Part shown: positions 1-55,511 of the stretch, in pieces
Layout: every line of letters starts with the position of its first letter
How positions within the stretch are numbered: the first letter of the stretch is position 1
The notes under the pieces: model-generated
Databases searched by the model: none
The model's input: only the letters and a program-made list of their open reading frames with translations
What the model was told of the DNA's origin: nothing
Assembly (NCBI GenBank): GCA_937944885.1
Contig: CALFBB010000052.1
Coordinates: 1-55,511, forward strand
From: an uncultured cyanobacterium
Lineage (GTDB): Bacteria > Cyanobacteriota > Cyanobacteriia > Thermostichales > Thermostichaceae
Direction: 5' to 3'
DNA: 55,511 bases
Program-made: the position numbers and the translations under genes

Positions 1-141
1 GCCCCCCAAGGCCAAAAAGGCGCAGGGAAACAGCAACAACCCCGACCAACCAATAAACACGAATCTGTCCCGCTTGAGCCAGTCGTCGACGATGTCAAAC
101 CATCCCCGCTCCTGACGCACGCGTCCTACCGCTATGGTCAT
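1..141 (-). CDS. psbD: Photosystem II D2 protein, 5' part only
   Basis: The minus-strand frame running off the left edge begins [16 protein letters not shown] and continues with [11 protein letters not shown] and [10 protein letters not shown], the typical amino end of D2. D2 pairs with D1 to form the photosystem II reaction centre in the thylakoid membrane. Only the first 47 codons are present: the stromal amino terminus and the beginning of the first membrane helix. The ATG at 139-141 has an AGGAG ribosome site shortly upstream. psbC usually follows psbD in an operon, which would lie outside the window. The identity is very likely; nothing can be said about the missing part. Confidence 0.95.
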
Positions 142-606
142 TTGCTCTACTCCTACAAACAAAACATCTAAATGATGAGGACGTTAATGAAACTACAAAG
201 CTCGCTTCATCAAATCAAGACCAGAGTCTAGGTATAAAGACTCAAGCTAAGGGTCCTCTGCCTCAGCTTTTTTGAACCCCTCTCCGGTTGGAAATCTGCA
301 GGTGCCCTTCAGGGCTGAAAATCCTGACCGATCCAACAAGACCGGCTCCCGGAACCTGCAGCGGCTCAGAAAGACCGGCTAAGGTTACTTGCCAAGTTTT
401 ACAGGCTTAGGCATGAAATTAAAATTTAGCCTATGCCGGTAAAGTCTTGTAAATTGCTTTCATTATAGGGGGCATCCACCGGATCCCATCAACCCTGATC
501 CCAGGAAGTTGCCAGAACCGGATCTAATTTTGGCTTGCAGGCGCTTGCCTCAAGATCCGATATTCTGAGAAAGCACCGTAAGATTGCTCATTTTTTGAAG
601 GAAGCT
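142..606. other. psbD-petM divergent intergenic region
   Basis: This 465-base stretch separates the divergent psbD and petM genes and should hold both promoters and the psbD leader. It is AT-rich around 410-470. I saw no RNA gene and no convincing open frame apart from an upstream extension of petM starting at 535, which I regard as leader. No operator could be assigned with confidence. Confidence 0.5.
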
Positions 607-717
607 ATGGCTAGCGAGATCTTTACCACTGCTGGACTCTGTATTGTGCTCACGCTGCTTGGAGTGGCTCTCGGATACGGGATCCTGCGGGTAACTCAGG
701 GTGGAGCTGAAGAATAG
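607..717 (+). CDS. petM: Cytochrome b6f complex subunit VII (PetM)
   Basis: The 36-residue product begins [10 protein letters not shown], has one hydrophobic helix (about residues 8-28) and ends in a short polar tail rich in Gly and Glu. Size, the SEIF-type start and the acidic end match PetM, a small single-helix subunit of the thylakoid cytochrome b6f complex. The ATG at 607 was chosen because AAGGAAG lies just upstream and because the product then has the family length; the frame is open back to 535 but the extra 24 residues look like leader. The assignment rests on recognition of a very short protein, so it is good but not certain. Confidence 0.75.
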
Positions 718-728
718 CGGAAACAGAC

Positions 729-757
729 CATGCGTGCATGCGTGCATGCGTGCATGC
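729..757. repeat. Tandem octamer repeat CATGCGTG
   Basis: Three perfect copies of CATGCGTG followed by a partial fourth (CATGC) lie between petM and panE. The unit contains the palindrome GCATGC, so the array can fold on itself or serve as repeated dyads. It begins 11 bases after the petM stop. Confidence 0.9.
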
Positions 758-802
758 AGACTCTGGTTTGGGGTCTGTCTCCCCTGAGGCAACAAGGGTT
801 AC

Positions 803-1837
803 ATGAAGAGGATTTGTATTGTCGGTGCTGGAGCGGTGGGGGGCTACCTAGCCGTTCGCCTGGCCCAAGCAGGCTTGACCGTGAGTTTGGTGGCGCGGGG
901 AGCCCATCTGCAGGCCATTCGCACCCAGGGATTGAAATTAATCAGCAGCGGGGGTCTACAGGGATCCGAGCAAACGTGGGTAGAACATTTCACCGCTACT
1001 GACGATCCGACCACACTGGGCCCGCAGGACTGGGTGATCGTTACCGTTAAGGCCCATAGTTTACCCCAGCTTGCCCCCCAGTTGGGATCCCTTTGTGGCC
1101 CGGATACTCCGATTGTGATTGCCCAGAATGGTGTTCCCTGGTGGTATTTCCGGCGGCATGGAGGAGAATTGGAGGGACATTCTCTGGTTTCGGTGGATCC
1201 GGGGGGAGTGATTGCTGCCCATCTGCCCATTGAGCGCATTATCGGTTGTGTGGTGTACATCGCTGTGCAGCTGGTGGAGCCAGGGGTGCTTTTGCATACG
1301 GGCGGGGGGCGCTACATTCTCGGTGAGCCGGATGGATCCCTGTCGGAGCGACTGAAGGTGCTTGCCCAGATTTTTGAGCAGGCCCAGCTACACACCACGC
1401 TCACGTCGCAAATTCGCACCGAGATCTGGCTAAAACTTTGGGGTAACGCCGCCTTCAATCCCATTAGTGCTTTGACCCGCGCCGCCCAGGATGAGATGGC
1501 CCACTATCCCCCCACCCGCAACCTAATCCGAGCCGTGATGCAAGAAACGGAGGCGGTGGCCAAGGCCCTGGGGATCCACTTGCCGGTATCTTTGGATGAG
1601 CGGCTGGAGAGCGCCACGCGGGTGGGATCCCATCGCACCTCCATGTTGCAGGACATTGAGCTAGGGCGACCTACAGAGATTGAGGCCATTACCGGAGCCA
1701 TCACGGAGCTAGGCCGCCGGGTAGGCGTGTCTACCCCCCATTTGGATACCCTTCATGCCTGCGTGAAGCTGCTGGAGCGTTCTCGACAGATAGAACAGAT
1801 AGAACAGATAGATCTCAACCTAGGGGAGCCCGTCTGA
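803..1837 (+). CDS. panE: 2-dehydropantoate 2-reductase (ketopantoate reductase)
   Basis: The 344-residue protein opens with the NADP-binding fold motif GAGAVGGYLA and carries the ApbA/PanE pattern: VTVKAH around residue 80, IAQNGV near 105, KLWGNAAFNPISAL near 215 (family Lys and Asn) and a helical carboxy domain. The enzyme reduces ketopantoate to pantoate with NADPH in pantothenate and coenzyme A synthesis. Some ApbA/PanE paralogs act on other 2-oxo acids, so the substrate is inferred. The end of the gene has a short in-frame duplication of ATAGAACAG coding for repeated Ile-Glu-Gln. It precedes the dehydrogenase at 1893 in the same direction, 55 bases away. Confidence 0.85.
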   Translation: MKRICIVGAGAVGGYLAVRLAQAGLTVSLVARGAHLQAIRTQGLKLISSGGLQGSEQTWVEHFTATDDPTTLGPQDWVIVTVKAHSLPQLAPQLGSLCGPDTPIVIAQNGVPWWYFRRHGGELEGHSLVSVDPGGVIAAHLPIERIIGCVVYIAVQLVEPGVLLHTGGGRYILGEPDGSLSERLKVLAQIFEQAQLHTTLTSQIRTEIWLKLWGNAAFNPISALTRAAQDEMAHYPPTRNLIRAVMQETEAVAKALGIHLPVSLDERLESATRVGSHRTSMLQDIELGRPTEIEAITGAITELGRRVGVSTPHLDTLHACVKLLERSRQIEQIEQIDLNLGEPV

Positions 1838-1849
1838 CTTTCAGTTTTT

Positions 1850-1867
1850 CCCATCCCCTAAGATGGG
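1850..1867 (+). terminator. Small hairpin after panE
   Basis: CCCATC and GATGGG form a six-base-pair stem with a six-base loop just after the panE stop. No T-tract follows directly, so it may be a weak terminator or an intercistronic hairpin. Confidence 0.35.
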
Positions 1868-1892
1868 CAGTGGGAACCTTTTGTGAGGATGC

Positions 1893-2657
1893 ATGAGTTC
1901 AGCCCCCCTTGTCCTGATTACCGGAGCCAGCAGCGGTATTGGGGCAGCCTGTGCCACCCTTTTTGCTCGTTCTGGAGCCAGACTGATCCTGGTTGCCCGT
2001 CGTCAGGAGCGGCTGAAGGAGTTGGCGTTGAACCTAGAGCAGGCCTACGGCAACCAACCCTATCTATTGACACTGGATGTGCGCGATGGAGAGGCGGTGA
2101 GGCGGGTTCTAGAAGCCTTGCCACCAGAATGGGCGGCCATCGATATCTTAATCAACAATGCCGGCTTGAGCCGCGGCCTGAATCAGTTGCACACCGGGGT
2201 GGTGCAAGATTGGGAAGAGATGATCGACACCAACCTGAAGGGGCTGCTCTACGTGACCCGCGCCGTGTTACCGGGCATGGTGGAACGGGGTCGCGGCCAT
2301 GTGGTGAACGTCGGGTCTATTGCCGGTCGGCAAACCTATCCCGGTGGCAATGTGTACTGTGCAACCAAAGCAGCAGTACGGGCTCTCTCAGAAGGATTAA
2401 AACTCGATCTACTGGGCACTCCGATTCGTGTGACCGAGATCCAACCGGGCATAGTGGAAACGGAGTTTAGTGAGGTGCGGTTTCGGGGTGACTCAGCCCG
2501 AGCTGCTGCAGTCTACCAAGGGCTTACCCCCCTAACGGCAATGGATGTGGCGGAAGTGGTTCTGTTTGCAACCAGCCGCCCACCGCATGTGAACATCAGC
2601 GAGATTTTGCTGGTGCCCACCGATCAAGCCAGTACCACATTGGTTCATCGCCACTGA
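1893..2657 (+). CDS. Short-chain dehydrogenase/reductase (YdfG-like)
   Basis: A 254-residue classical SDR: TGASSGIGAA at residues 10-19 binds NAD(P), NNAG near 89 marks the fold, and Ser in VGSIAG with YCATK near 154 supplies the Ser-Tyr-Lys catalytic set. An Arg-Arg stretch after the second strand favours NADP. The order of motifs and the length resemble YdfG-type 3-hydroxy acid dehydrogenases, but SDR substrates cannot be read from sequence. The ATG at 1893 has GAGGA three bases upstream. It may be cotranscribed with panE. Confidence 0.85.
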   Translation: MSSAPLVLITGASSGIGAACATLFARSGARLILVARRQERLKELALNLEQAYGNQPYLLTLDVRDGEAVRRVLEALPPEWAAIDILINNAGLSRGLNQLHTGVVQDWEEMIDTNLKGLLYVTRAVLPGMVERGRGHVVNVGSIAGRQTYPGGNVYCATKAAVRALSEGLKLDLLGTPIRVTEIQPGIVETEFSEVRFRGDSARAAAVYQGLTPLTAMDVAEVVLFATSRPPHVNISEILLVPTDQASTTLVHRH

Positions 2658-2736
2658 CAGCAGCACTTTCTTCCACCCTTTTTGACCTGTTCCCGGCGGC
2701 CTGAGCGACAATGGCAACAAAGGGAGTGACGGGCAA

Positions 2737-3996
2737 ATGGAGTTGGCAACCGGGATCCTGATCGGACTAGGAGTCGGGCTGCTGGGTGCTCTGCTCTTGC
2801 TCTGGCAAAGGCACCGTCGCTGGCAACGGGCACTACAACAGTTGGCCTCTCGGGTGGGCGGTCGGCTGCCGCTCCATTCTCCGGAAGCAACGCTCAACCT
2901 GCTGAGTCAACGGCTTCGCCAACAGCAACTCGACTGGGCTGCCCAAAACCAGCAACTGCAAGATTGGCAATACCTCAGTCAACACCTTCCTTGGGGATAT
3001 TTGCGGGTGGATGAGAACAACATTGTGCTGGAGTGCAACCCAGCTGCGCAGCGTCTTCTGCGTATCCACCAGTGGCAGCCGGGCATCAAGTTGCTGCTGG
3101 AATGGGTGCGTTCTTATGAATTGGATCAGATGATCGAGGCCACCCGCCGGCAAGCAGCCGATGAGCCTCGCCAAAGTTGTGAATGGATTTTTTACCCTTC
3201 CGGCGGGGATGGCAAACCAACCCCGTTGCGCGCTTGGGGGCTGCCGTTACCTCAGTCCCATGTAGCTATTTTTCTGGAGGATCGGCTGGAAGCAAAAATG
3301 CTGGCCCAACAACGGGATCGCTGGGCTTCCGATGTAGCCCATGAGCTGAAAACCCCTCTCACCTCGATTCGCTTACTGGCGGAAACCCTACACAGCCGCG
3401 TGGATGCGGCGCAGGCAGTTTGGGTGGAACGCCTGCTCAATGAAACGCTACGCCTCAGTAACTTGGTGCAAGATCTGCTGGAACTGAGTGCCCTCAACTT
3501 GGGGGCGGGATCCCGGTTGCAACCGCGTTGGGTGGATCTGGCCGCTTTGGTTCAAGAAGCCTGGCAAAGTTTGGAACCTCAAGCCAACCCTCGTCAGCAG
3601 GACCTGCATCTAACCGGAAGCAAACAAGCCCACCTCTGGGGCGATGAACAGCGCTTGTATCGGCTGATTTTGAACCTGCTGGACAATGCCGTTAAGTACA
3701 GCAACCCTGGATCCCCGGTGCATGTGGTTTTGGCGGAGGAAGGATCCAAACTGAGGCTAGAGGTGTACGATCACGGGCCAGGGTTGCCTCCTGATCAGTT
3801 TGAGTTGGTGTTTCAACCCTTCTATCGTACCGATGCCGCACGGACCCGCAGCAAGGGCGGCACCGGCCTAGGGCTGGCCATTGTGAAACAAATTGTCGAG
3901 GTACATGGGGGCACCATCCAACTCTGTAATCATCCCCAAACCGGTGGGCTGTGGGTGCAGGTGGAACTGCCGCAAAAGCGACTGGATCCTCTGTGA
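2737..3996 (+). CDS. sphS: Sensor histidine kinase, SphS/PhoR type
   Basis: The 419-residue protein has one amino-terminal membrane helix (residues 4-24), a PAS-like region (about 85-180, with LRVDENNIVLECNPAA), then the phosphoacceptor box SDVAHELKTPLTSIRLL near 200 and a carboxy HATPase domain with an N-box (NLLDNAVKYS) and GTGLGLAIV. This layout, together with GLPLPQSHVAIFLEDR ahead of the kinase core, matches cyanobacterial SphS, the phosphate-starvation sensor that phosphorylates SphR. Its likely partner is about 50 kb away at 53269 rather than adjacent. Kinase function is certain by motif; the phosphate role is inferred from family resemblance. Confidence 0.78.
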   Translation: MELATGILIGLGVGLLGALLLLWQRHRRWQRALQQLASRVGGRLPLHSPEATLNLLSQRLRQQQLDWAAQNQQLQDWQYLSQHLPWGYLRVDENNIVLECNPAAQRLLRIHQWQPGIKLLLEWVRSYELDQMIEATRRQAADEPRQSCEWIFYPSGGDGKPTPLRAWGLPLPQSHVAIFLEDRLEAKMLAQQRDRWASDVAHELKTPLTSIRLLAETLHSRVDAAQAVWVERLLNETLRLSNLVQDLLELSALNLGAGSRLQPRWVDLAALVQEAWQSLEPQANPRQQDLHLTGSKQAHLWGDEQRLYRLILNLLDNAVKYSNPGSPVHVVLAEEGSKLRLEVYDHGPGLPPDQFELVFQPFYRTDAARTRSKGGTGLGLAIVKQIVEVHGGTIQLCNHPQTGGLWVQVELPQKRLDPL

Positions 3997-4101
3997 GTTG
4001 TCTTGAGCTGTCTATTTAACAGTGTTTAACTGAGGCTGTTCGGACGGGATCCCCTTGTAAATTGCCTGAGATCTCTTGCTTTTGGGGCTGTCCATCTCGC
4101 G

Positions 4102-4132
4102 GGTAATCCCCTAGAATTGGAATAGGTAATCC
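4102..4132. promoter_or_regulatory. Direct repeat GGTAATCC upstream of pedR
   Basis: Two copies of GGTAATCC, at 4102-4109 and 4125-4132, are separated by 23 bases start to start and lie 28 bases before the pedR start. Spacing of about two helix turns suits binding of a dimeric regulator. A similarly spaced pair of TAATCC copies precedes the gene at 6643. The regulator is unknown. Confidence 0.4.
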
Positions 4133-4159
4133 TTACACTCCACACCACAGGTATTCGGA

Positions 4160-4423
4160 ATGGGCGCTGACTATCATTCCGCAGATTTGCTGTCGGAACG
4201 GGAATTGCAAGTCATCGAGTTAATCGCGGCGGGCATGACCAATCAAGACATTGCGGAACATTTGGAAATTAGCAAACGCACCGTTGATAATCATATCAGC
4301 AACATCTTGAGCAAAACTCGCACCACCAATCGAGTGGCTTTGGTGCGTTGGGCTTTACAGTGGGGAAAGGTTTGCTTGGATGAAGTTAATTGCTGCACCT
4401 TGACAGACGGGAAAATTGCTTGA
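4160..4423 (+). CDS. pedR: Small LuxR-type regulator PedR
   Basis: An 87-residue protein that is little more than a LuxR/GerE helix-turn-helix: LSERELQVIELIAAGMTNQD followed by ISKRTVDNHISNILSKT. The tail WALQWGKVCLDEVNCC holds clustered cysteines. This matches PedR, the stand-alone LuxR-type factor of cyanobacteria whose activity responds to photosynthetic electron transport through thioredoxin; the Cys cluster is where such redox control would act. The role is known from the family, not shown here. Transcribed alone between the sphS-like gene and a small unknown, with a direct repeat just upstream that may be its control site. Confidence 0.85.
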   Translation: MGADYHSADLLSERELQVIELIAAGMTNQDIAEHLEISKRTVDNHISNILSKTRTTNRVALVRWALQWGKVCLDEVNCCTLTDGKIA

Positions 4424-4523
4424 TTGAGAGTCTATATCCCTGTCTATATTCCTATACTGAACAGGTATTCTGAGCGAAGCTTTTCTACTTTTTAGACTCT
4501 TCCCTATCCCTTTGCTTCTTGCT

Positions 4524-4799
4524 ATGTCTGTGTTTTCCCCTGATTGTAAGCACTATGCCGTTCGTTTCGAGGCTATGCCCCTCATGGTGTATCGGGAGTT
4601 GGCTAGTCATCTGGCCTGTGTTGCGGGAGTGGAAACGGAGTTGGAATGGAAAAAAGGAGCTCACTTTCGGTACGAGGATAGTCAGATTGAAGCATTGATC
4701 GTTCATCAATCGGCTGACGTGGATCTTGATCAGGTGAAGCGCATTCTTGCTCATTATGGAACCTGGCAGTATAGCCCCTTGGACCCATCTGCTTCATAA
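4524..4799 (+). CDS. Small hypothetical protein
   Basis: A 91-residue soluble protein beginning MSVFSPDCKHYAVRFEAMPL. I do not recognise a named family. It is acidic, without signal peptide or membrane helix, and the mixed pattern of short strands and helices suggests a small alpha/beta fold. The ATG at 4524 is preferred over an upstream TTG at 4512. It lies 100 bases after pedR in the same direction; the gap contains a near-repeat of GTCTATATTCC. Confidence 0.6.
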   Translation: MSVFSPDCKHYAVRFEAMPLMVYRELASHLACVAGVETELEWKKGAHFRYEDSQIEALIVHQSADVDLDQVKRILAHYGTWQYSPLDPSAS

Positions 4800-4917
4800 A
4801 CCCTGAGAAGTTCATATCTGAACAGATGTATGGCTGTTTTCGGTTTAGCTCTGCATCGGGTATATTCCCAGACCAGCCTCCATCATCTTCAACACTCTTT
4901 CGAGAACAGGGGCTAGG

Positions 4918-4970
4918 GTTGGAGGGATCCGGCAATCTGCTCAGGAGAAGGGAAGAACCGTTACAGCAAA
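4918..4970 (+). repeat. Leader repeat, copy A (upstream of hemE)
   Basis: The stretch GTTGGAG, then GGCAATCTGCTCAGGAGA, then GGAAGAAC recurs in nearly the same order at 6431-6490. Copy A sits in the 274-base gap before hemE. Most positions agree over about 36 bases. It could be a small structured RNA or leader element; no known family was recognised. Confidence 0.5.
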
Positions 4971-5073
4971 TTGCAGCCTATGAACAAATCGTAGGGATCC
5001 CCTGGGGAAAGCTTGCAACTGTTGCCGTGGCAATGTCACGATTTGTAAGGTCCTTTACTTGGGTTATCCGCTC

Positions 5074-6177
5074 ATGTCCCAGTCACCTGCTCGATCCGGC
5101 GCTACCCTTTCTCCCACTAGCGGTTCTGCCGAGCAGGAGGGGGGGCGGCTGCTGCGGGCTGCTCGGGGAGAAACATTGGATCGTCCACCGGTGTGGATGA
5201 TGCGGCAGGCAGGTCGCTACATGGCAGCTTACCGGGAGCTACAGAGCAAGTACACCTTTAAGCAGCGCTGTGAGATTCCGGAATTGGCAATTGAGATCTC
5301 CTTGCAACCCTTTCGAGCTTTTGCGCCGGACGGGGTGATCATGTTTAGTGATATTCTCACCCCCTTCGAGGGGATGGGGATCCCGTTTGAGCTGGTGGAA
5401 CACCAAGGGCCGATCATCGATCCACCAATTCGCTCGCAAGCCCAAATTGATCGGATTCGCTTGCTAGAGCCGGAAGAAAGTTTGCCCTTCATCAAGACCA
5501 TTTTGCAGACCTTGCGGCGGGAGATTGAGGGGAAAGCCACCCTGTTGGGGTTTGTGGGATCCCCGTGGACGCTGGCTTGCTACGCCGTGGAGGGACGTAG
5601 CTCCAAAGACTATGCTCACATCAAGAGCTTGGCCTTTACGCAGCCGCAGCTGTTGCACCAATTGCTCAGCAAACTGGCGGATAGCATTGCTCGTTACGTT
5701 GCTTACCAAATTGAGTGTGGCGCCCAGGTGGTGCAGCTGTTTGATACATGGGCTGGCCAGCTCAGCCCTACTGATTACGAGGATTGGGCCCTGCCTTACC
5801 AGAGGCAAATTGTGGATTATGTGAAGGCTCGATATCCGCAGGTACCGTTGATCCTCTACATTAACGGCAGCGGGGCCCTACTGGAGCGGGTGGGCCGGGC
5901 CGGAGTTGATGTTTTTAGCCTCGACTGGATGAGTGATATGGCGGAGGCCAGAGCCCGCTTGGGATCCCTGGCGGTGCAAGGCAATCTAGATCCGATGGTG
6001 TTGCTGGGATCCCCGCAGTTGATTCGGCAACGCACCCTGGAGGTGATTCAAAAGGCCGGTTCTCGGGGTCACATCATGAATCTTGGGCATGGTATTCACC
6101 AGACCACCCCCGAAGCGAATGTGCATCATTTCTTTGAAACTGTGCGCCAGGCGCCGGAGCTGCTGAAGGCTTTTTGA
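5074..6177 (+). CDS. hemE: Uroporphyrinogen decarboxylase
   Basis: The 367-residue protein shows all HemE landmarks: [18 protein letters not shown] (anionic substrate-binding segment), [13 protein letters not shown] containing the catalytic Asp region, [12 protein letters not shown], and [13 protein letters not shown] at the end. It removes four carboxyl groups from uroporphyrinogen III to give coproporphyrinogen III in the common heme and chlorophyll pathway, in the cytosol. The ATG at 5074 is chosen; the frame is open to a TTG 15 bases earlier, and neither has a strong ribosome site. It stands alone; hemH lies 45 kb away. Confidence 0.96.
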
Positions 6178-6430
6178 TGAATGTTGATGAATGGGCAAGC
6201 AGGTAAAGCAGAGTCTTGCCTCAAGCTTGTCTTACTTACCTATCTGCTGACTTATCTGGCACCTGCTGCAGGCGAGACTGTCTCGGTTGATTTCAATCGC
6301 CTCAACAGAGGAAGCATAGTCACTTGGCAACAGCAGGATTGCCACCCACCCTCCTAGAGTCAGTGAGCCAGCGGTCTAGGGTAGTACCGAGGAGGCTCAA
6401 CAGGGTAGCTAGTCAGCTTTTACAAGATAA

Positions 6431-6490
6431 GTTGGAGCCAAGTGGCGGCAACTTGCTGAGGAGATGGAAGAACAGCCGCAACAGCATCAA
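6431..6490 (+). repeat. Leader repeat, copy B
   Basis: GTTGGAG, GGCAACTTGCTGAGGAGA and GGAAGAAC follow one another as in the copy at 4918-4970. The central 18-base block matches copy A at 15 positions. Confidence 0.5.
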
Positions 6491-6559
6491 ATCGGGTTTT
6501 ATCTTACATTGAGTTAGGCTAAGCTGGTTGGTCTAGACTAATTTTCACAGATACCTCAA

Positions 6560-6589
6560 TAATCCTTACACAGAGTTGAATAATCCTTA
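6560..6589. promoter_or_regulatory. Direct repeat TAATCCTTA
   Basis: TAATCCTTA occurs at 6560 and again at 6581, 21 bases apart, about 55-80 bases before the start of the membrane protein gene. The first copy continues as TAATCCTTACAC, identical to the second copy upstream of pedR (4127-4138). Confidence 0.4.
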
Positions 6590-6642
6590 GGTATAGTTGA
6601 TGCTGGACGGCGCTGTCCTGGTTTCGACTGAGGGTCTTTGTT

Positions 6643-8298
6643 ATGCAGGATACGTTTGTAAATCTCATTTCTGGGCACTTCAGCAATGCTCAGTTCCTGT
6701 TGGCTCAGTTGGGAGGAGCTGCTCAGACAACCGATCAGAACCGATCCGGCTTAGGCCTTGACATTAGCAACTTGGGGCCACTGTTAACCCAGGTCATCAT
6801 TGCTATTGTCTTTTTAATTCTTGGCTGGATCATTGCTGCAGCTTTGGCCAAATTAACTCAAGTGCTTCTCAAGCGTGTTCAGTTTGATCAACGGTTGGCA
6901 GGCTTTTGGGGCGGTGGCGGATCCCCTAGCCAGTTATCTGTGACGGGGATTGTTGCAGGGATTGTTTTCTGGGTCATCTTTTTGCTGGCTGTGGTAGCAG
7001 CTTTGGATGCCCTGCGCTTAACAACAGCTTCTCAACCCTTGAATGTCTTCCTGAATCAGATCTTTAGTTTTCTGCCTCGACTGGGTGCAGCTGTGATTTT
7101 GGCTGCAGTGGCTTGGGTGGTGGCTACTTTGGCCAAAACCATTGCCATACAATCGGCTCGGGTTCTGAAGTTGGATCAGCCCCTGCAACAGGTGGAGGGG
7201 GAAGAGGGTTCTCAGGAGGCTGCCCCTCCCATTCTGGTCAGTGACATGTTGGGGAATGGTCTTTACTGGCTGGTGCTGCTTTTTTTCTTACCCTTGATTT
7301 TGGGAGTTCTGGAGCTGCAGGGGCCTTTGCAGCCGGTGCAAAACCTTCTCAACGATATCCTGAGGGCGCTGCCTTTTGTCCTTAAAGCTGGCATTATTGC
7401 CGTGGTGGGGTGGTTTATTGCCCGTATTGCCCGCAGTCTGGTCATTAATTTGATGACTGCTATGGGGGTGCAGCGTCTTGGCCAACAACTGGGGGTGGAG
7501 CAAACCAGTTTGGGGGGATCCCTAGTTACCATTGCTGGGGAAATTGTTTATTTCTTGATCCTGATCCCGACGGCAATTGCGGCCCTTGATGCCTTGCAAA
7601 TTGCAGCCCTCAGTGAGCCGGCCACAGCCATGCTCAACCAAGTGCTGACGGCTTTACCGCGAATTGCTATGGCAGTGGTGATTTTGATCCTGTCCTATGT
7701 CATTGGTCGCTTTGTGGCCGAGACGGTTGAGAGATTCCTGCAAACGGTTGGGTTTGATCAAGTTCTCACCTGGCTAGGGATCAGCACTCCAACCATGACG
7801 GCTGCAGAAGGAACAGCAGCTGCCGATGCCAAACCGCGCTGGCGGCAGCCTTCCGAGGTGGCCGGCATTGTGGTTTGGGTGGGTGTTGTCCTTTTCGGGG
7901 CGATTGCGGCGGTAGAAGTTTTGAATATCCCTGCTTTCACAGCTTTTGTCAGTGGGCTGGTGGTCATCCTAGGCCAGGTTTTGCTGGGTGTTCTCATCTT
8001 GGCGGTAGGCTTGTATTTTGCCAATTTGGCTTTTCGCATCCTGGCCAGTTCGGGGACGGCACAAGCTCGCTTTTTGGGACAGGTGGCTCGGGTTGCCATT
8101 GTGACCTTTGTGGGGGCCATGGCGCTGCAACAAATGGGCATTGCCCTAAGCATTGTGAATCTTGCCTTTGGTCTGCTCTTTGGCTCGGTGGCGGTGGCGG
8201 TGGCGCTGGCGTTTGGGTTGGGCTGCCGTTCCATTGCAGCAGCCCAGGTGGAGGAATGGATGAAGCTGCTTAAGGGTCAAGACCACCACCATTCCTAG
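6643..8298 (+). CDS. Mechanosensitive-channel-like protein with repeated membrane helices
   Basis: The 551-residue protein is built of about five copies of a unit with a hydrophobic helix ending in an Ala/Arg-rich polar segment and a Phe/Leu-Asp-Gln motif: LTQVIIAIVFLILGWIIAA, LPRLGAAVILAAVAWVVA, LPFVLKAGIIAVVGWFIA, LPRIAMAVVILILSYVIG and GQVLLGVLILAVGLYFA. This is the conserved TM-helix repeat family linked to small-conductance mechanosensitive channels (CmpX-like). The canonical MscS beta domain is not evident, so gating and conductance are uncertain. A likely role is in the plasma membrane response to turgor. The next gene follows after 17 bases, so the two are probably cotranscribed. Confidence 0.75.
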   Translation: MQDTFVNLISGHFSNAQFLLAQLGGAAQTTDQNRSGLGLDISNLGPLLTQVIIAIVFLILGWIIAAALAKLTQVLLKRVQFDQRLAGFWGGGGSPSQLSVTGIVAGIVFWVIFLLAVVAALDALRLTTASQPLNVFLNQIFSFLPRLGAAVILAAVAWVVATLAKTIAIQSARVLKLDQPLQQVEGEEGSQEAAPPILVSDMLGNGLYWLVLLFFLPLILGVLELQGPLQPVQNLLNDILRALPFVLKAGIIAVVGWFIARIARSLVINLMTAMGVQRLGQQLGVEQTSLGGSLVTIAGEIVYFLILIPTAIAALDALQIAALSEPATAMLNQVLTALPRIAMAVVILILSYVIGRFVAETVERFLQTVGFDQVLTWLGISTPTMTAAEGTAAADAKPRWRQPSEVAGIVVWVGVVLFGAIAAVEVLNIPAFTAFVSGLVVILGQVLLGVLILAVGLYFANLAFRILASSGTAQARFLGQVARVAIVTFVGAMALQQMGIALSIVNLAFGLLFGSVAVAVALAFGLGCRSIAAAQVEEWMKLLKGQDHHHS

Positions 8299-8315
8299 GT
8301 TCTCTGTAGGCTGAT

Positions 8316-10823
8316 GTGAAGGAACAGGGGCCAGAAAGAGGAATCCCGCTGGAGCTGCGGATTGGGGGAGGGTTATTGGCTGTACTCCCCCTGTTGCTGC
8401 TGGTGATTTGGAATCTCACGGATCCCCTGCCTCCTGCCTGGGATGAAGCTCAGCACCTGTTGCAGGCGCAGGCTTTTGCCGACCATCTAGGCCGCTTCCG
8501 CCGGGATCCCCTTTGGTGGGCTCAGTTTTGGCATTTGAGCCAGCGCTACCCCCCTTTGACCTACTGGCTGGGGATCCCCTTGGCCCTGGGGCACCCCTTT
8601 AGTCGGGCGGATGGACAGCTGCTGAACCTGGTGATGGTGGGCCTTTTAGGGGTGCTCACTCAACGGCTGGCCAGACGGCTATACGGCTCAGGGGGGGTAG
8701 GGTGGTTGGCGGCAGGGCTGCTCTTGCTCTATCCCGGCATCTCTGCTCTGGCCCATGTTTACATGCTGGATCTAACGCTGGTGGTGGCGGTAACGCTGGC
8801 TTTTTGGACGATGCTCATCCACTGGCAGCAGCCCTCCTGGAGAGCGGCAGTAGGGGTGGGGGTAGGGGTGGCGGTGGTGCTGCTGACCAAGTGGACAGGG
8901 GTATTGTTTCTGTTATTTCCTTTGGGGGCGTTGCTGGGGCGGGTAGGGTTGAAAGGCTTACAGGCCAGAGGTTGGCACAGAGGGATCCCTTTGGCCCAGA
9001 TGGCTCTGGCCATGGGGGTGGCCGGTTTGCTCTGCTGGCCTTGGTACGGGGCCAATTGGCTGTTTGTACTGAGCAACGGTTGGGGCTACACCGGCACAGC
9101 CCACTACTACATCCGCTGTCAGGCGGGATCCCTCTGCTGGTGGACAACCTACCTGCGCTGGCTACCGCAACAGATGAGCCCGGTTCTCTGTGGCTTACCC
9201 CTGTTGGCAGGGGTTGGGTGGGGCTGGAATCGGTTCAGGATCCGGGAGAGGGTTTTCCAGGTTCAGGGATCCCCAGAGAGGGTTCTTCTTCTCACCTACC
9301 TGTCTGGCTATGGCCTCTACACAGGGGTGGCCATCAAAGATATCCGCTTTACCTTACCCCTGTTGCCCCTGTTGGCGGTGCTCTCAGCCGGCGGGATCCA
9401 CCGGGCCTGGGGTTGGTTAGGCACCCAGACTTCAGGTCAGCGTTTACGCCGCGCCTGGCTCGGTTTGGGGCTGGCATTGGCATCCCTGGCTTTGGGCAGC
9501 TTTGGGCAACCCTTGACTCCAGGGGTTGCTCCCTTGTGGACAGCCATCCAAATGCAATGGCAAGGGCAGCAGCCTGAACAGGAACTGACCGAGTGGATGG
9601 GATCCCTGGTCCAGCCGGGCTTAACCACCACCCTGGGGGTGATCCCCAACACCGAACTCCTCTCTGCCGAAACCCTCACCTACCTGGCTGCTTTGCACCA
9701 CTGGCCCCTCACCTTTCGAGCAGCCGGCCAGACTCCCTGGCCGGAGTTGGAGCTGGCGCTGCTAGATGGTTTTGTCGATGCCGCCGGTGAGATGGGGATT
9801 GTTGGCCCTCATGGGGCAGCAAAAGAGCAGATCCGGCACAGTCTGAGTGGCCCAGAGTGGCGCAGGGATCCAGCCGTCCACCTACCGGCGGTGGGTTACT
9901 TGCAAACTTACTTTCCCCAACAGCAGCCAGTTGCAGTGCAAGACTGGCCGGTTGAAGTTGCAGAAGTGAAATTGACTGAGATTACCCCCCTTTTAGATTT
10001 GGGGATCCCGGCCTGGAAGTTAACTTGGCGGGGTCCGGCAGCGGATCTAGCCGAAACTTTGGTTTGGGCCAGCTTAGAAGATGCGCAAGGTCGGATCTGG
10101 GCCGAACGGGCTTGGGTACTGGGGCAGAACCGTCTGCAAACCCGTCAGCCGGGTCATTGGAGCATAGAAGAGATCTTGGCCTTGCCCCCCACCAACCTTC
10201 CCGAACCCGAAGAGGACAGGATTTCCGCGATCCTCCACCTAGACTGGCAGCCTCCCCACGCAAGCCAACACTCCCTCCGCCTCCCCTGGGTAAAATCAGC
10301 TTCAACCCCTCCTTCTCGAGCATCCCGGCTTTGGGGCGATCCACTACTTCCTCTTAAACAGGCTGCGTGGTCAGCCTCCATGGGGGATTTGGAAAACCTG
10401 TCTTTTTACCTAAATGCATGGACAACCCTGCAATACCCAACTTTTCTGACCGATCCGGATCGCACTCTGACTCACAAGCTGTTGCAGGGGGAATGGGAAC
10501 GGGCTCACCGACGCGCAGATCTGGCTCGGCAAATTCAAAACCATTACCAGCAGGGATTGATGCTGGCAGTCCTCCTTCAGCCTGAGGCTGCTCAGACTCA
10601 CTTCCAACAAATTACAGAGTTGGATCCCGGCGATGCTTGGGGGCGCGCCTATCTGGCCTTTTTAAGGCTACTGTTTACCGGAGATTTTGCCGGTCTTTCA
10701 GGGTTAAAAGAGGAGCTCTCTTCCCTCATCAGACCCCTTTGTGACCGGATGGAGCTTGATCCAGAGCTTAATTCCAGATTGAGCTGGTTTTGTTCTACCG
10801 GATTATCCTTGTTATCACTCTGA
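8316..10823 (+). CDS. GT-C family membrane glycosyltransferase (GT39/ArnT-like)
   Basis: An 835-residue protein starting with GTG at 8316. The amino half has about ten membrane helices; PAWDEAQHL near residue 37, with its acidic pair in the first periplasmic loop, and RYPPLTYWLG near 85 are typical of polyprenol-phosphate-sugar transferases of the GT39/ArnT fold. The carboxy half (from about 400) is soluble and ends in a tetratricopeptide-like helical segment (QTHFQQITELDPGDAWGRAY). It probably moves a sugar from a lipid carrier to an envelope acceptor outside the membrane; donor and acceptor are unknown. The last 175 bases overlap the convergent LysR gene. Confidence 0.75.
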   Translation: MKEQGPERGIPLELRIGGGLLAVLPLLLLVIWNLTDPLPPAWDEAQHLLQAQAFADHLGRFRRDPLWWAQFWHLSQRYPPLTYWLGIPLALGHPFSRADGQLLNLVMVGLLGVLTQRLARRLYGSGGVGWLAAGLLLLYPGISALAHVYMLDLTLVVAVTLAFWTMLIHWQQPSWRAAVGVGVGVAVVLLTKWTGVLFLLFPLGALLGRVGLKGLQARGWHRGIPLAQMALAMGVAGLLCWPWYGANWLFVLSNGWGYTGTAHYYIRCQAGSLCWWTTYLRWLPQQMSPVLCGLPLLAGVGWGWNRFRIRERVFQVQGSPERVLLLTYLSGYGLYTGVAIKDIRFTLPLLPLLAVLSAGGIHRAWGWLGTQTSGQRLRRAWLGLGLALASLALGSFGQPLTPGVAPLWTAIQMQWQGQQPEQELTEWMGSLVQPGLTTTLGVIPNTELLSAETLTYLAALHHWPLTFRAAGQTPWPELELALLDGFVDAAGEMGIVGPHGAAKEQIRHSLSGPEWRRDPAVHLPAVGYLQTYFPQQQPVAVQDWPVEVAEVKLTEITPLLDLGIPAWKLTWRGPAADLAETLVWASLEDAQGRIWAERAWVLGQNRLQTRQPGHWSIEEILALPPTNLPEPEEDRISAILHLDWQPPHASQHSLRLPWVKSASTPPSRASRLWGDPLLPLKQAAWSASMGDLENLSFYLNAWTTLQYPTFLTDPDRTLTHKLLQGEWERAHRRADLARQIQNHYQQGLMLAVLLQPEAAQTHFQQITELDPGDAWGRAYLAFLRLLFTGDFAGLSGLKEELSSLIRPLCDRMELDPELNSRLSWFCSTGLSLLSL

Positions 10824-11725
10824 CTGAGCTTCATCTGAGATACCTCCGACAGAAGAAAATCAGCGAAGGCTTTGGCCACTACCGAAAGATGCTTAGAGCG
10901 CAAATACACCAAGTACCAGGCACCCCGAATGGGAAACTCCTCCACATCCAAAATGGCCAAATGGTGTTCCCAGCCCCCAAGCGCCAAGACATGCTGAGAC
11001 AAAATCGAGATACCCAAACCCCCAACAATAGCCTGACGAATAGCTTCACTACTGCCCAGTTCCATGCGGATATTCAAAGTTAAGTTGTGTCTCTCAAACA
11101 GCCGCTCTACCGCCATGCGGGTGCCGGATCCCGGCTCACGGGCTAAAAAAGGTTCCCGGGCAATGCGTTCTAGCGGGATCCCCTTCTGGCCCACCAAAGG
11201 ATGATGAATGGGAGCCATCACCACCAATGGATTTTCGAGAAAGGGGCAAGCAACAACATCCAGATCCTCCGGCGGTAACCCCATAACATAGAGATCATCC
11301 ATATTGTGGGCAATGCGCTCCAAAACCTGTTGACGATTAATGACCTTCAGTGCCACATCAATACCAGGATACTGCTGGCAAAAGGGTCCTAACAAACGGG
11401 GAATAAAGTACTTGGCGGTCGTGACGACCCCAATGCTAAGGCGCCCTTGTTTCAACCCCTTGAGATCGGCAAGGGTCATCTCAAATTGCTCGAGTTGCTC
11501 AAAGATCTTGCCACAAGTTTCATGTAAAGCTTGGCCAGCCTCAGTCAAGTAAAGCCGCTTGCCCACCTGCTCAAATAAAGGTAACCCCACTGCCTTACTC
11601 AGTTGCTTGATCTGCATCGAGATGGTGGGCTGGGTTAGATAAAGCTCCTCAGCAGCACGGGTGAAGCTGAGATGACGGGCAGCTACTTCAAAGATTTGCA
11701 GCTGATGCAAGGTGATGGCTTTCAT
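10649..11725 (-). CDS. LysR-type regulator of the RbcR/CmpR/NdhR group
   Basis: The 358-residue protein starts MKAITLHQLQIFEVAARH, with a winged helix-turn-helix (FTRAAEELYLTQPTISMQIK) and a periplasmic-binding-like effector domain including AKYFIPRLLGPFCQQYPGID and EPGSGTRMAVERLFE. The wording closely follows cyanobacterial RbcR, an activator of carbon-fixation genes that senses photorespiratory or Calvin-cycle metabolites. Residues beyond about 300 form an Asn/Gln/Ser-rich tail absent from most relatives; this tail is encoded in the stretch overlapping the glycosyltransferase gene. Two dyads of LysR type lie in its upstream region, which it shares with a divergent small gene, suggesting autoregulation. 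Confidence 0.85.
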   Translation of the reverse strand: MKAITLHQLQIFEVAARHLSFTRAAEELYLTQPTISMQIKQLSKAVGLPLFEQVGKRLYLTEAGQALHETCGKIFEQLEQFEMTLADLKGLKQGRLSIGVVTTAKYFIPRLLGPFCQQYPGIDVALKVINRQQVLERIAHNMDDLYVMGLPPEDLDVVACPFLENPLVVMAPIHHPLVGQKGIPLERIAREPFLAREPGSGTRMAVERLFERHNLTLNIRMELGSSEAIRQAIVGGLGISILSQHVLALGGWEHHLAILDVEEFPIRGAWYLVYLRSKHLSVVAKAFADFLLSEVSQMKLSQSDNKDNPVEQNQLNLELSSGSSSIRSQRGLMREESSSFNPERPAKSPVNSSLKKAR

Positions 11726-11763
11726 GGAGAATCAAGAGATGCCGAGTATTTCCCCTCTAATCA

Positions 11764-11783
11764 TAGACTAAAGTTTATGTCTA
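11764..11783. promoter_or_regulatory. Dyad TAGAC-N10-GTCTA (LysR-type operator candidate)
   Basis: TAGAC at 11764-11768 and GTCTA at 11779-11783 are perfect inverted arms around an AT-rich centre. It lies about 40 bases upstream of the LysR start in the shared divergent region. The form agrees with the T-N11-A pattern of LysR sites. Confidence 0.5.
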
Positions 11784-11834
11784 GTTGAGATCCTTGTCAA
11801 AATCTGGGGTCGAGATGAGGCAAAACTATATTTC

Positions 11835-11852
11835 TATCTAGTTATTTAGATA
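11835..11852. promoter_or_regulatory. Dyad TATCTA-N6-TAGATA
   Basis: A perfect six-base inverted repeat with a six-base spacer, 72 bases upstream of the small gene at 11924 and in the AT-rich part of the divergent region. An AT-rich -10-like stretch (TATATAAG) follows directly. It may be a second operator for the RbcR-like protein. Confidence 0.5.
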
Positions 11853-11923
11853 AAAAATATATAAGCTGTAATCAGAATTAAACCGATAGGGTTCTACTGC
11901 CTTTCGGTTTTGGCAGGTGTTTT

Positions 11924-12043
11924 ATGGAGTCTGCTTTTCCTCCTTTTGAGGCGCTGACTTTGCGGCTACTGTGGCTGAATTTTTCCACAGGATCCACTCT
12001 CGCAGCGCTAGCAGGGTCGGCTTTGTATCTGCTGCTTCAGTAG
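11924..12043 (+). CDS. Candidate 39-residue single-helix membrane protein
   Basis: An open frame from ATG 11924 to TAG 12043 gives a 39-residue product beginning MESAFPPFEAL, with a hydrophobic carboxy half including TLAALAGSALYLLLQ. Support for a real gene: it lies behind a promoter-like AT-rich region with two dyads, has AGGTG upstream, and is followed after 21 bases by a clear terminator hairpin. Size and topology resemble the tiny subunits of cyanobacterial thylakoid complexes (NDH-1, photosystems, b6f), but I could not identify which. Its position divergent from an RbcR/NdhR-type regulator makes a carbon-acquisition or NDH-1 role an attractive guess only. Confidence 0.5.
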   Translation: MESAFPPFEALTLRLLWLNFSTGSTLAALAGSALYLLLQ

Positions 12044-12064
12044 CGGATCCCTCTAAAATGAGTT

Positions 12065-12093
12065 AAGGATCTCGACTGAAGGCCGAGATCCTT
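12065..12093. terminator. Terminator hairpin between convergent genes
   Basis: AAGGATCTCG (12065-12074) and CGAGATCCTT (12084-12093) form a perfect ten-base-pair stem with a nine-base loop, followed by CTTCT. It can serve the small plus-strand gene and, from the other side, the minus-strand gene ending at 12137. Confidence 0.75.
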
Positions 12094-12136
12094 CTTCTGC
12101 GATTTGGATTTGGACTCAGAACCCTCCCCTCCGGCT

Positions 12137-12739
12137 TTACAAGCGAATGGGGCTATCCAAAGTTAGATTGATCACCTGATTAGGGCGTAACACCACCACT
12201 TGGGGTGCTGTGATATTACCGACTGCTACGCCGGCCCCGGCTCCACCAATAACCCCAAGGGCGGAAACCCCGCCGGTAAGTAGGCCTAGCACGGTACCCC
12301 CCACAGCGCCAATAGCGGCATCTTGGGCAATCGCTTCGGCAGAATATTGCCGGGGATCCTTCTCATCGTGGATCAAGTCTGAAGACATCTGCACCGAGTA
12401 AAGGCGCCCGTTAACCACCAAGGATGTGCCAAAGAATCGCGCGCCCCCTTGAGCCGGCCGCAAGCTACCCCGCACCTCACTACCTGCCGGGATCACCAAC
12501 TGGCCACTGCCGTCGTAAATATCCTGAGCTACCCGCAGAGTGACAGGATGGGTGCTATCGGGGCTAAAGTATTGAGGCTCTTCTCCCTCCAGACTCTGAA
12601 CCGGGATGATCGTGCCAGGTTGTAGCTGCTGAACCCCCAAATCAAACAATTGCTGGGCTGAAGCCGGGGGCAAGGTCAACAGACCCAAACTAGGGGTAGC
12701 CAAGCCAATCAGGGCTGCCGAAAGAACGCGAATGTTCAT
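12137..12739 (-). CDS. Exported hypothetical protein with glycine-zipper-like segment
   Basis: The 200-residue protein starts MNIRVLSAAL and has a signal peptide ending near PPASAQQ. The mature part (VIPAGSEVRGSLRPAQGG, then a Val/Leu-rich strand region) resembles conserved cyanobacterial periplasmic beta proteins, and a Gly/Ala-rich stretch (GAVGGTVLGLLTGGVSALGV) looks like a glycine zipper able to insert in or associate with membrane. Function unknown. ATG 12739 was preferred over an upstream TTG because GAAAAGAG is well placed before it. The gene heads a row of three small minus-strand genes of envelope or stress type. Confidence 0.7.
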   Translation of the reverse strand: MNIRVLSAALIGLATPSLGLLTLPPASAQQLFDLGVQQLQPGTIIPVQSLEGEEPQYFSPDSTHPVTLRVAQDIYDGSGQLVIPAGSEVRGSLRPAQGGARFFGTSLVVNGRLYSVQMSSDLIHDEKDPRQYSAEAIAQDAAIGAVGGTVLGLLTGGVSALGVIGGAGAGVAVGNITAPQVVVLRPNQVINLTLDSPIRL

Positions 12740-12794
12740 CAACTCTTTTCCAAAAACTCTCAAAATAAAACGAATCCTGTGAACCGATTGGGAA

Positions 12795-13040
12795 TTAGGC
12801 CCGGCGAATAAAGCTGATTAAAGCCAGTAGAACCAACGCTCCAATCGTGGCCATCAACAAGCTGCCCAGTAGGCCTGCAGCAGTAAGGCCCAGCAGGTCG
12901 AAGAGATACCCACCGACAAAAGCTCCGCAGATACCAACCACAATGTTGCCTATCAGACCAAACCCATAGCCGCGCCGAATGTAGCCGGCCAACCAGCCTG
13001 CAAGGGCACCGATTAGCAGAAACCACAGTGTGCCATTCAT
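12795..13040 (-). CDS. GlsB/YeaQ/YmgE-family small membrane protein
   Basis: An 81-residue, three-helix protein with the family's glycine-rich turns: GALAGWLAGYIRRGYGFGL, GNIVVGICGAFVGGYL and a final helix ending in ISFIRR. These transglycosylase-associated proteins occur widely in bacteria, often induced by stress; the biochemical function is not known. AAGGAGT lies nine bases ahead of the ATG. Neighbouring genes on the same strand also encode small envelope or coiled-coil proteins. Confidence 0.88.
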   Translation of the reverse strand: MNGTLWFLLIGALAGWLAGYIRRGYGFGLIGNIVVGICGAFVGGYLFDLLGLTAAGLLGSLLMATIGALVLLALISFIRRA

Positions 13041-13139
13041 GTGATCGACTCCTTATTGTGTGGAAAGTGAATTGGCTAGAAGTGAACTTTCTTTCTAAAA
13101 ACGAAACCTGCGACGGACTTATGAGAACAGCCAGTTGTC

Positions 13140-13418
13140 TCACTGAAACTTAGCAAAGGCACTGTCGAGAGCACTTTGCAATTCACCCCAAGCCGACTCA
13201 AGCCCAGAGCGCAGCTCTTCCCAAGCTTCACCACTGCTGTTTTGTAGAGACTGTAGCCGTTCTTCAAATGCAGCACGCTTTAACTTGAGAACCTCAAGAC
13301 GCTTGCTTTTTGCTTCATCTTCAGCCTGCTTCGCAGAGGCTTCCAGCTTCTCAATTTGGGCAATTATTTCATCCAGCCGAGATCGCATTTGGCTTTGATA
13401 CGCCAGTTGCTCCTGCAT
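13140..13418 (-). CDS. Small coiled-coil protein
   Basis: The 92-residue protein is almost wholly charged helix: MRSRLDEIIAQIEKLEASAK, then a Lys/Glu-rich stretch and a Trp-containing amphipathic tail (AWEELRSGLESAWGELQSAL). Heptad-like spacing of Leu and Ile predicts a coiled coil. Similar short proteins are found in many bacteria near stress genes, but no function is known to me. GGAGG lies eight bases before the ATG. It may be cotranscribed with the GlsB-like gene 100 bases downstream. Confidence 0.7.
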   Translation of the reverse strand: MQEQLAYQSQMRSRLDEIIAQIEKLEASAKQAEDEAKSKRLEVLKLKRAAFEERLQSLQNSSGEAWEELRSGLESAWGELQSALDSAFAKFQ

Positions 13419-13441
13419 ACTGTATCCTCCAGTTCACAAAT

Positions 13442-13735
13442 GTGACTTTTGCCGGTGGCAATCGGTCACTTGTCATCTGTAAGTAGGTTAAAAAAAGAAC
13501 GTGAAAATCTTGTGAATGATAGGGATCCCGATTGGATAAGGTTTTGTAGCAACAAAAAAATAGGCTGGCGGTGTGAGGTCGACCAGCCCGACTTGGTTCC
13601 CTGTGAGTGAGCTGATACCGTCGTTACCAACGTCTTCAACCCAATTCCCAGTTTGGGCCCCTCTCCATCTACCCAAAGTGACCTGGATCACTTGAACTGG
13701 AGAGCCTGACCCTAGGGATCCCTCTGTAATCGGCG
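13442..13735. other. Gap between coiled-coil gene and sbcD
   Basis: About 294 bases without a gene that I can support. A minus-strand frame covers most of it and extends into the sbcD end; part of its translation (near 13540-13720) reads like protein, so a relic of an unidentified gene is possible. No ribosome site or family match was seen. Confidence 0.3.
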
Positions 13736-15043
13736 CTATAGCAACCGCAATTGCTGCCCTTCCGGTTGATCCGGTTGAGCAGGATCTGCCGATTCCCATT
13801 CTTCGGGATCTCCCTCCCAGAAGGGTTCCGCCGATTCCTCTAGCAACTGACGGGCGGCAGCCAGCAAATCGCTGTGCAAGGGGGCCAAATCACTGCGGCT
13901 GGCCAGATAGTGTTCTAAGGTGGTCAAGGGTTCCCAACAGTGAGGATCCAACCCCGGCAGGCGGGTGCGGTTGGGACCGATGACCTCAGGAGCAATGGTG
14001 TAACTGAAAGCGGGAGTCAGGGCAGCATGCAAGGCTCTTTCCTCAATACAGTGCATCTGGTCGGGGCGGAGCCGATAGATCAGCCGCACAATCGCACCTG
14101 CTACCGGTGCTTTGGCAATAGCAGCCAGGAGTTTACTTTGAATCTCCGGCGTGGGATCCCTGCTGAAATCCAAACGAATCGTATGAAAGGGGCGGGTCGG
14201 TAGAGGCAAGAATTGATAGTGGGCTCCTGAGGGGGTAACCTCCACCAGAACACAGCCTTTTTCCTCTTGTTCCTCCCCAAAATCCACCCGGTCAATACTG
14301 CCCGGATAGATCATCAAGGGATCCCGGCACAACACCTGGTGACGGTGCACATGCCCTAGGGCCACATATTGGTAGGCCGGACGGGCCAACAGCGATAGGG
14401 GCACCGTCAACCCTTTACCCACAGAAAGATGCCGCTCAGCCCCATAACGGGCGGTTTCCACCATCACATGGGCCAACAAAATCGCCGGGATCCCGGGCTG
14501 CAGGGTGCGAATTTCTCCTTCTAGGGCTAGGTGCAGCCGTTGCAGCAGCTGATGAGAGAAGAGTTCCCCGTTCAAACCCAGGGCTTCCTGTTGGGTGAGC
14601 AAGGTGGAGCGGTTTACCCAAGGCAAAGTAGTAACCTGTACAGGGCCGCTGCGCGTCTCGATCCAATGGGTTTGTAGCCGATCGCCCACCACAAACCCGG
14701 CTACCCCCAAGGCGCGATAAATGGCCAGACTGGTGCCCTCTTGTCCTTGCCCGTACTGATCATGGTTGCCCACCAGAAGCACCGTTGGGATCCCAGCATC
14801 GGCCAAGCGACGAAATTGCCGAGCAAACAGCTCTTGATGGAGAGGGGGTGGAGTGGCGTCGGGAAAGGCATCTCCGCCAAACAACACCAGATCCACCCCA
14901 TGGTCAAGGGCATAACCAATGCAGTGCTCCAGGGAGGCAACAAAATCTTCCAGACGGGTGTTCAGTCCGGTGGCAGGGTTAATGTACCCGTAGGCAAGGC
15001 CACTGCCCAGATGCACGTCAGAAAGATGCAGCAGTTTAACCAT
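13736..15043 (-). CDS. sbcD: DNA repair exonuclease SbcD/Mre11 family
   Basis: The 435-residue protein carries all metallophosphoesterase motifs of the Mre11/SbcD nuclease: DVHLG at residues 9-13, GGDAFPD near 56, GNHDQYG near 92, LLAHVMVE near 190 and GHVHRHQ near 228. These bind two metal ions (normally Mn) that cut DNA ends. The family works with the SbcC/Rad50 ATPase on double-strand breaks and hairpins; no sbcC is adjacent here. The carboxy part (from about 330) is the capping region and ends in an acidic Pro/Gln-rich tail. Start ATG 15043 gives the canonical MVKLLHLSD opening. Confidence 0.88.
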   Translation of the reverse strand: MVKLLHLSDVHLGSGLAYGYINPATGLNTRLEDFVASLEHCIGYALDHGVDLVLFGGDAFPDATPPPLHQELFARQFRRLADAGIPTVLLVGNHDQYGQGQEGTSLAIYRALGVAGFVVGDRLQTHWIETRSGPVQVTTLPWVNRSTLLTQQEALGLNGELFSHQLLQRLHLALEGEIRTLQPGIPAILLAHVMVETARYGAERHLSVGKGLTVPLSLLARPAYQYVALGHVHRHQVLCRDPLMIYPGSIDRVDFGEEQEEKGCVLVEVTPSGAHYQFLPLPTRPFHTIRLDFSRDPTPEIQSKLLAAIAKAPVAGAIVRLIYRLRPDQMHCIEERALHAALTPAFSYTIAPEVIGPNRTRLPGLDPHCWEPLTTLEHYLASRSDLAPLHSDLLAAARQLLEESAEPFWEGDPEEWESADPAQPDQPEGQQLRLL

Positions 15044-15313
15044 CTAGAACACTTTGAATTCCAATGATGTGGAAAAGGTATCTGGGGCCGAAGTTACCCT
15101 CATCGTAATCGTAGGGGGCAGGAGCAGTATTGGGTCGTTGCCTAGGTGTTGAATAAGTATGGCCATAGGACGGTAGGAGCCGAACTCAAGCAGAGGATAT
15201 AGTGGGTCAGGTGACGCCGCTGGGTCGCAGGGGGATTTTCAACCATCCTCAAGAGCAGTCTATTGGGTCATCATCGGGTCATCACCAGAGTGTCTGTTGT
15301 GGAGAGGAGATGA

Positions 15314-16384
15314 ATGGTGAAGCAAAAGCGTGCTCCTTGGCTCGGGAATCCGGCCTCTGCCGCCATCAAAAAGGTTATTCCCCTGGGGTTGGGCCTCTTG
15401 GCCCTAGGGTTACTCAGTGGTTGTGGCGAGGGGACAACACCTTTGGCTCCTCTGGAGAACGTCTTTTTGCAGGCAGGGGATTTCGAGATTACCGGCGGAT
15501 CCACAGCAGCAGGGGCAGTTGGCGCCTACCTGCAATTCAACATGCGCCGGCGCCGGGATAGCCAAATCCTGAACCGCCCCTTCAATGTCTATGTGGATAA
15601 CTTGGGACTGGCTGCAGAACAACAACCCCTAGTGGATAACCAGAATCGCCCGATTCTCTTGCAGCGATCCGTAGCTTTTTTGGGGAATGGTCTTGATCTC
15701 AACGGGGATGGCCAGCCGGATCTGCCCCCCAAAGAGCCCCCCAGTCTCGAGAGTGGCCCCCTCCTGCCCTACGCTCCTCCCGGTCAATGGCAATCCCGCG
15801 CTGCTCTGGCCTACGTGCCCGGCCAAACCAGTATCCCCGGTCGCAGCCCCAGCGATCGCTTTGGCCTTTATTTTTCCTCCCTCCTGCCCTACACCGGTAG
15901 CCTGCGCTTTCAAGCCCGGGATGAGCTGGGCAATGCCTTTGGTTCCACCTTTGTAGTCACTTATCCACCGGCAGCCAGCCGAGCCAGTGTTACCGTTACT
16001 TTGGCCAACCTAAGCGCCAGTCCCCAAGAACCTGTCTTGATTGCCATCTGTAACCAACTGGGGGCAGCGGCGGTGGTCGGTCTGAGAAGTGGCACCTTTA
16101 CCGAGCTGGTGGATCTTTTGCCTGCTCCTGAGCTACAGGTGGATCCCAGCTTGAGCGAGCCGATTCGCTACGTAGCAGAAGCTTATCAATTCAATCGGGA
16201 TCGCACCGTCATTCGTGTCTCCCGCAACCCGGCGGATCCCAGCCGTTTGAGTGTCCCCCTCCTGGGATCCCCAGGGGCGACAGGACGGGCGGATTTAACA
16301 ATGGTGGAAGCTACAGGCAATCCACTCACCTGCTTCAATGACCTCCTCTCGGATTTGCGCGACACCTTTGCCAACTTCTTTTGA
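15314..16384 (+). CDS. Hypothetical lipoprotein
   Basis: A 356-residue protein with a lipoprotein signal: a basic start, a hydrophobic core and the lipobox LLSGC at about residues 33-37. The mature protein is rich in Pro, Gly and short strands and contains a calcium-binding-like GLDLNGDGQPDLP near 132. I do not recognise the family; the beta-rich composition suggests an anchored periplasmic or outer-membrane protein. GGAGAGGAG precedes the ATG at good distance. The leader contains repeated GGGTCATCA words at about 15267-15285. Confidence 0.7.
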   Translation: MVKQKRAPWLGNPASAAIKKVIPLGLGLLALGLLSGCGEGTTPLAPLENVFLQAGDFEITGGSTAAGAVGAYLQFNMRRRRDSQILNRPFNVYVDNLGLAAEQQPLVDNQNRPILLQRSVAFLGNGLDLNGDGQPDLPPKEPPSLESGPLLPYAPPGQWQSRAALAYVPGQTSIPGRSPSDRFGLYFSSLLPYTGSLRFQARDELGNAFGSTFVVTYPPAASRASVTVTLANLSASPQEPVLIAICNQLGAAAVVGLRSGTFTELVDLLPAPELQVDPSLSEPIRYVAEAYQFNRDRTVIRVSRNPADPSRLSVPLLGSPGATGRADLTMVEATGNPLTCFNDLLSDLRDTFANFF

Positions 16385-16555
16385 GTGAAACTAAGAGGAA
16401 AAATCTGGAAAAAATCTGTTCATAACGAGCCGTTTCTTGTCCTTCTTGGGGTGTTTGCCCATCCCGAAACATTTTGTTACATCACTGGTCAAGTCTAACT
16501 CTGACATAGGGTTGTCCTCTTTTCCTATTGGATTGGATTGAGATATGCTGGTTTT

Positions 16556-16573
16556 CCACATGCAAACATGTGG
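16556..16573. promoter_or_regulatory. Perfect palindrome in the glsF leader
   Basis: CCACATG-CAAA-CATGTGG: seven perfectly paired bases around a four-base centre, ending 26 bases before the glsF start. It may be an operator or a hairpin in the 5' leader. It does not match the NtcA pattern GTA-N8-TAC. Confidence 0.5.
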
Positions 16574-16599
16574 GTTGATTCCAGACTGCTTCTATCCCT

Positions 16600-19500
16600 A
16601 TGAATTTTCAGCATTCCCAAATGGCAGCCTCCATCCTCAATGAAAGCTGGCACTTTCAAGAGCGGGATGCCTGTGGTGTGGGTTTTTTGGTGGATCAACG
16701 GGGCAGGGCTAGCCATGAGCTGTTGCAAAGAACCCTAAGGGCCCTCACTTGCATGGAACATCGGGGCGGCTGTGGTGGCGATAACCAAACCGGGGATGGA
16801 GCAGGCATTGCAACGGCTATTCCCTGGGCATTGCTGCAAGCGGAGGTGGGATCCCTGGAGCCGGCCCACAGTGCAGTAGGCATGCTTTTCTTGCCTCAAG
16901 ACCCAGATGAGTGTCAGGCGGTGCGGGAACAGATCACTACCTATTTGGCTGGCAGCGAATGGCAGCTGCTGGCTTGGCGGCAGGTACCGGTGGATCCCGA
17001 TCGACTGGGGAGAATGGCTCGGCAAACCATGCCCTCCATCTGGCAACTGATCCTGACTCACCCCAGCTTGAGTGGGGATGCTCTGGAGCACCAACTGTAT
17101 CTGTTGCGGCGACGTATTCGCCGGCGGGTGGAGGCGCAGTTTGGCTTTTATTCCCTCTACTTTGCCTCCTTCTCCTGTCGGGTGGTTGTCTACAAAGCCA
17201 TGGTGCAATCGGCAGTCTTGGGCCAGTTTTACCGGGATCTGCAAAATCCCCTTTACACCACTGCCTATGCCACTTATCACCGCCGCTTTAGCACCAATAC
17301 CCTGCCCCGCTGGCCTCTGGCACAACCCTTCCGCTACCTTTGCCACAACGGTGAAATCAACACCTACTTGGGTAATGTCAACTGGATGGCGGCTCGTGAG
17401 CAAACCCTTTCCCACCCGATTTGGGGTGAGCAAGTCGAAGACCTCAAGCCAATTATCGATCCAGGCACCAGCGATTCGGCAGGGCTAGATGCAGTGTTTG
17501 AGCTGTTGATTGAATCGGGTTACTCCAGCCAACAGGCAATGATGGTGCTGATTCCGGAAGCCTATCGCCATCAGCCGGAGTTGCAGGATCACCCAGAGGT
17601 TGTGGACTTTTACGAGTTCTTTGCCGGGTTGCAGGAACCCTGGGATGGCCCGGCAATGGTGGTCTTCTGCGACGGTAAAACCATCGGCGCTACTTTGGAT
17701 CGCAATGGGCTGCGCCCGGCCCGCTATGTCCTTAGCCGAGATGGGTTGCTAGCGGTGGGTTCGGAAGCCGGAGTGGTGGATCTACCGGAGGCGGAGATTC
17801 TGGAAAAAGGGCGGCTAGGCCCAGGGCAAATGTTAGCGGTGGATCTAGAGAGTGGGCAAATTTGCAAAAACTGGGAGATCAAAACTCGGGTAGCTGCCCA
17901 ACATCCCTACGGTGACTGGCTCAAGACCTACCGTGTCCATCTCAGTGCCCAAGACTTTGAGGAAACTCCCCACCTCTCGGAAGAGCAACTGCTGCAGGCC
18001 CAAACTGCCTTCGGCTACTCCCTAGAAGATGTGGAGATGATCATCGAGGAGATGGCAGCCACGGGCAAGGAGCCCACCTTTAGCATGGGGGATGATGCGC
18101 CATTGGCGGTGCTCTCTACCCAACCCCATCCCCTCTACGACTACTTTAAGCAACGCTTTGCCCAGGTTACCAACCCGGCCATTGACCCGCTGCGGGAAAG
18201 CTTGGTGATGTCTTTGGATGTCTATCTGGGATCCAAAGGCAACCTGCTGCAGATCTGCCCGCAGCATGCCCGTCTGCTGCAGCTGCGCAGTCCGGTTCTT
18301 AACGAAGCGGAGCTGGAGGCTCTTAAACATACCCCTTTCCCCTGTGAAACCCTGAAGATTCTCTACCCAGTTGCCGACGGCCCGGAAGGCTTAAAAGTTC
18401 GCCTGGGATCCCTGTGTGAGGAGGCGGTGGCAGCTGTCCGCTCTGGGGCAGAGATTCTCATCCTTTCGGATCGGGGCTTGAATGCTGAGCAGGCTTTGGT
18501 ACCGCCCCTGTTGGCGGTGGGTGCCATCCATCACCATCTGATCCAGCAAGGGTTGCGCCTGCGAACCTCTCTGGTGGTGGAAACCGGCCAGTGCTGGAGT
18601 ACGCATCATTTTGCCTGTTTGATCGGCTATGGGGCCAGTGCGGTTTGTCCCTACTTGGCCTATGAATCGGTGCGACAGTGGAGGCATAAACCCAAAACCC
18701 AGGCTCAGATGGAAGCCGGTAAATTGCCCCGTCTTTCTCTGAAGGAGGCACAGCTCAAGTATCGAGCTGGGATTGAAGCGGGGTTACTCAAGATTCTCTC
18801 CAAGATGGGTATTTCTCTGCTGTCTAGTTATCACGGCGCCCAAATCTTTGAGGCTATCGGTCTCAGCTCAGAGGTCATTGATATTGCCTTCCGAGGCACT
18901 GTGTCGCGGGTAGGGGGGATGACCTTGGCGGATCTGGCTCAGGAGGGCATGTTTAATCATCAGCGAGCTTTCCCCGAATTGAGTGTGAAGAAGCTGGAAA
19001 ACTTTGGGTTTATCCAAGCTCGCCCTAAGGGGGAGTACCACATCAACAGTCCGGAAATGGCCAAACTGCTGCACAAAGCCATCGAATCCGGTCAACCCTC
19101 CCATTACGAAACCTACAGAGCTCACCTACGCAATCGCACACCTACGGCGCTACGGGATCTGTTGGACTTCAGGAGCGACCGGGATCCGATTCCTGTGCAG
19201 GAGGTGGAGCCGGCTTGCGAAATTTTCAAACGCTTCGCAACGGGGGGGATGTCTTTGGGGGCCCTCAGCCGTGAGGCCCACGAAACTCTAGCCATTGCTA
19301 TGAACCGCATCGGTGGCAAATCCAACTCCGGTGAGGGAGGGGAGGATCCGGAGCGGTACCTAGTCATCACGGATGTGACTGCGGATGGCACTTCCCTACG
19401 CTTTCCCCATCTAAAGGGTCTGAAGCCGGGAGACAGTGCCAGCTCGGCCATCAAACAGGTGGCGTCCGGTCGCTTTGGGGTAACCCCGGAGTACTTAATC

Positions 19501-21204
19501 AATGCTCAGCAAATTGAAATTAAGGTAGCCCAGGGGGCCAAGCCAGGAGAAGGGGGACAACTGCCGGGCAAAAAGGTCAGCCCCTACATTGCCAAGCTGC
19601 GTCGTTCCAAGCCGGGGGTGACCTTGATCTCGCCGCCGCCCCACCATGATATTTATTCGATCGAAGATCTGGCGCAACTGATTTTTGACTTACACCAAAT
19701 CAACCCCCAGGCCAAAGTTTCTGTGAAGCTGGTTTCGGAAATCGGCATCGGTACAGTGGCAGCCGGGGTGGCCAAAGCCAATGCCGATATTATTCAGATC
19801 TCCGGCCATGAGGGAGGGACGGGCGCTTCCCCCTTGAGTTCCATCAAGCATGCCGGGGTACCTTGGGAGCTGGGCCTGGCGGAGGTGCACAGCGCGCTTC
19901 TGGAGAATGGCCTGCGGCATCGTTCAATTTTGCGGGTAGATGGTGGCATTCGCACCGGTTGGGAGGTGGTGATGGCGGCCATGCTGGGGGCAGAGGAGTT
20001 TGGCTTCGGTACGGTGGCCATGATTGCCGAGGGCTGTATTATGGCGCGTGTCTGCCACACCAACAATTGTCCTGTTGGGGTAACCAGCCAGAAGGAGGAG
20101 CTGCGTAAGCGCTTCCCCGGTACACCGGAGCATGTGGTAACCTTCTTTACTTTTGTGGCCGAAGAGGTGCGGCAGATTTTGGCCCAACTGGGCTACCGCT
20201 CCCTGGCGGAGGTGATCGGGCGGGTGGACCTGCTCTGTCCACGGGCGGAGGCTGTGCTAACCAAAACCCATTCCTTGAGTTTGGATGGTTTGCTTGGGAT
20301 CCCTGCTACCCCAGCTGGCACCCTGCCGGAGTGGTTAGCCCATGAGCCGGTGCATTCCAACGGTCCGGTGCTGGATGATGAGATTCTGGCTAGGCCGGAG
20401 ATTCAGAAAGCCCTAGAGACCTGCGGGACAGCAACGCTCGAGATCTCGATTGTGAACACCGATCGCTGTGTGGGTGGACGGATTGCCGGAGTGATTGCCC
20501 GGCTGTACGGGGATACTGGCTTTGCCCAGCAGGGAGGGCAGTTGGATCTGCGCTTTGTTGGCAGTGCTGGCCAGAGCTTTGCAGCCTTTACCTTAGCGGG
20601 AATGCGTCTCACCTTGATCGGAGAAGCCAACGATTATGTGGGCAAGAGCATGTGTGGGGGTGAGATCATCCTGCTGGCGCCTAGAGAGGCGCAACGGGAT
20701 CCCTCAGAGAACGTTATTCTCGGCAACACCTGTTTGTATGGGGCCACAGGAGGATACCTTTTTGCCAATGGGCAGGCAGGAGAACGCTTTGGGGTGCGCA
20801 ACTCCGGGGCCCAGGCCGTGATCGAGGGGGCCGGCGATCATTGCTGCGAGTACATGACCGGTGGCGTGGTGGTGGTGCTAGGTCGTGTGGGTCGCAACTT
20901 GGGGGCCGGCATGACCGGGGGTTTGGCCTATGTGCTGGATGAACAGGGTAACTTCCCTGCCAAGGTGAATGGCGAGATTGTGCGTATTCAGCGGGTACAG
21001 ACTGCGGCGGCAGAAGCGCAACTGAAGGGGCTGATCCAAGAGCACTATCGCTTCACCCATTCTCCGAAAGCGGAGGGGATCCTCCGGGATTGGGAGCGTT
21101 ACCTACCGCAGTTCTGGCAGGTAATCCCGCCTTCAGAAGAGGGCACAGAACTGACGGATTCTGCTCAAGCCCAGACGGTGGCTTATCCTCCTAGTGCTCT
21201 GTAG
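16600..21204 (+). CDS. glsF: Ferredoxin-dependent glutamate synthase (GOGAT)
   Basis: The 1534-residue protein has four expected parts: an amidotransferase domain whose Cys nucleophile lies in DACGVGF (so about 25 residues are removed on maturation), a central domain, an FMN-binding synthase domain (GEGGEDPERY, GAKPGEGGQLPGKKVSP) with the cluster motif CIMARVCHTNNCPVG for a 3Fe-4S centre, and a carboxy beta-helix of GXXG repeats. PHLKGLKPGDSASSAIKQ is the loop insertion that distinguishes ferredoxin-type from NADPH-type enzymes. No small gltD subunit is adjacent, in agreement. It converts glutamine and 2-oxoglutarate to two glutamates using photosynthetic electrons. Confidence 0.95.
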   Translation: MNFQHSQMAASILNESWHFQERDACGVGFLVDQRGRASHELLQRTLRALTCMEHRGGCGGDNQTGDGAGIATAIPWALLQAEVGSLEPAHSAVGMLFLPQDPDECQAVREQITTYLAGSEWQLLAWRQVPVDPDRLGRMARQTMPSIWQLILTHPSLSGDALEHQLYLLRRRIRRRVEAQFGFYSLYFASFSCRVVVYKAMVQSAVLGQFYRDLQNPLYTTAYATYHRRFSTNTLPRWPLAQPFRYLCHNGEINTYLGNVNWMAAREQTLSHPIWGEQVEDLKPIIDPGTSDSAGLDAVFELLIESGYSSQQAMMVLIPEAYRHQPELQDHPEVVDFYEFFAGLQEPWDGPAMVVFCDGKTIGATLDRNGLRPARYVLSRDGLLAVGSEAGVVDLPEAEILEKGRLGPGQMLAVDLESGQICKNWEIKTRVAAQHPYGDWLKTYRVHLSAQDFEETPHLSEEQLLQAQTAFGYSLEDVEMIIEEMAATGKEPTFSMGDDAPLAVLSTQPHPLYDYFKQRFAQVTNPAIDPLRESLVMSLDVYLGSKGNLLQICPQHARLLQLRSPVLNEAELEALKHTPFPCETLKILYPVADGPEGLKVRLGSLCEEAVAAVRSGAEILILSDRGLNAEQALVPPLLAVGAIHHHLIQQGLRLRTSLVVETGQCWSTHHFACLIGYGASAVCPYLAYESVRQWRHKPKTQAQMEAGKLPRLSLKEAQLKYRAGIEAGLLKILSKMGISLLSSYHGAQIFEAIGLSSEVIDIAFRGTVSRVGGMTLADLAQEGMFNHQRAFPELSVKKLENFGFIQARPKGEYHINSPEMAKLLHKAIESGQPSHYETYRAHLRNRTPTALRDLLDFRSDRDPIPVQEVEPACEIFKRFATGGMSLGALSREAHETLAIAMNRIGGKSNSGEGGEDPERYLVITDVTADGTSLRFPHLKGLKPGDSASSAIKQVASGRFGVTPEYLINAQQIEIKVAQGAKPGEGGQLPGKKVSPYIAKLRRSKPGVTLISPPPHHDIYSIEDLAQLIFDLHQINPQAKVSVKLVSEIGIGTVAAGVAKANADIIQISGHEGGTGASPLSSIKHAGVPWELGLAEVHSALLENGLRHRSILRVDGGIRTGWEVVMAAMLGAEEFGFGTVAMIAEGCIMARVCHTNNCPVGVTSQKEELRKRFPGTPEHVVTFFTFVAEEVRQILAQLGYRSLAEVIGRVDLLCPRAEAVLTKTHSLSLDGLLGIPATPAGTLPEWLAHEPVHSNGPVLDDEILARPEIQKALETCGTATLEISIVNTDRCVGGRIAGVIARLYGDTGFAQQGGQLDLRFVGSAGQSFAAFTLAGMRLTLIGEANDYVGKSMCGGEIILLAPREAQRDPSENVILGNTCLYGATGGYLFANGQAGERFGVRNSGAQAVIEGAGDHCCEYMTGGVVVVLGRVGRNLGAGMTGGLAYVLDEQGNFPAKVNGEIVRIQRVQTAAAEAQLKGLIQEHYRFTHSPKAEGILRDWERYLPQFWQVIPPSEEGTELTDSAQAQTVAYPPSAL

Positions 21205-21224
21205 GTAAAATAAGGGTGAAACAG

Positions 21225-21262
21225 CCAGCAAGCCCGGGAGGGCTTCGGTAGGTTTGTGCTGG
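21225..21262 (+). terminator. Two-tier hairpin after glsF
   Basis: AAGCCC and GGGCTT pair across a GGGA loop (21230-21245), and outer arms CCAGCA and TGCTGG can extend the structure. No T-tract follows, so termination is likely but not sure. Confidence 0.45.
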
Positions 21263-21289
21263 GAAATCGATTCCTAGACCCCTGAGTAG

Positions 21290-22231
21290 CTACTGGGTCG
21301 CTGGCTGGGCCGTTTCAGCTGAAAGGGGAGTCAGAAGCATTTGATAAAGTTGCTGCTGCTGTTGAGGGGAGAGGTATTGCAGCCGGAGGAGTGGCCAATC
21401 CTGTAAAGTCAAAGCCTGCTGAGCTTGTAAAACCTCTTTTAGGTTCGAGTCAGGATCTAAGTACTCCTGCAAAACCTGTAAATCGTGGAAACGACCCAGT
21501 TGATCCTGTAGGGTTCTTAGGGCTTGCAGCCATTCTTGTACCCCTTTGCCGTAGCAATCTGCAAAGAACTCTAGCTGATAGCGCAGCTGTTTGCCGGCTT
21601 TGCGTAGCTCATGCAATTGCTTGGTTTCAGATCTCGTGTGGGGAACCGACGGGATCCGCCAGCCCGGTTGCAGTAGCCATTTGGCCAACAGTGGGGTGAG
21701 TAAATGAGGCAAACTTTCTTGCAGAGGAAGTTGGGCTTGCGGAGTGTAGCGGGGATGAGCGAGCCACTCTTCACAGGCGGCTTGCAACTTGAGAAAGGCA
21801 GGGTCTTGCAAAATCTGATGGGAGCGGTCTTCGGCTTTGGCCCGACGACGGGATAGGTTTGCCCTCAGCTGTTGCCATTCCACTTGCTGCGTTGGCCGGA
21901 TCCCCTCCCAGCAGGGTTCTTGGAGGATCTCCAGCAGTACATCCAAATCCCGTTGCTGACCGAGGGCGCTAGCTAGCTTCTGGATCCGCTTGAAGGGTTT
22001 GGGTAGCTTCACAGATCCCTGAAAAACCTGCACCCAAGTACTCATGCGTCGTAGGGTCACCCGAATTTGATGGAGGGACTCGACCGCCTCTTCATGATGG
22101 CCCAGTACCCGGGCCACGTGCTTTTGCAGCCGTTGCCACTGCCGCTTTAAAAGGCAGTGGGCTTCTGAGGCCAAAGTGGGTGCCGCTGAGGATGAAAGTA
22201 AGATCCTCTGCTCAGTAATAATTGGAGTCAC
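21290..22231 (-). CDS. CHAD domain protein
   Basis: The 313-residue helical protein has the CHAD signature: paired helices with conserved His and basic residues, LHQIRVTLRRM near 55, QRDLDVLLEIL near 95, LHELRKAGKQLRYQLEFF near 210 and GRFHDLQVLQEYL near 248. CHAD domains form a basic channel and are known to bind inorganic polyphosphate; they often occur with CYTH triphosphatases, but here the domain stands alone and no CYTH gene is in the window. A PHO-box-like direct repeat lies about 70-90 bases upstream, implying induction on phosphate starvation. Start ATG 22231 is the longest. Confidence 0.85.
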   Translation of the reverse strand: MTPIITEQRILLSSSAAPTLASEAHCLLKRQWQRLQKHVARVLGHHEEAVESLHQIRVTLRRMSTWVQVFQGSVKLPKPFKRIQKLASALGQQRDLDVLLEILQEPCWEGIRPTQQVEWQQLRANLSRRRAKAEDRSHQILQDPAFLKLQAACEEWLAHPRYTPQAQLPLQESLPHLLTPLLAKWLLQPGWRIPSVPHTRSETKQLHELRKAGKQLRYQLEFFADCYGKGVQEWLQALRTLQDQLGRFHDLQVLQEYLDPDSNLKEVLQAQQALTLQDWPLLRLQYLSPQQQQQLYQMLLTPLSAETAQPATQ

Positions 22232-22262
22232 CGCCGGAATGTCCTTGTCAACCCATCACTTG

Positions 22263-22319
22263 CTTAACCTTAGGGCTGCTCCACCCAAGGGCTTTTATAT
22301 CTTAACCCAAGCTTAACCT
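22263..22319. promoter_or_regulatory. PHO-box-like repeats upstream of the CHAD gene
   Basis: CTTAACCC (22301-22308) and CTTAACCT (22312-22319) are eight-base units separated by exactly three bases, the arrangement of the cyanobacterial PHO box bound by SphR. A third perfect CTTAACCT lies at 22263-22270. They occupy the gap between tmk and the CHAD gene. An AT-rich -10-like stretch (TATAAA on the minus strand, about 22295-22300) directly abuts the pair, closer than usual. Confidence 0.65.
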
Positions 22320-22365
22320 TGAGCCCAAGGGATGAGTAAGCGGAGCAGCGACCAAGACAGATGGC

Positions 22366-23034
22366 TCAGCCCTGGGCTAGGCGGCTCTTAACCACCGCCC
22401 AAATGCGCTCTGCTACCTCTTGAGGGGATCCCTGGGCATCGATGCGGACAATGCGCTGCGGTTCTGCGGCTGCCAGCTCTTGAAAACCCTGGTACAGCCG
22501 CTGGTGGAAAGACAGGTGGGCTTGCTCCATGCGGTCTCCAGGGAGAGAGGCTGGTCCAGCGGGGGAGGTGGTTCGGGAGCAGGCTCGCTTTAGGCCCAGT
22601 TGTGGGGGCAAATCCAGCCAAAGGGTGAGGTGGGGTTGCAAGTTGCCCGTGGCCAGTTGGTTCACCTGCCGAATCAGATTCAAGTCAAGGCCGCGCCCAT
22701 AGCCCTGATAGGCCAGGGTGGAGTCGGTGAAGCGGTCACAAACCACCACCTGCCCTGCCGCTAAAGCGGGATGAATCCGGGTTTGCACATGCTCCGCCCG
22801 ATCCGCTGCATACAGCAGCAACTCTGCCAGTGGCTCAATGGGATCCCCGTGTAGCAGCAGCGCTCGCAATTTTTGCCCGAGGACAGTCCCTCCCGGCTCA
22901 CGGGTGCACAGACAGGTGTATCCCTCCTTTTGCAGCCGTCCTGCCAAAAGGGCTTGTTGCGTGGTTTTGCCCACCCCTTCTCCCCCTTCCAGGGTGATGA
23001 ACAGGCCAGATCGGAGCTGCACGGAGGGGTTCAA
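22366..23034 (-). CDS. tmk: Thymidylate kinase
   Basis: The 222-residue protein shows the P-loop GGEGVGKTTQ at 16-25, TREPGGT near 46, the DRFTDSTLAYQGYGRG lid/base motif near 98 and a carboxy helix typical of dTMP kinase. It phosphorylates dTMP to dTDP for DNA synthesis. The start is probably TTG 23034, overlapping the stop of the upstream gene by four bases; a GTG five codons later is possible. The overlap implies translational coupling with the Arg/Ser-repeat protein. A run of Ser/Pro before residue 160 is an insertion compared with the shortest relatives. Confidence 0.93.
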   Translation of the reverse strand: MNPSVQLRSGLFITLEGGEGVGKTTQQALLAGRLQKEGYTCLCTREPGGTVLGQKLRALLLHGDPIEPLAELLLYAADRAEHVQTRIHPALAAGQVVVCDRFTDSTLAYQGYGRGLDLNLIRQVNQLATGNLQPHLTLWLDLPPQLGLKRACSRTTSPAGPASLPGDRMEQAHLSFHQRLYQGFQELAAAEPQRIVRIDAQGSPQEVAERIWAVVKSRLAQG

Positions 23035-24185
23035 CGCAGGTTAAGTTGAGGTTGCAAATTAAAGGAGTGTCCCGGCACCATCACATACACATCCGGGATA
23101 TTGGTAGCCTCCAGGCTTTGCAGAGCCAATCCTTCTACATTCGACCTGAGGGCAGTGTTGATGGCCGTTTCCAGTTGGGACAACACCTGCGCTTCGTTAC
23201 CCTGGTTGGTCAAGATAGGGAACTGGTTGTAAATGGCCCGCGCCAAACCACTGGCCAGCGGGATCTGAATTAAGGTCAGATTGGAACCCCCCAATTGGGG
23301 GCCAAGGGTACTGGCTCGTCCGCGAATGCCAAGAGCTTGCAGGGCGTTGGCGGTTTGGCTAACCGGAATTGTGCAAGTGTCCATTTTGTAGATGGGCACC
23401 GAAGCCATGGTCAGGGCCGAGACACTGGTCAGCTCCACCACCGTAAAGGAGGCTGTGCCGTTGTAAGCAAAACAAAAGTCCCGAAAGGCTTCCGGCACAT
23501 TGGCAGCCCGGATGGGGCGTTCATCATCAAAACCACCACTTTCGGCAAAGATGTTGCGAATGGCAAAGCCCCCGAAAAAAGCCAGCAGCGCCACCAAGGC
23601 CACCACCGTCAAGTTGGAGGGAGAAAGCCCCCCGCGGGCAGCACCGCCTCCTACCCCTGTGCCAGAACCGCCCCCACCAACATAGCTATAGCTAGAGGTG
23701 TATCCCGAAGCAACGGAACGGTTGTAGCTGCTGCCATAGCCGGATTCACTGCGGTAGGAGCCGGTATAAGCAGAACGGGTGGATCGGGATCGGGATCGGG
23801 ATCGGGATCCCTCATAGCTACGGCTACCGGAGACAGGTCGGCGAGGCACCAAAGCTTGCCCGGCACGACCGGCGCTAGAACGTTCCCGCGGGGATGCGGA
23901 TCCCACAGCAGCTTCTCGTGCTTCCCGGCTAGAGCGGCGGAAAGAGGACTGCGCCTGGTCAGAATCCAGCCAATCCTCAGAACGATTCTCGGCGGAGTCA
24001 GTAGGGCGGGGTGGAAGATCCTGATCAGGTAAGGGGGGCGGGGTGCGACGGCCCTCTCCAGAAGTCAAGCCATCCACACCAGGCCGGGATCCCTCTCCCG
24101 TAGCCTCGGCATTGCCTTCCTCTTCCCGATTGCCTGTCGGCATGTTCGCATCCCAAGTGGAATCTTGATCCCCAGCAAAGGTCAT
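23031..24185 (-). CDS. Hypothetical membrane protein with Arg-Ser repeat
   Basis: The 384-residue protein has a long disordered amino half, rich in Glu/Pro then Ser/Arg/Tyr/Gly with a run of Arg-Ser dipeptides, one membrane helix at about 205-225 (VVALVALLAFFGGFAI), and a folded carboxy domain of about 150 residues containing FCFAYNGTASFTVVELTS and two further Cys. This looks like a cytosolic disordered tail with an extracytoplasmic domain. I do not recognise the family. It overlaps the tmk start by four bases. The Arg-Ser run is encoded by a tandem GGGATC hexamer array. Confidence 0.65.
   Translation of the reverse strand: MTFAGDQDSTWDANMPTGNREEEGNAEATGEGSRPGVDGLTSGEGRRTPPPLPDQDLPPRPTDSAENRSEDWLDSDQAQSSFRRSSREAREAAVGSASPRERSSAGRAGQALVPRRPVSGSRSYEGSRSRSRSRSTRSAYTGSYRSESGYGSSYNRSVASGYTSSYSYVGGGGSGTGVGGGAARGGLSPSNLTVVALVALLAFFGGFAIRNIFAESGGFDDERPIRAANVPEAFRDFCFAYNGTASFTVVELTSVSALTMASVPIYKMDTCTIPVSQTANALQALGIRGRASTLGPQLGGSNLTLIQIPLASGLARAIYNQFPILTNQGNEAQVLSQLETAINTALRSNVEGLALQSLEATNIPDVYVMVPGHSFNLQPQLNLR
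23781..23810. repeat. Tandem hexamer GGGATC inside a coding region
   Basis: GGATC is followed by four GGGATC units and a final C, giving a period-six array. On the coding (minus) strand it reads as repeated Arg-Ser codons. The unit is the left part of the GGGATCCC palindrome that is abundant in the window. Confidence 0.9.
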
Positions 24186-24238
24186 CTCTCAACTCCCAAC
24201 GCAAAAGCGGCATCCCTACAAACTCTGCCTACACCAAC

Positions 24239-24832
24239 CTAGCCCAGAGCGGTGCCCAACATAAGCAACTGTTCCTTCAGGGCTTGCAAGGCCCTGCCGC
24301 GATGGCCAATCTCCGCTTTCTGGGCCGGGCTCATTTCCGCAAAGGTCAGCCCTACCTCAGGTACCCAAAAGAGCGGGTCGTAGCCAAACCCTCCCTCACC
24401 CCGAGGCTGGGTTAAGATCTCGCCCTCACATACCCCCTCCACCTGAACCCGCACCTGCCCCTGCGTATCTGCCAGGGCGAGGGCACAGTGAAAAGTGGCT
24501 TGGCGATTGGGGATCCCCTCCATTTCCTTGAGCAATCGTTCAATCCGAGCAGCATCGGTGGCAGCGTAGCGGGCCGAGTGGATCCCGGGAGCACCGTTAA
24601 GGGCCTGAACCGATAACCCTGAATCATCGGCCAGGGTCCATTCTCCCAGGGTTTTTGCCACCGTTGTTGCTTTCAACCGGGCATTTTCTACAAAGGTTGT
24701 CCCCGTTTCCTCCACTTCCAACTCAGCCGGCTTCAAGTGCAGTGTCCAGCCGGGGATGTGATCCTGAAAGAAGGCGGCAAATTCCCGCAATTTCCCCAGG
24801 CTGCTGCTGGCCAAAATCAAAGGACGGGGCAT
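24239..24832 (-). CDS. rdgB: XTP/dITP pyrophosphatase (RdgB/HAM1)
   Basis: The 197-residue protein has the family order: FVENARLKA near 48, LADDSGLSV near 66, GIHSARYA near 82, GGFGYDPLFW near 147 and MSPAQKAEIGHRGRAL near 168. It hydrolyses non-canonical purine nucleoside triphosphates such as XTP and dITP to keep them out of DNA. The amino-terminal substrate loop reads ASSSLGK where most relatives have a Thr-Gly-Asn or similar; the missing Asn is unusual. ATG 24832 is used; a GTG two codons earlier is possible. Confidence 0.9.
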   Translation of the reverse strand: MPRPLILASSSLGKLREFAAFFQDHIPGWTLHLKPAELEVEETGTTFVENARLKATTVAKTLGEWTLADDSGLSVQALNGAPGIHSARYAATDAARIERLLKEMEGIPNRQATFHCALALADTQGQVRVQVEGVCEGEILTQPRGEGGFGYDPLFWVPEVGLTFAEMSPAQKAEIGHRGRALQALKEQLLMLGTALG

Positions 24833-24859
24833 GGACACAAAGCACAGATAAAGGCTTCA

Positions 24860-25525
24860 TCAGTGTATCTCGAGCACCATATTGTGTAGAGCAGCATTGA
24901 TCACCAGGGTGGGTCCACACCGCTCCACTTTCCCGCCATCCCAATGCATGTGCCCACACAGATAATAGCGAGGTTGCAGCCGATCCAGGAGTGGACGCAG
25001 TGTTGGCGTACGACGGTGATACCATTTTCCTGCTTCATCCAAAAGTCCCCGGGGCGGGGCATGGGTAATCAGCAGATCAATCGGGTAAGGAGGTTCTTCA
25101 AAAAGGGTGAGCAGCTGTTGCAAATGGCTAGAGGTGAGTGGCCAGCTCCAGCCACAGGGAGGGGTCCAGGGTACAGCCAAAACCCGTAGTCCTATCCATT
25201 CAAAACAGCAGGACTCAGTGATAGCTTTTCCGTAGGTTCCTGCCAAAGAGGCCAGAACCGACGCTGCTGGGTCATGGTTGCCAGGTAGAAAAAGCCAGGG
25301 CTTCTGGAGTTGATCCACAGCCTGGAGAAAAGAGTGCAACTGCTCAACTTCTGCTTGGGCAGCAGGATGAAATCCCTGAGTTGCTTTGCGGGAGGGTTTT
25401 CCGGCTTTTGAGCAAAAATCGCCACAGTTGATGTAGGCATCTACCTGAGGCAAATGAGCCAGAGCCTGCTGAACCAGCTTGGGGCAACCGTGGTAGTCGG
25501 ATCCAAGAAGAAGTCTGATCCCCAT
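24860..25525 (-). CDS. Metallophosphoesterase family protein
   Basis: A 221-residue calcineurin-like phosphoesterase: SDYHGC near residue 9 (His and Asp positions of motif I), NCGDFC near 34, LPGNHDPAA near 81, ITHAPP near 146 and YLCGHMHWDGG near 190. All metal-ligand motifs are present, so it should be an active two-metal hydrolase. The substrate is not evident; YfcE-like and other small phosphoesterases are the nearest types. ATG 25525 is preferred to a TTG three codons upstream. It lies close upstream of rdgB, another nucleotide hydrolase, on the same strand. Confidence 0.8.
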   Translation of the reverse strand: MGIRLLLGSDYHGCPKLVQQALAHLPQVDAYINCGDFCSKAGKPSRKATQGFHPAAQAEVEQLHSFLQAVDQLQKPWLFLPGNHDPAASVLASLAGTYGKAITESCCFEWIGLRVLAVPWTPPCGWSWPLTSSHLQQLLTLFEEPPYPIDLLITHAPPRGLLDEAGKWYHRRTPTLRPLLDRLQPRYYLCGHMHWDGGKVERCGPTLVINAALHNMVLEIH

Positions 25526-25644
25526 GTGACGCAACTGAGTGCAACCAAACTGTCGGCCCTTCGGTCTCTCTCAACAGAGGCACTATGGCTGTGCCCTTGT
25601 CAGCTTTCGGTTAGAGGACTGAATGTGCGGTGATCCTGTCAGGT

Positions 25645-26376
25645 TTATTGATTGACATCTCCTAGATTCTGCTGGGATGTGGGCTGACCCGCCGTCATTT
25701 TAGCTTTGCTTTGGGGGCGCACCGGCTGCAAGAGGGCAGAAGAGGTAGGACAAAGATCCGCCAGAAAGCATTGCTCACACAGAGGCTTACGGGCATCGCA
25801 GATGGCCCGCCCATGGTCAATCAAGCGAATCGACCAGTTTTCCCAATCCGATTGGGGCAACAACTGCATCAAATCCTTTTCAATGCGCACGGGATCCTCA
25901 TGCTCGGTGAGGCCAAGGCGGCGACTGAGGCGCTTAACATGGGTATCGACAGTGACCCCGGCATTGACACCAAAAGCATGGGCCAGAACCACATTGGCGG
26001 TTTTGCGAGCTACCCCCGGTAGGGTGAGCAACTCCGGCATGGTGCGCGGCAGTTCACCACCGAAATCCGTCAGGATCTTCCGACAGGCCTCCTGAATGTG
26101 CTTGGCCTTGTTGCGGTAGAAACCGGTGGAGTGGATCAAGGCCTCAATTTCTTCCCGCGGAGCAGAGGCCAAAGCCTGGGCATCCGGAAAGCGACGAAAC
26201 AGTTCAGGGGTGACGCGGTTTACCCGCTCATCCGTGCATTGGGCAGAAAGAATGGTAGCCACCAGCAGTTGTAGTGGCGTCTGGTAGTGAAGGGCACAGG
26301 TAGAGTTAGGATAATGCCGCTTCAGCCGGATTAAAATCTCCAAAGCCCGTTGGCGTAGGGCACGCTTGCTAGCCAT
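25645..26376 (-). CDS. nth: Endonuclease III (DNA glycosylase/AP lyase)
   Basis: The protein (about 243 residues) contains the helix-hairpin-helix LPGVARKTANVVL with the catalytic Lys, VDTHVKRLSRRLG with the catalytic Asp, and the 4Fe-4S ligands spaced C-X6-C-X2-C-X5-C near the end. It removes oxidised pyrimidines and cuts the abasic site in base excision repair. The carboxy end has an extra Gln/Pro-rich tail. ATG 26376 is used here; a GTG at 26388 lies immediately after the rseP stop and would also fit. Close packing indicates an operon with rseP. Confidence 0.95.
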   Translation of the reverse strand: MASKRALRQRALEILIRLKRHYPNSTCALHYQTPLQLLVATILSAQCTDERVNRVTPELFRRFPDAQALASAPREEIEALIHSTGFYRNKAKHIQEACRKILTDFGGELPRTMPELLTLPGVARKTANVVLAHAFGVNAGVTVDTHVKRLSRRLGLTEHEDPVRIEKDLMQLLPQSDWENWSIRLIDHGRAICDARKPLCEQCFLADLCPTSSALLQPVRPQSKAKMTAGQPTSQQNLGDVNQ

Positions 26377-26388
26377 CTTGACCGTCAC

Positions 26389-27486
26389 CTAGCCGGCCCC
26401 AGTCACAATGGCGATTGTGTCCTTGAAAATCAGGACAACCCCTAAGCCCAGTAGCAGCACCAAGCCAGTTTGCATGACGCGATCTTCCAAGGTTTTGGGC
26501 AAGCGTTTGCCGCGGATGGCCTCCAGAATCAGAAAAGCAATGTGACCGCCGTCCAAAGCAGGCAAAGGCAAAAGGTTGAGAATAGCAAGGTTAATGCTGA
26601 TCAAGGCCGTGAAATTAAATAGGCTAGCCGCATCATCACGGGCCAAGTCAGCACCGATTTTGACAATGCCCACCGGGCCAGACACCTGGGTGGCTGTAGT
26701 TTGGAAGTTTTGCAGCAGCTGGCGCAAGCCATTGACATTCAGCATGACCACCCGCTGGTAGGCTGCTCCTGCTTCCGAGAAAACCTCCCCTAGGCTCTCG
26801 GCTCGACGCAACACCGTCTCCTGGTTGGGGGCCAAGTTAACCCCGATCACCACCGAGCCTTCACGAGCTTGAGGGATCACCGTTAGCTGTAGGCGATCCG
26901 CCTCTCCCCGCTCAATCTGCAGGGGGATAGGCTGACCTTCACTGCTGCGGATCAGCTCCTGAAACTGATTCAAAGCCGAAAGAGCGCTTGTCTCATCCGT
27001 TACCGTACTGTAATCCTGATCGGCAGCCTGCAGCACCACATCTCCTGGCTTTATCCCTGCTACTTCAGCCGGACTTCCAGGCATCACCTGAGGAACAAGA
27101 ATACCGGGATGGATGCGCGCCACTGATGGGATCCCAATGGAGGCAAACATCAGCACCAACACCAGGTAGGCAAAAACCAAGTTGGCCATCACCCCAGCCC
27201 CCATCACCACCAACCGATCCAAAACGGGGCGATTTTTTAACAGGTCAGGGTCATCTTTCGGATAAGGACAATCCTCATCATCATCGGGAAAACCCACATA
27301 GCCCCCCAAAGGTAGGGCGCGGATGGCATACTCTGTCTCCTTGCCCCGGTAGCGCCACAGAACCGGCCCAAAACCTAGGGAGAAACGGTTGACATGGATC
27401 CCTTGCAACTTGGCTGCCGCGAAGTGACCTGCCTCATGGACCAGGATCAGCAGGGCAAGAATGGCGATGGAGATGAGGATGGACAT
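26389..27486 (-). CDS. rseP: Site-2 protease, RseP family
   Basis: The 365-residue membrane protease has the zinc motif HEAGH at 17-21 in the first helix, GFGPVLWRY shortly after, a PDZ domain (PGSPAEVAGIKPGDVVLQ near 135) and the second metal site in NLLPLPALDGGH near 305. It cuts membrane-anchored substrates within the bilayer; in cyanobacteria such proteases take part in stress and sigma-factor signalling, but no substrate can be named here. The next gene, nth, begins at or within 12 bases of its stop, and nfu lies 59 bases upstream. Confidence 0.93.
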   Translation of the reverse strand: MSILISIAILALLILVHEAGHFAAAKLQGIHVNRFSLGFGPVLWRYRGKETEYAIRALPLGGYVGFPDDDEDCPYPKDDPDLLKNRPVLDRLVVMGAGVMANLVFAYLVLVLMFASIGIPSVARIHPGILVPQVMPGSPAEVAGIKPGDVVLQAADQDYSTVTDETSALSALNQFQELIRSSEGQPIPLQIERGEADRLQLTVIPQAREGSVVIGVNLAPNQETVLRRAESLGEVFSEAGAAYQRVVMLNVNGLRQLLQNFQTTATQVSGPVGIVKIGADLARDDAASLFNFTALISINLAILNLLPLPALDGGHIAFLILEAIRGKRLPKTLEDRVMQTGLVLLLGLGVVLIFKDTIAIVTGAG

Positions 27487-27545
27487 GGGCTGAGGTTAGG
27501 AATCGAGAAATAGAACAGTCTGAGGGCCAAGCTAAGAAACCTACT

Positions 27546-27788
27546 TCAAAACACCTGTTCCACCTCTAAGATGTCGGGAATGCTCTCCCGTAGCTTTCGT
27601 TCAATACCCATTTTTAAGGTCATAGTGGAGCTAGGGCAGGCACCACAGGCGCCCTGTAGACGCAGCTTGACAACCGGGCCGTCGATTTCCACCAACTCCA
27701 CGTTGCCTCCATCGGCCATTAGGTAAGGACGTAGCTCATCCAGCACTTTTTCGATGTTAGCCCGGTTCAGTTCCAATGCTTGTGCCAT
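27546..27788 (-). CDS. nfu: NifU-like iron-sulfur scaffold (Nfu)
   Basis: The 80-residue protein is a lone Nfu domain: [18 protein letters not shown] followed by the cluster motif CGACPSS (C-X2-C). Nfu proteins carry a 4Fe-4S cluster to targets such as photosystem I in cyanobacteria. ATG 27788 is chosen because it gives the normal family start MAQALELN and has GAAGG five bases ahead; the frame is open for 20 more codons upstream, and AGGAGG lies directly before an ATG four codons earlier. It may lead an operon with rseP and nth. Confidence 0.92.
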
Positions 27789-28022
27789 AGTTGCCTTCAT
27801 CCTCCTTAGATTCTGATTGTAGCGATTTTTCCAAGCCACTCCAGCCAATGTGGGAAAGTGTTACACCCTGCTGACGCGATCGCTATTATTCAGCATAGTC
27901 TGCTTCTTCCTTGCGTCTGAAGGTTAGGGATCCCTTGAACACCAATGTCTAGAATAGGAAGCAGATTTGCCTATTGCTGGTAGCATCCCCAATTCATTCT
28001 GAGCAGGGCCACCTTCTTCCCT

Positions 28023-29126
28023 ATGCTAGATGCCTTACTGATCACGATCTTTATGCTGGCCGGAGCCGGCCTCGGGTTTTACGGTCTGGATTTACTTCCC
28101 CCCACCGTTACCCAGGGTGCGAATATAGAGGGGGCACGCATTGTTACCAGCGGCTTTGGGGTCTTGGTCGGCCTGGTGACGGGCTCCATTGTGCGCTGGA
28201 GTTATCGACGCTTCGAGGCCAATGTGCGTTCGCTGCCGCCAGATATTTTGATTACTCGGTCAGTAGGGTTGGTGATCGGACTGGTGATTGCCAACTTGGC
28301 TATGGCTCCTGTCTATTTACTGCCTTTGCCCCAGCAGCTCAACAGCTTCATCGAGCCACTGGCCTCGGTCTTTTTCAGTTTGGCCTTCGCTTACTTGGGG
28401 GTGAGCTTGGCCGATACCCACGGCCCCTCACTATTGCGGCTGTTTAACCCCAACTATGCTCTGCAGGCGTGGGCAGAGGGCAATGTGGTGGCCGCCAGTC
28501 CCAAGGTTCTGGATACCAGCTCGATTATTGATGGTCGTGTCGCCCGGTTGATTGAGACCGGCTTTCTAGAGGGTACGTTGGTAGTACCTAAGTTTGTGCT
28601 GACGGAATTGCAAACCATCGCCGACAAAGCCGACCCTCAAAAAAGGGAGCGCGGACGTAAGGGTCTGGATACCCTACAGTCGCTCCGGCAAGACTATCCA
28701 GAACGGTTTGTGATTCACGAAGCCGATTATCCTGATCTCACTACTGTGGACGAGAAGTTGATCCGACTCACCCAAGCGGTTGGAGGAACACTGTTGACCA
28801 CCGATTTCAGCCTGAAGAAGGTGGCCATGGTGCAGGATGTCAAGGTGCTGAATGTGAATGAGTTGGCGGAAGCTCTCCGACCTCTTTATATTGCCGGCGA
28901 CAGCCTCGACATCAAGATCACACGCGAAGGAAAAGAACCGGGGCAGGGGGTGGGCTACCTGGAGGACGGCACGATGGTGGTGGTGGAAGAGGGGCAAGGT
29001 TCTCTGGGCAAAACCCGCTCTGTGGTGGTTACCAGTGCTATTCAGACCTCAGCGGGCCGAATGATCTTTGCCCGTCTCAATTCTACGGGTACTGCTGCTA
29101 ATTCTGCTCCGTCTGTGAAAACCTGA
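28023..29126 (+). CDS. Membrane-anchored PIN-TRAM domain protein (YacL-like)
   Basis: A 367-residue protein with four amino-terminal membrane helices (to about 140), a PIN nuclease domain beginning VLDTSSIIDGRVARL near 162, with acidic residues in VPKFVLTELQ and TTDFSL, and a carboxy TRAM RNA-binding domain (GQGVGYLEDGTMVVVE near 310). The PIN active-site aspartates and glutamate are present, so it may be a ribonuclease tethered to the plasma membrane. The biological target is unknown. It directly precedes a histidine kinase gene after 9 bases, so the two are probably cotranscribed. Confidence 0.88.
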   Translation: MLDALLITIFMLAGAGLGFYGLDLLPPTVTQGANIEGARIVTSGFGVLVGLVTGSIVRWSYRRFEANVRSLPPDILITRSVGLVIGLVIANLAMAPVYLLPLPQQLNSFIEPLASVFFSLAFAYLGVSLADTHGPSLLRLFNPNYALQAWAEGNVVAASPKVLDTSSIIDGRVARLIETGFLEGTLVVPKFVLTELQTIADKADPQKRERGRKGLDTLQSLRQDYPERFVIHEADYPDLTTVDEKLIRLTQAVGGTLLTTDFSLKKVAMVQDVKVLNVNELAEALRPLYIAGDSLDIKITREGKEPGQGVGYLEDGTMVVVEEGQGSLGKTRSVVVTSAIQTSAGRMIFARLNSTGTAANSAPSVKT

Positions 29127-29135
29127 GGCTTGGTT

Positions 29136-30905
29136 ATGGCGGCATCCTCTTCCCTGAGCGTTCTGCGGCTTGATCCACTGTTTTACACCCAGGATCGGCA
29201 GAAGCGTTTCTGGAGCTTCTACTGGGAGGAGGCAGAAAAGTATGCCATTTACCCGCAGCAGATTTTGAGCGGACAGCAAGCCTGGGAGCTGGCCAATCCA
29301 GGAGAGTACGAGGCCAAGTTCAGGCAGGTACTTGAAACTGGGGATCCCCTCCAGTACCCATGTCAGGTGCTTTCTCCCCGCTACAAGCTACACCTTCACC
29401 TTTCTCTCAATCCTGTGCGGGATATGGAAGGGGAGGTGGTCGCCATCTCGGTAGTGGGCAAGTTGCTGGGCGCAACGCCTTTATCCATAGCTGGACGACC
29501 CAGCAGTCTGAGTAGCCAGCCGTATCCTATTCTGTCTGATCCGGTGCAGGGGATCACGACCCAGTTCATGCGCAATATCCGCCATTCCCTGGATATCCGC
29601 CAACTGTGTCAGCAGACGGTGGATCAGCTGGGACAACTGTTTGGGGTGGATCGCTGCCTGATGGCGCTCTATGAGGTGGGGCACGATTCTGTAACGGTTG
29701 CTGCGGAGTATTGCCAACATCCTGAAGCTGCTTCCCTGCTCCATCAAACCCTGCGGCTGGCGGATTACCCTCTCTTGTTACAGGCCCTTAAACAAGAAGA
29801 ACCGGTCGAGGCGGGCCGCAACCTGGTGATTGCCATGTCTTACCAGGGGTATGCCAACAGCTTGCTGTGGTTGGAAATTCTCAACCCTGAGGTAGAGCCT
29901 ATCTGGCAAGCGGGCCACATTCAGGTGCTGCAAAGCATTTCCACCTACTTGGGTACTGCCATTGCCCATGCCATTTTGCTGGATCAAAGTCGTCAGTTGG
30001 CCACCCGTCTGCAATTGGCCAACCAAACTCTGCGTCAGAAAAACAAAGAACTGGAACAGGCCCGCGCTCAGGCGGAATCGGCCAACCAACTGAAGAGCCA
30101 ATTTCTAGCCAATACCTCCCACGAGTTGCGTACCCCTTTGAACGGCATTATTGGCTTCATTAAGTTGGTGCTAGACGGTATGGCTGAAGACCGAGAGGAA
30201 GAGCTGGATTTTTTACGGGAAGCCTATCGCTCCGCTTTGCACCTACTGGCTTTGATCAATGATGTCTTGGATATTGCCAAGATTGAAGCCGGGAAGATGC
30301 AGCTGGAATCCCAGCCCTGTGATTTGCGGCTCCTTTTTAAGGATGTAGAGGCTAAAACCAGTTTGCAGGCCAGTCAAAAGGGTTTAAAGTTGAGCTTTCA
30401 TCTGCCCAATACACCGGATCAAATTTTGCTGTTGGGGGATTACCAACGTCTGTTGCAGGTGCTGCTGAATTTGGTGGGCAATGCCATTAAGTTTACACCG
30501 GCCGGCTCTGTAACCGTGCGAGCCGATATTATTCCTGGTAACCTCTTTTTTGCTCGCATTCGGGTGATCGATACAGGGATTGGCGTTTCTTTGGAAAAGC
30601 AGCAGCGGCTGTTTCAAGCCTTTACCCAGGTGGATGGCTCTACCACCCGCCAGTACGGCGGCACAGGCTTGGGGCTGGCGATCAGCCAACGGCTGGTGGA
30701 GGCCATGGGGGGGGAGATTAACTTCTACAGCTTGGGAGAAGGGCTGGGATCCACGGTTACGTTTACAGTGCCCCTTTACCGCAAGCCCCTGCTGAGTGGA
30801 GAAGAGGGCCAGTCTACCGCTGCTCCACCTGTTTCTGCGGTGGCGGAAGGGGAAAATACGGATCCCGCTCTGGTGTCCTCTCCCCATCGGCCTGTGCAGC
30901 AATGA
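29136..30905 (+). CDS. GAF-domain sensor histidine kinase
   Basis: The 589-residue soluble kinase has a PAS-like amino region (about 10-105), a GAF domain (about 145-290; [12 protein letters not shown]), a coiled-coil linker, the phosphoacceptor box [16 protein letters not shown] near 325 and a HATPase domain with [10 protein letters not shown] and GTGLGLAIS. It ends without a receiver domain, so it must signal to a separate regulator; none is adjacent. The GAF domain lacks an evident chromophore Cys motif, so light sensing is not supported. ATG 29136 was chosen over TTG 29130. The gene lies between the PIN-TRAM gene and rsmA, all closely spaced. Confidence 0.88.
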
Positions 30906-30911
30906 GCTCCT

Positions 30912-31757
30912 ATGCCCTACCCTCGCAAACGCTTTGGCCAACACTGGCTTCAAGATGCCTCGGTTCATGAGGCGATTCTACGGGCTGCCCATTTGGATCG
31001 GGCTCAAGCGGGTGGGGATCCGGTCTGGGTGCTGGAGATTGGCCCTGGTACGGGGCAGTTAACCCAGCGGTTGTTGGCCTGTGGGGTGGAGGTTTTGGCG
31101 GTGGAAATTGACCGGGATCTCTGTCGGTTGTTGCACAAACGCTTTGCCGATCAGCCTCGCTTTCATTTGCTGGAGGGAGACTTTCTACGGCTGCCTTTGC
31201 CCAAGGAACCTCGTCTTTTGGTGGCCAATATCCCCTACAACCTGACCAGTCCTATCCTGCAGAAGGTGCTGGGATCCCCGGCCCAGCCGGTGCGGCAATT
31301 TGAGCGGATGGTTCTGCTGGTGCAAAAGGAGCTGGCAGACCGTCTGCAGGCTACCCCCGGCAGCAAAGCCTATGGGGCCATGAGTTTGCGCACCCGCTAC
31401 TTGGCCGAGTGTGAACAGATTTGTACCGTGCCTCCTGGTGCCTTTAAGCCCCCACCCAAGGTAGAGTCTGCTGTGATTCGCCTCAGTCCCCGTCCTGCTC
31501 CTACTCCTGCCCGGGATCCTCGCTGGTTTAACCGGTTGATTCAGCAGGGGTTTTCCACTCGCCGCAAGAAGCTGGTTAATGCTCTGCAAAGTCTGGTGGA
31601 ACGGGATCTGGTGTTGGCGGCTCTGACCCAGCTTAACCTCAACCCAGATGCGCGCGCCGAGGAGCTGGATCTACCGGATTGGCTGGCCTTGAGTGATCTG
31701 GTGTTGGATTGGGTAAGAGAGCCTGCCGCTGCTGAGGAAAGAACCGCGCTAGGGTGA
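30912..31757 (+). CDS. rsmA: 16S rRNA dimethyladenosine transferase
   Basis: The 281-residue protein begins PRKRFGQHWLQD and has the SAM-binding motif VLEIGPGTGQLTQ, acidic AVEIDRDL, and the catalytic NIPYNLTSPI, which define RsmA/KsgA. It dimethylates two adjacent adenosines near the 3' end of 16S rRNA during small-subunit maturation. The start lies six bases after the kinase stop. The carboxy helical domain (FSTRRKKLVNAL) is complete, and the length is normal. Confidence 0.96.
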   Translation: MPYPRKRFGQHWLQDASVHEAILRAAHLDRAQAGGDPVWVLEIGPGTGQLTQRLLACGVEVLAVEIDRDLCRLLHKRFADQPRFHLLEGDFLRLPLPKEPRLLVANIPYNLTSPILQKVLGSPAQPVRQFERMVLLVQKELADRLQATPGSKAYGAMSLRTRYLAECEQICTVPPGAFKPPPKVESAVIRLSPRPAPTPARDPRWFNRLIQQGFSTRRKKLVNALQSLVERDLVLAALTQLNLNPDARAEELDLPDWLALSDLVLDWVREPAAAEERTALG

Positions 31758-31785
31758 GGATTGGTTTTTTCTGAGGAACAGAGTG

Positions 31786-32481
31786 ATGCAGGGCAAGCAG
31801 ATTTTAGTAACGGGGGGTACTGGTGGTTTGGGGCTGGGGGTTATCCCGTCGGTGTTGGCTACGGGGGCAGAGCTGACTTTGACCTATCGCCAAGAGAAAA
31901 AACTCGCAGCCTTGCGGGAAATTCTGCCGGCCAATGCTTTGCAGCGGATGCGCTTTGTCCAGGTGGATTTGCAGGATGAAGCTGCAGTTATCCAAGTGAT
32001 TGACAGTATGCGGCGGGTGGATGGGTTAATCCATTTGGTGGGAGGCTTTGCCCTGGGACCCACCCATGAATACCGCCTGGAGGATTGGTACAGAGATCTT
32101 GACCTCAACCTGACTACTACCTTTTTGGTCTGTAAGCACAGCCTGCGGAAAATGTGGCAGCAGGGCTACGGGCGGATTGTGACGGTGGGATCCCGGGGGG
32201 CGGTGGAACCCGGTGCCCAATTGGCTGCCTACTGTGCTTCTAAAGCAGGGGTGGTGGCTCTGACCCGTACCATTGCTGCCGAAACCAAGGGGACGGATAT
32301 CACCGCCAATGTTGTTTTGCCGAGCATTATCGATACGCCGGCCAATCGAACCGCTATGGGGTCTGAACAAGCCGAGTTGTGGGTGAAGCCAGAGTCGCTA
32401 GGGCAAGTGCTGGCCTTTTTGGTCTCGGAAGCGGCGCGGGATCTGCGGGGGGCGGTGATCCCGGTGTATGGCAATGTCTAG
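31786..32481 (+). CDS. Short-chain dehydrogenase/reductase
   Basis: A 231-residue SDR with cofactor motif TGGTGGLGLG at 9-18, a modified strand-4 motif (HLVGGFA where NNAG is usual), a Ser in VGSRGAV and the catalytic YCASK near 151. The changed NNAG region and short length resemble SDRs annotated generally as 3-oxoacyl-reductase-like; the substrate is unknown. The second ATG (31786), with GAGGAA upstream, was preferred to the GTG directly before it. Its stop overlaps the convergent ABC permease gene by four bases. Confidence 0.85.
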   Translation: MQGKQILVTGGTGGLGLGVIPSVLATGAELTLTYRQEKKLAALREILPANALQRMRFVQVDLQDEAAVIQVIDSMRRVDGLIHLVGGFALGPTHEYRLEDWYRDLDLNLTTTFLVCKHSLRKMWQQGYGRIVTVGSRGAVEPGAQLAAYCASKAGVVALTRTIAAETKGTDITANVVLPSIIDTPANRTAMGSEQAELWVKPESLGQVLAFLVSEAARDLRGAVIPVYGNV

Positions 32482-33524
32482 GGCGATTCCGGCAGGGAAC
32501 CTCTGCTTTGCTGGTAACGGCGGCTGATCCCCTGGGCCAGGAGCACAGACAAGACCAGGGATCCCTGAATCACCCCGGCTAAAGAAGATTCCAACTGTAA
32601 CGAGAGGGGCAGTTGCAAGCTGCCGATATTGAGGCTGCTGAAGAAAAAAGCAATGGGCAAAATCAGCAGCGGGTTATAGCCCGCCAACATCACCACCAAC
32701 AAAGCCAAAAAGCCCAAGTTGCTGGAGATATTTGGGATCAAACGGTGGAACAAGGCCAAAACCTGTAAAGCTCCGGCCAGCCCCGCCAGGGCTCCACAGC
32801 AGCCAAAGGCCATCATCAGCCGCTGTGTGGAAGGGATCCCCAGTCGAAAGGCAGCCAAAGGATTTTTCCCCACCGCCCGCAACTGCAAGCCAAAGCGGGT
32901 GTTGCGCACCACCATCACCGTTAAGACCAAGGCCAGCAGCGCCAGCAGCAACGCCACCGGACTGGCCTCAGAACGGCCCCAAGTGGGTAACCACAGGCTG
33001 GGATCCAGCAATTCTGTCCCACTCATGGAGGCTACCCCCGGTCGCTTCCAAGGCCCCAAAATTAGGTAGAGCACCCAGCCCTGAGCCACAAAGTTCAGCC
33101 CTAGGCCGGCAAAAATCTCGTTTACCCGCCCAAAGACATTTAGAATGCCGGCCAGCCAGCCCCAGCCTGCTCCTCCCAGGATCCCGGCTACAAGCGCCAA
33201 AGAGATAGCCAGAGCCGGTGGCAGATGGCTATTTGGCAATCGCAACAGGAACATCGCCGCAATTGCTCCGACGGTCATCTGCCCTTCAATTCCCAGGTTG
33301 TAGAGGCCGGCAATGAAGGTAAACACCAACCCGCAGCAGCAGAGAGAGAGGGGAGCCAAGGTGGCCAAAACCCGCCCCAACTGGGCTTGTGTGCCAAATG
33401 CCCCCCTCCACATGGTGTGGGCCACCTGCAGCGGTGAGGCCCCCGCCAAGAGAATCACCCCTGCTACAAACAGCAGCGCCACCAGCAAAGCCAATCCTTG
33501 CAGAATCCAGGTCCGTTGGCCCAT
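32478..33524 (-). CDS. ABC transporter permease, nucleoside/branched-chain type
   Basis: A 348-residue, about nine-helix permease of the BPD_transp_2 group. GLYNLGIEGQMTVGAIAAMF near 73 and the loop AVGKNPLAAFRLGIP near 240 are hallmarks of the BmpC/NupP/YufP-like nucleoside (simple-sugar) importers. These normally work with a second permease, an ATPase and a Bmp-type lipoprotein; none is adjacent on the downstream side, and the upstream gene is a glycosyltransferase. The substrate is thus inferred only. Convergent with the dehydrogenase at 31786. Confidence 0.82.
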   Translation of the reverse strand: MGQRTWILQGLALLVALLFVAGVILLAGASPLQVAHTMWRGAFGTQAQLGRVLATLAPLSLCCCGLVFTFIAGLYNLGIEGQMTVGAIAAMFLLRLPNSHLPPALAISLALVAGILGGAGWGWLAGILNVFGRVNEIFAGLGLNFVAQGWVLYLILGPWKRPGVASMSGTELLDPSLWLPTWGRSEASPVALLLALLALVLTVMVVRNTRFGLQLRAVGKNPLAAFRLGIPSTQRLMMAFGCCGALAGLAGALQVLALFHRLIPNISSNLGFLALLVVMLAGYNPLLILPIAFFFSSLNIGSLQLPLSLQLESSLAGVIQGSLVLSVLLAQGISRRYQQSRGSLPESP

Positions 33525-33550
33525 TGACCTACCTCGCTCATTGGTAAGCT

Positions 33551-35275
33551 TTACTGTGGGGGAGCCGTGGTTTTTTCCTCCACCGCTTCAACGGCCTGAT
33601 CCGGTTCGGGGCTAGAGCGGCGCATCAGTTGCCAGCCCTCTACCTGCGCCAAGGGTTGTAACCCCAAGGTCGCTAGCTCCACCTGCTCCGCTTGCACCGG
33701 CGAGACCCAAAGGTGGGCGCCATGCTCCCCTCGCCGTAAGGCTTGATCATCCACCCAAAGGCCAGGGTTAGGCGTATAAAAGGCAACTGCTTGAGCCTGA
33801 CACACATCCGCTAAGCCGCTCCGCCCAATATCAACGGCTATCTCTTGGGATCCCGGCAACAGCTGTTCCCAGTCTATTCGGGCAAAAGCGGGGTTGAAAT
33901 TGCCAAAATCCGGCCGCAGGACAATGGTAACCAAGGTAACAAGGCTGCCGGTCAAGAGGGTCCCCATCCACAATCCAGCGGCATAGTGCAGCACCCGCCG
34001 CCAACTCCAAATCACCGGCAGGAGGATGTACAGGAGGCCAACTGCCAGCAATGGCCCAGCATGGGGCTGCAGGAGTTCAAGCCCCTCCACCTCCAGGATC
34101 ACCGTCACCCCCAGTCCGAGCAGCAACAGACCCACCGCTGCCAACCCCCAAGAGAGGATCCCGCTTAAGCGGGGCTGCTCCCGCATCTGCAGAGCTTGAT
34201 CCAGGGTGACACCGGCCAAGAGCGCCAACCAGGGATAAAGCTGCACCGTGTAGTAGGGGGTTTTGGTGGGGTAAGCCTGCAACAGCAGCAGCAGCAGCAG
34301 CGGGAAAGACCAGATCAGCAGCGTGGAGCCGGGTTTCTGCCGCACCAACAAAACCCCACCCAGCAGACCCAAAACCGTCCAAGGAAAGCCATGCAGCGGA
34401 ATATGCCAGAAGTAATACGGGCCGGTAGCATCAGCGTGAAAAGGCTCGGTGCCTAGATCTCGCACCTTGCCCACCAAGGTGGCCACAACCTGCAGGCCGT
34501 ACACTTGCCAAGCCAAGCCCAACCACAGCCCAAACATCCCCACCCCTAACAACAGCGCCAGCCAAAACTGCGCTCTCCCCACCCAGTGGCGCCGTTGCTG
34601 GACCAGGTAGGGCAAGAGTGCTACTCCCGGTAGCAGGATCATGGCACTTTTCATCAGCAGACCTAAGCCCAAAGCCAGCCCCATCAGCCAAAACCAACGC
34701 TTGTGGCCGTGGATCCCGTTGACCAAAGCCAAGATCCCAATCAACTCCAGGCAGGTAAGAGGTACATCCTGACCCACTAAGCGCCCCTGCTGCACCCACA
34801 GGTAACACAAGGGCAGAGCGATCATACCTAACACGGCAGCCCGCACCGGCAGAAAAAACCGTCCAATCCAGCCGATGAGTGGGATCGAAATCAACGCCGC
34901 GAGGATCCCGGGCAGCCGAGCCGCCCACTCACTCACTCCATATAGGGCAAAGCTCAGGGCCACACTCCACGTCAGGAGGGGAGGTTTCTCAAAAAAGGGT
35001 TCTCCCAAGAAAGTCGGCCCCAGCCAGCTGCTCCCCCGCAACAGCTCACGGGCCATTTGGGCATAAAAGCTCTCATCACAGCCATCTAAGCTGGGATCCA
35101 CCCCCGCAAGCACAAACAGAGGTATGGCCAACCCCATAATCAGCAGGCTCAAGGCCAAAAAGGGCAGCAAATGGGGATCCCGGCGAAACTGCATAAAATC
35201 GCTGGAGCCCGGCAGGTAACCCATTCCGAAGCGGGGGGAAGCATTGAGGCCGCTTTGGTTCTCAAAATGACGCAT
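33551..35275 (-). CDS. GT-C membrane glycosyltransferase (GT39/ArnT-like)
   Basis: A protein of about 574 residues with a dozen membrane helices. The first periplasmic loop reads DGCDESFYAQMARELL, with catalytic acidic residues, followed by GEPFFEKPPLLTW, the lipid-sugar-binding motif of ArnT/PMT-type enzymes. It should transfer a sugar from a polyprenyl phosphate to an envelope target on the outer face of the membrane. The start is uncertain: ATG 35275 is used, but the frame opens at 35302 and another Met lies near MQFRRDP. It is a different paralog from the gene at 8316. The ABC permease gene begins 26 bases downstream. Confidence 0.85.
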   Translation of the reverse strand: MRHFENQSGLNASPRFGMGYLPGSSDFMQFRRDPHLLPFLALSLLIMGLAIPLFVLAGVDPSLDGCDESFYAQMARELLRGSSWLGPTFLGEPFFEKPPLLTWSVALSFALYGVSEWAARLPGILAALISIPLIGWIGRFFLPVRAAVLGMIALPLCYLWVQQGRLVGQDVPLTCLELIGILALVNGIHGHKRWFWLMGLALGLGLLMKSAMILLPGVALLPYLVQQRRHWVGRAQFWLALLLGVGMFGLWLGLAWQVYGLQVVATLVGKVRDLGTEPFHADATGPYYFWHIPLHGFPWTVLGLLGGVLLVRQKPGSTLLIWSFPLLLLLLLQAYPTKTPYYTVQLYPWLALLAGVTLDQALQMREQPRLSGILSWGLAAVGLLLLGLGVTVILEVEGLELLQPHAGPLLAVGLLYILLPVIWSWRRVLHYAAGLWMGTLLTGSLVTLVTIVLRPDFGNFNPAFARIDWEQLLPGSQEIAVDIGRSGLADVCQAQAVAFYTPNPGLWVDDQALRRGEHGAHLWVSPVQAEQVELATLGLQPLAQVEGWQLMRRSSPEPDQAVEAVEEKTTAPPQ

Positions 35276-35368
35276 GGGACAACCCATCTGGAACGGCAAC
35301 AAAAGAACGATCCATCAACTGCTCGCGTCTCCCACTCTAGACCCTAGACTTTTAACCCTTGCTGTGGG

Positions 35369-36172
35369 TTAGGGAAGCTCTAGGGATCCGGGAGGATACA
35401 CTGGCTCCGGCCCAGCCTGGGAAAAGAGCAGCGGGAACCAGCCAAAGAACTGATCAACATAAGGGTGCAGCGTTGGATCCAGATAGTAGAAATTCTCGCC
35501 CCGATCCGTAAATTCCCAAAATTCGGCGGTGGTGGATTGCAATTCCTGCCGAATAATTTGCAAGCCTACCAAGGGCTCTTGGTGCATATCTAAGTCAATT
35601 CTAAGTCAATGAATTTGGCCAGCTCCTCACGTCCACAGCTGAGAAAATAGGCAGCCAGCCGCACCTAGGTTTTCGGATCCCACGCAAAGTGGTTTCCTGT
35701 GGCTCAGGTCTAGATCCAGACGGAGCAAGACTTGCAAAATGGCTTCTGTAGGATTTGAGCGAAGAGCACAGCTGAGCTGCACCAGTAAGCCTAGATCAAA
35801 ACCAAGGGTTTCGGAGAGAAAAAATAGACCTGCTTTATAAGCAATCAAGCTGTAGTAACGAAAGTAACCGGCAACCTGCGGCACCAGAGCATCTTGACCG
35901 TTGCGGAGTGCAGCTTCAGCCAACAGGCGATACTGTTTAAGCAGGTTGTAGCCGGTGCGAATATTTTGGCTGTTGATCACTGCCCGTAGATAGGTGTTGA
36001 AAAACTTCACCACCCACCAGGCTATTGTTAAGTTTTGCGCTTGTAAGGCTTGGATCCCTAGCTCCCGGCTGTGAATGGCTACCAGGGTGCTCACCTGGCG
36101 CATGCCGTTGAGACCCTCACCGAGTTGCTACCACCCCAGCACTCCAGAATAAGGTTCGCTGTGTGCGGGCAT
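35369..36172 (-). pseudogene. Broken gene of unknown function
   Basis: Two minus-strand frames (36103 to 35627 and 35587 to 35369) belong to one former gene. Protein-like sequence also continues upstream of the first Met as LGEGLNG, back to an in-frame TAG at 36128-36130; before that stop lies a short frame starting at 36172. Near 35663-35670 a one-base shift is needed to continue into VRLAAYFLSCGREELAKF. There the 11-base word TCTAAGTCAAT is duplicated in tandem (35589-35610); removing one copy joins that frame to MHQEPLVGLQIIRQELQ. So it carries at least two frameshifts and probably a nonsense codon. The product was helical; I do not recognise the family. Confidence 0.75.
35589..35610. repeat. 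Perfect 11-base tandem duplication
   Basis: TCTAAGTCAAT occurs twice without a gap. It lies inside the broken gene and causes a frameshift there; deletion of one copy restores a continuous frame. Confidence 0.95.
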
Positions 36173-36234
36173 ATCCTGGCAGCCTGGGAAGAGCGCTAGG
36201 CATCTCGCCCATTCTCCGATGCAGAGGGAGTACC

Positions 36235-37791
36235 TCAATACTCACTCAAGAGGGCTTCCACAAACTCGTAACTGGAAAAAGGACGCAGATCCTCTAACCC
36301 TTCCCCAGCACCGATGAAGCGAATTGGTAGGTGCATCTGTTGAGTAATGGCCAGGGCAATCCCCCCTTTGGCGGTGCTATCCAGCTTGGTTAGGATCACC
36401 CCACTCAACTTGGCGGCCTCGGCAAACACCTGCGCTTGGCGCAAGCCATTTTGCCCTTGGGTTGCATCCAACACCAGCAACGCTTCCACAGTTGCTGCGG
36501 GAGCTTTCTTGTCGATGATGCGACGAATCTTGGCCAGCTCCTCCATCAGGTTCTTTTTGTTTTGCAGACGGCCTGCTGTGTCCACAAGCAGTAACTCTGT
36601 GCCCCGGGCTTGGGCTGCCAGCAGGGCATCAAACACCACCGCCGCCGGATCGGTATTCTGAGCAGGATTGGCAATCACCTCCACCCCGGCCCGCTCTCCC
36701 CAAACTTTCAGCTGCTCCACAGCAGCAGCCCGAAAGGTATCGGCAGCCGCAATGAGACATTTGTAGCCGGACTCACGGGCCACATGAGCAATTTTGCCAA
36801 TGGTGGTGGTTTTGCCTGCCCCATTCACCCCGACGATCAACCACACATTGAGATGGTCTCGTTGAGGGGCAAAGGTAGGATCTCCAATCGTGAGCATTTC
36901 CCGCATTTGCTGTTTGAGGTATTTCACGGCTTCTTCTGGCGGCAACACCTCCTCTCGCATCCGTTTTTGCAAAGCTTGGATAATCCGCTCAGTGGCATCG
37001 ATGCCCACATCTGCCTGCAGCAGCACCATCTCGATTTCTTCAACAGCCTCTTGGTCAATCGGGCCACGGCCCACCAGGGCTTTGAGTTGGTTGATCAGAT
37101 TCAGGCGGGTTTTGCCCAATCCTCGGCGTAACTTTTGCAACCAGGAGATTTCTTCCGCCGAGATTTCCTCGGGCCGACGCCCTTGTGCTGCCAGGATCTC
37201 GGCAGACCAGCGAAAGCCCTCATCAAAAACCAGTCCCTCCGTGCCACTAAGGGGAACGGTGGAAGGTTCTGGAGCTGCGGGTACAGGTTCCGGCTCGGCA
37301 ATGGCAGTGGCTTCTAGTGCTTGCAGACGTTCGGCAGCACGAGGGGCAAGATCAAAAAAGGAAGGAGCCGCAACCGATTGAGCCGGGCCGGGTACTTCCT
37401 CCACGGTTGGGACAGCCGGAGATCCGGATTCCTCCGCTGCAGTAGAAGAGGAAGTGGCCTGTTCAGGGGTTGTTTCCGCGGCAGCTACTGGACTGGGGGT
37501 GTCTCCGGCAGAAGCAGATGGGGGAGCCGGGATCCCTTCTTTTGGGGCAGTAGGTTCTGAAGCCTGCGGCGTCTCAACGGCTGCAGAGGGGGTCGGAACA
37601 GAGGCACTGCGAGCCGCTTCGCGGGCTTTTAAGTTGGCATAGGCTGCCTTGGCGAAGGCCAAATAATCTTCTGGAGTGACTTGGGCCGGCTCTGCTGCTG
37701 GGGGTGAAGCAGTCTCTGGGGCCTCCTGTTGTGGAGAGTCTGCTGCACTGGCAGGGTCGGTATAGCGACGACGAAACCAATCAAAGGCCAT
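36235..37791 (-). CDS. ftsY: Signal recognition particle receptor FtsY
   Basis: The 518-residue protein has a long acidic Ala/Pro/Glu-rich amino A-domain (to about 180), then the NG domains: GVNGAGKTTTIGKIAH (P-loop), AADTFRAAAVEQL, DTAGRLQNKKNLMEEL, and GVILTKLDSTAKGG (GTP specificity), closing with GAGEGLEDLRPF. It is the membrane-docking GTPase for SRP-bound ribosomes. The start at 37791 gives MAFDWFRRRYTD, an amphipathic membrane-targeting opening. The gene diverges from atpD; the 363-base region between them should carry both promoters. Confidence 0.96.
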   Translation of the reverse strand: MAFDWFRRRYTDPASAADSPQQEAPETASPPAAEPAQVTPEDYLAFAKAAYANLKAREAARSASVPTPSAAVETPQASEPTAPKEGIPAPPSASAGDTPSPVAAAETTPEQATSSSTAAEESGSPAVPTVEEVPGPAQSVAAPSFFDLAPRAAERLQALEATAIAEPEPVPAAPEPSTVPLSGTEGLVFDEGFRWSAEILAAQGRRPEEISAEEISWLQKLRRGLGKTRLNLINQLKALVGRGPIDQEAVEEIEMVLLQADVGIDATERIIQALQKRMREEVLPPEEAVKYLKQQMREMLTIGDPTFAPQRDHLNVWLIVGVNGAGKTTTIGKIAHVARESGYKCLIAAADTFRAAAVEQLKVWGERAGVEVIANPAQNTDPAAVVFDALLAAQARGTELLLVDTAGRLQNKKNLMEELAKIRRIIDKKAPAATVEALLVLDATQGQNGLRQAQVFAEAAKLSGVILTKLDSTAKGGIALAITQQMHLPIRFIGAGEGLEDLRPFSSYEFVEALLSEY

Positions 37792-39591
<1,800 letters not shown>

Positions 39592-39641
39592 TCTTAAGCT
39601 CCTACAAAACCTGAATCTGTTCCTAGGATCATGTTGCTTAG

Positions 39642-39663
39642 GGCCCCCGTAGGGGCCTTTTTT
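39642..39663 (+). terminator. Intrinsic terminator of atpD
   Basis: GGCCCC (39642-39647) and GGGGCC (39652-39657) pair over a CGTA loop, followed by six T. It ends at the stop of the convergent regulator gene. Confidence 0.88.
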
Positions 39664-40378
39664 ATTGGCTTTCCGCGGTTGGCCCAAAGCGATACCCCTT
39701 GCCATACACGGCATGGATCAGCTCTGGTGAACCGGACAGCCGTAGACGACGACGCAACAGCCGTACTTGGGCAGCCAAAACATTGCTGCTAGGGGGATCC
39801 TCTCCTGCCCACACCTGTTCATAAATCTGGTCATGGGTGAGCAACTGTCCGGGATGGGACATGAAATACTCCAGCAGACGAAACTCTTTTTGGGAGAGGT
39901 TAATCATCCGTCCCTGTCGATAGGCAACCTGGTTCTCCCTATCCAGCTGCAGATCTGCAATCTGCAAGCGTGGGATCCCTTCTCCTGAGTTGGTAGCCCG
40001 CCGTAGCAAAGCCCGTACCCGCGCCAACAGCTCCCGCAACTCAAAGGGTTTCACCAAGTAGTCATCTGCCCCTGCATCCAGTCCTTCTACTCGGTCATCC
40101 AGAGTATCTTTGGCGGTGAGAAACAAAATCGGCGTGCTGCGATCCACCTGTCGCACCTGCCGACAAAGGGAGAGACCTGATGAGCCCGGTAACATCCAAT
40201 CCAGGATCAACAGATCGTAGGGTGCAGCTGTTGTACGGGTTTGGGTTGAGGACTGCAGCAGTTGCCAAGCTTGCCCACCGTCATAGGCCACATTCACCCT
40301 GTAGCCCTCGCGGGCCAGCTGCTGCGCCAGAGAATCCGCCAGTTCTACCTCGTCATCCACCACCAGAATCCGCATCAT
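39662..40378 (-). CDS. OmpR-family response regulator (RppA/NrsR-like)
   Basis: A 238-residue regulator: receiver domain with acidic DDE at 8-10, phospho-accepting Asp in LLILDWMLPG and Lys in DDYLVKPFEL, then a winged helix domain (NLSQKEFRLLEYFMSHPG, ending YGKGYRFG). It resembles the RppA/NrsR subgroup of cyanobacterial regulators, linked to redox or metal signals, but this is a tentative match. No kinase gene is adjacent. Its start overlaps the end of rsmI by 26 bases, so the two are read together. Two Met codons stand at the start; spacing to GGAAG fits the second slightly better. Confidence 0.88.
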   Translation of the reverse strand: MMRILVVDDEVELADSLAQQLAREGYRVNVAYDGGQAWQLLQSSTQTRTTAAPYDLLILDWMLPGSSGLSLCRQVRQVDRSTPILFLTAKDTLDDRVEGLDAGADDYLVKPFELRELLARVRALLRRATNSGEGIPRLQIADLQLDRENQVAYRQGRMINLSQKEFRLLEYFMSHPGQLLTHDQIYEQVWAGEDPPSSNVLAAQVRLLRRRLRLSGSPELIHAVYGKGYRFGPTAESQ

Positions 40379-41288
40379 CCGCTTCCCAGTCTGATGAGAT
40401 AGGTTCTGAACCTCTTGAATCGGATCCCTCCATTTGTAAAGACAACTGGTAAAGACGTCTGCGGCTCCAGCCGGGGGATCCCTGTAAACTTTGGGCCAAT
40501 TGACGAGTGGCTGCCGAAGGAGATAGTCCCTCCGCCAGCAGTTGAGCCAGTTTTTGACGTACCTCAGCTTCCGAGAGAGACTGGTTCAAGTTCCTGTCCG
40601 ACTCGGGGTATCCCTCGAGCAAGAGGGTGAATTCCCCCCGCGGCGGTTGAGTCTCGAGATGTTCTAGGGCGGCAGCCAGGGATCCCCGCCAAAAGCTTTC
40701 GTGTAGCTTGGTCAGTTCCCGCGCCAACACCACCTGTCGATGCGGGCCGCAGTAGGTGATTAGATCCTGTAGGGTTTGGCGGAGGCGGTGGGGTGCTTCG
40801 TAGAAGATGAGGGTACGCGGCTCCTGCACCAATTGTTGTAGATAAGCTTGCCGCTGGCTGGGTTTACCGGGCAAAAACCCTTCAAACACAAAGCGTCCTG
40901 TCGAGAGACCAGAGGCGATCAAAGCAGTAATGGCCGCTACCGGGCCAGGTACAGGCACCACTGGGATCCCTGCCTGGATACAGGCTCGCACTAGCTCCTC
41001 TCCGGGATCAGAAATGGCGGGTGTACCGGCATCGCTGATCAAGGCTCCCGGTTGCCCTGCCGATAGGTATGCCAGCAACTCCGGGATCCGTTGGGCCGCA
41101 TTGTGCCGGTGGTAGCTGATTAAGCGGGTGGAAATCTGAAAATGGTGCAGCAACTGGCCGGAATGGCGAGTATCCTCTGCTGCTACCCAATCCACTTCTT
41201 TGAGGATGCGCAAGGCCCGCAGCGTAATATCTTCCCGGTTGCCGATCGGGGTGGCCACCAAATAGAGGCTGGCGGCAACATGCTCCAT
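40353..41288 (-). CDS. rsmI: 16S rRNA 2'-O-ribose C1402 methyltransferase
   Basis: The protein of about 311 residues starts with LYLVATPIGNREDITLRAL and has AEDTRHSG, the SAM-site motif ISDAGTPAISDPG and FEGFLPGKPSQRQ, which identify RsmI (YraL). It methylates the ribose of C1402 in the decoding centre of 16S rRNA. ATG 41288 was preferred to a TTG four codons upstream. The carboxy tail is longer than in many relatives and overlaps the regulator gene by 26 bases. Confidence 0.94.
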   Translation of the reverse strand: MEHVAASLYLVATPIGNREDITLRALRILKEVDWVAAEDTRHSGQLLHHFQISTRLISYHRHNAAQRIPELLAYLSAGQPGALISDAGTPAISDPGEELVRACIQAGIPVVPVPGPVAAITALIASGLSTGRFVFEGFLPGKPSQRQAYLQQLVQEPRTLIFYEAPHRLRQTLQDLITYCGPHRQVVLARELTKLHESFWRGSLAAALEHLETQPPRGEFTLLLEGYPESDRNLNQSLSEAEVRQKLAQLLAEGLSPSAATRQLAQSLQGSPGWSRRRLYQLSLQMEGSDSRGSEPISSDWEADDADSGGG

Positions 41289-41329
41289 GCCAGTGCTCAA
41301 AAAGTTAAACCTACAATGAATCTCTACAG

Positions 41330-41353
41330 AAGAGATCTTAAAAGAGATCTTAA
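41330..41353. repeat. Perfect 12-base tandem duplication
   Basis: AAGAGATCTTAA occurs twice without a gap, in the leader of rsmI (minus strand). Each unit contains the palindrome AGATCT. Confidence 0.92.
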
Positions 41354-41435
41354 TTCCAGATCTTCAAGGCCAGCCTGAACGGCTGTTCCTTGGCTCCTGT
41401 AGCCAAGGGATCCCTCTTTTTCGGTCAGTGTCCCT

Positions 41436-41628
41436 ATGCCAGCTGTCAACCATCTGGGCATCAGTTGAATCGACCGTTGCAATTGCTGCTGCCGCTACTG
41501 CATGTGCAGAGTTAACCTGGCTGCCAACCCCGGAGCGCCTCACCGATGCCGAGATCCTCACCCTGATTCAAGAGGTGTTTTTGCCTCTGGGGATTGATCG
41601 CTTTCGCCTCACCGGCGGAGAACCCTGA
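41436..41628 (+). pseudogene. moaA: Relic of moaA (GTP 3',8-cyclase), amino part
   Basis: From ATG 41436 the frame reads [10 protein letters not shown], then a TGA at 41466, then [12 protein letters not shown], which matches the MoaA opening (LRIS-IDRCN) with the radical-SAM cysteines in the exact C-X3-C-X2-C spacing. After 41504 a one-base shift leads to [18 protein letters not shown], then [13 protein letters not shown], again MoaA sequence, before TGA at 41626. So the first 60 or so codons are present, broken by a nonsense codon and frameshifts, and the rest of the gene is missing. MoaA starts molybdenum cofactor synthesis; an intact moaC lies at 47974, so a functional moaA is expected elsewhere. 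Confidence 0.82.
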
Positions 41629-41732
41629 ATCTGGCCAGATCAACCTGCGGGCAGGGATCCCGGTCAAGCATCTCCAGCATCAGGTGCACACTGGAGATCA
41701 AATCAAACATCAACTTCAAATTGGGGGCTAGC

Positions 41733-42659
41733 CTAGTACCCCAACAGGGGGTCCACCTGCCCGAGTAAGGGTTCCCCCAAGGCAAAGCGACGCACATTTT
41801 CCCGAATCCGCTCTGAGAGGAGAGGGATGGCCATGGCCTCGGTATTGGCGGTGTGGGGGGTAATTAGGCAATTGGGTAAGCTCCACAGCGGGTGATCCTC
41901 CGGTAGAGGTTCAGGATCCGTCACATCCAAGCTGGCCCCTCGGATCTGACCTTGCTGCAGGGCCTTCACCAGATCTGCCGTCACGACATGTTGACCTCGC
42001 GCTACATTCACCAACCAGCTTTGGGATCCCATCACCTCCAATTCCGGTTGGGCAATAATTCCCTCAGTTTCTGGGGTTAGGGCCAGGGCCAAAATCACCG
42101 CATCGGCTCCCGTCAAGACCTGATGGCGTTCTGATAGGGCCACCACCCGGGTTGCACCCAGCACCGGCTTAGCCCGGCGGCGCACCACCTCAATTGTGCA
42201 CTGAAACGGCTGCAACAACAGGATCAAGGCTTCGCTAATGCCCCCCGCCCCGAAAATGACCACGCGCCGCCCGAAGAGGCTCACTCCCGAGCCCTCCTGC
42301 CAGCTCTGGGCCAAAGCCCGGATTTTCAGATCTCGCAAACCCGCCAAGAGTAACGCCAAAGCATGTTCGGCCACCGGCTTGGCATACACTCCCTTGCCAC
42401 AGGTCCACACATAGGCTGGATGCAAAACCCCTGCCCGGGCAAAAGGTTCAACCCCCGCCCAAGGCAACTGTACCCAACGGATCCCGGGGCCTTCCGCCAA
42501 ACAGCGCTTTAGGTTCGCAACATCAAAAGCATCGGCCCAAACCAAAGCCTCTGCTTCTGCCACCGAGACAATTTGCCCGCCACCCGCCAAAACCGCTTCT
42601 CGGATCCAGGGGCGGATCCCGGTGGGTTCTACAGCAATGCGGGTGCCCTGTACGCCCAT
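41733..42659 (-). CDS. D-2-hydroxyacid dehydrogenase family protein
   Basis: A protein of about 308 residues of the D-isomer-specific family: HALALLLAG near 100, cofactor loop IFGAGGISEAL, LVNVARGQHVV with the catalytic Arg, DVTDPEPLPEDHPLW with the Glu, and ITPHTAN with the His. It is an NAD(P)-dependent dehydrogenase of the glyoxylate/hydroxypyruvate or phosphoglycerate type; the substrate is undetermined. The cofactor loop reads G-X-G-X-X-S rather than the usual third Gly. Start ATG 42659 is tentative: no good ribosome site is seen, and the frame stays open for 18 codons upstream. Confidence 0.85.
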   Translation of the reverse strand: MGVQGTRIAVEPTGIRPWIREAVLAGGGQIVSVAEAEALVWADAFDVANLKRCLAEGPGIRWVQLPWAGVEPFARAGVLHPAYVWTCGKGVYAKPVAEHALALLLAGLRDLKIRALAQSWQEGSGVSLFGRRVVIFGAGGISEALILLLQPFQCTIEVVRRRAKPVLGATRVVALSERHQVLTGADAVILALALTPETEGIIAQPELEVMGSQSWLVNVARGQHVVTADLVKALQQGQIRGASLDVTDPEPLPEDHPLWSLPNCLITPHTANTEAMAIPLLSERIRENVRRFALGEPLLGQVDPLLGY

Positions 42660-42850
42660 TGTGCTGCTGGTGCTGATCTCATCTTTTGCCAGGATACTGT
42701 GAGGATGACCCAATCCATCTGGATGAGCTGAACTCTCCAGTGAACCTGTAGGTGTTCAACAAGTGTTAAGGGATCCCAAAAGGCTGCTGCCTTTCTCAGG
42801 CGGCTCGATAGCGTAGATATACAAGACTTCATGAACGGGAGCACCGCTCG

Positions 42851-42946
42851 ATGACCTCTTCTGAATTGCTGATCTTGGTAACGTTGCTGTTTCCCGGTAT
42901 CTTGCTGTCGCTCATCTTGATGGCCACCTTTGCGGCAGGTGGGTAG
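42851..42946 (+). CDS. Candidate 31-residue single-helix membrane protein
   Basis: ATG 42851 to TAG 42946 encodes MTSSELLILVTLLFPGILLS and a further 11 residues ending in Gly-Gly: one hydrophobic helix with a short polar start. CGGGAG lies about ten bases upstream. Size and topology fit the tiny subunits of photosynthetic complexes, yet I cannot match it to a named one. It stands alone in a gap of 520 bases between the dehydrogenase and the glycosidase gene. Confidence 0.5.
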   Translation: MTSSELLILVTLLFPGILLSLILMATFAAGG

Positions 42947-43182
42947 CCTTTGTTTTTGGCCTCTTTCCCTCGGGGATTGACAACTGCTTCTCCCTTTGCT
43001 TGCGCCAGTATCTAAATCCCTACTCTGCTGGCGGATGAGGGGCGAAATCCTGGCGGTTCAGCCTTGATAACGCTGATACCCTGGGAAAAGCCTGCAGCTT
43101 TGGCCAGAATAGCGATCATCAAGATGGACATCCGGCCTAAAGTAAGTTCTGGGGCAGGGATCCCCTCTAAGGACAGGAAGAC

Positions 43183-44391
43183 ATGCTGAAAACAAAGCGG
43201 CACACGGGGTCTCTCGGTCGGAGAGTGGTCGGCGTAGCCCTGGTTTTCTTACCTCTCCTACACACCTTAGCTGCCCAAGCTCAGCTCAACCCTGTGCGTA
43301 GGGTGCAAGGGATCCCCCTGTACCAAGAGGAGGTTTGGGTAGGGGAGAAACGGATCCCAGTGTCGATGGTGATCCTGTCTCTTACTGCCGGGCGCATGCG
43401 CCCGATTTGGGCGGACCCCACAGGGTTGGTGGGCTTAGGGGAGTTGCCCTCCTTTGCTGCAGAACAGGGTGCCTTAGCTGCCATTAACGGGGGCTTCTTT
43501 AACCGCAACACCCGTCAACCTCTAGGAGCCATTCGCGTGGATGGCCGCTGGATTTCCAGCCCGATTTTGGGTCGTGGGGTCGTAGCTTGGTCGGATCAAG
43601 GAGCGGTACGCTTCGGGCGGCTGCACATGCAAGCGGAGCTGCGCAACGGGATTGGGGATCGGATCCCGCTCATGGGTATCAACACTGGCTACATCCTCCC
43701 TGGGATCTCCCAATTCACCCCCGATTGGGGAGCCACTTACACCACCCAAACCGACAATGAAACCCTGCTGCTGGTACAAGCAGACCGCGTACAGGCCATT
43801 CTGCCGGCGGGCTTGGCAGGTAGTGTCCGTGTGCCCATTCCGGTGGGGGGCTATGTGTTGGCAGCACGGGAGTTGCAGGGATCCCTGGAAGCCCAAAAAC
43901 TGGTTGTCGGAGATCGTCTCAGCCTTCATTTGACTTTAGATCCGCCAGAGCTGGAAGTCTATCCTCATCTCCTCGGGGCTGGGCCTTTGTTGCTCTTGGA
44001 TGGGCAGGTGGTGCTAGATGCCGAGCTGGAGCAGTTTCAACCTGTTTTTCGCACCCAGCGAGCTGCCCGTAGTGCTATTGGCTTGTTGAAGAACGGCCAG
44101 GTGGTATGGGTTACAGCAGGCAATGCCCAGGAAAATCAAGGGCTTACCCTGCCGGAGATGGCCCAACTGATGCTACAACTGGGCTGTCGCCATGCCTTAA
44201 ATCTGGATGGGGGCAATTCTTCCACATTGGCGCTGGAGGGACAAGCTGTGAATAGGAAGCACTCCCTCCCAAGAATTAGCCAGCCCGAGAATGCAGTAGA
44301 TCCTGAGGAATTGCCGAGCTCCCGGCCCATTCTACCAAGAGTACATAACGGTCTGGGCTTTTTCGTTTGTTCGTTTGTTTGTTTTCATTAA
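43183..44391 (+). CDS. Phosphodiester glycosidase family protein (DUF2233)
   Basis: The 402-residue protein has a signal peptide (to about LAAQAQ, residue 34) and then the NAGPA/DUF2233 fold: AAINGGFFNRNTRQPLGAI near 100, MGINTGYILPG, AARSAIGLLKNGQVVWVTAG near 300 and ALNLDGGNSSTLALEG near 340. Relatives cleave GlcNAc-phosphodiester linkages outside the cell; periplasmic or cell-wall polysaccharide substrates are probable. The end is odd: after VHNGLGFF comes a Cys/Phe-rich tail encoded by a TTTGTTCG-like repeat, which may be a recently altered terminus. Confidence 0.87.
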   Translation: MLKTKRHTGSLGRRVVGVALVFLPLLHTLAAQAQLNPVRRVQGIPLYQEEVWVGEKRIPVSMVILSLTAGRMRPIWADPTGLVGLGELPSFAAEQGALAAINGGFFNRNTRQPLGAIRVDGRWISSPILGRGVVAWSDQGAVRFGRLHMQAELRNGIGDRIPLMGINTGYILPGISQFTPDWGATYTTQTDNETLLLVQADRVQAILPAGLAGSVRVPIPVGGYVLAARELQGSLEAQKLVVGDRLSLHLTLDPPELEVYPHLLGAGPLLLLDGQVVLDAELEQFQPVFRTQRAARSAIGLLKNGQVVWVTAGNAQENQGLTLPEMAQLMLQLGCRHALNLDGGNSSTLALEGQAVNRKHSLPRISQPENAVDPEELPSSRPILPRVHNGLGFFVCSFVCFH

Positions 44392-44889
44392 TTCCACTTC
44401 CCTGAAGAGAAGCGACTCCTCCCGGTTATAACCCGCTCCCGGCAAGGGATCCAGGGTCGTCAAACGATAGGTTAACAGATAGGATTAACAGAAGAATCAG
44501 GGCTTGAGCCCGGCAGGCACCCTGTTGCTAAAATCATCAAAGTAGAGTCTCAGGGTCATCTTTTCACCTGGAGGGATCCCCTTAGGGCAAGGGTTCAGAC
44601 CAGAACCATCACTAGGAAATAGGCCATACATTTACCCAGAAAAAACGTGTTAGCTCTGGACCGGTCGAGAGGCGCTGCCGTCCCAATTTCTTATCAAGGG
44701 GCCTAGTGTATGAATCTGATAAACGGTATTGCGTTCAGAAAAGTAAGTGCCGGTAGCGAGAGCCCATTTTGGTCAGTGGTGCAGCTATTCCTGTGACAGA
44801 GATGGACCAGACAGCAGGGTTGGGTAACTGCAGTAAATATTGAGAGATTCTCCATCGAATGAGGATTTTTAGGATCCGGATTATTCATA
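44392..44889. other. Intergenic region between convergent genes
   Basis: A 498-base gap between convergent genes. It contains a direct repeat around 44466-44490. A 61-codon minus-strand frame at 44703-44888 lacks a ribosome site and protein-like composition. No RNA gene or terminator with a T-tract was found. Confidence 0.4.
44466..44490. repeat. Near-perfect 12/13-base tandem repeat
   Basis: GATAGGTTAACA is followed directly by GATAGGATTAACA, which differs by one inserted A. It lies in the convergent gap. Confidence 0.8.
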
Positions 44890-45894
44890 TCAATTCAATT
44901 GAGTTTGCCGTTGCCAGGATAAGGAAGGATCCACCGGTTGTAAAGGTTGAATAGCAAAGAAAGTTTCGTAAATGCGATCCCCGACTTGGTTCATTTGCAG
45001 TTGTAAATTATTCAGAAACTCATGTAGGCCCTGCCCCATGATGTCATCAATGGTGAGGTAGTCTAGTTCCGAGCGCAAACGGCCCAAGGCTCGCTCGGCC
45101 GGATCCCGCCAGGTACCAGCTGGAGTACCGGTGATCTCGTGTAGGGAGCGATCCGCCTGAGTGAGACAAAACTGAATTGAGCGGGGAAATTGCCGATCCA
45201 AAATCAGGAAAGAAGTAATCTCCCGAGGGTTAATGCGATGTTGACGGCTGTATTTACGGTACATCTCATAAGCACTGGCGGATTTCAGCAGAGCAATCCA
45301 CTGCAATTCATCCAAAGCTGTGCCCACGTATTGCACAGAAGGCAACAGAATATAGTACTTGACATCCAAAATCCGTGCTGTTTTGTCAGCTCGTTCCAGA
45401 AGACGACCGATCTGGCCAAAGTGCCATCCTTCCCCATGAGTCATGGTAGCATCCATTACACCGGCAAATAGGTGACTGGCCAGCTTGACTTCTGTGAAAA
45501 AATCATGCCATTGGCTTAATTTTCGTCCCTCTTGAGCTGCTTCTTTAACCATCAAATAAAATTGATTAACTCTCTCCCACATTTCCGAAGAAATCACTTC
45601 CCGCACAGAACGAGCATTTTCTCGTGCCCATTTCAGGCAAGAAAGAATGGAGTTAGGATAATCCTTATCAAAGGTTAGAAATTCGACAACCGTATCCTGT
45701 GTGGCTTCACCGTAGCGTTGGTAAAATAGCTCGTGATCCCCGGTGGTATAGATGATGGGCTCCCATTGTTGAGTAGTACCGCTGGGTGAGTCGAGGATCA
45801 GGTTCAAGTTGACATCGATAAAGCGGGCGATATTTTCTGCCCGCTCCACGTAACGGTTTAGCCAGTAGATCGAATCTGCCACCCGACTCAACAT
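44890..45894 (-). CDS. Alpha-E domain protein (DUF403)
   Basis: The 334-residue all-helical protein starts MLSRVADSIYWLNRYVERAE, which is the alpha-E signature, and continues with ENARSVREVISSEMWERVNQ and the typical FLILDRQFPRSIQFCL. Alpha-E proteins are usually encoded beside a circularly permuted ATP-grasp and a transglutaminase-like protein in a predicted peptide-synthesis system. Here the flanking upstream gene is a polytopic membrane protein whose stop overlaps its start by seven bases, and no ATP-grasp gene is in view. Function is unproven. Confidence 0.9.
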   Translation of the reverse strand: MLSRVADSIYWLNRYVERAENIARFIDVNLNLILDSPSGTTQQWEPIIYTTGDHELFYQRYGEATQDTVVEFLTFDKDYPNSILSCLKWARENARSVREVISSEMWERVNQFYLMVKEAAQEGRKLSQWHDFFTEVKLASHLFAGVMDATMTHGEGWHFGQIGRLLERADKTARILDVKYYILLPSVQYVGTALDELQWIALLKSASAYEMYRKYSRQHRINPREITSFLILDRQFPRSIQFCLTQADRSLHEITGTPAGTWRDPAERALGRLRSELDYLTIDDIMGQGLHEFLNNLQLQMNQVGDRIYETFFAIQPLQPVDPSLSWQRQTQLN

Positions 45895-47795
45895 GCTTGG
45901 GTCTCCTCCATGGTTTCTCTTGCCAATTTAGGCTGTAACCCCAACAGCGCCATCAGCCACTGTAGCTTCAGCAGCAGCACCACCGTTAGGCTGGTCACCC
46001 CCCATCCCAGCCAATCGCTTGGGGTGCCCAGGTAGCGTACCTGGATTTGATGGACTCCGGGCGGGATCCGCACCTGCAGCTGCCCCCATTCTGCGGGTTC
46101 TGCTGCTCTCAGGCGGCCATCTATCTCTACCCACCAAGCGGGGTAATAAAAGGTGCGCAAAACTACCCATTGGTCCCGGTTGGTGGGGTTAACAGCGCGG
46201 AAACGCCGATAGCCGTAGCGCCATTGCTCCACCTCCAGTTCGGCTGGATGAGCTGGATTCACTTCAGCCTGTTCAGAAGCTTGCCTCCGTTTCTGATCTG
46301 CGGCAGAGTTGCCAAGAGGATCTTGCCAGCGCAGCAGCGGCTCCACACTCGGCGGTGGCATCGGCAAGGTCACTCCCCGGGCGCGATATTCCGGCACATC
46401 CACCAGGGCTAACCCATCCGGAAAAATCCAGTGCCAGTACAAGAAAGGGGTACCTGGCCGCTGCTGGGGTTCAGTGGGAAATTGCTTGGCCGCCGCCAAG
46501 CTATGAAAGGTCTGGATCACTTGCGGCTGAAAGTCAGTACGGCTTAGAACCTGCCACCCCAGCCTCAACTGGATCCCCATGGCTAAAGCCGTTGCCAGCA
46601 GAATAGCGTAGCGCCGACTTTTGGGCTGCCAACCCCAGCCGCATAGGGATCCCAGTAACCAGGGTACCGTCACTGCAGTAATGCCCATCCAGCGCCAGGA
46701 AAACTGAATCCGTTGCAACGGCAGAACCCAGTCGTAGACCCAGCTGAGCAGATCCGTCATCATCAGCAAAGGTACAAGGCTGGCCCCCAGGCTGTACAAC
46801 AAAACTTCTCCAGGCGGGCAGGAGGAGGAGGATGGGGAAGGAGCCCCAGTGCTATGCCTAAGGCGGCAACCCAACAGCAGGAGGGCCACCCCAGCCACCA
46901 CCGTCACCATCCAGATCCAGTATCCTCGTAAGCTGCTCTCAAACCAATGCTCCGTCAGCTGGGGTTGGAAGCGAGTTAGCCCGCTCAGCATCAAACGGTT
47001 CTGGGGTAGGTAATCTGCGGCAAAGTTAACCATCTCCACTTGAATCAGGCGTTGATCCCAAAAGGCAGGCAGCAAAAAGAAGGCTGACCACCCTAACCCC
47101 AGACCCAAGCCCAAGTAGCACCTTCCCAGCTTCGGCCAGAGGGGATCCCGCCACCCCACTACCCAAGGCAGGGGCAGCAGGATCAGCGTCGACAACAACA
47201 ACGTTGGCAAATGGGAGAGCACCAACAGGCCATAACTGATAACCAAGGCCCAGATGGGCCAAAAGAACCTCGGTTGACTCAACACCTGCAGCGCCGCCCA
47301 GAGAACCCAGGGCAGCCAAGCAATGGCCCACACCTCCCCAATGGCTCCTCGCTGGTAAATATCCACCAGCCAATAGGGGCCGGCCATGCCCATCCCGGCC
47401 AAAATCAGGGCCAGAGGGCAGGGGGCCACTGTCCGGATCAAGGCATAGAGACCGGATCCCATCACCAGCAGAGCCAAGCCCATGCTCGCTACCAGGGAAG
47501 CAGGCATCTGCAACCCCAGCAGGCGGAACGGCAGGGTTGCCACCATACACAGGGGCGGGTAGAAGGCAAAGGTGGCATTGCCGAAGCCAAAGTTGGAAAA
47601 CTCCAGCCAACGGGGGTAAAATTGCCCGCCGAAAAACTGCCGCTGATACTGAAAAGCCCAACTGAGGTTAAAGTGCGTGGAATGGGTCATGGGATAGCCC
47701 TGGCGCAGCATCGGCCAGAGCAGCAGAATCATTCCTGCCAACAACACGGCCCCAACCGGCCAGAAGGAGCCAACTCGACGCAGAACCTTCACCAT
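45888..47795 (-). CDS. Polytopic membrane protein, 6-PTPS-related/GT-C-like
   Basis: A 635-residue protein with about twelve membrane helices and a soluble carboxy domain (from about 440; QLQVRIPPGVHQIQVRYLGT near 590 forms a beta fold). The first loop (YPMTHSTHFNLSWAFQYQRQ, then YPRWLEFSNFGFGNATFAFY) matches the 6-pyruvoyl-tetrahydropterin-synthase-related membrane family, which has GT-C glycosyltransferase topology; despite the name it has no pterin enzyme domain. It probably handles envelope glycans. Overlap of seven bases with the alpha-E gene suggests coupled translation. Confidence 0.75.
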   Translation of the reverse strand: MVKVLRRVGSFWPVGAVLLAGMILLLWPMLRQGYPMTHSTHFNLSWAFQYQRQFFGGQFYPRWLEFSNFGFGNATFAFYPPLCMVATLPFRLLGLQMPASLVASMGLALLVMGSGLYALIRTVAPCPLALILAGMGMAGPYWLVDIYQRGAIGEVWAIAWLPWVLWAALQVLSQPRFFWPIWALVISYGLLVLSHLPTLLLSTLILLPLPWVVGWRDPLWPKLGRCYLGLGLGLGWSAFFLLPAFWDQRLIQVEMVNFAADYLPQNRLMLSGLTRFQPQLTEHWFESSLRGYWIWMVTVVAGVALLLLGCRLRHSTGAPSPSSSSCPPGEVLLYSLGASLVPLLMMTDLLSWVYDWVLPLQRIQFSWRWMGITAVTVPWLLGSLCGWGWQPKSRRYAILLATALAMGIQLRLGWQVLSRTDFQPQVIQTFHSLAAAKQFPTEPQQRPGTPFLYWHWIFPDGLALVDVPEYRARGVTLPMPPPSVEPLLRWQDPLGNSAADQKRRQASEQAEVNPAHPAELEVEQWRYGYRRFRAVNPTNRDQWVVLRTFYYPAWWVEIDGRLRAAEPAEWGQLQVRIPPGVHQIQVRYLGTPSDWLGWGVTSLTVVLLLKLQWLMALLGLQPKLARETMEETQAC

Positions 47796-47973
47796 GAGCG
47801 CTTCTCATCACCCCAAAGCTGAAGATCCGGATCCTCCCCGCTTCCCAAGCCCTCCCAATCTCTCATGAAGTGTTACCACTTGGCACGAAACCTCTTGCGA
47901 AGCAGAAGCAACCAACATGCATTGTTGCTACTGGAGTATCCGGACCCTCATCCCGAGCAGGGGTTTGCTGCTG

Positions 47974-48483
47974 TCAAAGCTCAAAAGGACCAGACTTGCC
48001 ACCGTACTTGCGCAACAGGCGGATATTCTCAATCACCATGGTCTTTTCTAGGACCTTGGCCATGTCGTAGAGGGTGAGGGCAGCCACAGAAACCGCCGTT
48101 AGGGCCTCCATTTCTACGCCTTCTACGCCAGTTTGGGCGGGGGTTTTGACGGTGGCAGTGATGAGAAATCCGGGCAAATGGGGATCCGAGTCTAGATCAA
48201 CATGGATACTGCTCAGGGGCAAAGGATGACACAGAGGGATCAAGTCGGCAGTGCGTTTAGCTGCCATGATCCCGGCTAAGCGAGCAGTTTCCACCCCATT
48301 TCCCTTCGGCCCTTGACCGGCCAATATGGCCTGCAAAGTGGCTTCACTCATACGCAACTGACCCTGAGCCGTAGCCATGCGTAGGGTCACTGACTTTTCT
48401 GGGACATCTACCATGCTCATTTGCCCAGGGTCATCCAGGTGGGTGAGGCCAAGATCGTGACAGGGATCCGACTGCACAGGCAA
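47974..48483 (-). CDS. moaC: Cyclic pyranopterin monophosphate synthase MoaC
   Basis: The 169-residue protein reads [40 protein letters not shown] and [20 protein letters not shown], the conserved order of MoaC, with the catalytic Lys and His residues in place. It converts the MoaA product to cyclic pyranopterin monophosphate in molybdenum-cofactor synthesis. The start is TTG 48483 or GTG 48477, behind GGGAG. Upstream on the same strand, 34 bases away, is the Tic20-like gene. A moaA relic lies 6 kb away. Confidence 0.95.
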
Positions 48484-48517
48484 AGTCTCCCGCTAAAGTG
48501 AGCTACCAACTCGCTCC

Positions 48518-49009
48518 TCAGTAGCGAATCCAGGCATAAGCAGCATCGGAAAGAACAGGCACCTCAGGATAGCGGCTGCGGATGTTCTGTACCCAGGCGT
48601 AGACTGTAACAGCAATGACCCCCAACAAGGCGGTGGTGGCCAAGATCCCCATCACCGGCACAAGGCCAAAGCCGCCAAAGAGCATGCCCAACACCTGCAT
48701 CAGCAACTGCACCAAGAACAAGACAATGTTTAGCAGCAGGGCCTGGATGGTATTGAAGCGAACAAAGTGGGCGACCTGGGTGTTGCGAATCACTAGGAAT
48801 AGCAGCGCCAAAAATACCCCCATTCCTAACCAGCCGGTGGCAAAAGGGATCAACCGGAATAAAGGGGCAAAAATCGGTACCAAAGCCGGCACGGAGCTAA
48901 ACAAACCCGAGGGCACAAAGCCAAAGGGCAAAGCCGATACCAAAGGCAATAGATAGGGAAGGGATCCCCATAGTCGATTGATGGGAGTAATTTCGCCGCG
49001 CCAGGTCAT
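48518..49009 (-). CDS. Tic20 family protein (Ycf60-like)
   Basis: A 163-residue protein with four membrane helices and the Tic20 pattern: a polar start, LPYLLPLVSALPFG, and HFVRFNTIQALLLNIVLFL in the third helix, ending with a short polar tail. Tic20 in plastids is part of the inner-envelope import channel; in cyanobacteria the role is not settled. ATG 49009 is used. It precedes moaC on the same strand. Confidence 0.82.
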   Translation of the reverse strand: MTWRGEITPINRLWGSLPYLLPLVSALPFGFVPSGLFSSVPALVPIFAPLFRLIPFATGWLGMGVFLALLFLVIRNTQVAHFVRFNTIQALLLNIVLFLVQLLMQVLGMLFGGFGLVPVMGILATTALLGVIAVTVYAWVQNIRSRYPEVPVLSDAAYAWIRY

Positions 49010-49211
49010 ATCTGTCGATCCCCTTGGGTACAGTGATCTTGCCAGCTTGCCTGCAGACTCTCGTAGTTACCTGTTCGTTCAACCCAAGAGCCCATTTACA
49101 GTCGAAGCCTTAGGGACATTCTAGTCGATGGATTTTCGTAGGCTCAACGCGCTTAGGCGCAAGCTGGGTTGCTGCTTCAGGGTTGGGGAGATATCTGGGA
49201 GAAAGTTCAAA

Positions 49212-49754
49212 ATGAGCAATTCACTCAATGGGTATTGGTATAATCAACAGCAATTTCTGACGGTACCGGGTTTTTGGGCCTTTATCATGAAGATTTTATC
49301 GTCTCCTCTTGCCTGTTTTGTCGGATCTTTCCTTTGGCAAGCTTGGTCTGGGTGGATTGGCTTTTTGAATGATCGGTTGTTGCCGCAGCGCTATCATGTG
49401 CAGCCTGAGGCATTACCCCGGTGGGTTGCCCAAGTCTGGGCCAATTACCTGCACTACCGAGAAGCCTCTCACCCAGGTGCAATCCAGTTTCGGGGATTGA
49501 CGGTGGATCCCAGCCATGTCCGGGATCCCCGTTCGGTTCGCCTCGGATCCCGTCCGGTGCACTACCGCGGTTGCCCCATTGAGACAGTAGCCTATTCCGG
49601 TGAGCCGACCGCGATGAACACTGTCGAAAAAGCCTTTGTACCACCCTACTGGAAGCTTCTGAACAGCCTACGGCTGAAGCTGAACTTACCGGATCTGGAT
49701 TGCTACCCGGTGGCCCCGCCATTGCAGCGAGTGTATCGCGGCCAAGAGTTTTGA
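49212..49754 (+). CDS. Hypothetical protein, possibly truncated by a stop codon
   Basis: A 180-residue protein starting MSNSLNGYWYNQQQFLTVPG. A hydrophobic stretch (KILSSPLACFVGSFLWQAW) may bind membrane. The rest is rich in Arg, Pro and Tyr with no recognised domain. ATG 49212 is chosen because GGGAGAAAG lies six bases before it; the frame is open from 49128. After the TGA at 49752 the same frame continues for 46 codons of protein-like sequence, so the gene may be interrupted by a nonsense codon. A strong terminator follows at 49919. Confidence 0.55.
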   Translation: MSNSLNGYWYNQQQFLTVPGFWAFIMKILSSPLACFVGSFLWQAWSGWIGFLNDRLLPQRYHVQPEALPRWVAQVWANYLHYREASHPGAIQFRGLTVDPSHVRDPRSVRLGSRPVHYRGCPIETVAYSGEPTAMNTVEKAFVPPYWKLLNSLRLKLNLPDLDCYPVAPPLQRVYRGQEF

Positions 49755-49895
49755 GGGGGCTATAACCCTGCAGGTTTGTGGAGCAGAATACCCGCGGCGC
49801 TCTGTTACCAGGAACACCCTACGGTCTACACCCTGTTATTGGGACGGCGGGAACTGTACCTTGCCTGGCAAGATTGCCCTGCTGCCAGGGTTTGA
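49755..49895 (+). other. In-frame open extension after the TGA of the 49212 gene
   Basis: Directly after the stop, in the same frame, 46 sense codons run to the next TGA (49893-49895). The stretch PTVYTLLLGRRELYLAWQD looks like real protein. It may be the former carboxy end, or a product of stop read-through. Evidence is composition and frame only. Confidence 0.4.
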
Positions 49896-49918
49896 TGAGT
49901 GAGTTGGTTTGTGGTGCT

Positions 49919-49951
49919 AGGGATCCTAACTCGGTAGAGGATCCCTTTTTT
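49919..49951 (+). terminator. Strong intrinsic terminator
   Basis: AGGGATCCT (49919-49927) and AGGATCCCT (49938-49946) form a perfect nine-base-pair stem with a ten-base loop, followed by five more T. Both arms contain GGATCC, the abundant palindromic word of the window. Confidence 0.88.
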
Positions 49952-49977
49952 GGGGTTGAGAACACCTGTTTGCGGGC

Positions 49978-50545
49978 CTAGAGGCTGGTGCACTGGTCTT
50001 TTTTATTTTTATCTCTAGCTTGATTGCCGCCACCGCTGGGAGCCGGGCTGTTTCCCTTGCACTGCAGATTTTCGTGAATCAGATTGTTGGTGAGGGTGAG
50101 GCCACCGCGATTTTTCCAAGCCTGTAGATTCCCTTTCACATCGTTGGCTGTAGCATTGAGGGCACCGCGATTCTCTTCAAATTGCAGATCCCCCTCGGGG
50201 ATGACGGACAGGATTGATGCGGATCCCCCCTGTTGGATCTGGATGTTGCCGCCGACGCGGGAGTTGCTAGGGGTAACAGCTGCGGCTCCTTCTGCCTGGA
50301 TATTGTCCTCAACGTGAGTTCCTGAGGCTCGTAAAGGGCCCCTCGACCCACTTTCACTTTAAGATTGCCCTGCAGACAGGACCCTTCAGCTGGCAACTGG
50401 CTCCATCCAGCACCATCAGGTCGTCTACCGTGGAGGCTCCCACAGCTGCGGTACAACGAAAGTCATCGGCCCGGGCGGTAGGGATCCCGCTTAACAATGG
50501 GAGAACTACTGTTCCCACCAGGGAAGTATACCCTTGAAGTTTCAT
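49978..50545 (-). pseudogene. Decayed gene for a secreted beta-repeat protein
   Basis: Starting at ATG 50545 behind GGGAG, the frame gives a signal peptide (to about PTARADDF) and CTAAVGASTVDDLMVLDGAS, but stops at 50354. A one-base shift near 50380 continues as LQGNLKVKVGRGALY, and another near 50330 as VEDNIQAEGAAAVT, then NSRVGGNIQIQQGGSAS, DVKGNLQAWKNRGGLTLTNN and HENLQCKGNSPAPSGG, ending at TAG 49978. Repeated V-X-G-N-I/L-Q units predict a beta-helix-like exported protein. Two frameshifts make it a pseudogene unless the sequence contains errors. Function of the family is unknown to me. Confidence 0.8.
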
Positions 50546-50578
50546 GGGGGTCTCCCACCCAAGGGTTTGACCTTGCCT

Positions 50579-50604
50579 TCATCTTCTAAAGTCATCTTCT
50601 AAAG
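50579..50604. repeat. Perfect 13-base tandem duplication
   Basis: TCATCTTCTAAAG occurs twice without a gap, followed by the related ATTTTCTAAAA. It lies between the decayed gene and hemH. Confidence 0.95.
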
Positions 50605-50831
50605 ATTTTCTAAAATCGAGTAAAGAAGGATAGGCGGCAAGTGTCCAAACTCCTGTGCTCCTTCTCGTTGCCTCCTATGGCTATCTGGGATAGCTGGATC
50701 TAGGCTCAAGGATGAGCATCCCTCTGGGAGGATAGAAAAATGAGAAAGATGGCAAAAAAACTTAAGATGACTTTCCCGTCATGGGGTAAAACCTCCTACA
50801 GTGGATAAAGACTGAGGATTGAGATCTTGTT

Positions 50832-51854
50832 ATGTCGAGAAGCGGAGTGCTCCTGCTTAACTTAGGGGGACCAGAGACCCAAGCTGATGTGCAGCCCTTC
50901 CTTTACAATCTGTTTGCCGACCCGGAGCTGATCCGCTTGCCCTTTCCTTTTTTGCAGCCGGTTTTTGCCTGGGCCATCTCTACGTTGCGGGCAGAAAAAT
51001 CGCGGCGTAACTACGCGGCCATTGGAGGGGGATCCCCACTGCGGCGGATTACGGCCGAGCAAGCCCGGGAGTTGCAGGCACATTTGGTGGCGGAAGGGTT
51101 TGATGTGCCGGTGTATGTAGCCATGCGCTACTGGCATCCTTTGGTTGAATCGGTGGTGCAGCAGATTAAATCGGACGGGATCACCCGCTTGGTGGTACTG
51201 CCGCTGTACCCTCAGTACTCCATCAGCACAACTGGGTCTAGCTTTAAGCTGTTGGATCGGCTGTGGGCGGAGGATCCGGAGTTGGCCCGCATTGAGCGGC
51301 GTCTGATTGGTTCTTGGTACGATCAGCCAGACTATGTGCAAGCGATGGCTACCGGGATCCGCAATAGCCTGGATCAGTTTGAGCAGCCGGAGCAGGTGCA
51401 TGTGCTCTTCAGTGCCCACGGCATTCCGGAAAGTTATGTGACCAAGGCTGGGGATCCCTATCAACAAGAAATGGAAGCCTGTGTGCGGTTGATTTGGCAG
51501 CAGGTGGGGTGCCCTAATGAATATACCCTTGCCTACCAAAGCCGGGTGGGTTCGGTGAAGTGGCTCCATCCCTACACAGAAACCGTGATTCCCGAGTTGG
51601 CAGCCCGTGGCGTTCGACACCTGTTGGTGGTACCGATTAGTTTTGTCTCGGAGCATATTGAGACACTGCAAGAGATTGACATTGAGTACCGAGAGTTAGC
51701 TCACCGGGCTGGGATCTCCGATTTTCGCCGTGTTCCTGCTTTGAATGCCGATCCCCAGTTTATTGCCGGCTTAGTGGCACTGGTCCGTCCACATTTGTGT
51801 ACACCCGGTTTGGCTTCCAGTGCTTGGGCTACGGCGACAGCGCTTCACGCTTAG
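50832..51854 (+). CDS. hemH: Ferrochelatase
   Basis: The 340-residue protein opens [20 protein letters not shown] and carries [26 protein letters not shown], and [19 protein letters not shown] with the catalytic His, then [12 protein letters not shown] with the metal-site Glu. It inserts iron into protoporphyrin IX to make heme. Most cyanobacterial ferrochelatases continue with a linker and a chlorophyll-binding-like helix to about 390 residues; this protein stops soon after the catalytic core (ending ATATALHA), and no such helix is found in any frame just downstream. It may be cotranscribed with the nucleotidyltransferase 71 bases downstream. Confidence 0.95.
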
Positions 51855-51925
51855 AGAAGCCATGCCAGGCCGATTGGGGATCTTGGCTCGGCAGGATCCC
51901 TAGAGGGGTTGAGGGGATAACCAGC

Positions 51926-53284
51926 ATGAGCGAAACCCTACAGACAGAATGGCTGTTGCATTCTTTCTACCAATGGTTGCCCTTCCCCGCCGAATGGCTG
52001 CCGGAAAGCACTTATTGGGTCGGGGGATCCCTACGGGATGCTTGTTTGCAGCAGATGGGGATACCCGGTCAAGCTCCGAGAGCAGGTGGGGCAGATGAGT
52101 CCATTGACCTGGACCTGCTGCTGGGTGGTGAGGTGCATCAGCCTGTGGAGTGGGCAGCAGCAGTGGCGCGGCGGTTGAGGGCAGGATTTGTGGTGCTGGA
52201 TGCAGAACGACAAATTGCCCGCATTGTGTTGCCCAAAGTAACTCTAGATATAGCCCAGCAGATGGGTTCCACCCCAGAATGCGATCTGTGGCAGCGGGAT
52301 TTCACCTGTAACGCATTGGCCTTACATCTGCAAACCGGCCAGCTTTTGGATCCCACAGGTGGCCAGCTGGACATTCGCCGCCGCCAAATGCGTATGGTGC
52401 GCCCAGAAAACCTCAGTGCCGATCCGCTGCGGCTGTTGCGGGCCTACCGACAGGGGGCTCAACTGGGGTTTGAGCTGGAGACAGAAACCCAAAGGGCCAT
52501 TCAGGCGCGGGCCGATCTGCTGGCAGCAGTGGCAGGAGAACGGGTGCGCACAGAAGTGGTAGCACTGCTGGAGGCAGGAAGCCGCGGTTTGGATTACCTA
52601 CAGGCGGCAGTGGCGGCAGGGTTGCTGAGGGATTGGTTACCCCGCTTGCAGCTTCAAAAGGCAGGGTTTTCCCAAGCTGAGAGGGTGTGGCAGTGGGCCC
52701 ATCCCTGGCAGCAGCAATACCCCCGCACGCTAGCGGAGCTGGCTCAACCCTTAGCGGATCGGCGCTCCGGCCTGTTGACGGTGGTGCTGGCGGCCCTGTT
52801 ATGGGATCCCACTCAGGCTGCGGCTCCTCAGGCAGAGGCAGTGGCCCAAGATCTAGAAAGATTGCGCTTTAGCCGGGCAGAATTGCGAATGGTGCAGAAG
52901 CTGTATCACCTTTTGCCACAGCTACAGGAGTTGCTGCTGAACTCCCCCACCCCTGTGCAGCAGTGGCGGCTCTACCAACAGGCGGGATCCCTGTTTGGCG
53001 GCTTGGCCCTCTTGGCGGTAGCCAGTGGCGCTGATGGAAAAAAACTAGAGCCTTGGCTGAGGCGCTACGAAGACCTTGCGGATCCCCTGGCCCATCTGGT
53101 TCCTCTGCTGGATGGCAAGGATCTGCTGCACAGTTTGGGAGCCAAGCCCGGCCCCTGGGTAGGGCAGCTCCTACAAGCTCTGCAGGAGGCACAGGTTTGT
53201 AACCAGATTCAAAGCCGTGCTGAGGCTCTGGCCTTCGCCCACCGCTGGCATGAACAGGAGCAGCAAAATCAACCGAAGCGATAA
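51926..53284 (+). CDS. CCA-adding-type tRNA nucleotidyltransferase/poly(A) polymerase family
   Basis: The 452-residue protein is a class II nucleotidyltransferase: VGGSLRDACL near 31, the metal-binding ESIDLDLLLG near 56, RDFTCNALAL near 117, then ENLSADPLRLLRAYRQGAQL and a helical carboxy half. These add CCA, or only CC or A, to tRNA ends; several cyanobacteria divide the job between two enzymes, so the exact reaction is open. No HD domain is seen. The start ATG 51926, with GAGGGG upstream, was chosen over a longer frame that overlaps hemH. Its end overlaps the convergent regulator by 16 bases. Confidence 0.87.
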   Translation: MSETLQTEWLLHSFYQWLPFPAEWLPESTYWVGGSLRDACLQQMGIPGQAPRAGGADESIDLDLLLGGEVHQPVEWAAAVARRLRAGFVVLDAERQIARIVLPKVTLDIAQQMGSTPECDLWQRDFTCNALALHLQTGQLLDPTGGQLDIRRRQMRMVRPENLSADPLRLLRAYRQGAQLGFELETETQRAIQARADLLAAVAGERVRTEVVALLEAGSRGLDYLQAAVAAGLLRDWLPRLQLQKAGFSQAERVWQWAHPWQQQYPRTLAELAQPLADRRSGLLTVVLAALLWDPTQAAAPQAEAVAQDLERLRFSRAELRMVQKLYHLLPQLQELLLNSPTPVQQWRLYQQAGSLFGGLALLAVASGADGKKLEPWLRRYEDLADPLAHLVPLLDGKDLLHSLGAKPGPWVGQLLQALQEAQVCNQIQSRAEALAFAHRWHEQEQQNQPKR

Positions 53285-54015
53285 CCAAAACCCCGTACGG
53301 TTACCAGATACTCAGGGTTACTGGGATCCAGCTCCAGCTTCTCCCGTAGCCAGCGAATGTGGACATCCACCGTTTTACTATCCCCCATAAAGTCGGATCC
53401 CCAAACCCGCTCTAGCAACTGCTCTCGCGTCCAAACGCGGCGTGGATTACCCATGAACAATTCCAGCAGACGAAATTCCTTAGGGGAGAAATTCACCTCA
53501 ATGCCCCGCACCAATACCCGGCACTCCTGGGTAAACAGGCACAGATCCCCATGGCGCAGCACGGTTGCATCACTGGTCTGAGAGTGCTGGTAGCGTCGCA
53601 ATACAGAGCGGCAGCGGGCAATTAACTCCCGCATTCCAAAGGGCTTGGTTAGGTAATCATCAGCCCCCAGTTCCAAACCTACCACCCGGTCGGTTTCACT
53701 ACTCTTGGCCGTCAACATCAAAATTGGGATGGTATTGCCCTCCCGTCGCAACAGGCGGCATAAATCCAACCCGTTCAGGCTGGGCAGCATCAAATCGAGA
53801 ATCAACAAGTCCAGCCGCTCAGAGGTGTGCACCAGCTCCAGGGCTTGACGGCCATCAGCGGCCTGTAAAACAGAATACCCTTGTTCCTCTAAAGCGAGAG
53901 TAATCGTTTCTCGTATAGCGTCTTCATCGTCCACCACCAGGAGGGTTTCTGAGAGAGGAGAACCCTCCTTCACTTGGGAAAGTAGACTGGTAGGCGTCGG
54001 AAGGGTCGCTTGCAT
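53269..54015 (-). CDS. sphR: OmpR/PhoB-family response regulator, SphR-like
   Basis: The 248-residue regulator has a receiver domain (LLVVDDEDAIRETI, phospho-Asp in LLILDLMLPSLNGLDLCRLL, Lys in DDYLTKPFGMRELIARC) and a winged helix domain (FSPKEFRLLELFMGNPRRVW, DSKTVDVHIRWLREKLELD, RGFGYRFG). The wording resembles cyanobacterial SphR, which binds PHO boxes under phosphate limitation. ATG 54015 with GAGG upstream is used; the frame extends to 54249, but the extra part is not protein-like. Its likely kinase is the SphS-like protein at 2737. A PHO-box-like target lies at 22263-22319. Confidence 0.78.
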   Translation of the reverse strand: MQATLPTPTSLLSQVKEGSPLSETLLVVDDEDAIRETITLALEEQGYSVLQAADGRQALELVHTSERLDLLILDLMLPSLNGLDLCRLLRREGNTIPILMLTAKSSETDRVVGLELGADDYLTKPFGMRELIARCRSVLRRYQHSQTSDATVLRHGDLCLFTQECRVLVRGIEVNFSPKEFRLLELFMGNPRRVWTREQLLERVWGSDFMGDSKTVDVHIRWLREKLELDPSNPEYLVTVRGFGYRFG

Positions 54016-54298
54016 AATCAGCCTCACAGGGAAAGAAGTGCATACGCCACCACCTTCAACAGCAGCCCCCAGATAGGATATCAAACTTCCACAAGAGCAA
54101 GGTTGGGGGAACAAGCGGTAAAAGGGTGGGCAACTTTTCCCCTGACTGCATTTATGGCTAGAGAGATTCCAGCTGCCTCGGCCTGCCACAAATAGGGGAT
54201 AGCCCTTTAGCAATGATTTAAGATGATCTAGGATGAGGATAGACGTCACTGCTTTTCAACTCACCGGTCCCCTCAACACTGTTTGACACATTTTGCCC

Positions 54299-55201
54299 AT
54301 GTCTACCTCTGCACCATCCTTTTGGGCGACAGGTAGAGCAATTCTGCAGCTGCTGCGCTGGCATAAACCAGCAGGGCGACTGATCCTGATGGTTCCAGCT
54401 TTGTGGGGAGCCTTTTTGGCAGCCGATGGGATCCCCCCTTGGCGGTTGGTAGGGATCATCATTCTCGGTACCTTGGCCACCAGTGGTGCCGGCTGTGTGA
54501 TCAACGACCTGTGGGATCGCGATTTGGATCCCTTGGTGGAGCGCACCCGCCATCGTCCTCTGGCCAGCCGGGAATTAACTGTGGGCGTGGGCATCCTGAT
54601 GCTACTGGTGAGTTTGGCCTGTGCGGCAGGGCTAGCCCTGTTTCTCAACCCGGTGAGTTTTGCCCTCTGTGTGGCAGCAGTGCCAGTGATTTTGCTTTAC
54701 CCGGGAGCCAAGCGGGTCTTTCCGGTACCCCAGTTGGTTTTGGCACTGGCCTGGGGGTTTGCCGTGTTGATCAGTTGGACTGCCGTCAGGGGTCAGGATG
54801 GCAATGCTCCCTTGTGGGATATGGGGTTAGCTTGGTTGTGGCTGGCTACGGTGCTGTGGACACTGGGGTTTGATACCGTTTATGCCCTTTCGGATCGCGA
54901 GGATGATGAACGGGCCGGGATCCATTCTAGTGCTCGTTTCTTTGGCAGGCTAACCCCGACAGCGGTGGGGCTTTTCTTCTTGGGTACCTCGATAGCCCTG
55001 TTGGGGGTAGGGGTAACCTTGAACTTGCACGGGGTTTACTTTGTCAGTTGGGGCATTGCCACCGCCCTCTGGGCCCGCCAAACCTGGCAACTGCATCAGG
55101 TGGATGCCCCCCCAAGCCTTTACCCTGCCATCTTTGGTCAGAATGTGGTGCAAGGATTTATTTTGCTGGCGGGCATGATCGCCGGATCCCTGGCTCGGTG
55201 A
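54299..55201 (+). CDS. ubiA: UbiA-type 4-hydroxybenzoate polyprenyltransferase
   Basis: A 300-residue protein with about eight membrane helices and both prenyl-diphosphate motifs of UbiA: INDLWDRDLDPLVERTRHRP (N-D-X2-D-X3-D type) near 80 and YALSDREDDERAGIHSSARF near 200. In cyanobacteria the nearest role is attaching a solanesyl chain to 4-hydroxybenzoate for plastoquinone synthesis, in the membrane; other UbiA enzymes use other aromatic acceptors. ATG 54299 was preferred to a TTG two codons upstream. It diverges from the sphR-like gene. Confidence 0.9.
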   Translation: MSTSAPSFWATGRAILQLLRWHKPAGRLILMVPALWGAFLAADGIPPWRLVGIIILGTLATSGAGCVINDLWDRDLDPLVERTRHRPLASRELTVGVGILMLLVSLACAAGLALFLNPVSFALCVAAVPVILLYPGAKRVFPVPQLVLALAWGFAVLISWTAVRGQDGNAPLWDMGLAWLWLATVLWTLGFDTVYALSDREDDERAGIHSSARFFGRLTPTAVGLFFLGTSIALLGVGVTLNLHGVYFVSWGIATALWARQTWQLHQVDAPPSLYPAIFGQNVVQGFILLAGMIAGSLAR

Positions 55202-55331
55202 GCTTACCGAAAGATTGGGTCTAAAGCGCCATCCTACCGCTAGCGCGGAAGCAAGCTAATAGAACGGCTTTTATTATTCTATTAATTATTATTCCATAGT
55301 TTTATCCGTAGTTTTGTGCGATAAAATAAAC

Positions 55332-55356
55332 CCATGTTAGTTGATCCATGTTAGTT
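55332..55356. repeat. 11-base direct repeat at the TnpB start
   Basis: CCATGTTAGTT occurs at 55332-55342 and 55346-55356, separated by GAT. The second copy contains the start codon of the transposon gene; the first gives a six-codon decoy frame. Confidence 0.9.
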
Positions 55357-55511
55357 AGAGAAGCCAAGCTACTAAATGGCTCTAAGGAGCAGTACCAAGC
55401 TCTTGACCAAGCCATTCGTACTGCACAGTTTATCAGGAACAAGTGCGTGCCCTACTGGATGGACAATCAAGGGGTAGGGAAAGCTGTTTTGTATTCCCTG
55501 TGCAAAGATTG
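55348..55511 (+). mobile_element. tnpB: IS200/IS605-type TnpB (OrfB), 5' part
   Basis: The frame from ATG 55348 to the right edge reads MLVREAKLLNGSKEQYQALD, then AIRTAQFIRNKCVPYW and GVGKAVLYSLCK. This is the amino end of TnpB/OrfB, the RNA-guided nuclease of IS200/IS605 elements. Only 54 codons are present; the RuvC motifs and zinc finger are outside the window. No tnpA is seen in the 146 bases between ubiA and this gene, though it could lie on the far side. The upstream AT-rich stretch (55266-55330) probably contains the left end of the element. Confidence 0.85.

Follow-up and report, generated by a model that had tools for sequence, protein, structure and literature searches.

Reversed Pho-box pair at the promoter of a cyanobacterial CHAD gene, a predicted SphR operator

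The CHAD gene, its upstream repeats and the regulators of the window

The window, a stretch of 55,511 nucleotides, corresponds to contig 52 of a cyanobacterial genome of 2.8 Mb. It carries at 21290..22231 on the minus strand a gene for a CHAD-domain protein of 313 aa with a GTG start, a predicted polyphosphate-binding phosin. The CHAD domain (PF05235) covers most of the protein (residues 28-258, E 3e-48, Pfam), relatives with solved structures are present in the PDB (6qv5, 3e0s, 6qv7), and the residues H54, R57, R61, R62, R94, R130, H207, R210, K211, K214 and R217 were invariant among 16 sequences. Judged from its sequence, the protein is a normal member of the family, and by analogy it would bind polyphosphate. 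PF05235 and conserved His, Arg and Lys residues are shared with the CHAD phosins of Tumlirsch and Jendrossek 2017 and Lorenzo-Orts 2019, as far as these are cited in PMC8003754; unlike those, the protein described here is a stand-alone cyanobacterial protein with a predicted phosin function.

An intergenic gap of 134 bp (22232-22365) separates the CHAD gene from the thymidylate kinase gene tmk (22366..23034, PF02223, E 3e-48), which is also located on the minus strand. In this gap the initial annotation had reported repeats with an 11-base periodicity, and the pair was confirmed: the units start at 22301 and 22312, with an exact 11-base period and a 3-bp linker. On the CHAD coding strand, the promoter-distal unit CTTAACCT (22312..22319, plus strand) reads AGGTTAAG and the inner unit CTTAACCC (22301..22308, plus strand) reads GGGTTAAG. 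A third repeat had been counted as well. This CTTAACCT copy is real (22263..22270, plus strand) and partly conserved, but it lies in the CHAD leader, 38 bp from the pair and thus outside the 11-base register; it is probably accessory or a chance occurrence. Three or more tandem units were not found at the CHAD box: two units are in register, and the three-unit score of 10-11 bits was below the two-unit score.

Su et al. 2007 (PMC1906773) list Pho boxes in their Table 1. With a matrix derived from these, the pair at 22301-22319 scored 19.9 bits and was the sole site of at least 15.5 bits on either strand of the window. The genome-wide regulon scan consisted of pattern searches. The strict core TTAACC-N5-TTAACC (GGTTAAN5GGTTAA on the opposite strand) occurred twice in the 2.8-Mb genome, once in the CHAD promoter and once about 160 bp upstream of pstS. 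Single CTTAACC words were not enriched in the window (8 observed, 5.6 expected), thus it is the spaced pair that stands out. Pair versions with one mismatch were no more frequent in the window's own genome than the backward-pattern control; therefore an exact or matrix-scored pair is required, and a large regulon proposed from one-mismatch counts was rejected.

The initial annotation had also placed an SphS-like and an SphR-like gene in the window, and candidates for both were identified. The SphR candidate, a response regulator of the PhoB/RegX3 type, is encoded at 53269..54249 on the minus strand (conserved part 53269-53946). Its best NCBIfam model was PhoB (TIGR02154) with 245 bits, below the cut-off of 296, a single close ortholog was present in 12 of 12 genomes tested, and in the PDB mycobacterial RegX3 was closest, while the DNA-binding domain also matched E. 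coli PhoB. The SphS candidate, a histidine kinase of the PnpS/PhoR type, is located at 2737..3996 on the plus strand; its homologs, with 42-47 % identity, adjoin the SphR ortholog in three other genomes (G023, G027, G031). Since the NCBIfam scores are below the equivalog cut-offs, the assignment is based on orthology and on adjacency in other genomes, and the two genes are here taken as the putative SphS-SphR pair. Separate operons for sphS and sphR are mentioned by Su et al. (PMC1906773) for the Aprime and Bprime strains. An OmpR-type regulator at 39662-40378 was rejected as SphR, as it matched RppA above the equivalog cut-off (272 bits, cut-off 250).

Conservation and distribution of the box

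All six congeneric genomes have the repeat upstream of their CHAD ortholog, as have members of several other families. A box-anchored alignment of 140 bp from the six congeners contained 14 invariant columns, and all of them were within the repeat pair, AAGGTTAA-N5-GGTTAA, with AAGGTTAA invariant in the distal and GGTTAA in the inner unit. The 12 core positions were 100 % identical, compared to 27-30 % in the flanks and 44 % in the 5-base spacer. A chance origin of the pair is rejected by this conservation together with the controls given below. The absence of enrichment of CTTAACC words and the ordinary frequency of one-mismatch pairs would fit a chance repeat without function, yet the pair is conserved in six genomes whose flanks have diverged and recurs across families, which makes such a repeat hardly credible.

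The gene upstream of CHAD was tmk in five of the six congeners, and in the sixth (G002) an ATP-grasp/acetyltransferase or acyl-CoA synthetase-type gene, with the box retained. In more distant genomes the same-strand upstream gene was yrdC (G031) or, by eye, a superoxide dismutase gene similar to sodB (G036). As the upstream genes vary and share the strand of CHAD, the box is assigned to CHAD. The tmk gene was judged unlikely as target, because in relatives other genes take its place and the box is still found at CHAD. If the box served a divergent transcript, running antisense to tmk or a neighbour, its proximity to CHAD would be incidental; this would agree with the plus-strand polarity of the box, which is canonical for transcription away from CHAD, and divergent neighbours do occur in some relatives (G011, G027). 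The box is, however, retained next to same-strand, varying upstream genes in the genus and in examples from the families f25 and f27, it tracks CHAD when neighbours change, and inspection of the genus genomes by eye showed no -10-like sequence past the box on the plus strand; a role for such a transcript or for divergent neighbours is very unlikely. On the other side of the gene, a CRISPR-like array with the repeat GTTCCCCCTTCGGGGGGATCCCTAGAAATTGGAAAC ends directly at the CHAD 3' side in one relative (G003, contig 83; L019 1000-1500), and in several relatives (L017, L018, L063) CHAD is followed by a gene resembling an ABC-transporter binding protein (PotD-like by eye) that is absent from the window.

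The published matrix was applied to positions -300 to 0 of CHAD upstream regions from 149 places in cyanobacterial genomes, and the scores were compared with those of Markov shuffles of the respective region. At p<0.01, 37 of the 149 regions had a reversed pair and 14 a forward pair, and some of the forward matches are cross-hits of the palindromic TTAA core; these counts are not independent, because genomes within a family are related. A repeat run with four additional genomes yielded 35 reversed and 15 forward pairs in 153 regions. The control interval from -600 to -300 presented 1 forward and 2 reversed pairs, the matrix read backwards 1 and 1, and the control spacings 9, 12 and 14 between 2 and 9 forward and between 3 and 10 reversed pairs. 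Thus about one quarter of the 149 regions had a reversed pair, compared to about 1 % in controls. The mean best-pair score in reversed orientation had its peak of 8.1 at spacing 11, with 5.2-6.6 at the other spacings. Matches were distributed over the families f1, f2, f5, f13, f16, f21, f24, f25 and f27, and third units were present in some relatives (G006, G031, G011 and the g31 group). In about three quarters of the sampled CHAD upstream regions the reversed box was undetectable.

The unit consensus built from CHAD sites only, reverse-complemented, was CTTAACCT and equalled the published SphR box base by base. Of the 32 exact matches of the pair in eight genomes, 11 precede pstS genes and 6 precede CHAD; the backward-pattern control had 13 matches. 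These observations bear on the question whether another regulator of the OmpR family, e.g., RpaA, RpaB or RppA, binds the 11-bp TTAA repeats without any link to phosphate. Related winged-helix regulators bind direct repeats, several are encoded per genome, loose searches gave 35-175 regulator candidates per genome, and RppA is encoded in the window. The agreement of the CHAD consensus with the SphR consensus position for position and the sharing of the exact pair mainly with pstS speak against such a regulator, which we consider improbable. The membership of CHAD in the phosphate regulon, as proposed in the initial annotation, is supported by the conservation of the repeat at orthologs and by the matrix shared with pst boxes, so that the sequence evidence makes a place in the SphS-SphR Pho regulon highly probable and the link well supported. 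The polyphosphate kinase gene ppk was without a Pho box in four genomes and was rejected as a co-regulated gene.

Polarity of the box and geometry of the CHAD promoter

Because CHAD is located on the minus strand, the Pho box is reversed relative to the gene: across the pair the CHAD coding strand reads AGGTTAAGcttGGGTTAAG, the reverse of the canonical orientation. At the pstS genes of this and of related genomes it is the coding strand that carries the TTAACC units, with a candidate -10 following them, and the boxes of pst and phosphonate-transport genes have a polarity opposite to the CHAD box in the same genomes. The box thus has its canonical orientation and position, ahead of the -10, at pstS but not at CHAD. 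The earlier reading had overlooked the polarity relative to CHAD, and the starvation-induced gene with a normal Pho box that it implied is not supported: the box is reversed, it lies across the probable core promoter, and two units are in register instead of three. The reservation made there, a -10-like sequence directly adjoining the repeats, became the key observation and points to repression; the inner unit doubles as a plausible -10.

The candidate -10 TAAGAT (22299..22304, minus strand) consists of the inner Pho-box unit and two linker bases, and a weak candidate -35, TTGGGC (22323..22328, minus strand), is predicted with an 18-bp spacer just upstream of the box. An alternative predicted -10 is TATAAA at 22294-22299 on the minus strand. 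The -10 score, averaged with family weights over 36 regions with a reversed box, was highest at the inner unit and had no peak outside the box. The inner unit reads TAAGAT or TAAAAT in many of these genomes, and the best-scoring promoter uses the inner-unit hexamer in several regions, including the window (TTGGGC-18-TAAGAT). A search of the 36 regions for another conserved -10, located downstream of the box, found none. The inner unit was more -10-like than mirrored pst boxes, with p ~0.01 when related genomes are counted as independent. The overlap of box and -10 is in part built in, because the TTAA core alone resembles a -10 (TAAnnT); the -10-likeness of the inner unit is therefore modest evidence for an overlap with the promoter.

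A second layout was observed in family f17: in all six genomes a double box in forward orientation starts 3-13 bp after TATAnT (TATAAT or TATACT) and ends before the start codon. An E. coli PhoB activating site lies about 10 bp upstream of the -10, as stated in PMC1906773. An activation from the f17 box position appears unlikely, and this layout presents stronger support for repression than the -10-likeness of the inner unit. The reversed overlap and the f17 layout suit a repressor better than an activator, hence repression is predicted. Alternatively, SphR may activate CHAD in starvation via the reversed box, if the polarity is irrelevant or the promoter is located downstream of the box. A positive Pho control of a CHAD gene has a precedent in Streptomyces (PMC8003754), in many genomes 50-130 bp lie between box and start codon, enough for a downstream promoter, and forward, activator-like boxes were present in G067 and G209. 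Activation is nevertheless doubtful, considering the lack of a conserved -10 downstream of the box in the 36 regions, the f17 box downstream of a near-perfect -10, the opposite orientation that the boxes of pst and phosphonate-transport genes have in the same genomes, and distances of only 35, 27 and 5 bp from the box start to the predicted CHAD start codon in G031, G027 and G008. The forward boxes of G067 (L201) and G209 (L217), two genomes of family f31, are located upstream of a TAGGAT -10. They suit activation, therefore the sign may differ between lineages, and CHAD is possibly activated instead of repressed in f31.

Predicted repression by SphR and comparison with known systems

The repeat, its spacing and conservation, the matrix shared with pst, the polarity and the place by the start codon or the -10 are properties of the DNA itself. 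Based on these, 22301-22319 is a predicted SphR operator, a two-unit Pho box reversed over the CHAD core promoter and acting in repression; we assign this reading a probability of roughly 0.6. That phosphorylated SphR represses CHAD in phosphate starvation, with the sign deduced from sequence, is likely. In the mechanism that we infer for the binding of SphR, for repression and for the CHAD protein's role, SphS would phosphorylate SphR when phosphate is short, and SphR~P would bind head-to-tail on the two units spaced by 11 bp. The bound SphR would cover the CHAD -35/-10 region and block the polymerase, in both layouts with repression as the outcome, while SphR in canonical orientation upstream of a -10 would activate pstS. 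With the return of phosphate, SphR would be dephosphorylated and CHAD made as polyphosphate is rebuilt, and the CHAD protein may then bind or organise polyphosphate granules. A wider generalization has about even odds: cyanobacterial SphR would be a dual regulator that activates uptake in one polarity and directly represses the CHAD granule gene when its box is placed backward or downstream over the promoter, in several families and with two geometries, so that CHAD is made only when phosphate is plentiful.

The CHAD box resembles the known cyanobacterial SphR boxes (PMC1906773, PMC11126600) in its 8-bp CTTAACCT-type units, 3-bp linkers, 11-bp period and consensus, and SphS and SphR are encoded in the genome here as well. 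Unlike the published boxes, it is reversed, located over a predicted -10 and has two units in register versus three. SphR box arrays contain three repeats (Su 2007, PMC1906773; Synechocystis PhoB, PMC11126600), and in Synechocystis the mutation of any one of the three weakens binding (PMC11126600). The main texts of PMC1906773 and PMC11126600 do not mention CHAD. In Streptomyces lividans the CHAD gene pptA forms an operon with ppk and is activated by PhoP (PMC8003754). A CHAD (phosin) gene in the Pho regulon is common to both systems; in contrast to the positive PhoP control of ppk-pptA, CHAD stands alone here, ppk is without a box and repression is predicted. The sign at Streptomyces pptA is opposite to that predicted here. 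According to its title, cited in PMC4415409, Liu 1998 reported the repression of tagAB/tagDEF by Bacillus subtilis PhoP~P. This dual action of a phosphate response regulator, repressing at some targets and activating at others, is similar to what is proposed here for SphR; unlike in the CHAD case, the repressed targets are teichoic acid genes.

In the open-access literature we found no direct report on CHAD in a cyanobacterial Pho regulon, on direct repression by SphR or on reversed Pho boxes, and the papers searched contained no expression data on a phosphate- or SphR-dependent CHAD transcription. The analysis ties a predicted polyphosphate-granule protein directly to the cyanobacterial phosphate two-component system, and the sign of this control can be tested. 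Should repression be confirmed, SphR would be more than an activator, and a Pho box that is reversed or acts as a roadblock would present a simple rule for the distinction of up- and down-regulated Pho genes. It bears also on luxury phosphate uptake, in which starved and then refed cells build large polyphosphate stores.

Canonical arrays were observed in front of other genes of the genomes examined. A triple Pho-box array precedes a gene for a phosphonate-type ABC binding protein (PF12974, E 3e-66) in the window's own genome (G000, contig 6, 33045-33072; L109 ~1501-1530), with a similar array on contig 17 of G005. On contig 10 of G000 (74076-74102; L003 ~1501-1530) the units GTTAATCT-aca-GTTAATCT-aaa-GTTAAATT are located about 75 bp upstream of a small heat-shock (Hsp20) gene, which is possibly Pho-controlled. 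A canonical TTAACC pair was located upstream of a ribosome-hibernation gene (S30AE, LrtA/HPF-type) in at least one congener (G004, L073 1501-1517), with similar sites in G001 and G003.

Follow-up and report, generated by a model that had tools for sequence, protein, structure and literature searches.

On the minus strand of the window, the 55,511-nucleotide stretch of cyanobacterial DNA analysed here, the remains of a gene lie between ftsY and a gene for a PMT_2-type glycosyltransferase. We estimate at about 94 per cent the probability that this was a single-copy gene of the DUF2254 family (PF10011), coding for a membrane protein of about 570–630 aa, and that it is now a pseudogene in the hot-spring-type cyanobacterium from which the window comes. 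In alignments with sister genomes, the main damage to the gene is an internal deletion of about 845 bases. The source genome measures 2.82 Mb in 62 contigs (the window belongs to contig C52 of G000) and its completeness is estimated at 95.26 per cent. The features of the locus, from the downstream to the upstream neighbour, are the following.

33551–35302, minus strand: PMT_2-family glycosyltransferase gene, named by Pfam; open; downstream neighbour.
35369–35588, minus strand: surviving 3' coding stretch, sister residues about 497–572, with the native stop TAA at 35371–35369.
35589–35610, minus strand: 11 bases duplicated in tandem, the copies identical; seen in one of six genomes, that of the window.
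35665–35667, minus strand: nonsense TAG (CAG in the sisters), a Gln codon in all five sisters, Q474 of L014.
Between 35674 and 35673, minus strand: 1-base deletion relative to all five sister copies.
Between 35707 and 35706, minus strand: 7-base deletion relative to all five sister copies.
35707–36121, minus strand: surviving coding stretch, sister residues about 320–457, holding most of the open reading frame 35627–36103.
36117–36130, minus strand: deletion junction from local alignment, about 845 bases net relative to L014.
36130–36203, minus strand: 5' stub, some 24 codons of the DUF2254 gene, aligned with the start of the sister genes.
36235–37791, minus strand: ftsY (SRP receptor GTPase; SRP54 and SRP54_N domains), intact upstream neighbour.

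A homologue of the DNA at 35300–36300 adjoins ftsY in all five sister genomes, with 70–79 per cent identity. The ftsY open reading frame is on the same side of the locus in each of the five, and the gene order ftsY, DUF2254 gene, PMT_2 glycosyltransferase gene is the same in the window and the sisters. Relative to the window, the sisters have additional sequence between the homologous stretch and ftsY. With the same neighbours and continuous homology, the remnant is an orthologue of the sister gene. The contig scans gave no further genome of the species to which the window belongs; the comparison is with sister species. Four of the five sisters have an uninterrupted open reading frame at the locus (566–627 aa).

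L015, genome G002: single open reading frame, 614 aa.
L016, genome G003: single open reading frame, 627 aa.
L014, genome G004: single open reading frame, 572 aa.
L013, genome G005: single open reading frame, 566 aa.

The preliminary description of this DNA, made from the sequence alone, left the family unrecognized, and Pfam finds no match in either fragment of the window. It is the intact copy of a sister, with its match to PF10011, that names the family. The Pfam scan of sister copies took in the intact L014 protein and the two open reading frames of the broken copy in the fifth sister, G001 (L017). Residues 32–213 of the L014 protein match PF10011 above the curated cut-off (E = 1.2e-15), over positions 9–178 of the 368 in the profile. 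The upstream reading frame of the broken G001 copy matches the same family at 3.8e-17; its downstream reading frame has no Pfam match above the cut-off. Whole-genome searches give one PF10011 match above the cut-off per sister genome, in all five at this locus, and none in the window's genome, an absence to be read against a draft of 62 contigs, about 95 per cent complete, from which another copy could be missing. The DUF2254 match expected of the ancestral state is present at the sister loci and absent from the window remnant, from which the matched part is deleted. The model, described in Pfam as 'Predicted membrane protein', leaves the C-terminal half of the cyanobacterial L014 protein unmatched; what the window keeps of the gene is mainly its C-terminal continuation, nearly all of the Pfam-matched part being lost. 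Residues 326–457 of L014 are 80 per cent identical to the first window fragment (132 aa) and residues 497–572 are 79 per cent identical to the second. The fragments thus match consecutive parts of one sister open reading frame and are therefore pieces of one gene.

Across the order, the protein was matched in eight of nine genomes, the exception being G006; G007 has two matches on two contigs, one of them at a contig start. Genome contigs scanned with one protein gave no relative; the scan with an alignment gave three named loci: L036, from a metagenome-assembled genome (MAG) named Synechococcus sp. M44_DOE_062, and L037 and L038, from MAGs named Synechococcaceae cyanobacterium SM2_3_2 and SM2_3_1. 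A sequence search of L014 against PDB chains gave no match up to E = 1. The structure model of the sister protein L036 (two sequences) is poor (mean pLDDT 52.7), its C-terminal helical part being better predicted. A Foldseek search with this model against the PDB gave nothing at E = 0.001 or better, and its best sub-threshold matches include designed helical-repeat proteins and TPR domains. PMC11184937 treats DUF2254 as a family of membrane proteins, some predicted to be knotted and others unknotted; its table has no solved structure for the family, and its passages on the family state no function.

The large deletion was located by local alignment, the MAFFT alignment having put the 5' stub in the wrong place; its end points come from comparison with L013 and L014, and the remaining lesions from comparison with all five sisters. 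Position 36130 of the window corresponds to position 3425 of L014, and 36121 to 2571; 853 bases of L014 stand opposite eight window bases, a net loss of about 845. This takes away codons 36–319 approximately (L014 count), with nearly the whole Pfam-matched part, half of the protein. Stops are found at the junction in two frames (TAG at 36130–36128, TGA at 36119–36117). The stub on the far side of the junction begins with an ATG at 36203–36201, aligned with Met 4 of the sisters; a further in-frame ATG is present at 36212–36210, and the GTG start of the sisters falls in a short gap just upstream of the stub. Further gaps relative to the sisters leave the stub in one frame and were not counted as lesions.

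Downstream of the junction, the 7-base deletion, the 1-base deletion (next to an AAAA run) and the nonsense TAG listed above follow one another within a short distance. Near the 3' end there are two gaps of six bases each, which preserve the frame and fall where the sisters also vary in length; they were not counted. Relative to the intact orthologues the gene thus carries more than one disabling lesion. No Rfam match was found at the gathering thresholds in 35000–36600.

These results agree with the preliminary description that one gene has been broken by several lesions, the duplication among them, and extend its list of damage, which was incomplete. Its single base shift near 35665 is replaced by the 7-base gap, the 1-base gap and the in-frame TAG at 35667–35665. 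Its TAG at 36128 does exist, on the junction of the large deletion, and is no point lesion in a gene otherwise complete. The span that it gave to the gene, 35369–36172, misses the 5' stub (from the ATG at 36203 to about 36130).

The two copies of the 11-base repeat, TCTAAGTCAAT, stand head to tail at 35589–35599 and 35600–35610 and occur nowhere else in the window, which has no other exact tandem repeat with an 11-base unit. As first described, removal of one copy joins the two frames: frame 2 is open to 35593 and frame 1 resumes from 35605, in agreement with a clean insertion of 11 bases that shifted the frame. In the alignment with the five sister copies, the sole gap at this place is one of 11 columns in each sister, and the 30-base string formed by the duplication and the eight bases following it in the gene sense is found in one of the six genomes of the genus. 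In the gene sense both copies read ATTGACTTAGA, and each has GAC at the position that codes for Tyr in all five sisters (the invariant residue 494 of L014). The Tyr-to-Asp change is present in both copies and is therefore older than the duplication. Such an early change would fit a gene already without constraint, a single substitution being no proof of it. The reading first given to the duplication, that it shows how the gene was damaged, is not supported, given the deletion of half of the protein and the earlier substitution.

Short exact tandem repeats, usually explained by replication slippage, are frequent in this genome, and the 11-base duplication needs no special cause. The window contains five exact tandem repeats of unit 10–30, which is beyond chance: 25 dinucleotide shuffles give a mean of 0.08. 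A further ten stretches from the genome, 192,935 bases in all, contain 29, and samples of sister genomes one in 80 kb (G001), three in 60 kb (G002) and eight in 60 kb (G004); this is a rough control, as the ten own-genome stretches were taken at the starts of contigs and not at random, and the sister side consists of ten 20-kb stretches from three of the five sisters. The other exact tandem repeats of the window, of unit 10–13, are at 6174–6193, 9489–9508, 41330–41353 and 50579–50604. The one at 9489 is inside an open 835-aa reading frame; those at 41330–41353 and 50579–50604 are between reading frames of 120 aa or more.

The age of the decay was approached through codon comparisons over 234 codons, gap-free in all six rows and below window position 36115. 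The pairwise dN/dS of the window is 0.115 relative to L013 and 0.111 relative to L014, values that give no clear sign of long relaxed selection; most of the divergence therefore arose under constraint. Substitutions polarized on the window branch amount to 26 synonymous and five non-synonymous at sites where L013 and L015 agree, and to 34 and nine where L014 and L015 agree. The corresponding synonymous/non-synonymous counts for the intact sisters are 14/4, 17/5, 29/4 and 21/1, and no clear non-synonymous excess on the window branch relative to them was found in these polarized counts. Because the substitution pattern of the remnant is still that of a gene, the decay looks recent relative to the split of the sisters. 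Of the 160 residues on which all five sisters agree, 14 are changed in the window; leave-one-out counts are 2/148, 2/148, 5/151 and 4/150 for the four intact copies and 12/158 for the broken G001 copy. The excess of the window may give weak support to decay, the copies differing in their overall divergence.

One alternative is that selection maintains a shortened C-terminal-domain protein, still made from the ATG at 36103. The open reading frame there is 158 aa long, with 132 aa that are 80 per cent identical to the intact relative, dN/dS in that part (136 codons before the frame shifts) is low, 0.099 relative to L013 and 0.127 relative to L014, and the C-terminal helical part is the best predicted in the low-confidence sister model. 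However, the unused stretch behind the frame shifts (98 codons) has similarly low values, 0.143 and 0.089, and the low value therefore looks inherited from before the decay. The reading frame also finishes in a frame-shifted tail, is without the membrane part and the original start of the gene, and is altered in its open part at eight residues invariant in the five sisters. We consider a functional short protein very improbable.

The chances are slimmer still that some of the lesions are errors of assembly or sequencing. The genome is a draft of 62 contigs and one lesion is a single base beside an AAAA run, but five lesions of different kinds are found in about 800 bases while the flanking genes are open. 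A nonsense substitution and the junction of the 845-base deletion are improbable as errors, and an error at any one lesion would leave the verdict unchanged.

The preliminary description proposed to compare the locus in sister strains, to see whether the duplication is recent or phase-variable. In a phase-variable gene, the copy number of the 11-base repeat would switch expression on and off. The repeat is indeed an exact tandem one inside a coding stretch, and the length of its unit is not divisible by three. Against this, it has two copies only, each of the five sister species has a single copy, and four other disabling lesions, including the 845-base loss, persist at any copy number. Phase variation is very unlikely, a barely credible reading, because no copy number of the repeat restores the full-length gene, and none gives the intact frame expected of a contingency gene. 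The idea that the two fragments are separate small proteins, open reading frames set apart by stops and by the frame-breaking repeat, is negligible, as one sister reading frame covers both consecutively and the homologues matching each frame separately that would have spoken for it did not appear.

The DUF2254 gene is also broken, independently, in G001. The copy there (L017 1689–3112, on a contig of 2,932,766 bases) is split into two overlapping open reading frames by the absence of 73 bases relative to L013, L014 and L015, 73 not being a multiple of three; this deletion is near the right end of the window's own. Broken copies, produced by different deletions, are thus present in two of the six genomes of the genus, which suggests that at least two of its lineages can do without the gene. 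A wider proposal, that the DUF2254 gene has been lost repeatedly in function-shedding lineages of the genus and that tandem duplications are unusually frequent and gene-breaking in the window's lineage, we regard as doubtful. Passages of PMC11456837 report genome reduction for Synechococcus A/B, a group to which the window's organism may belong, and losing the DUF2254 gene would agree with what those passages describe.

The sister genes show some variation of their own. The G002 gene has an altered 3' end (L015 about 1300–1830): it holds two in-frame copies of a dispersed repeat, its C-terminus differs, and additional sequence follows the gene. This 21-base repeat, CGYRTHAGCGGGACGGAGTCC, is found in the sister genes L014, L015 and L016 and in the genomes G000–G005, often in tandem at 24-base spacing and in frame within genes (peptide RVSGTES). 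Exact matches number 24 in G001, 86 in G002, 59 in G003, 22 in G004, 11 in G005 and one in the window's genome; the backwards control pattern gives 0 in all six genomes. In-frame repeat elements are known from other bacteria and CGYRTHAGCGGGACGGAGTCC resembles them. A literal search for its 14-letter core found no mention in the library of papers searched.

Elsewhere in the window, 41428–41640 is a second remnant, matching moaA (TIGR02666 positions 33–74) with a TGA inside. A moaA match above the cut-off is present in all five sister genomes and absent from the window's genome (assembly 95 per cent complete), and PF00384 (molybdopterin oxidoreductase) has no match in that genome and at least one in each of the five sisters. 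An intact-looking moaC is present at 47974–48483. These patterns suggest that the window's genome may have lost the use of the molybdenum cofactor, the assembly being 95 per cent complete.

We propose that the DUF2254 gene became dispensable in the lineage of the window. A deletion of about 845 bases took out codons 36–319 approximately, and the 7-base and 1-base deletions, the nonsense change and the 11-base duplication broke the other parts. The duplication was probably ordinary slippage, in a gene where one or more invariant residues had already been substituted. The gene-like substitution pattern indicates that these losses may be recent on the scale of the genus. The locus matters little alone; it is a clear example of gene decay in which comparison with sister genomes identifies every lesion, it assigns a previously unplaced gene to a family and it corrects the idea of a phase switch.

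The case is real but ordinary: a fairly recent pseudogene of a known domain family. It resembles other bacterial pseudogenes formed by deletion and small indels, with the same internal deletion, frame shifts, nonsense codon and kept gene order. To that type it adds nothing unusual, its distinctive detail being the neat, exact 11-base duplication.
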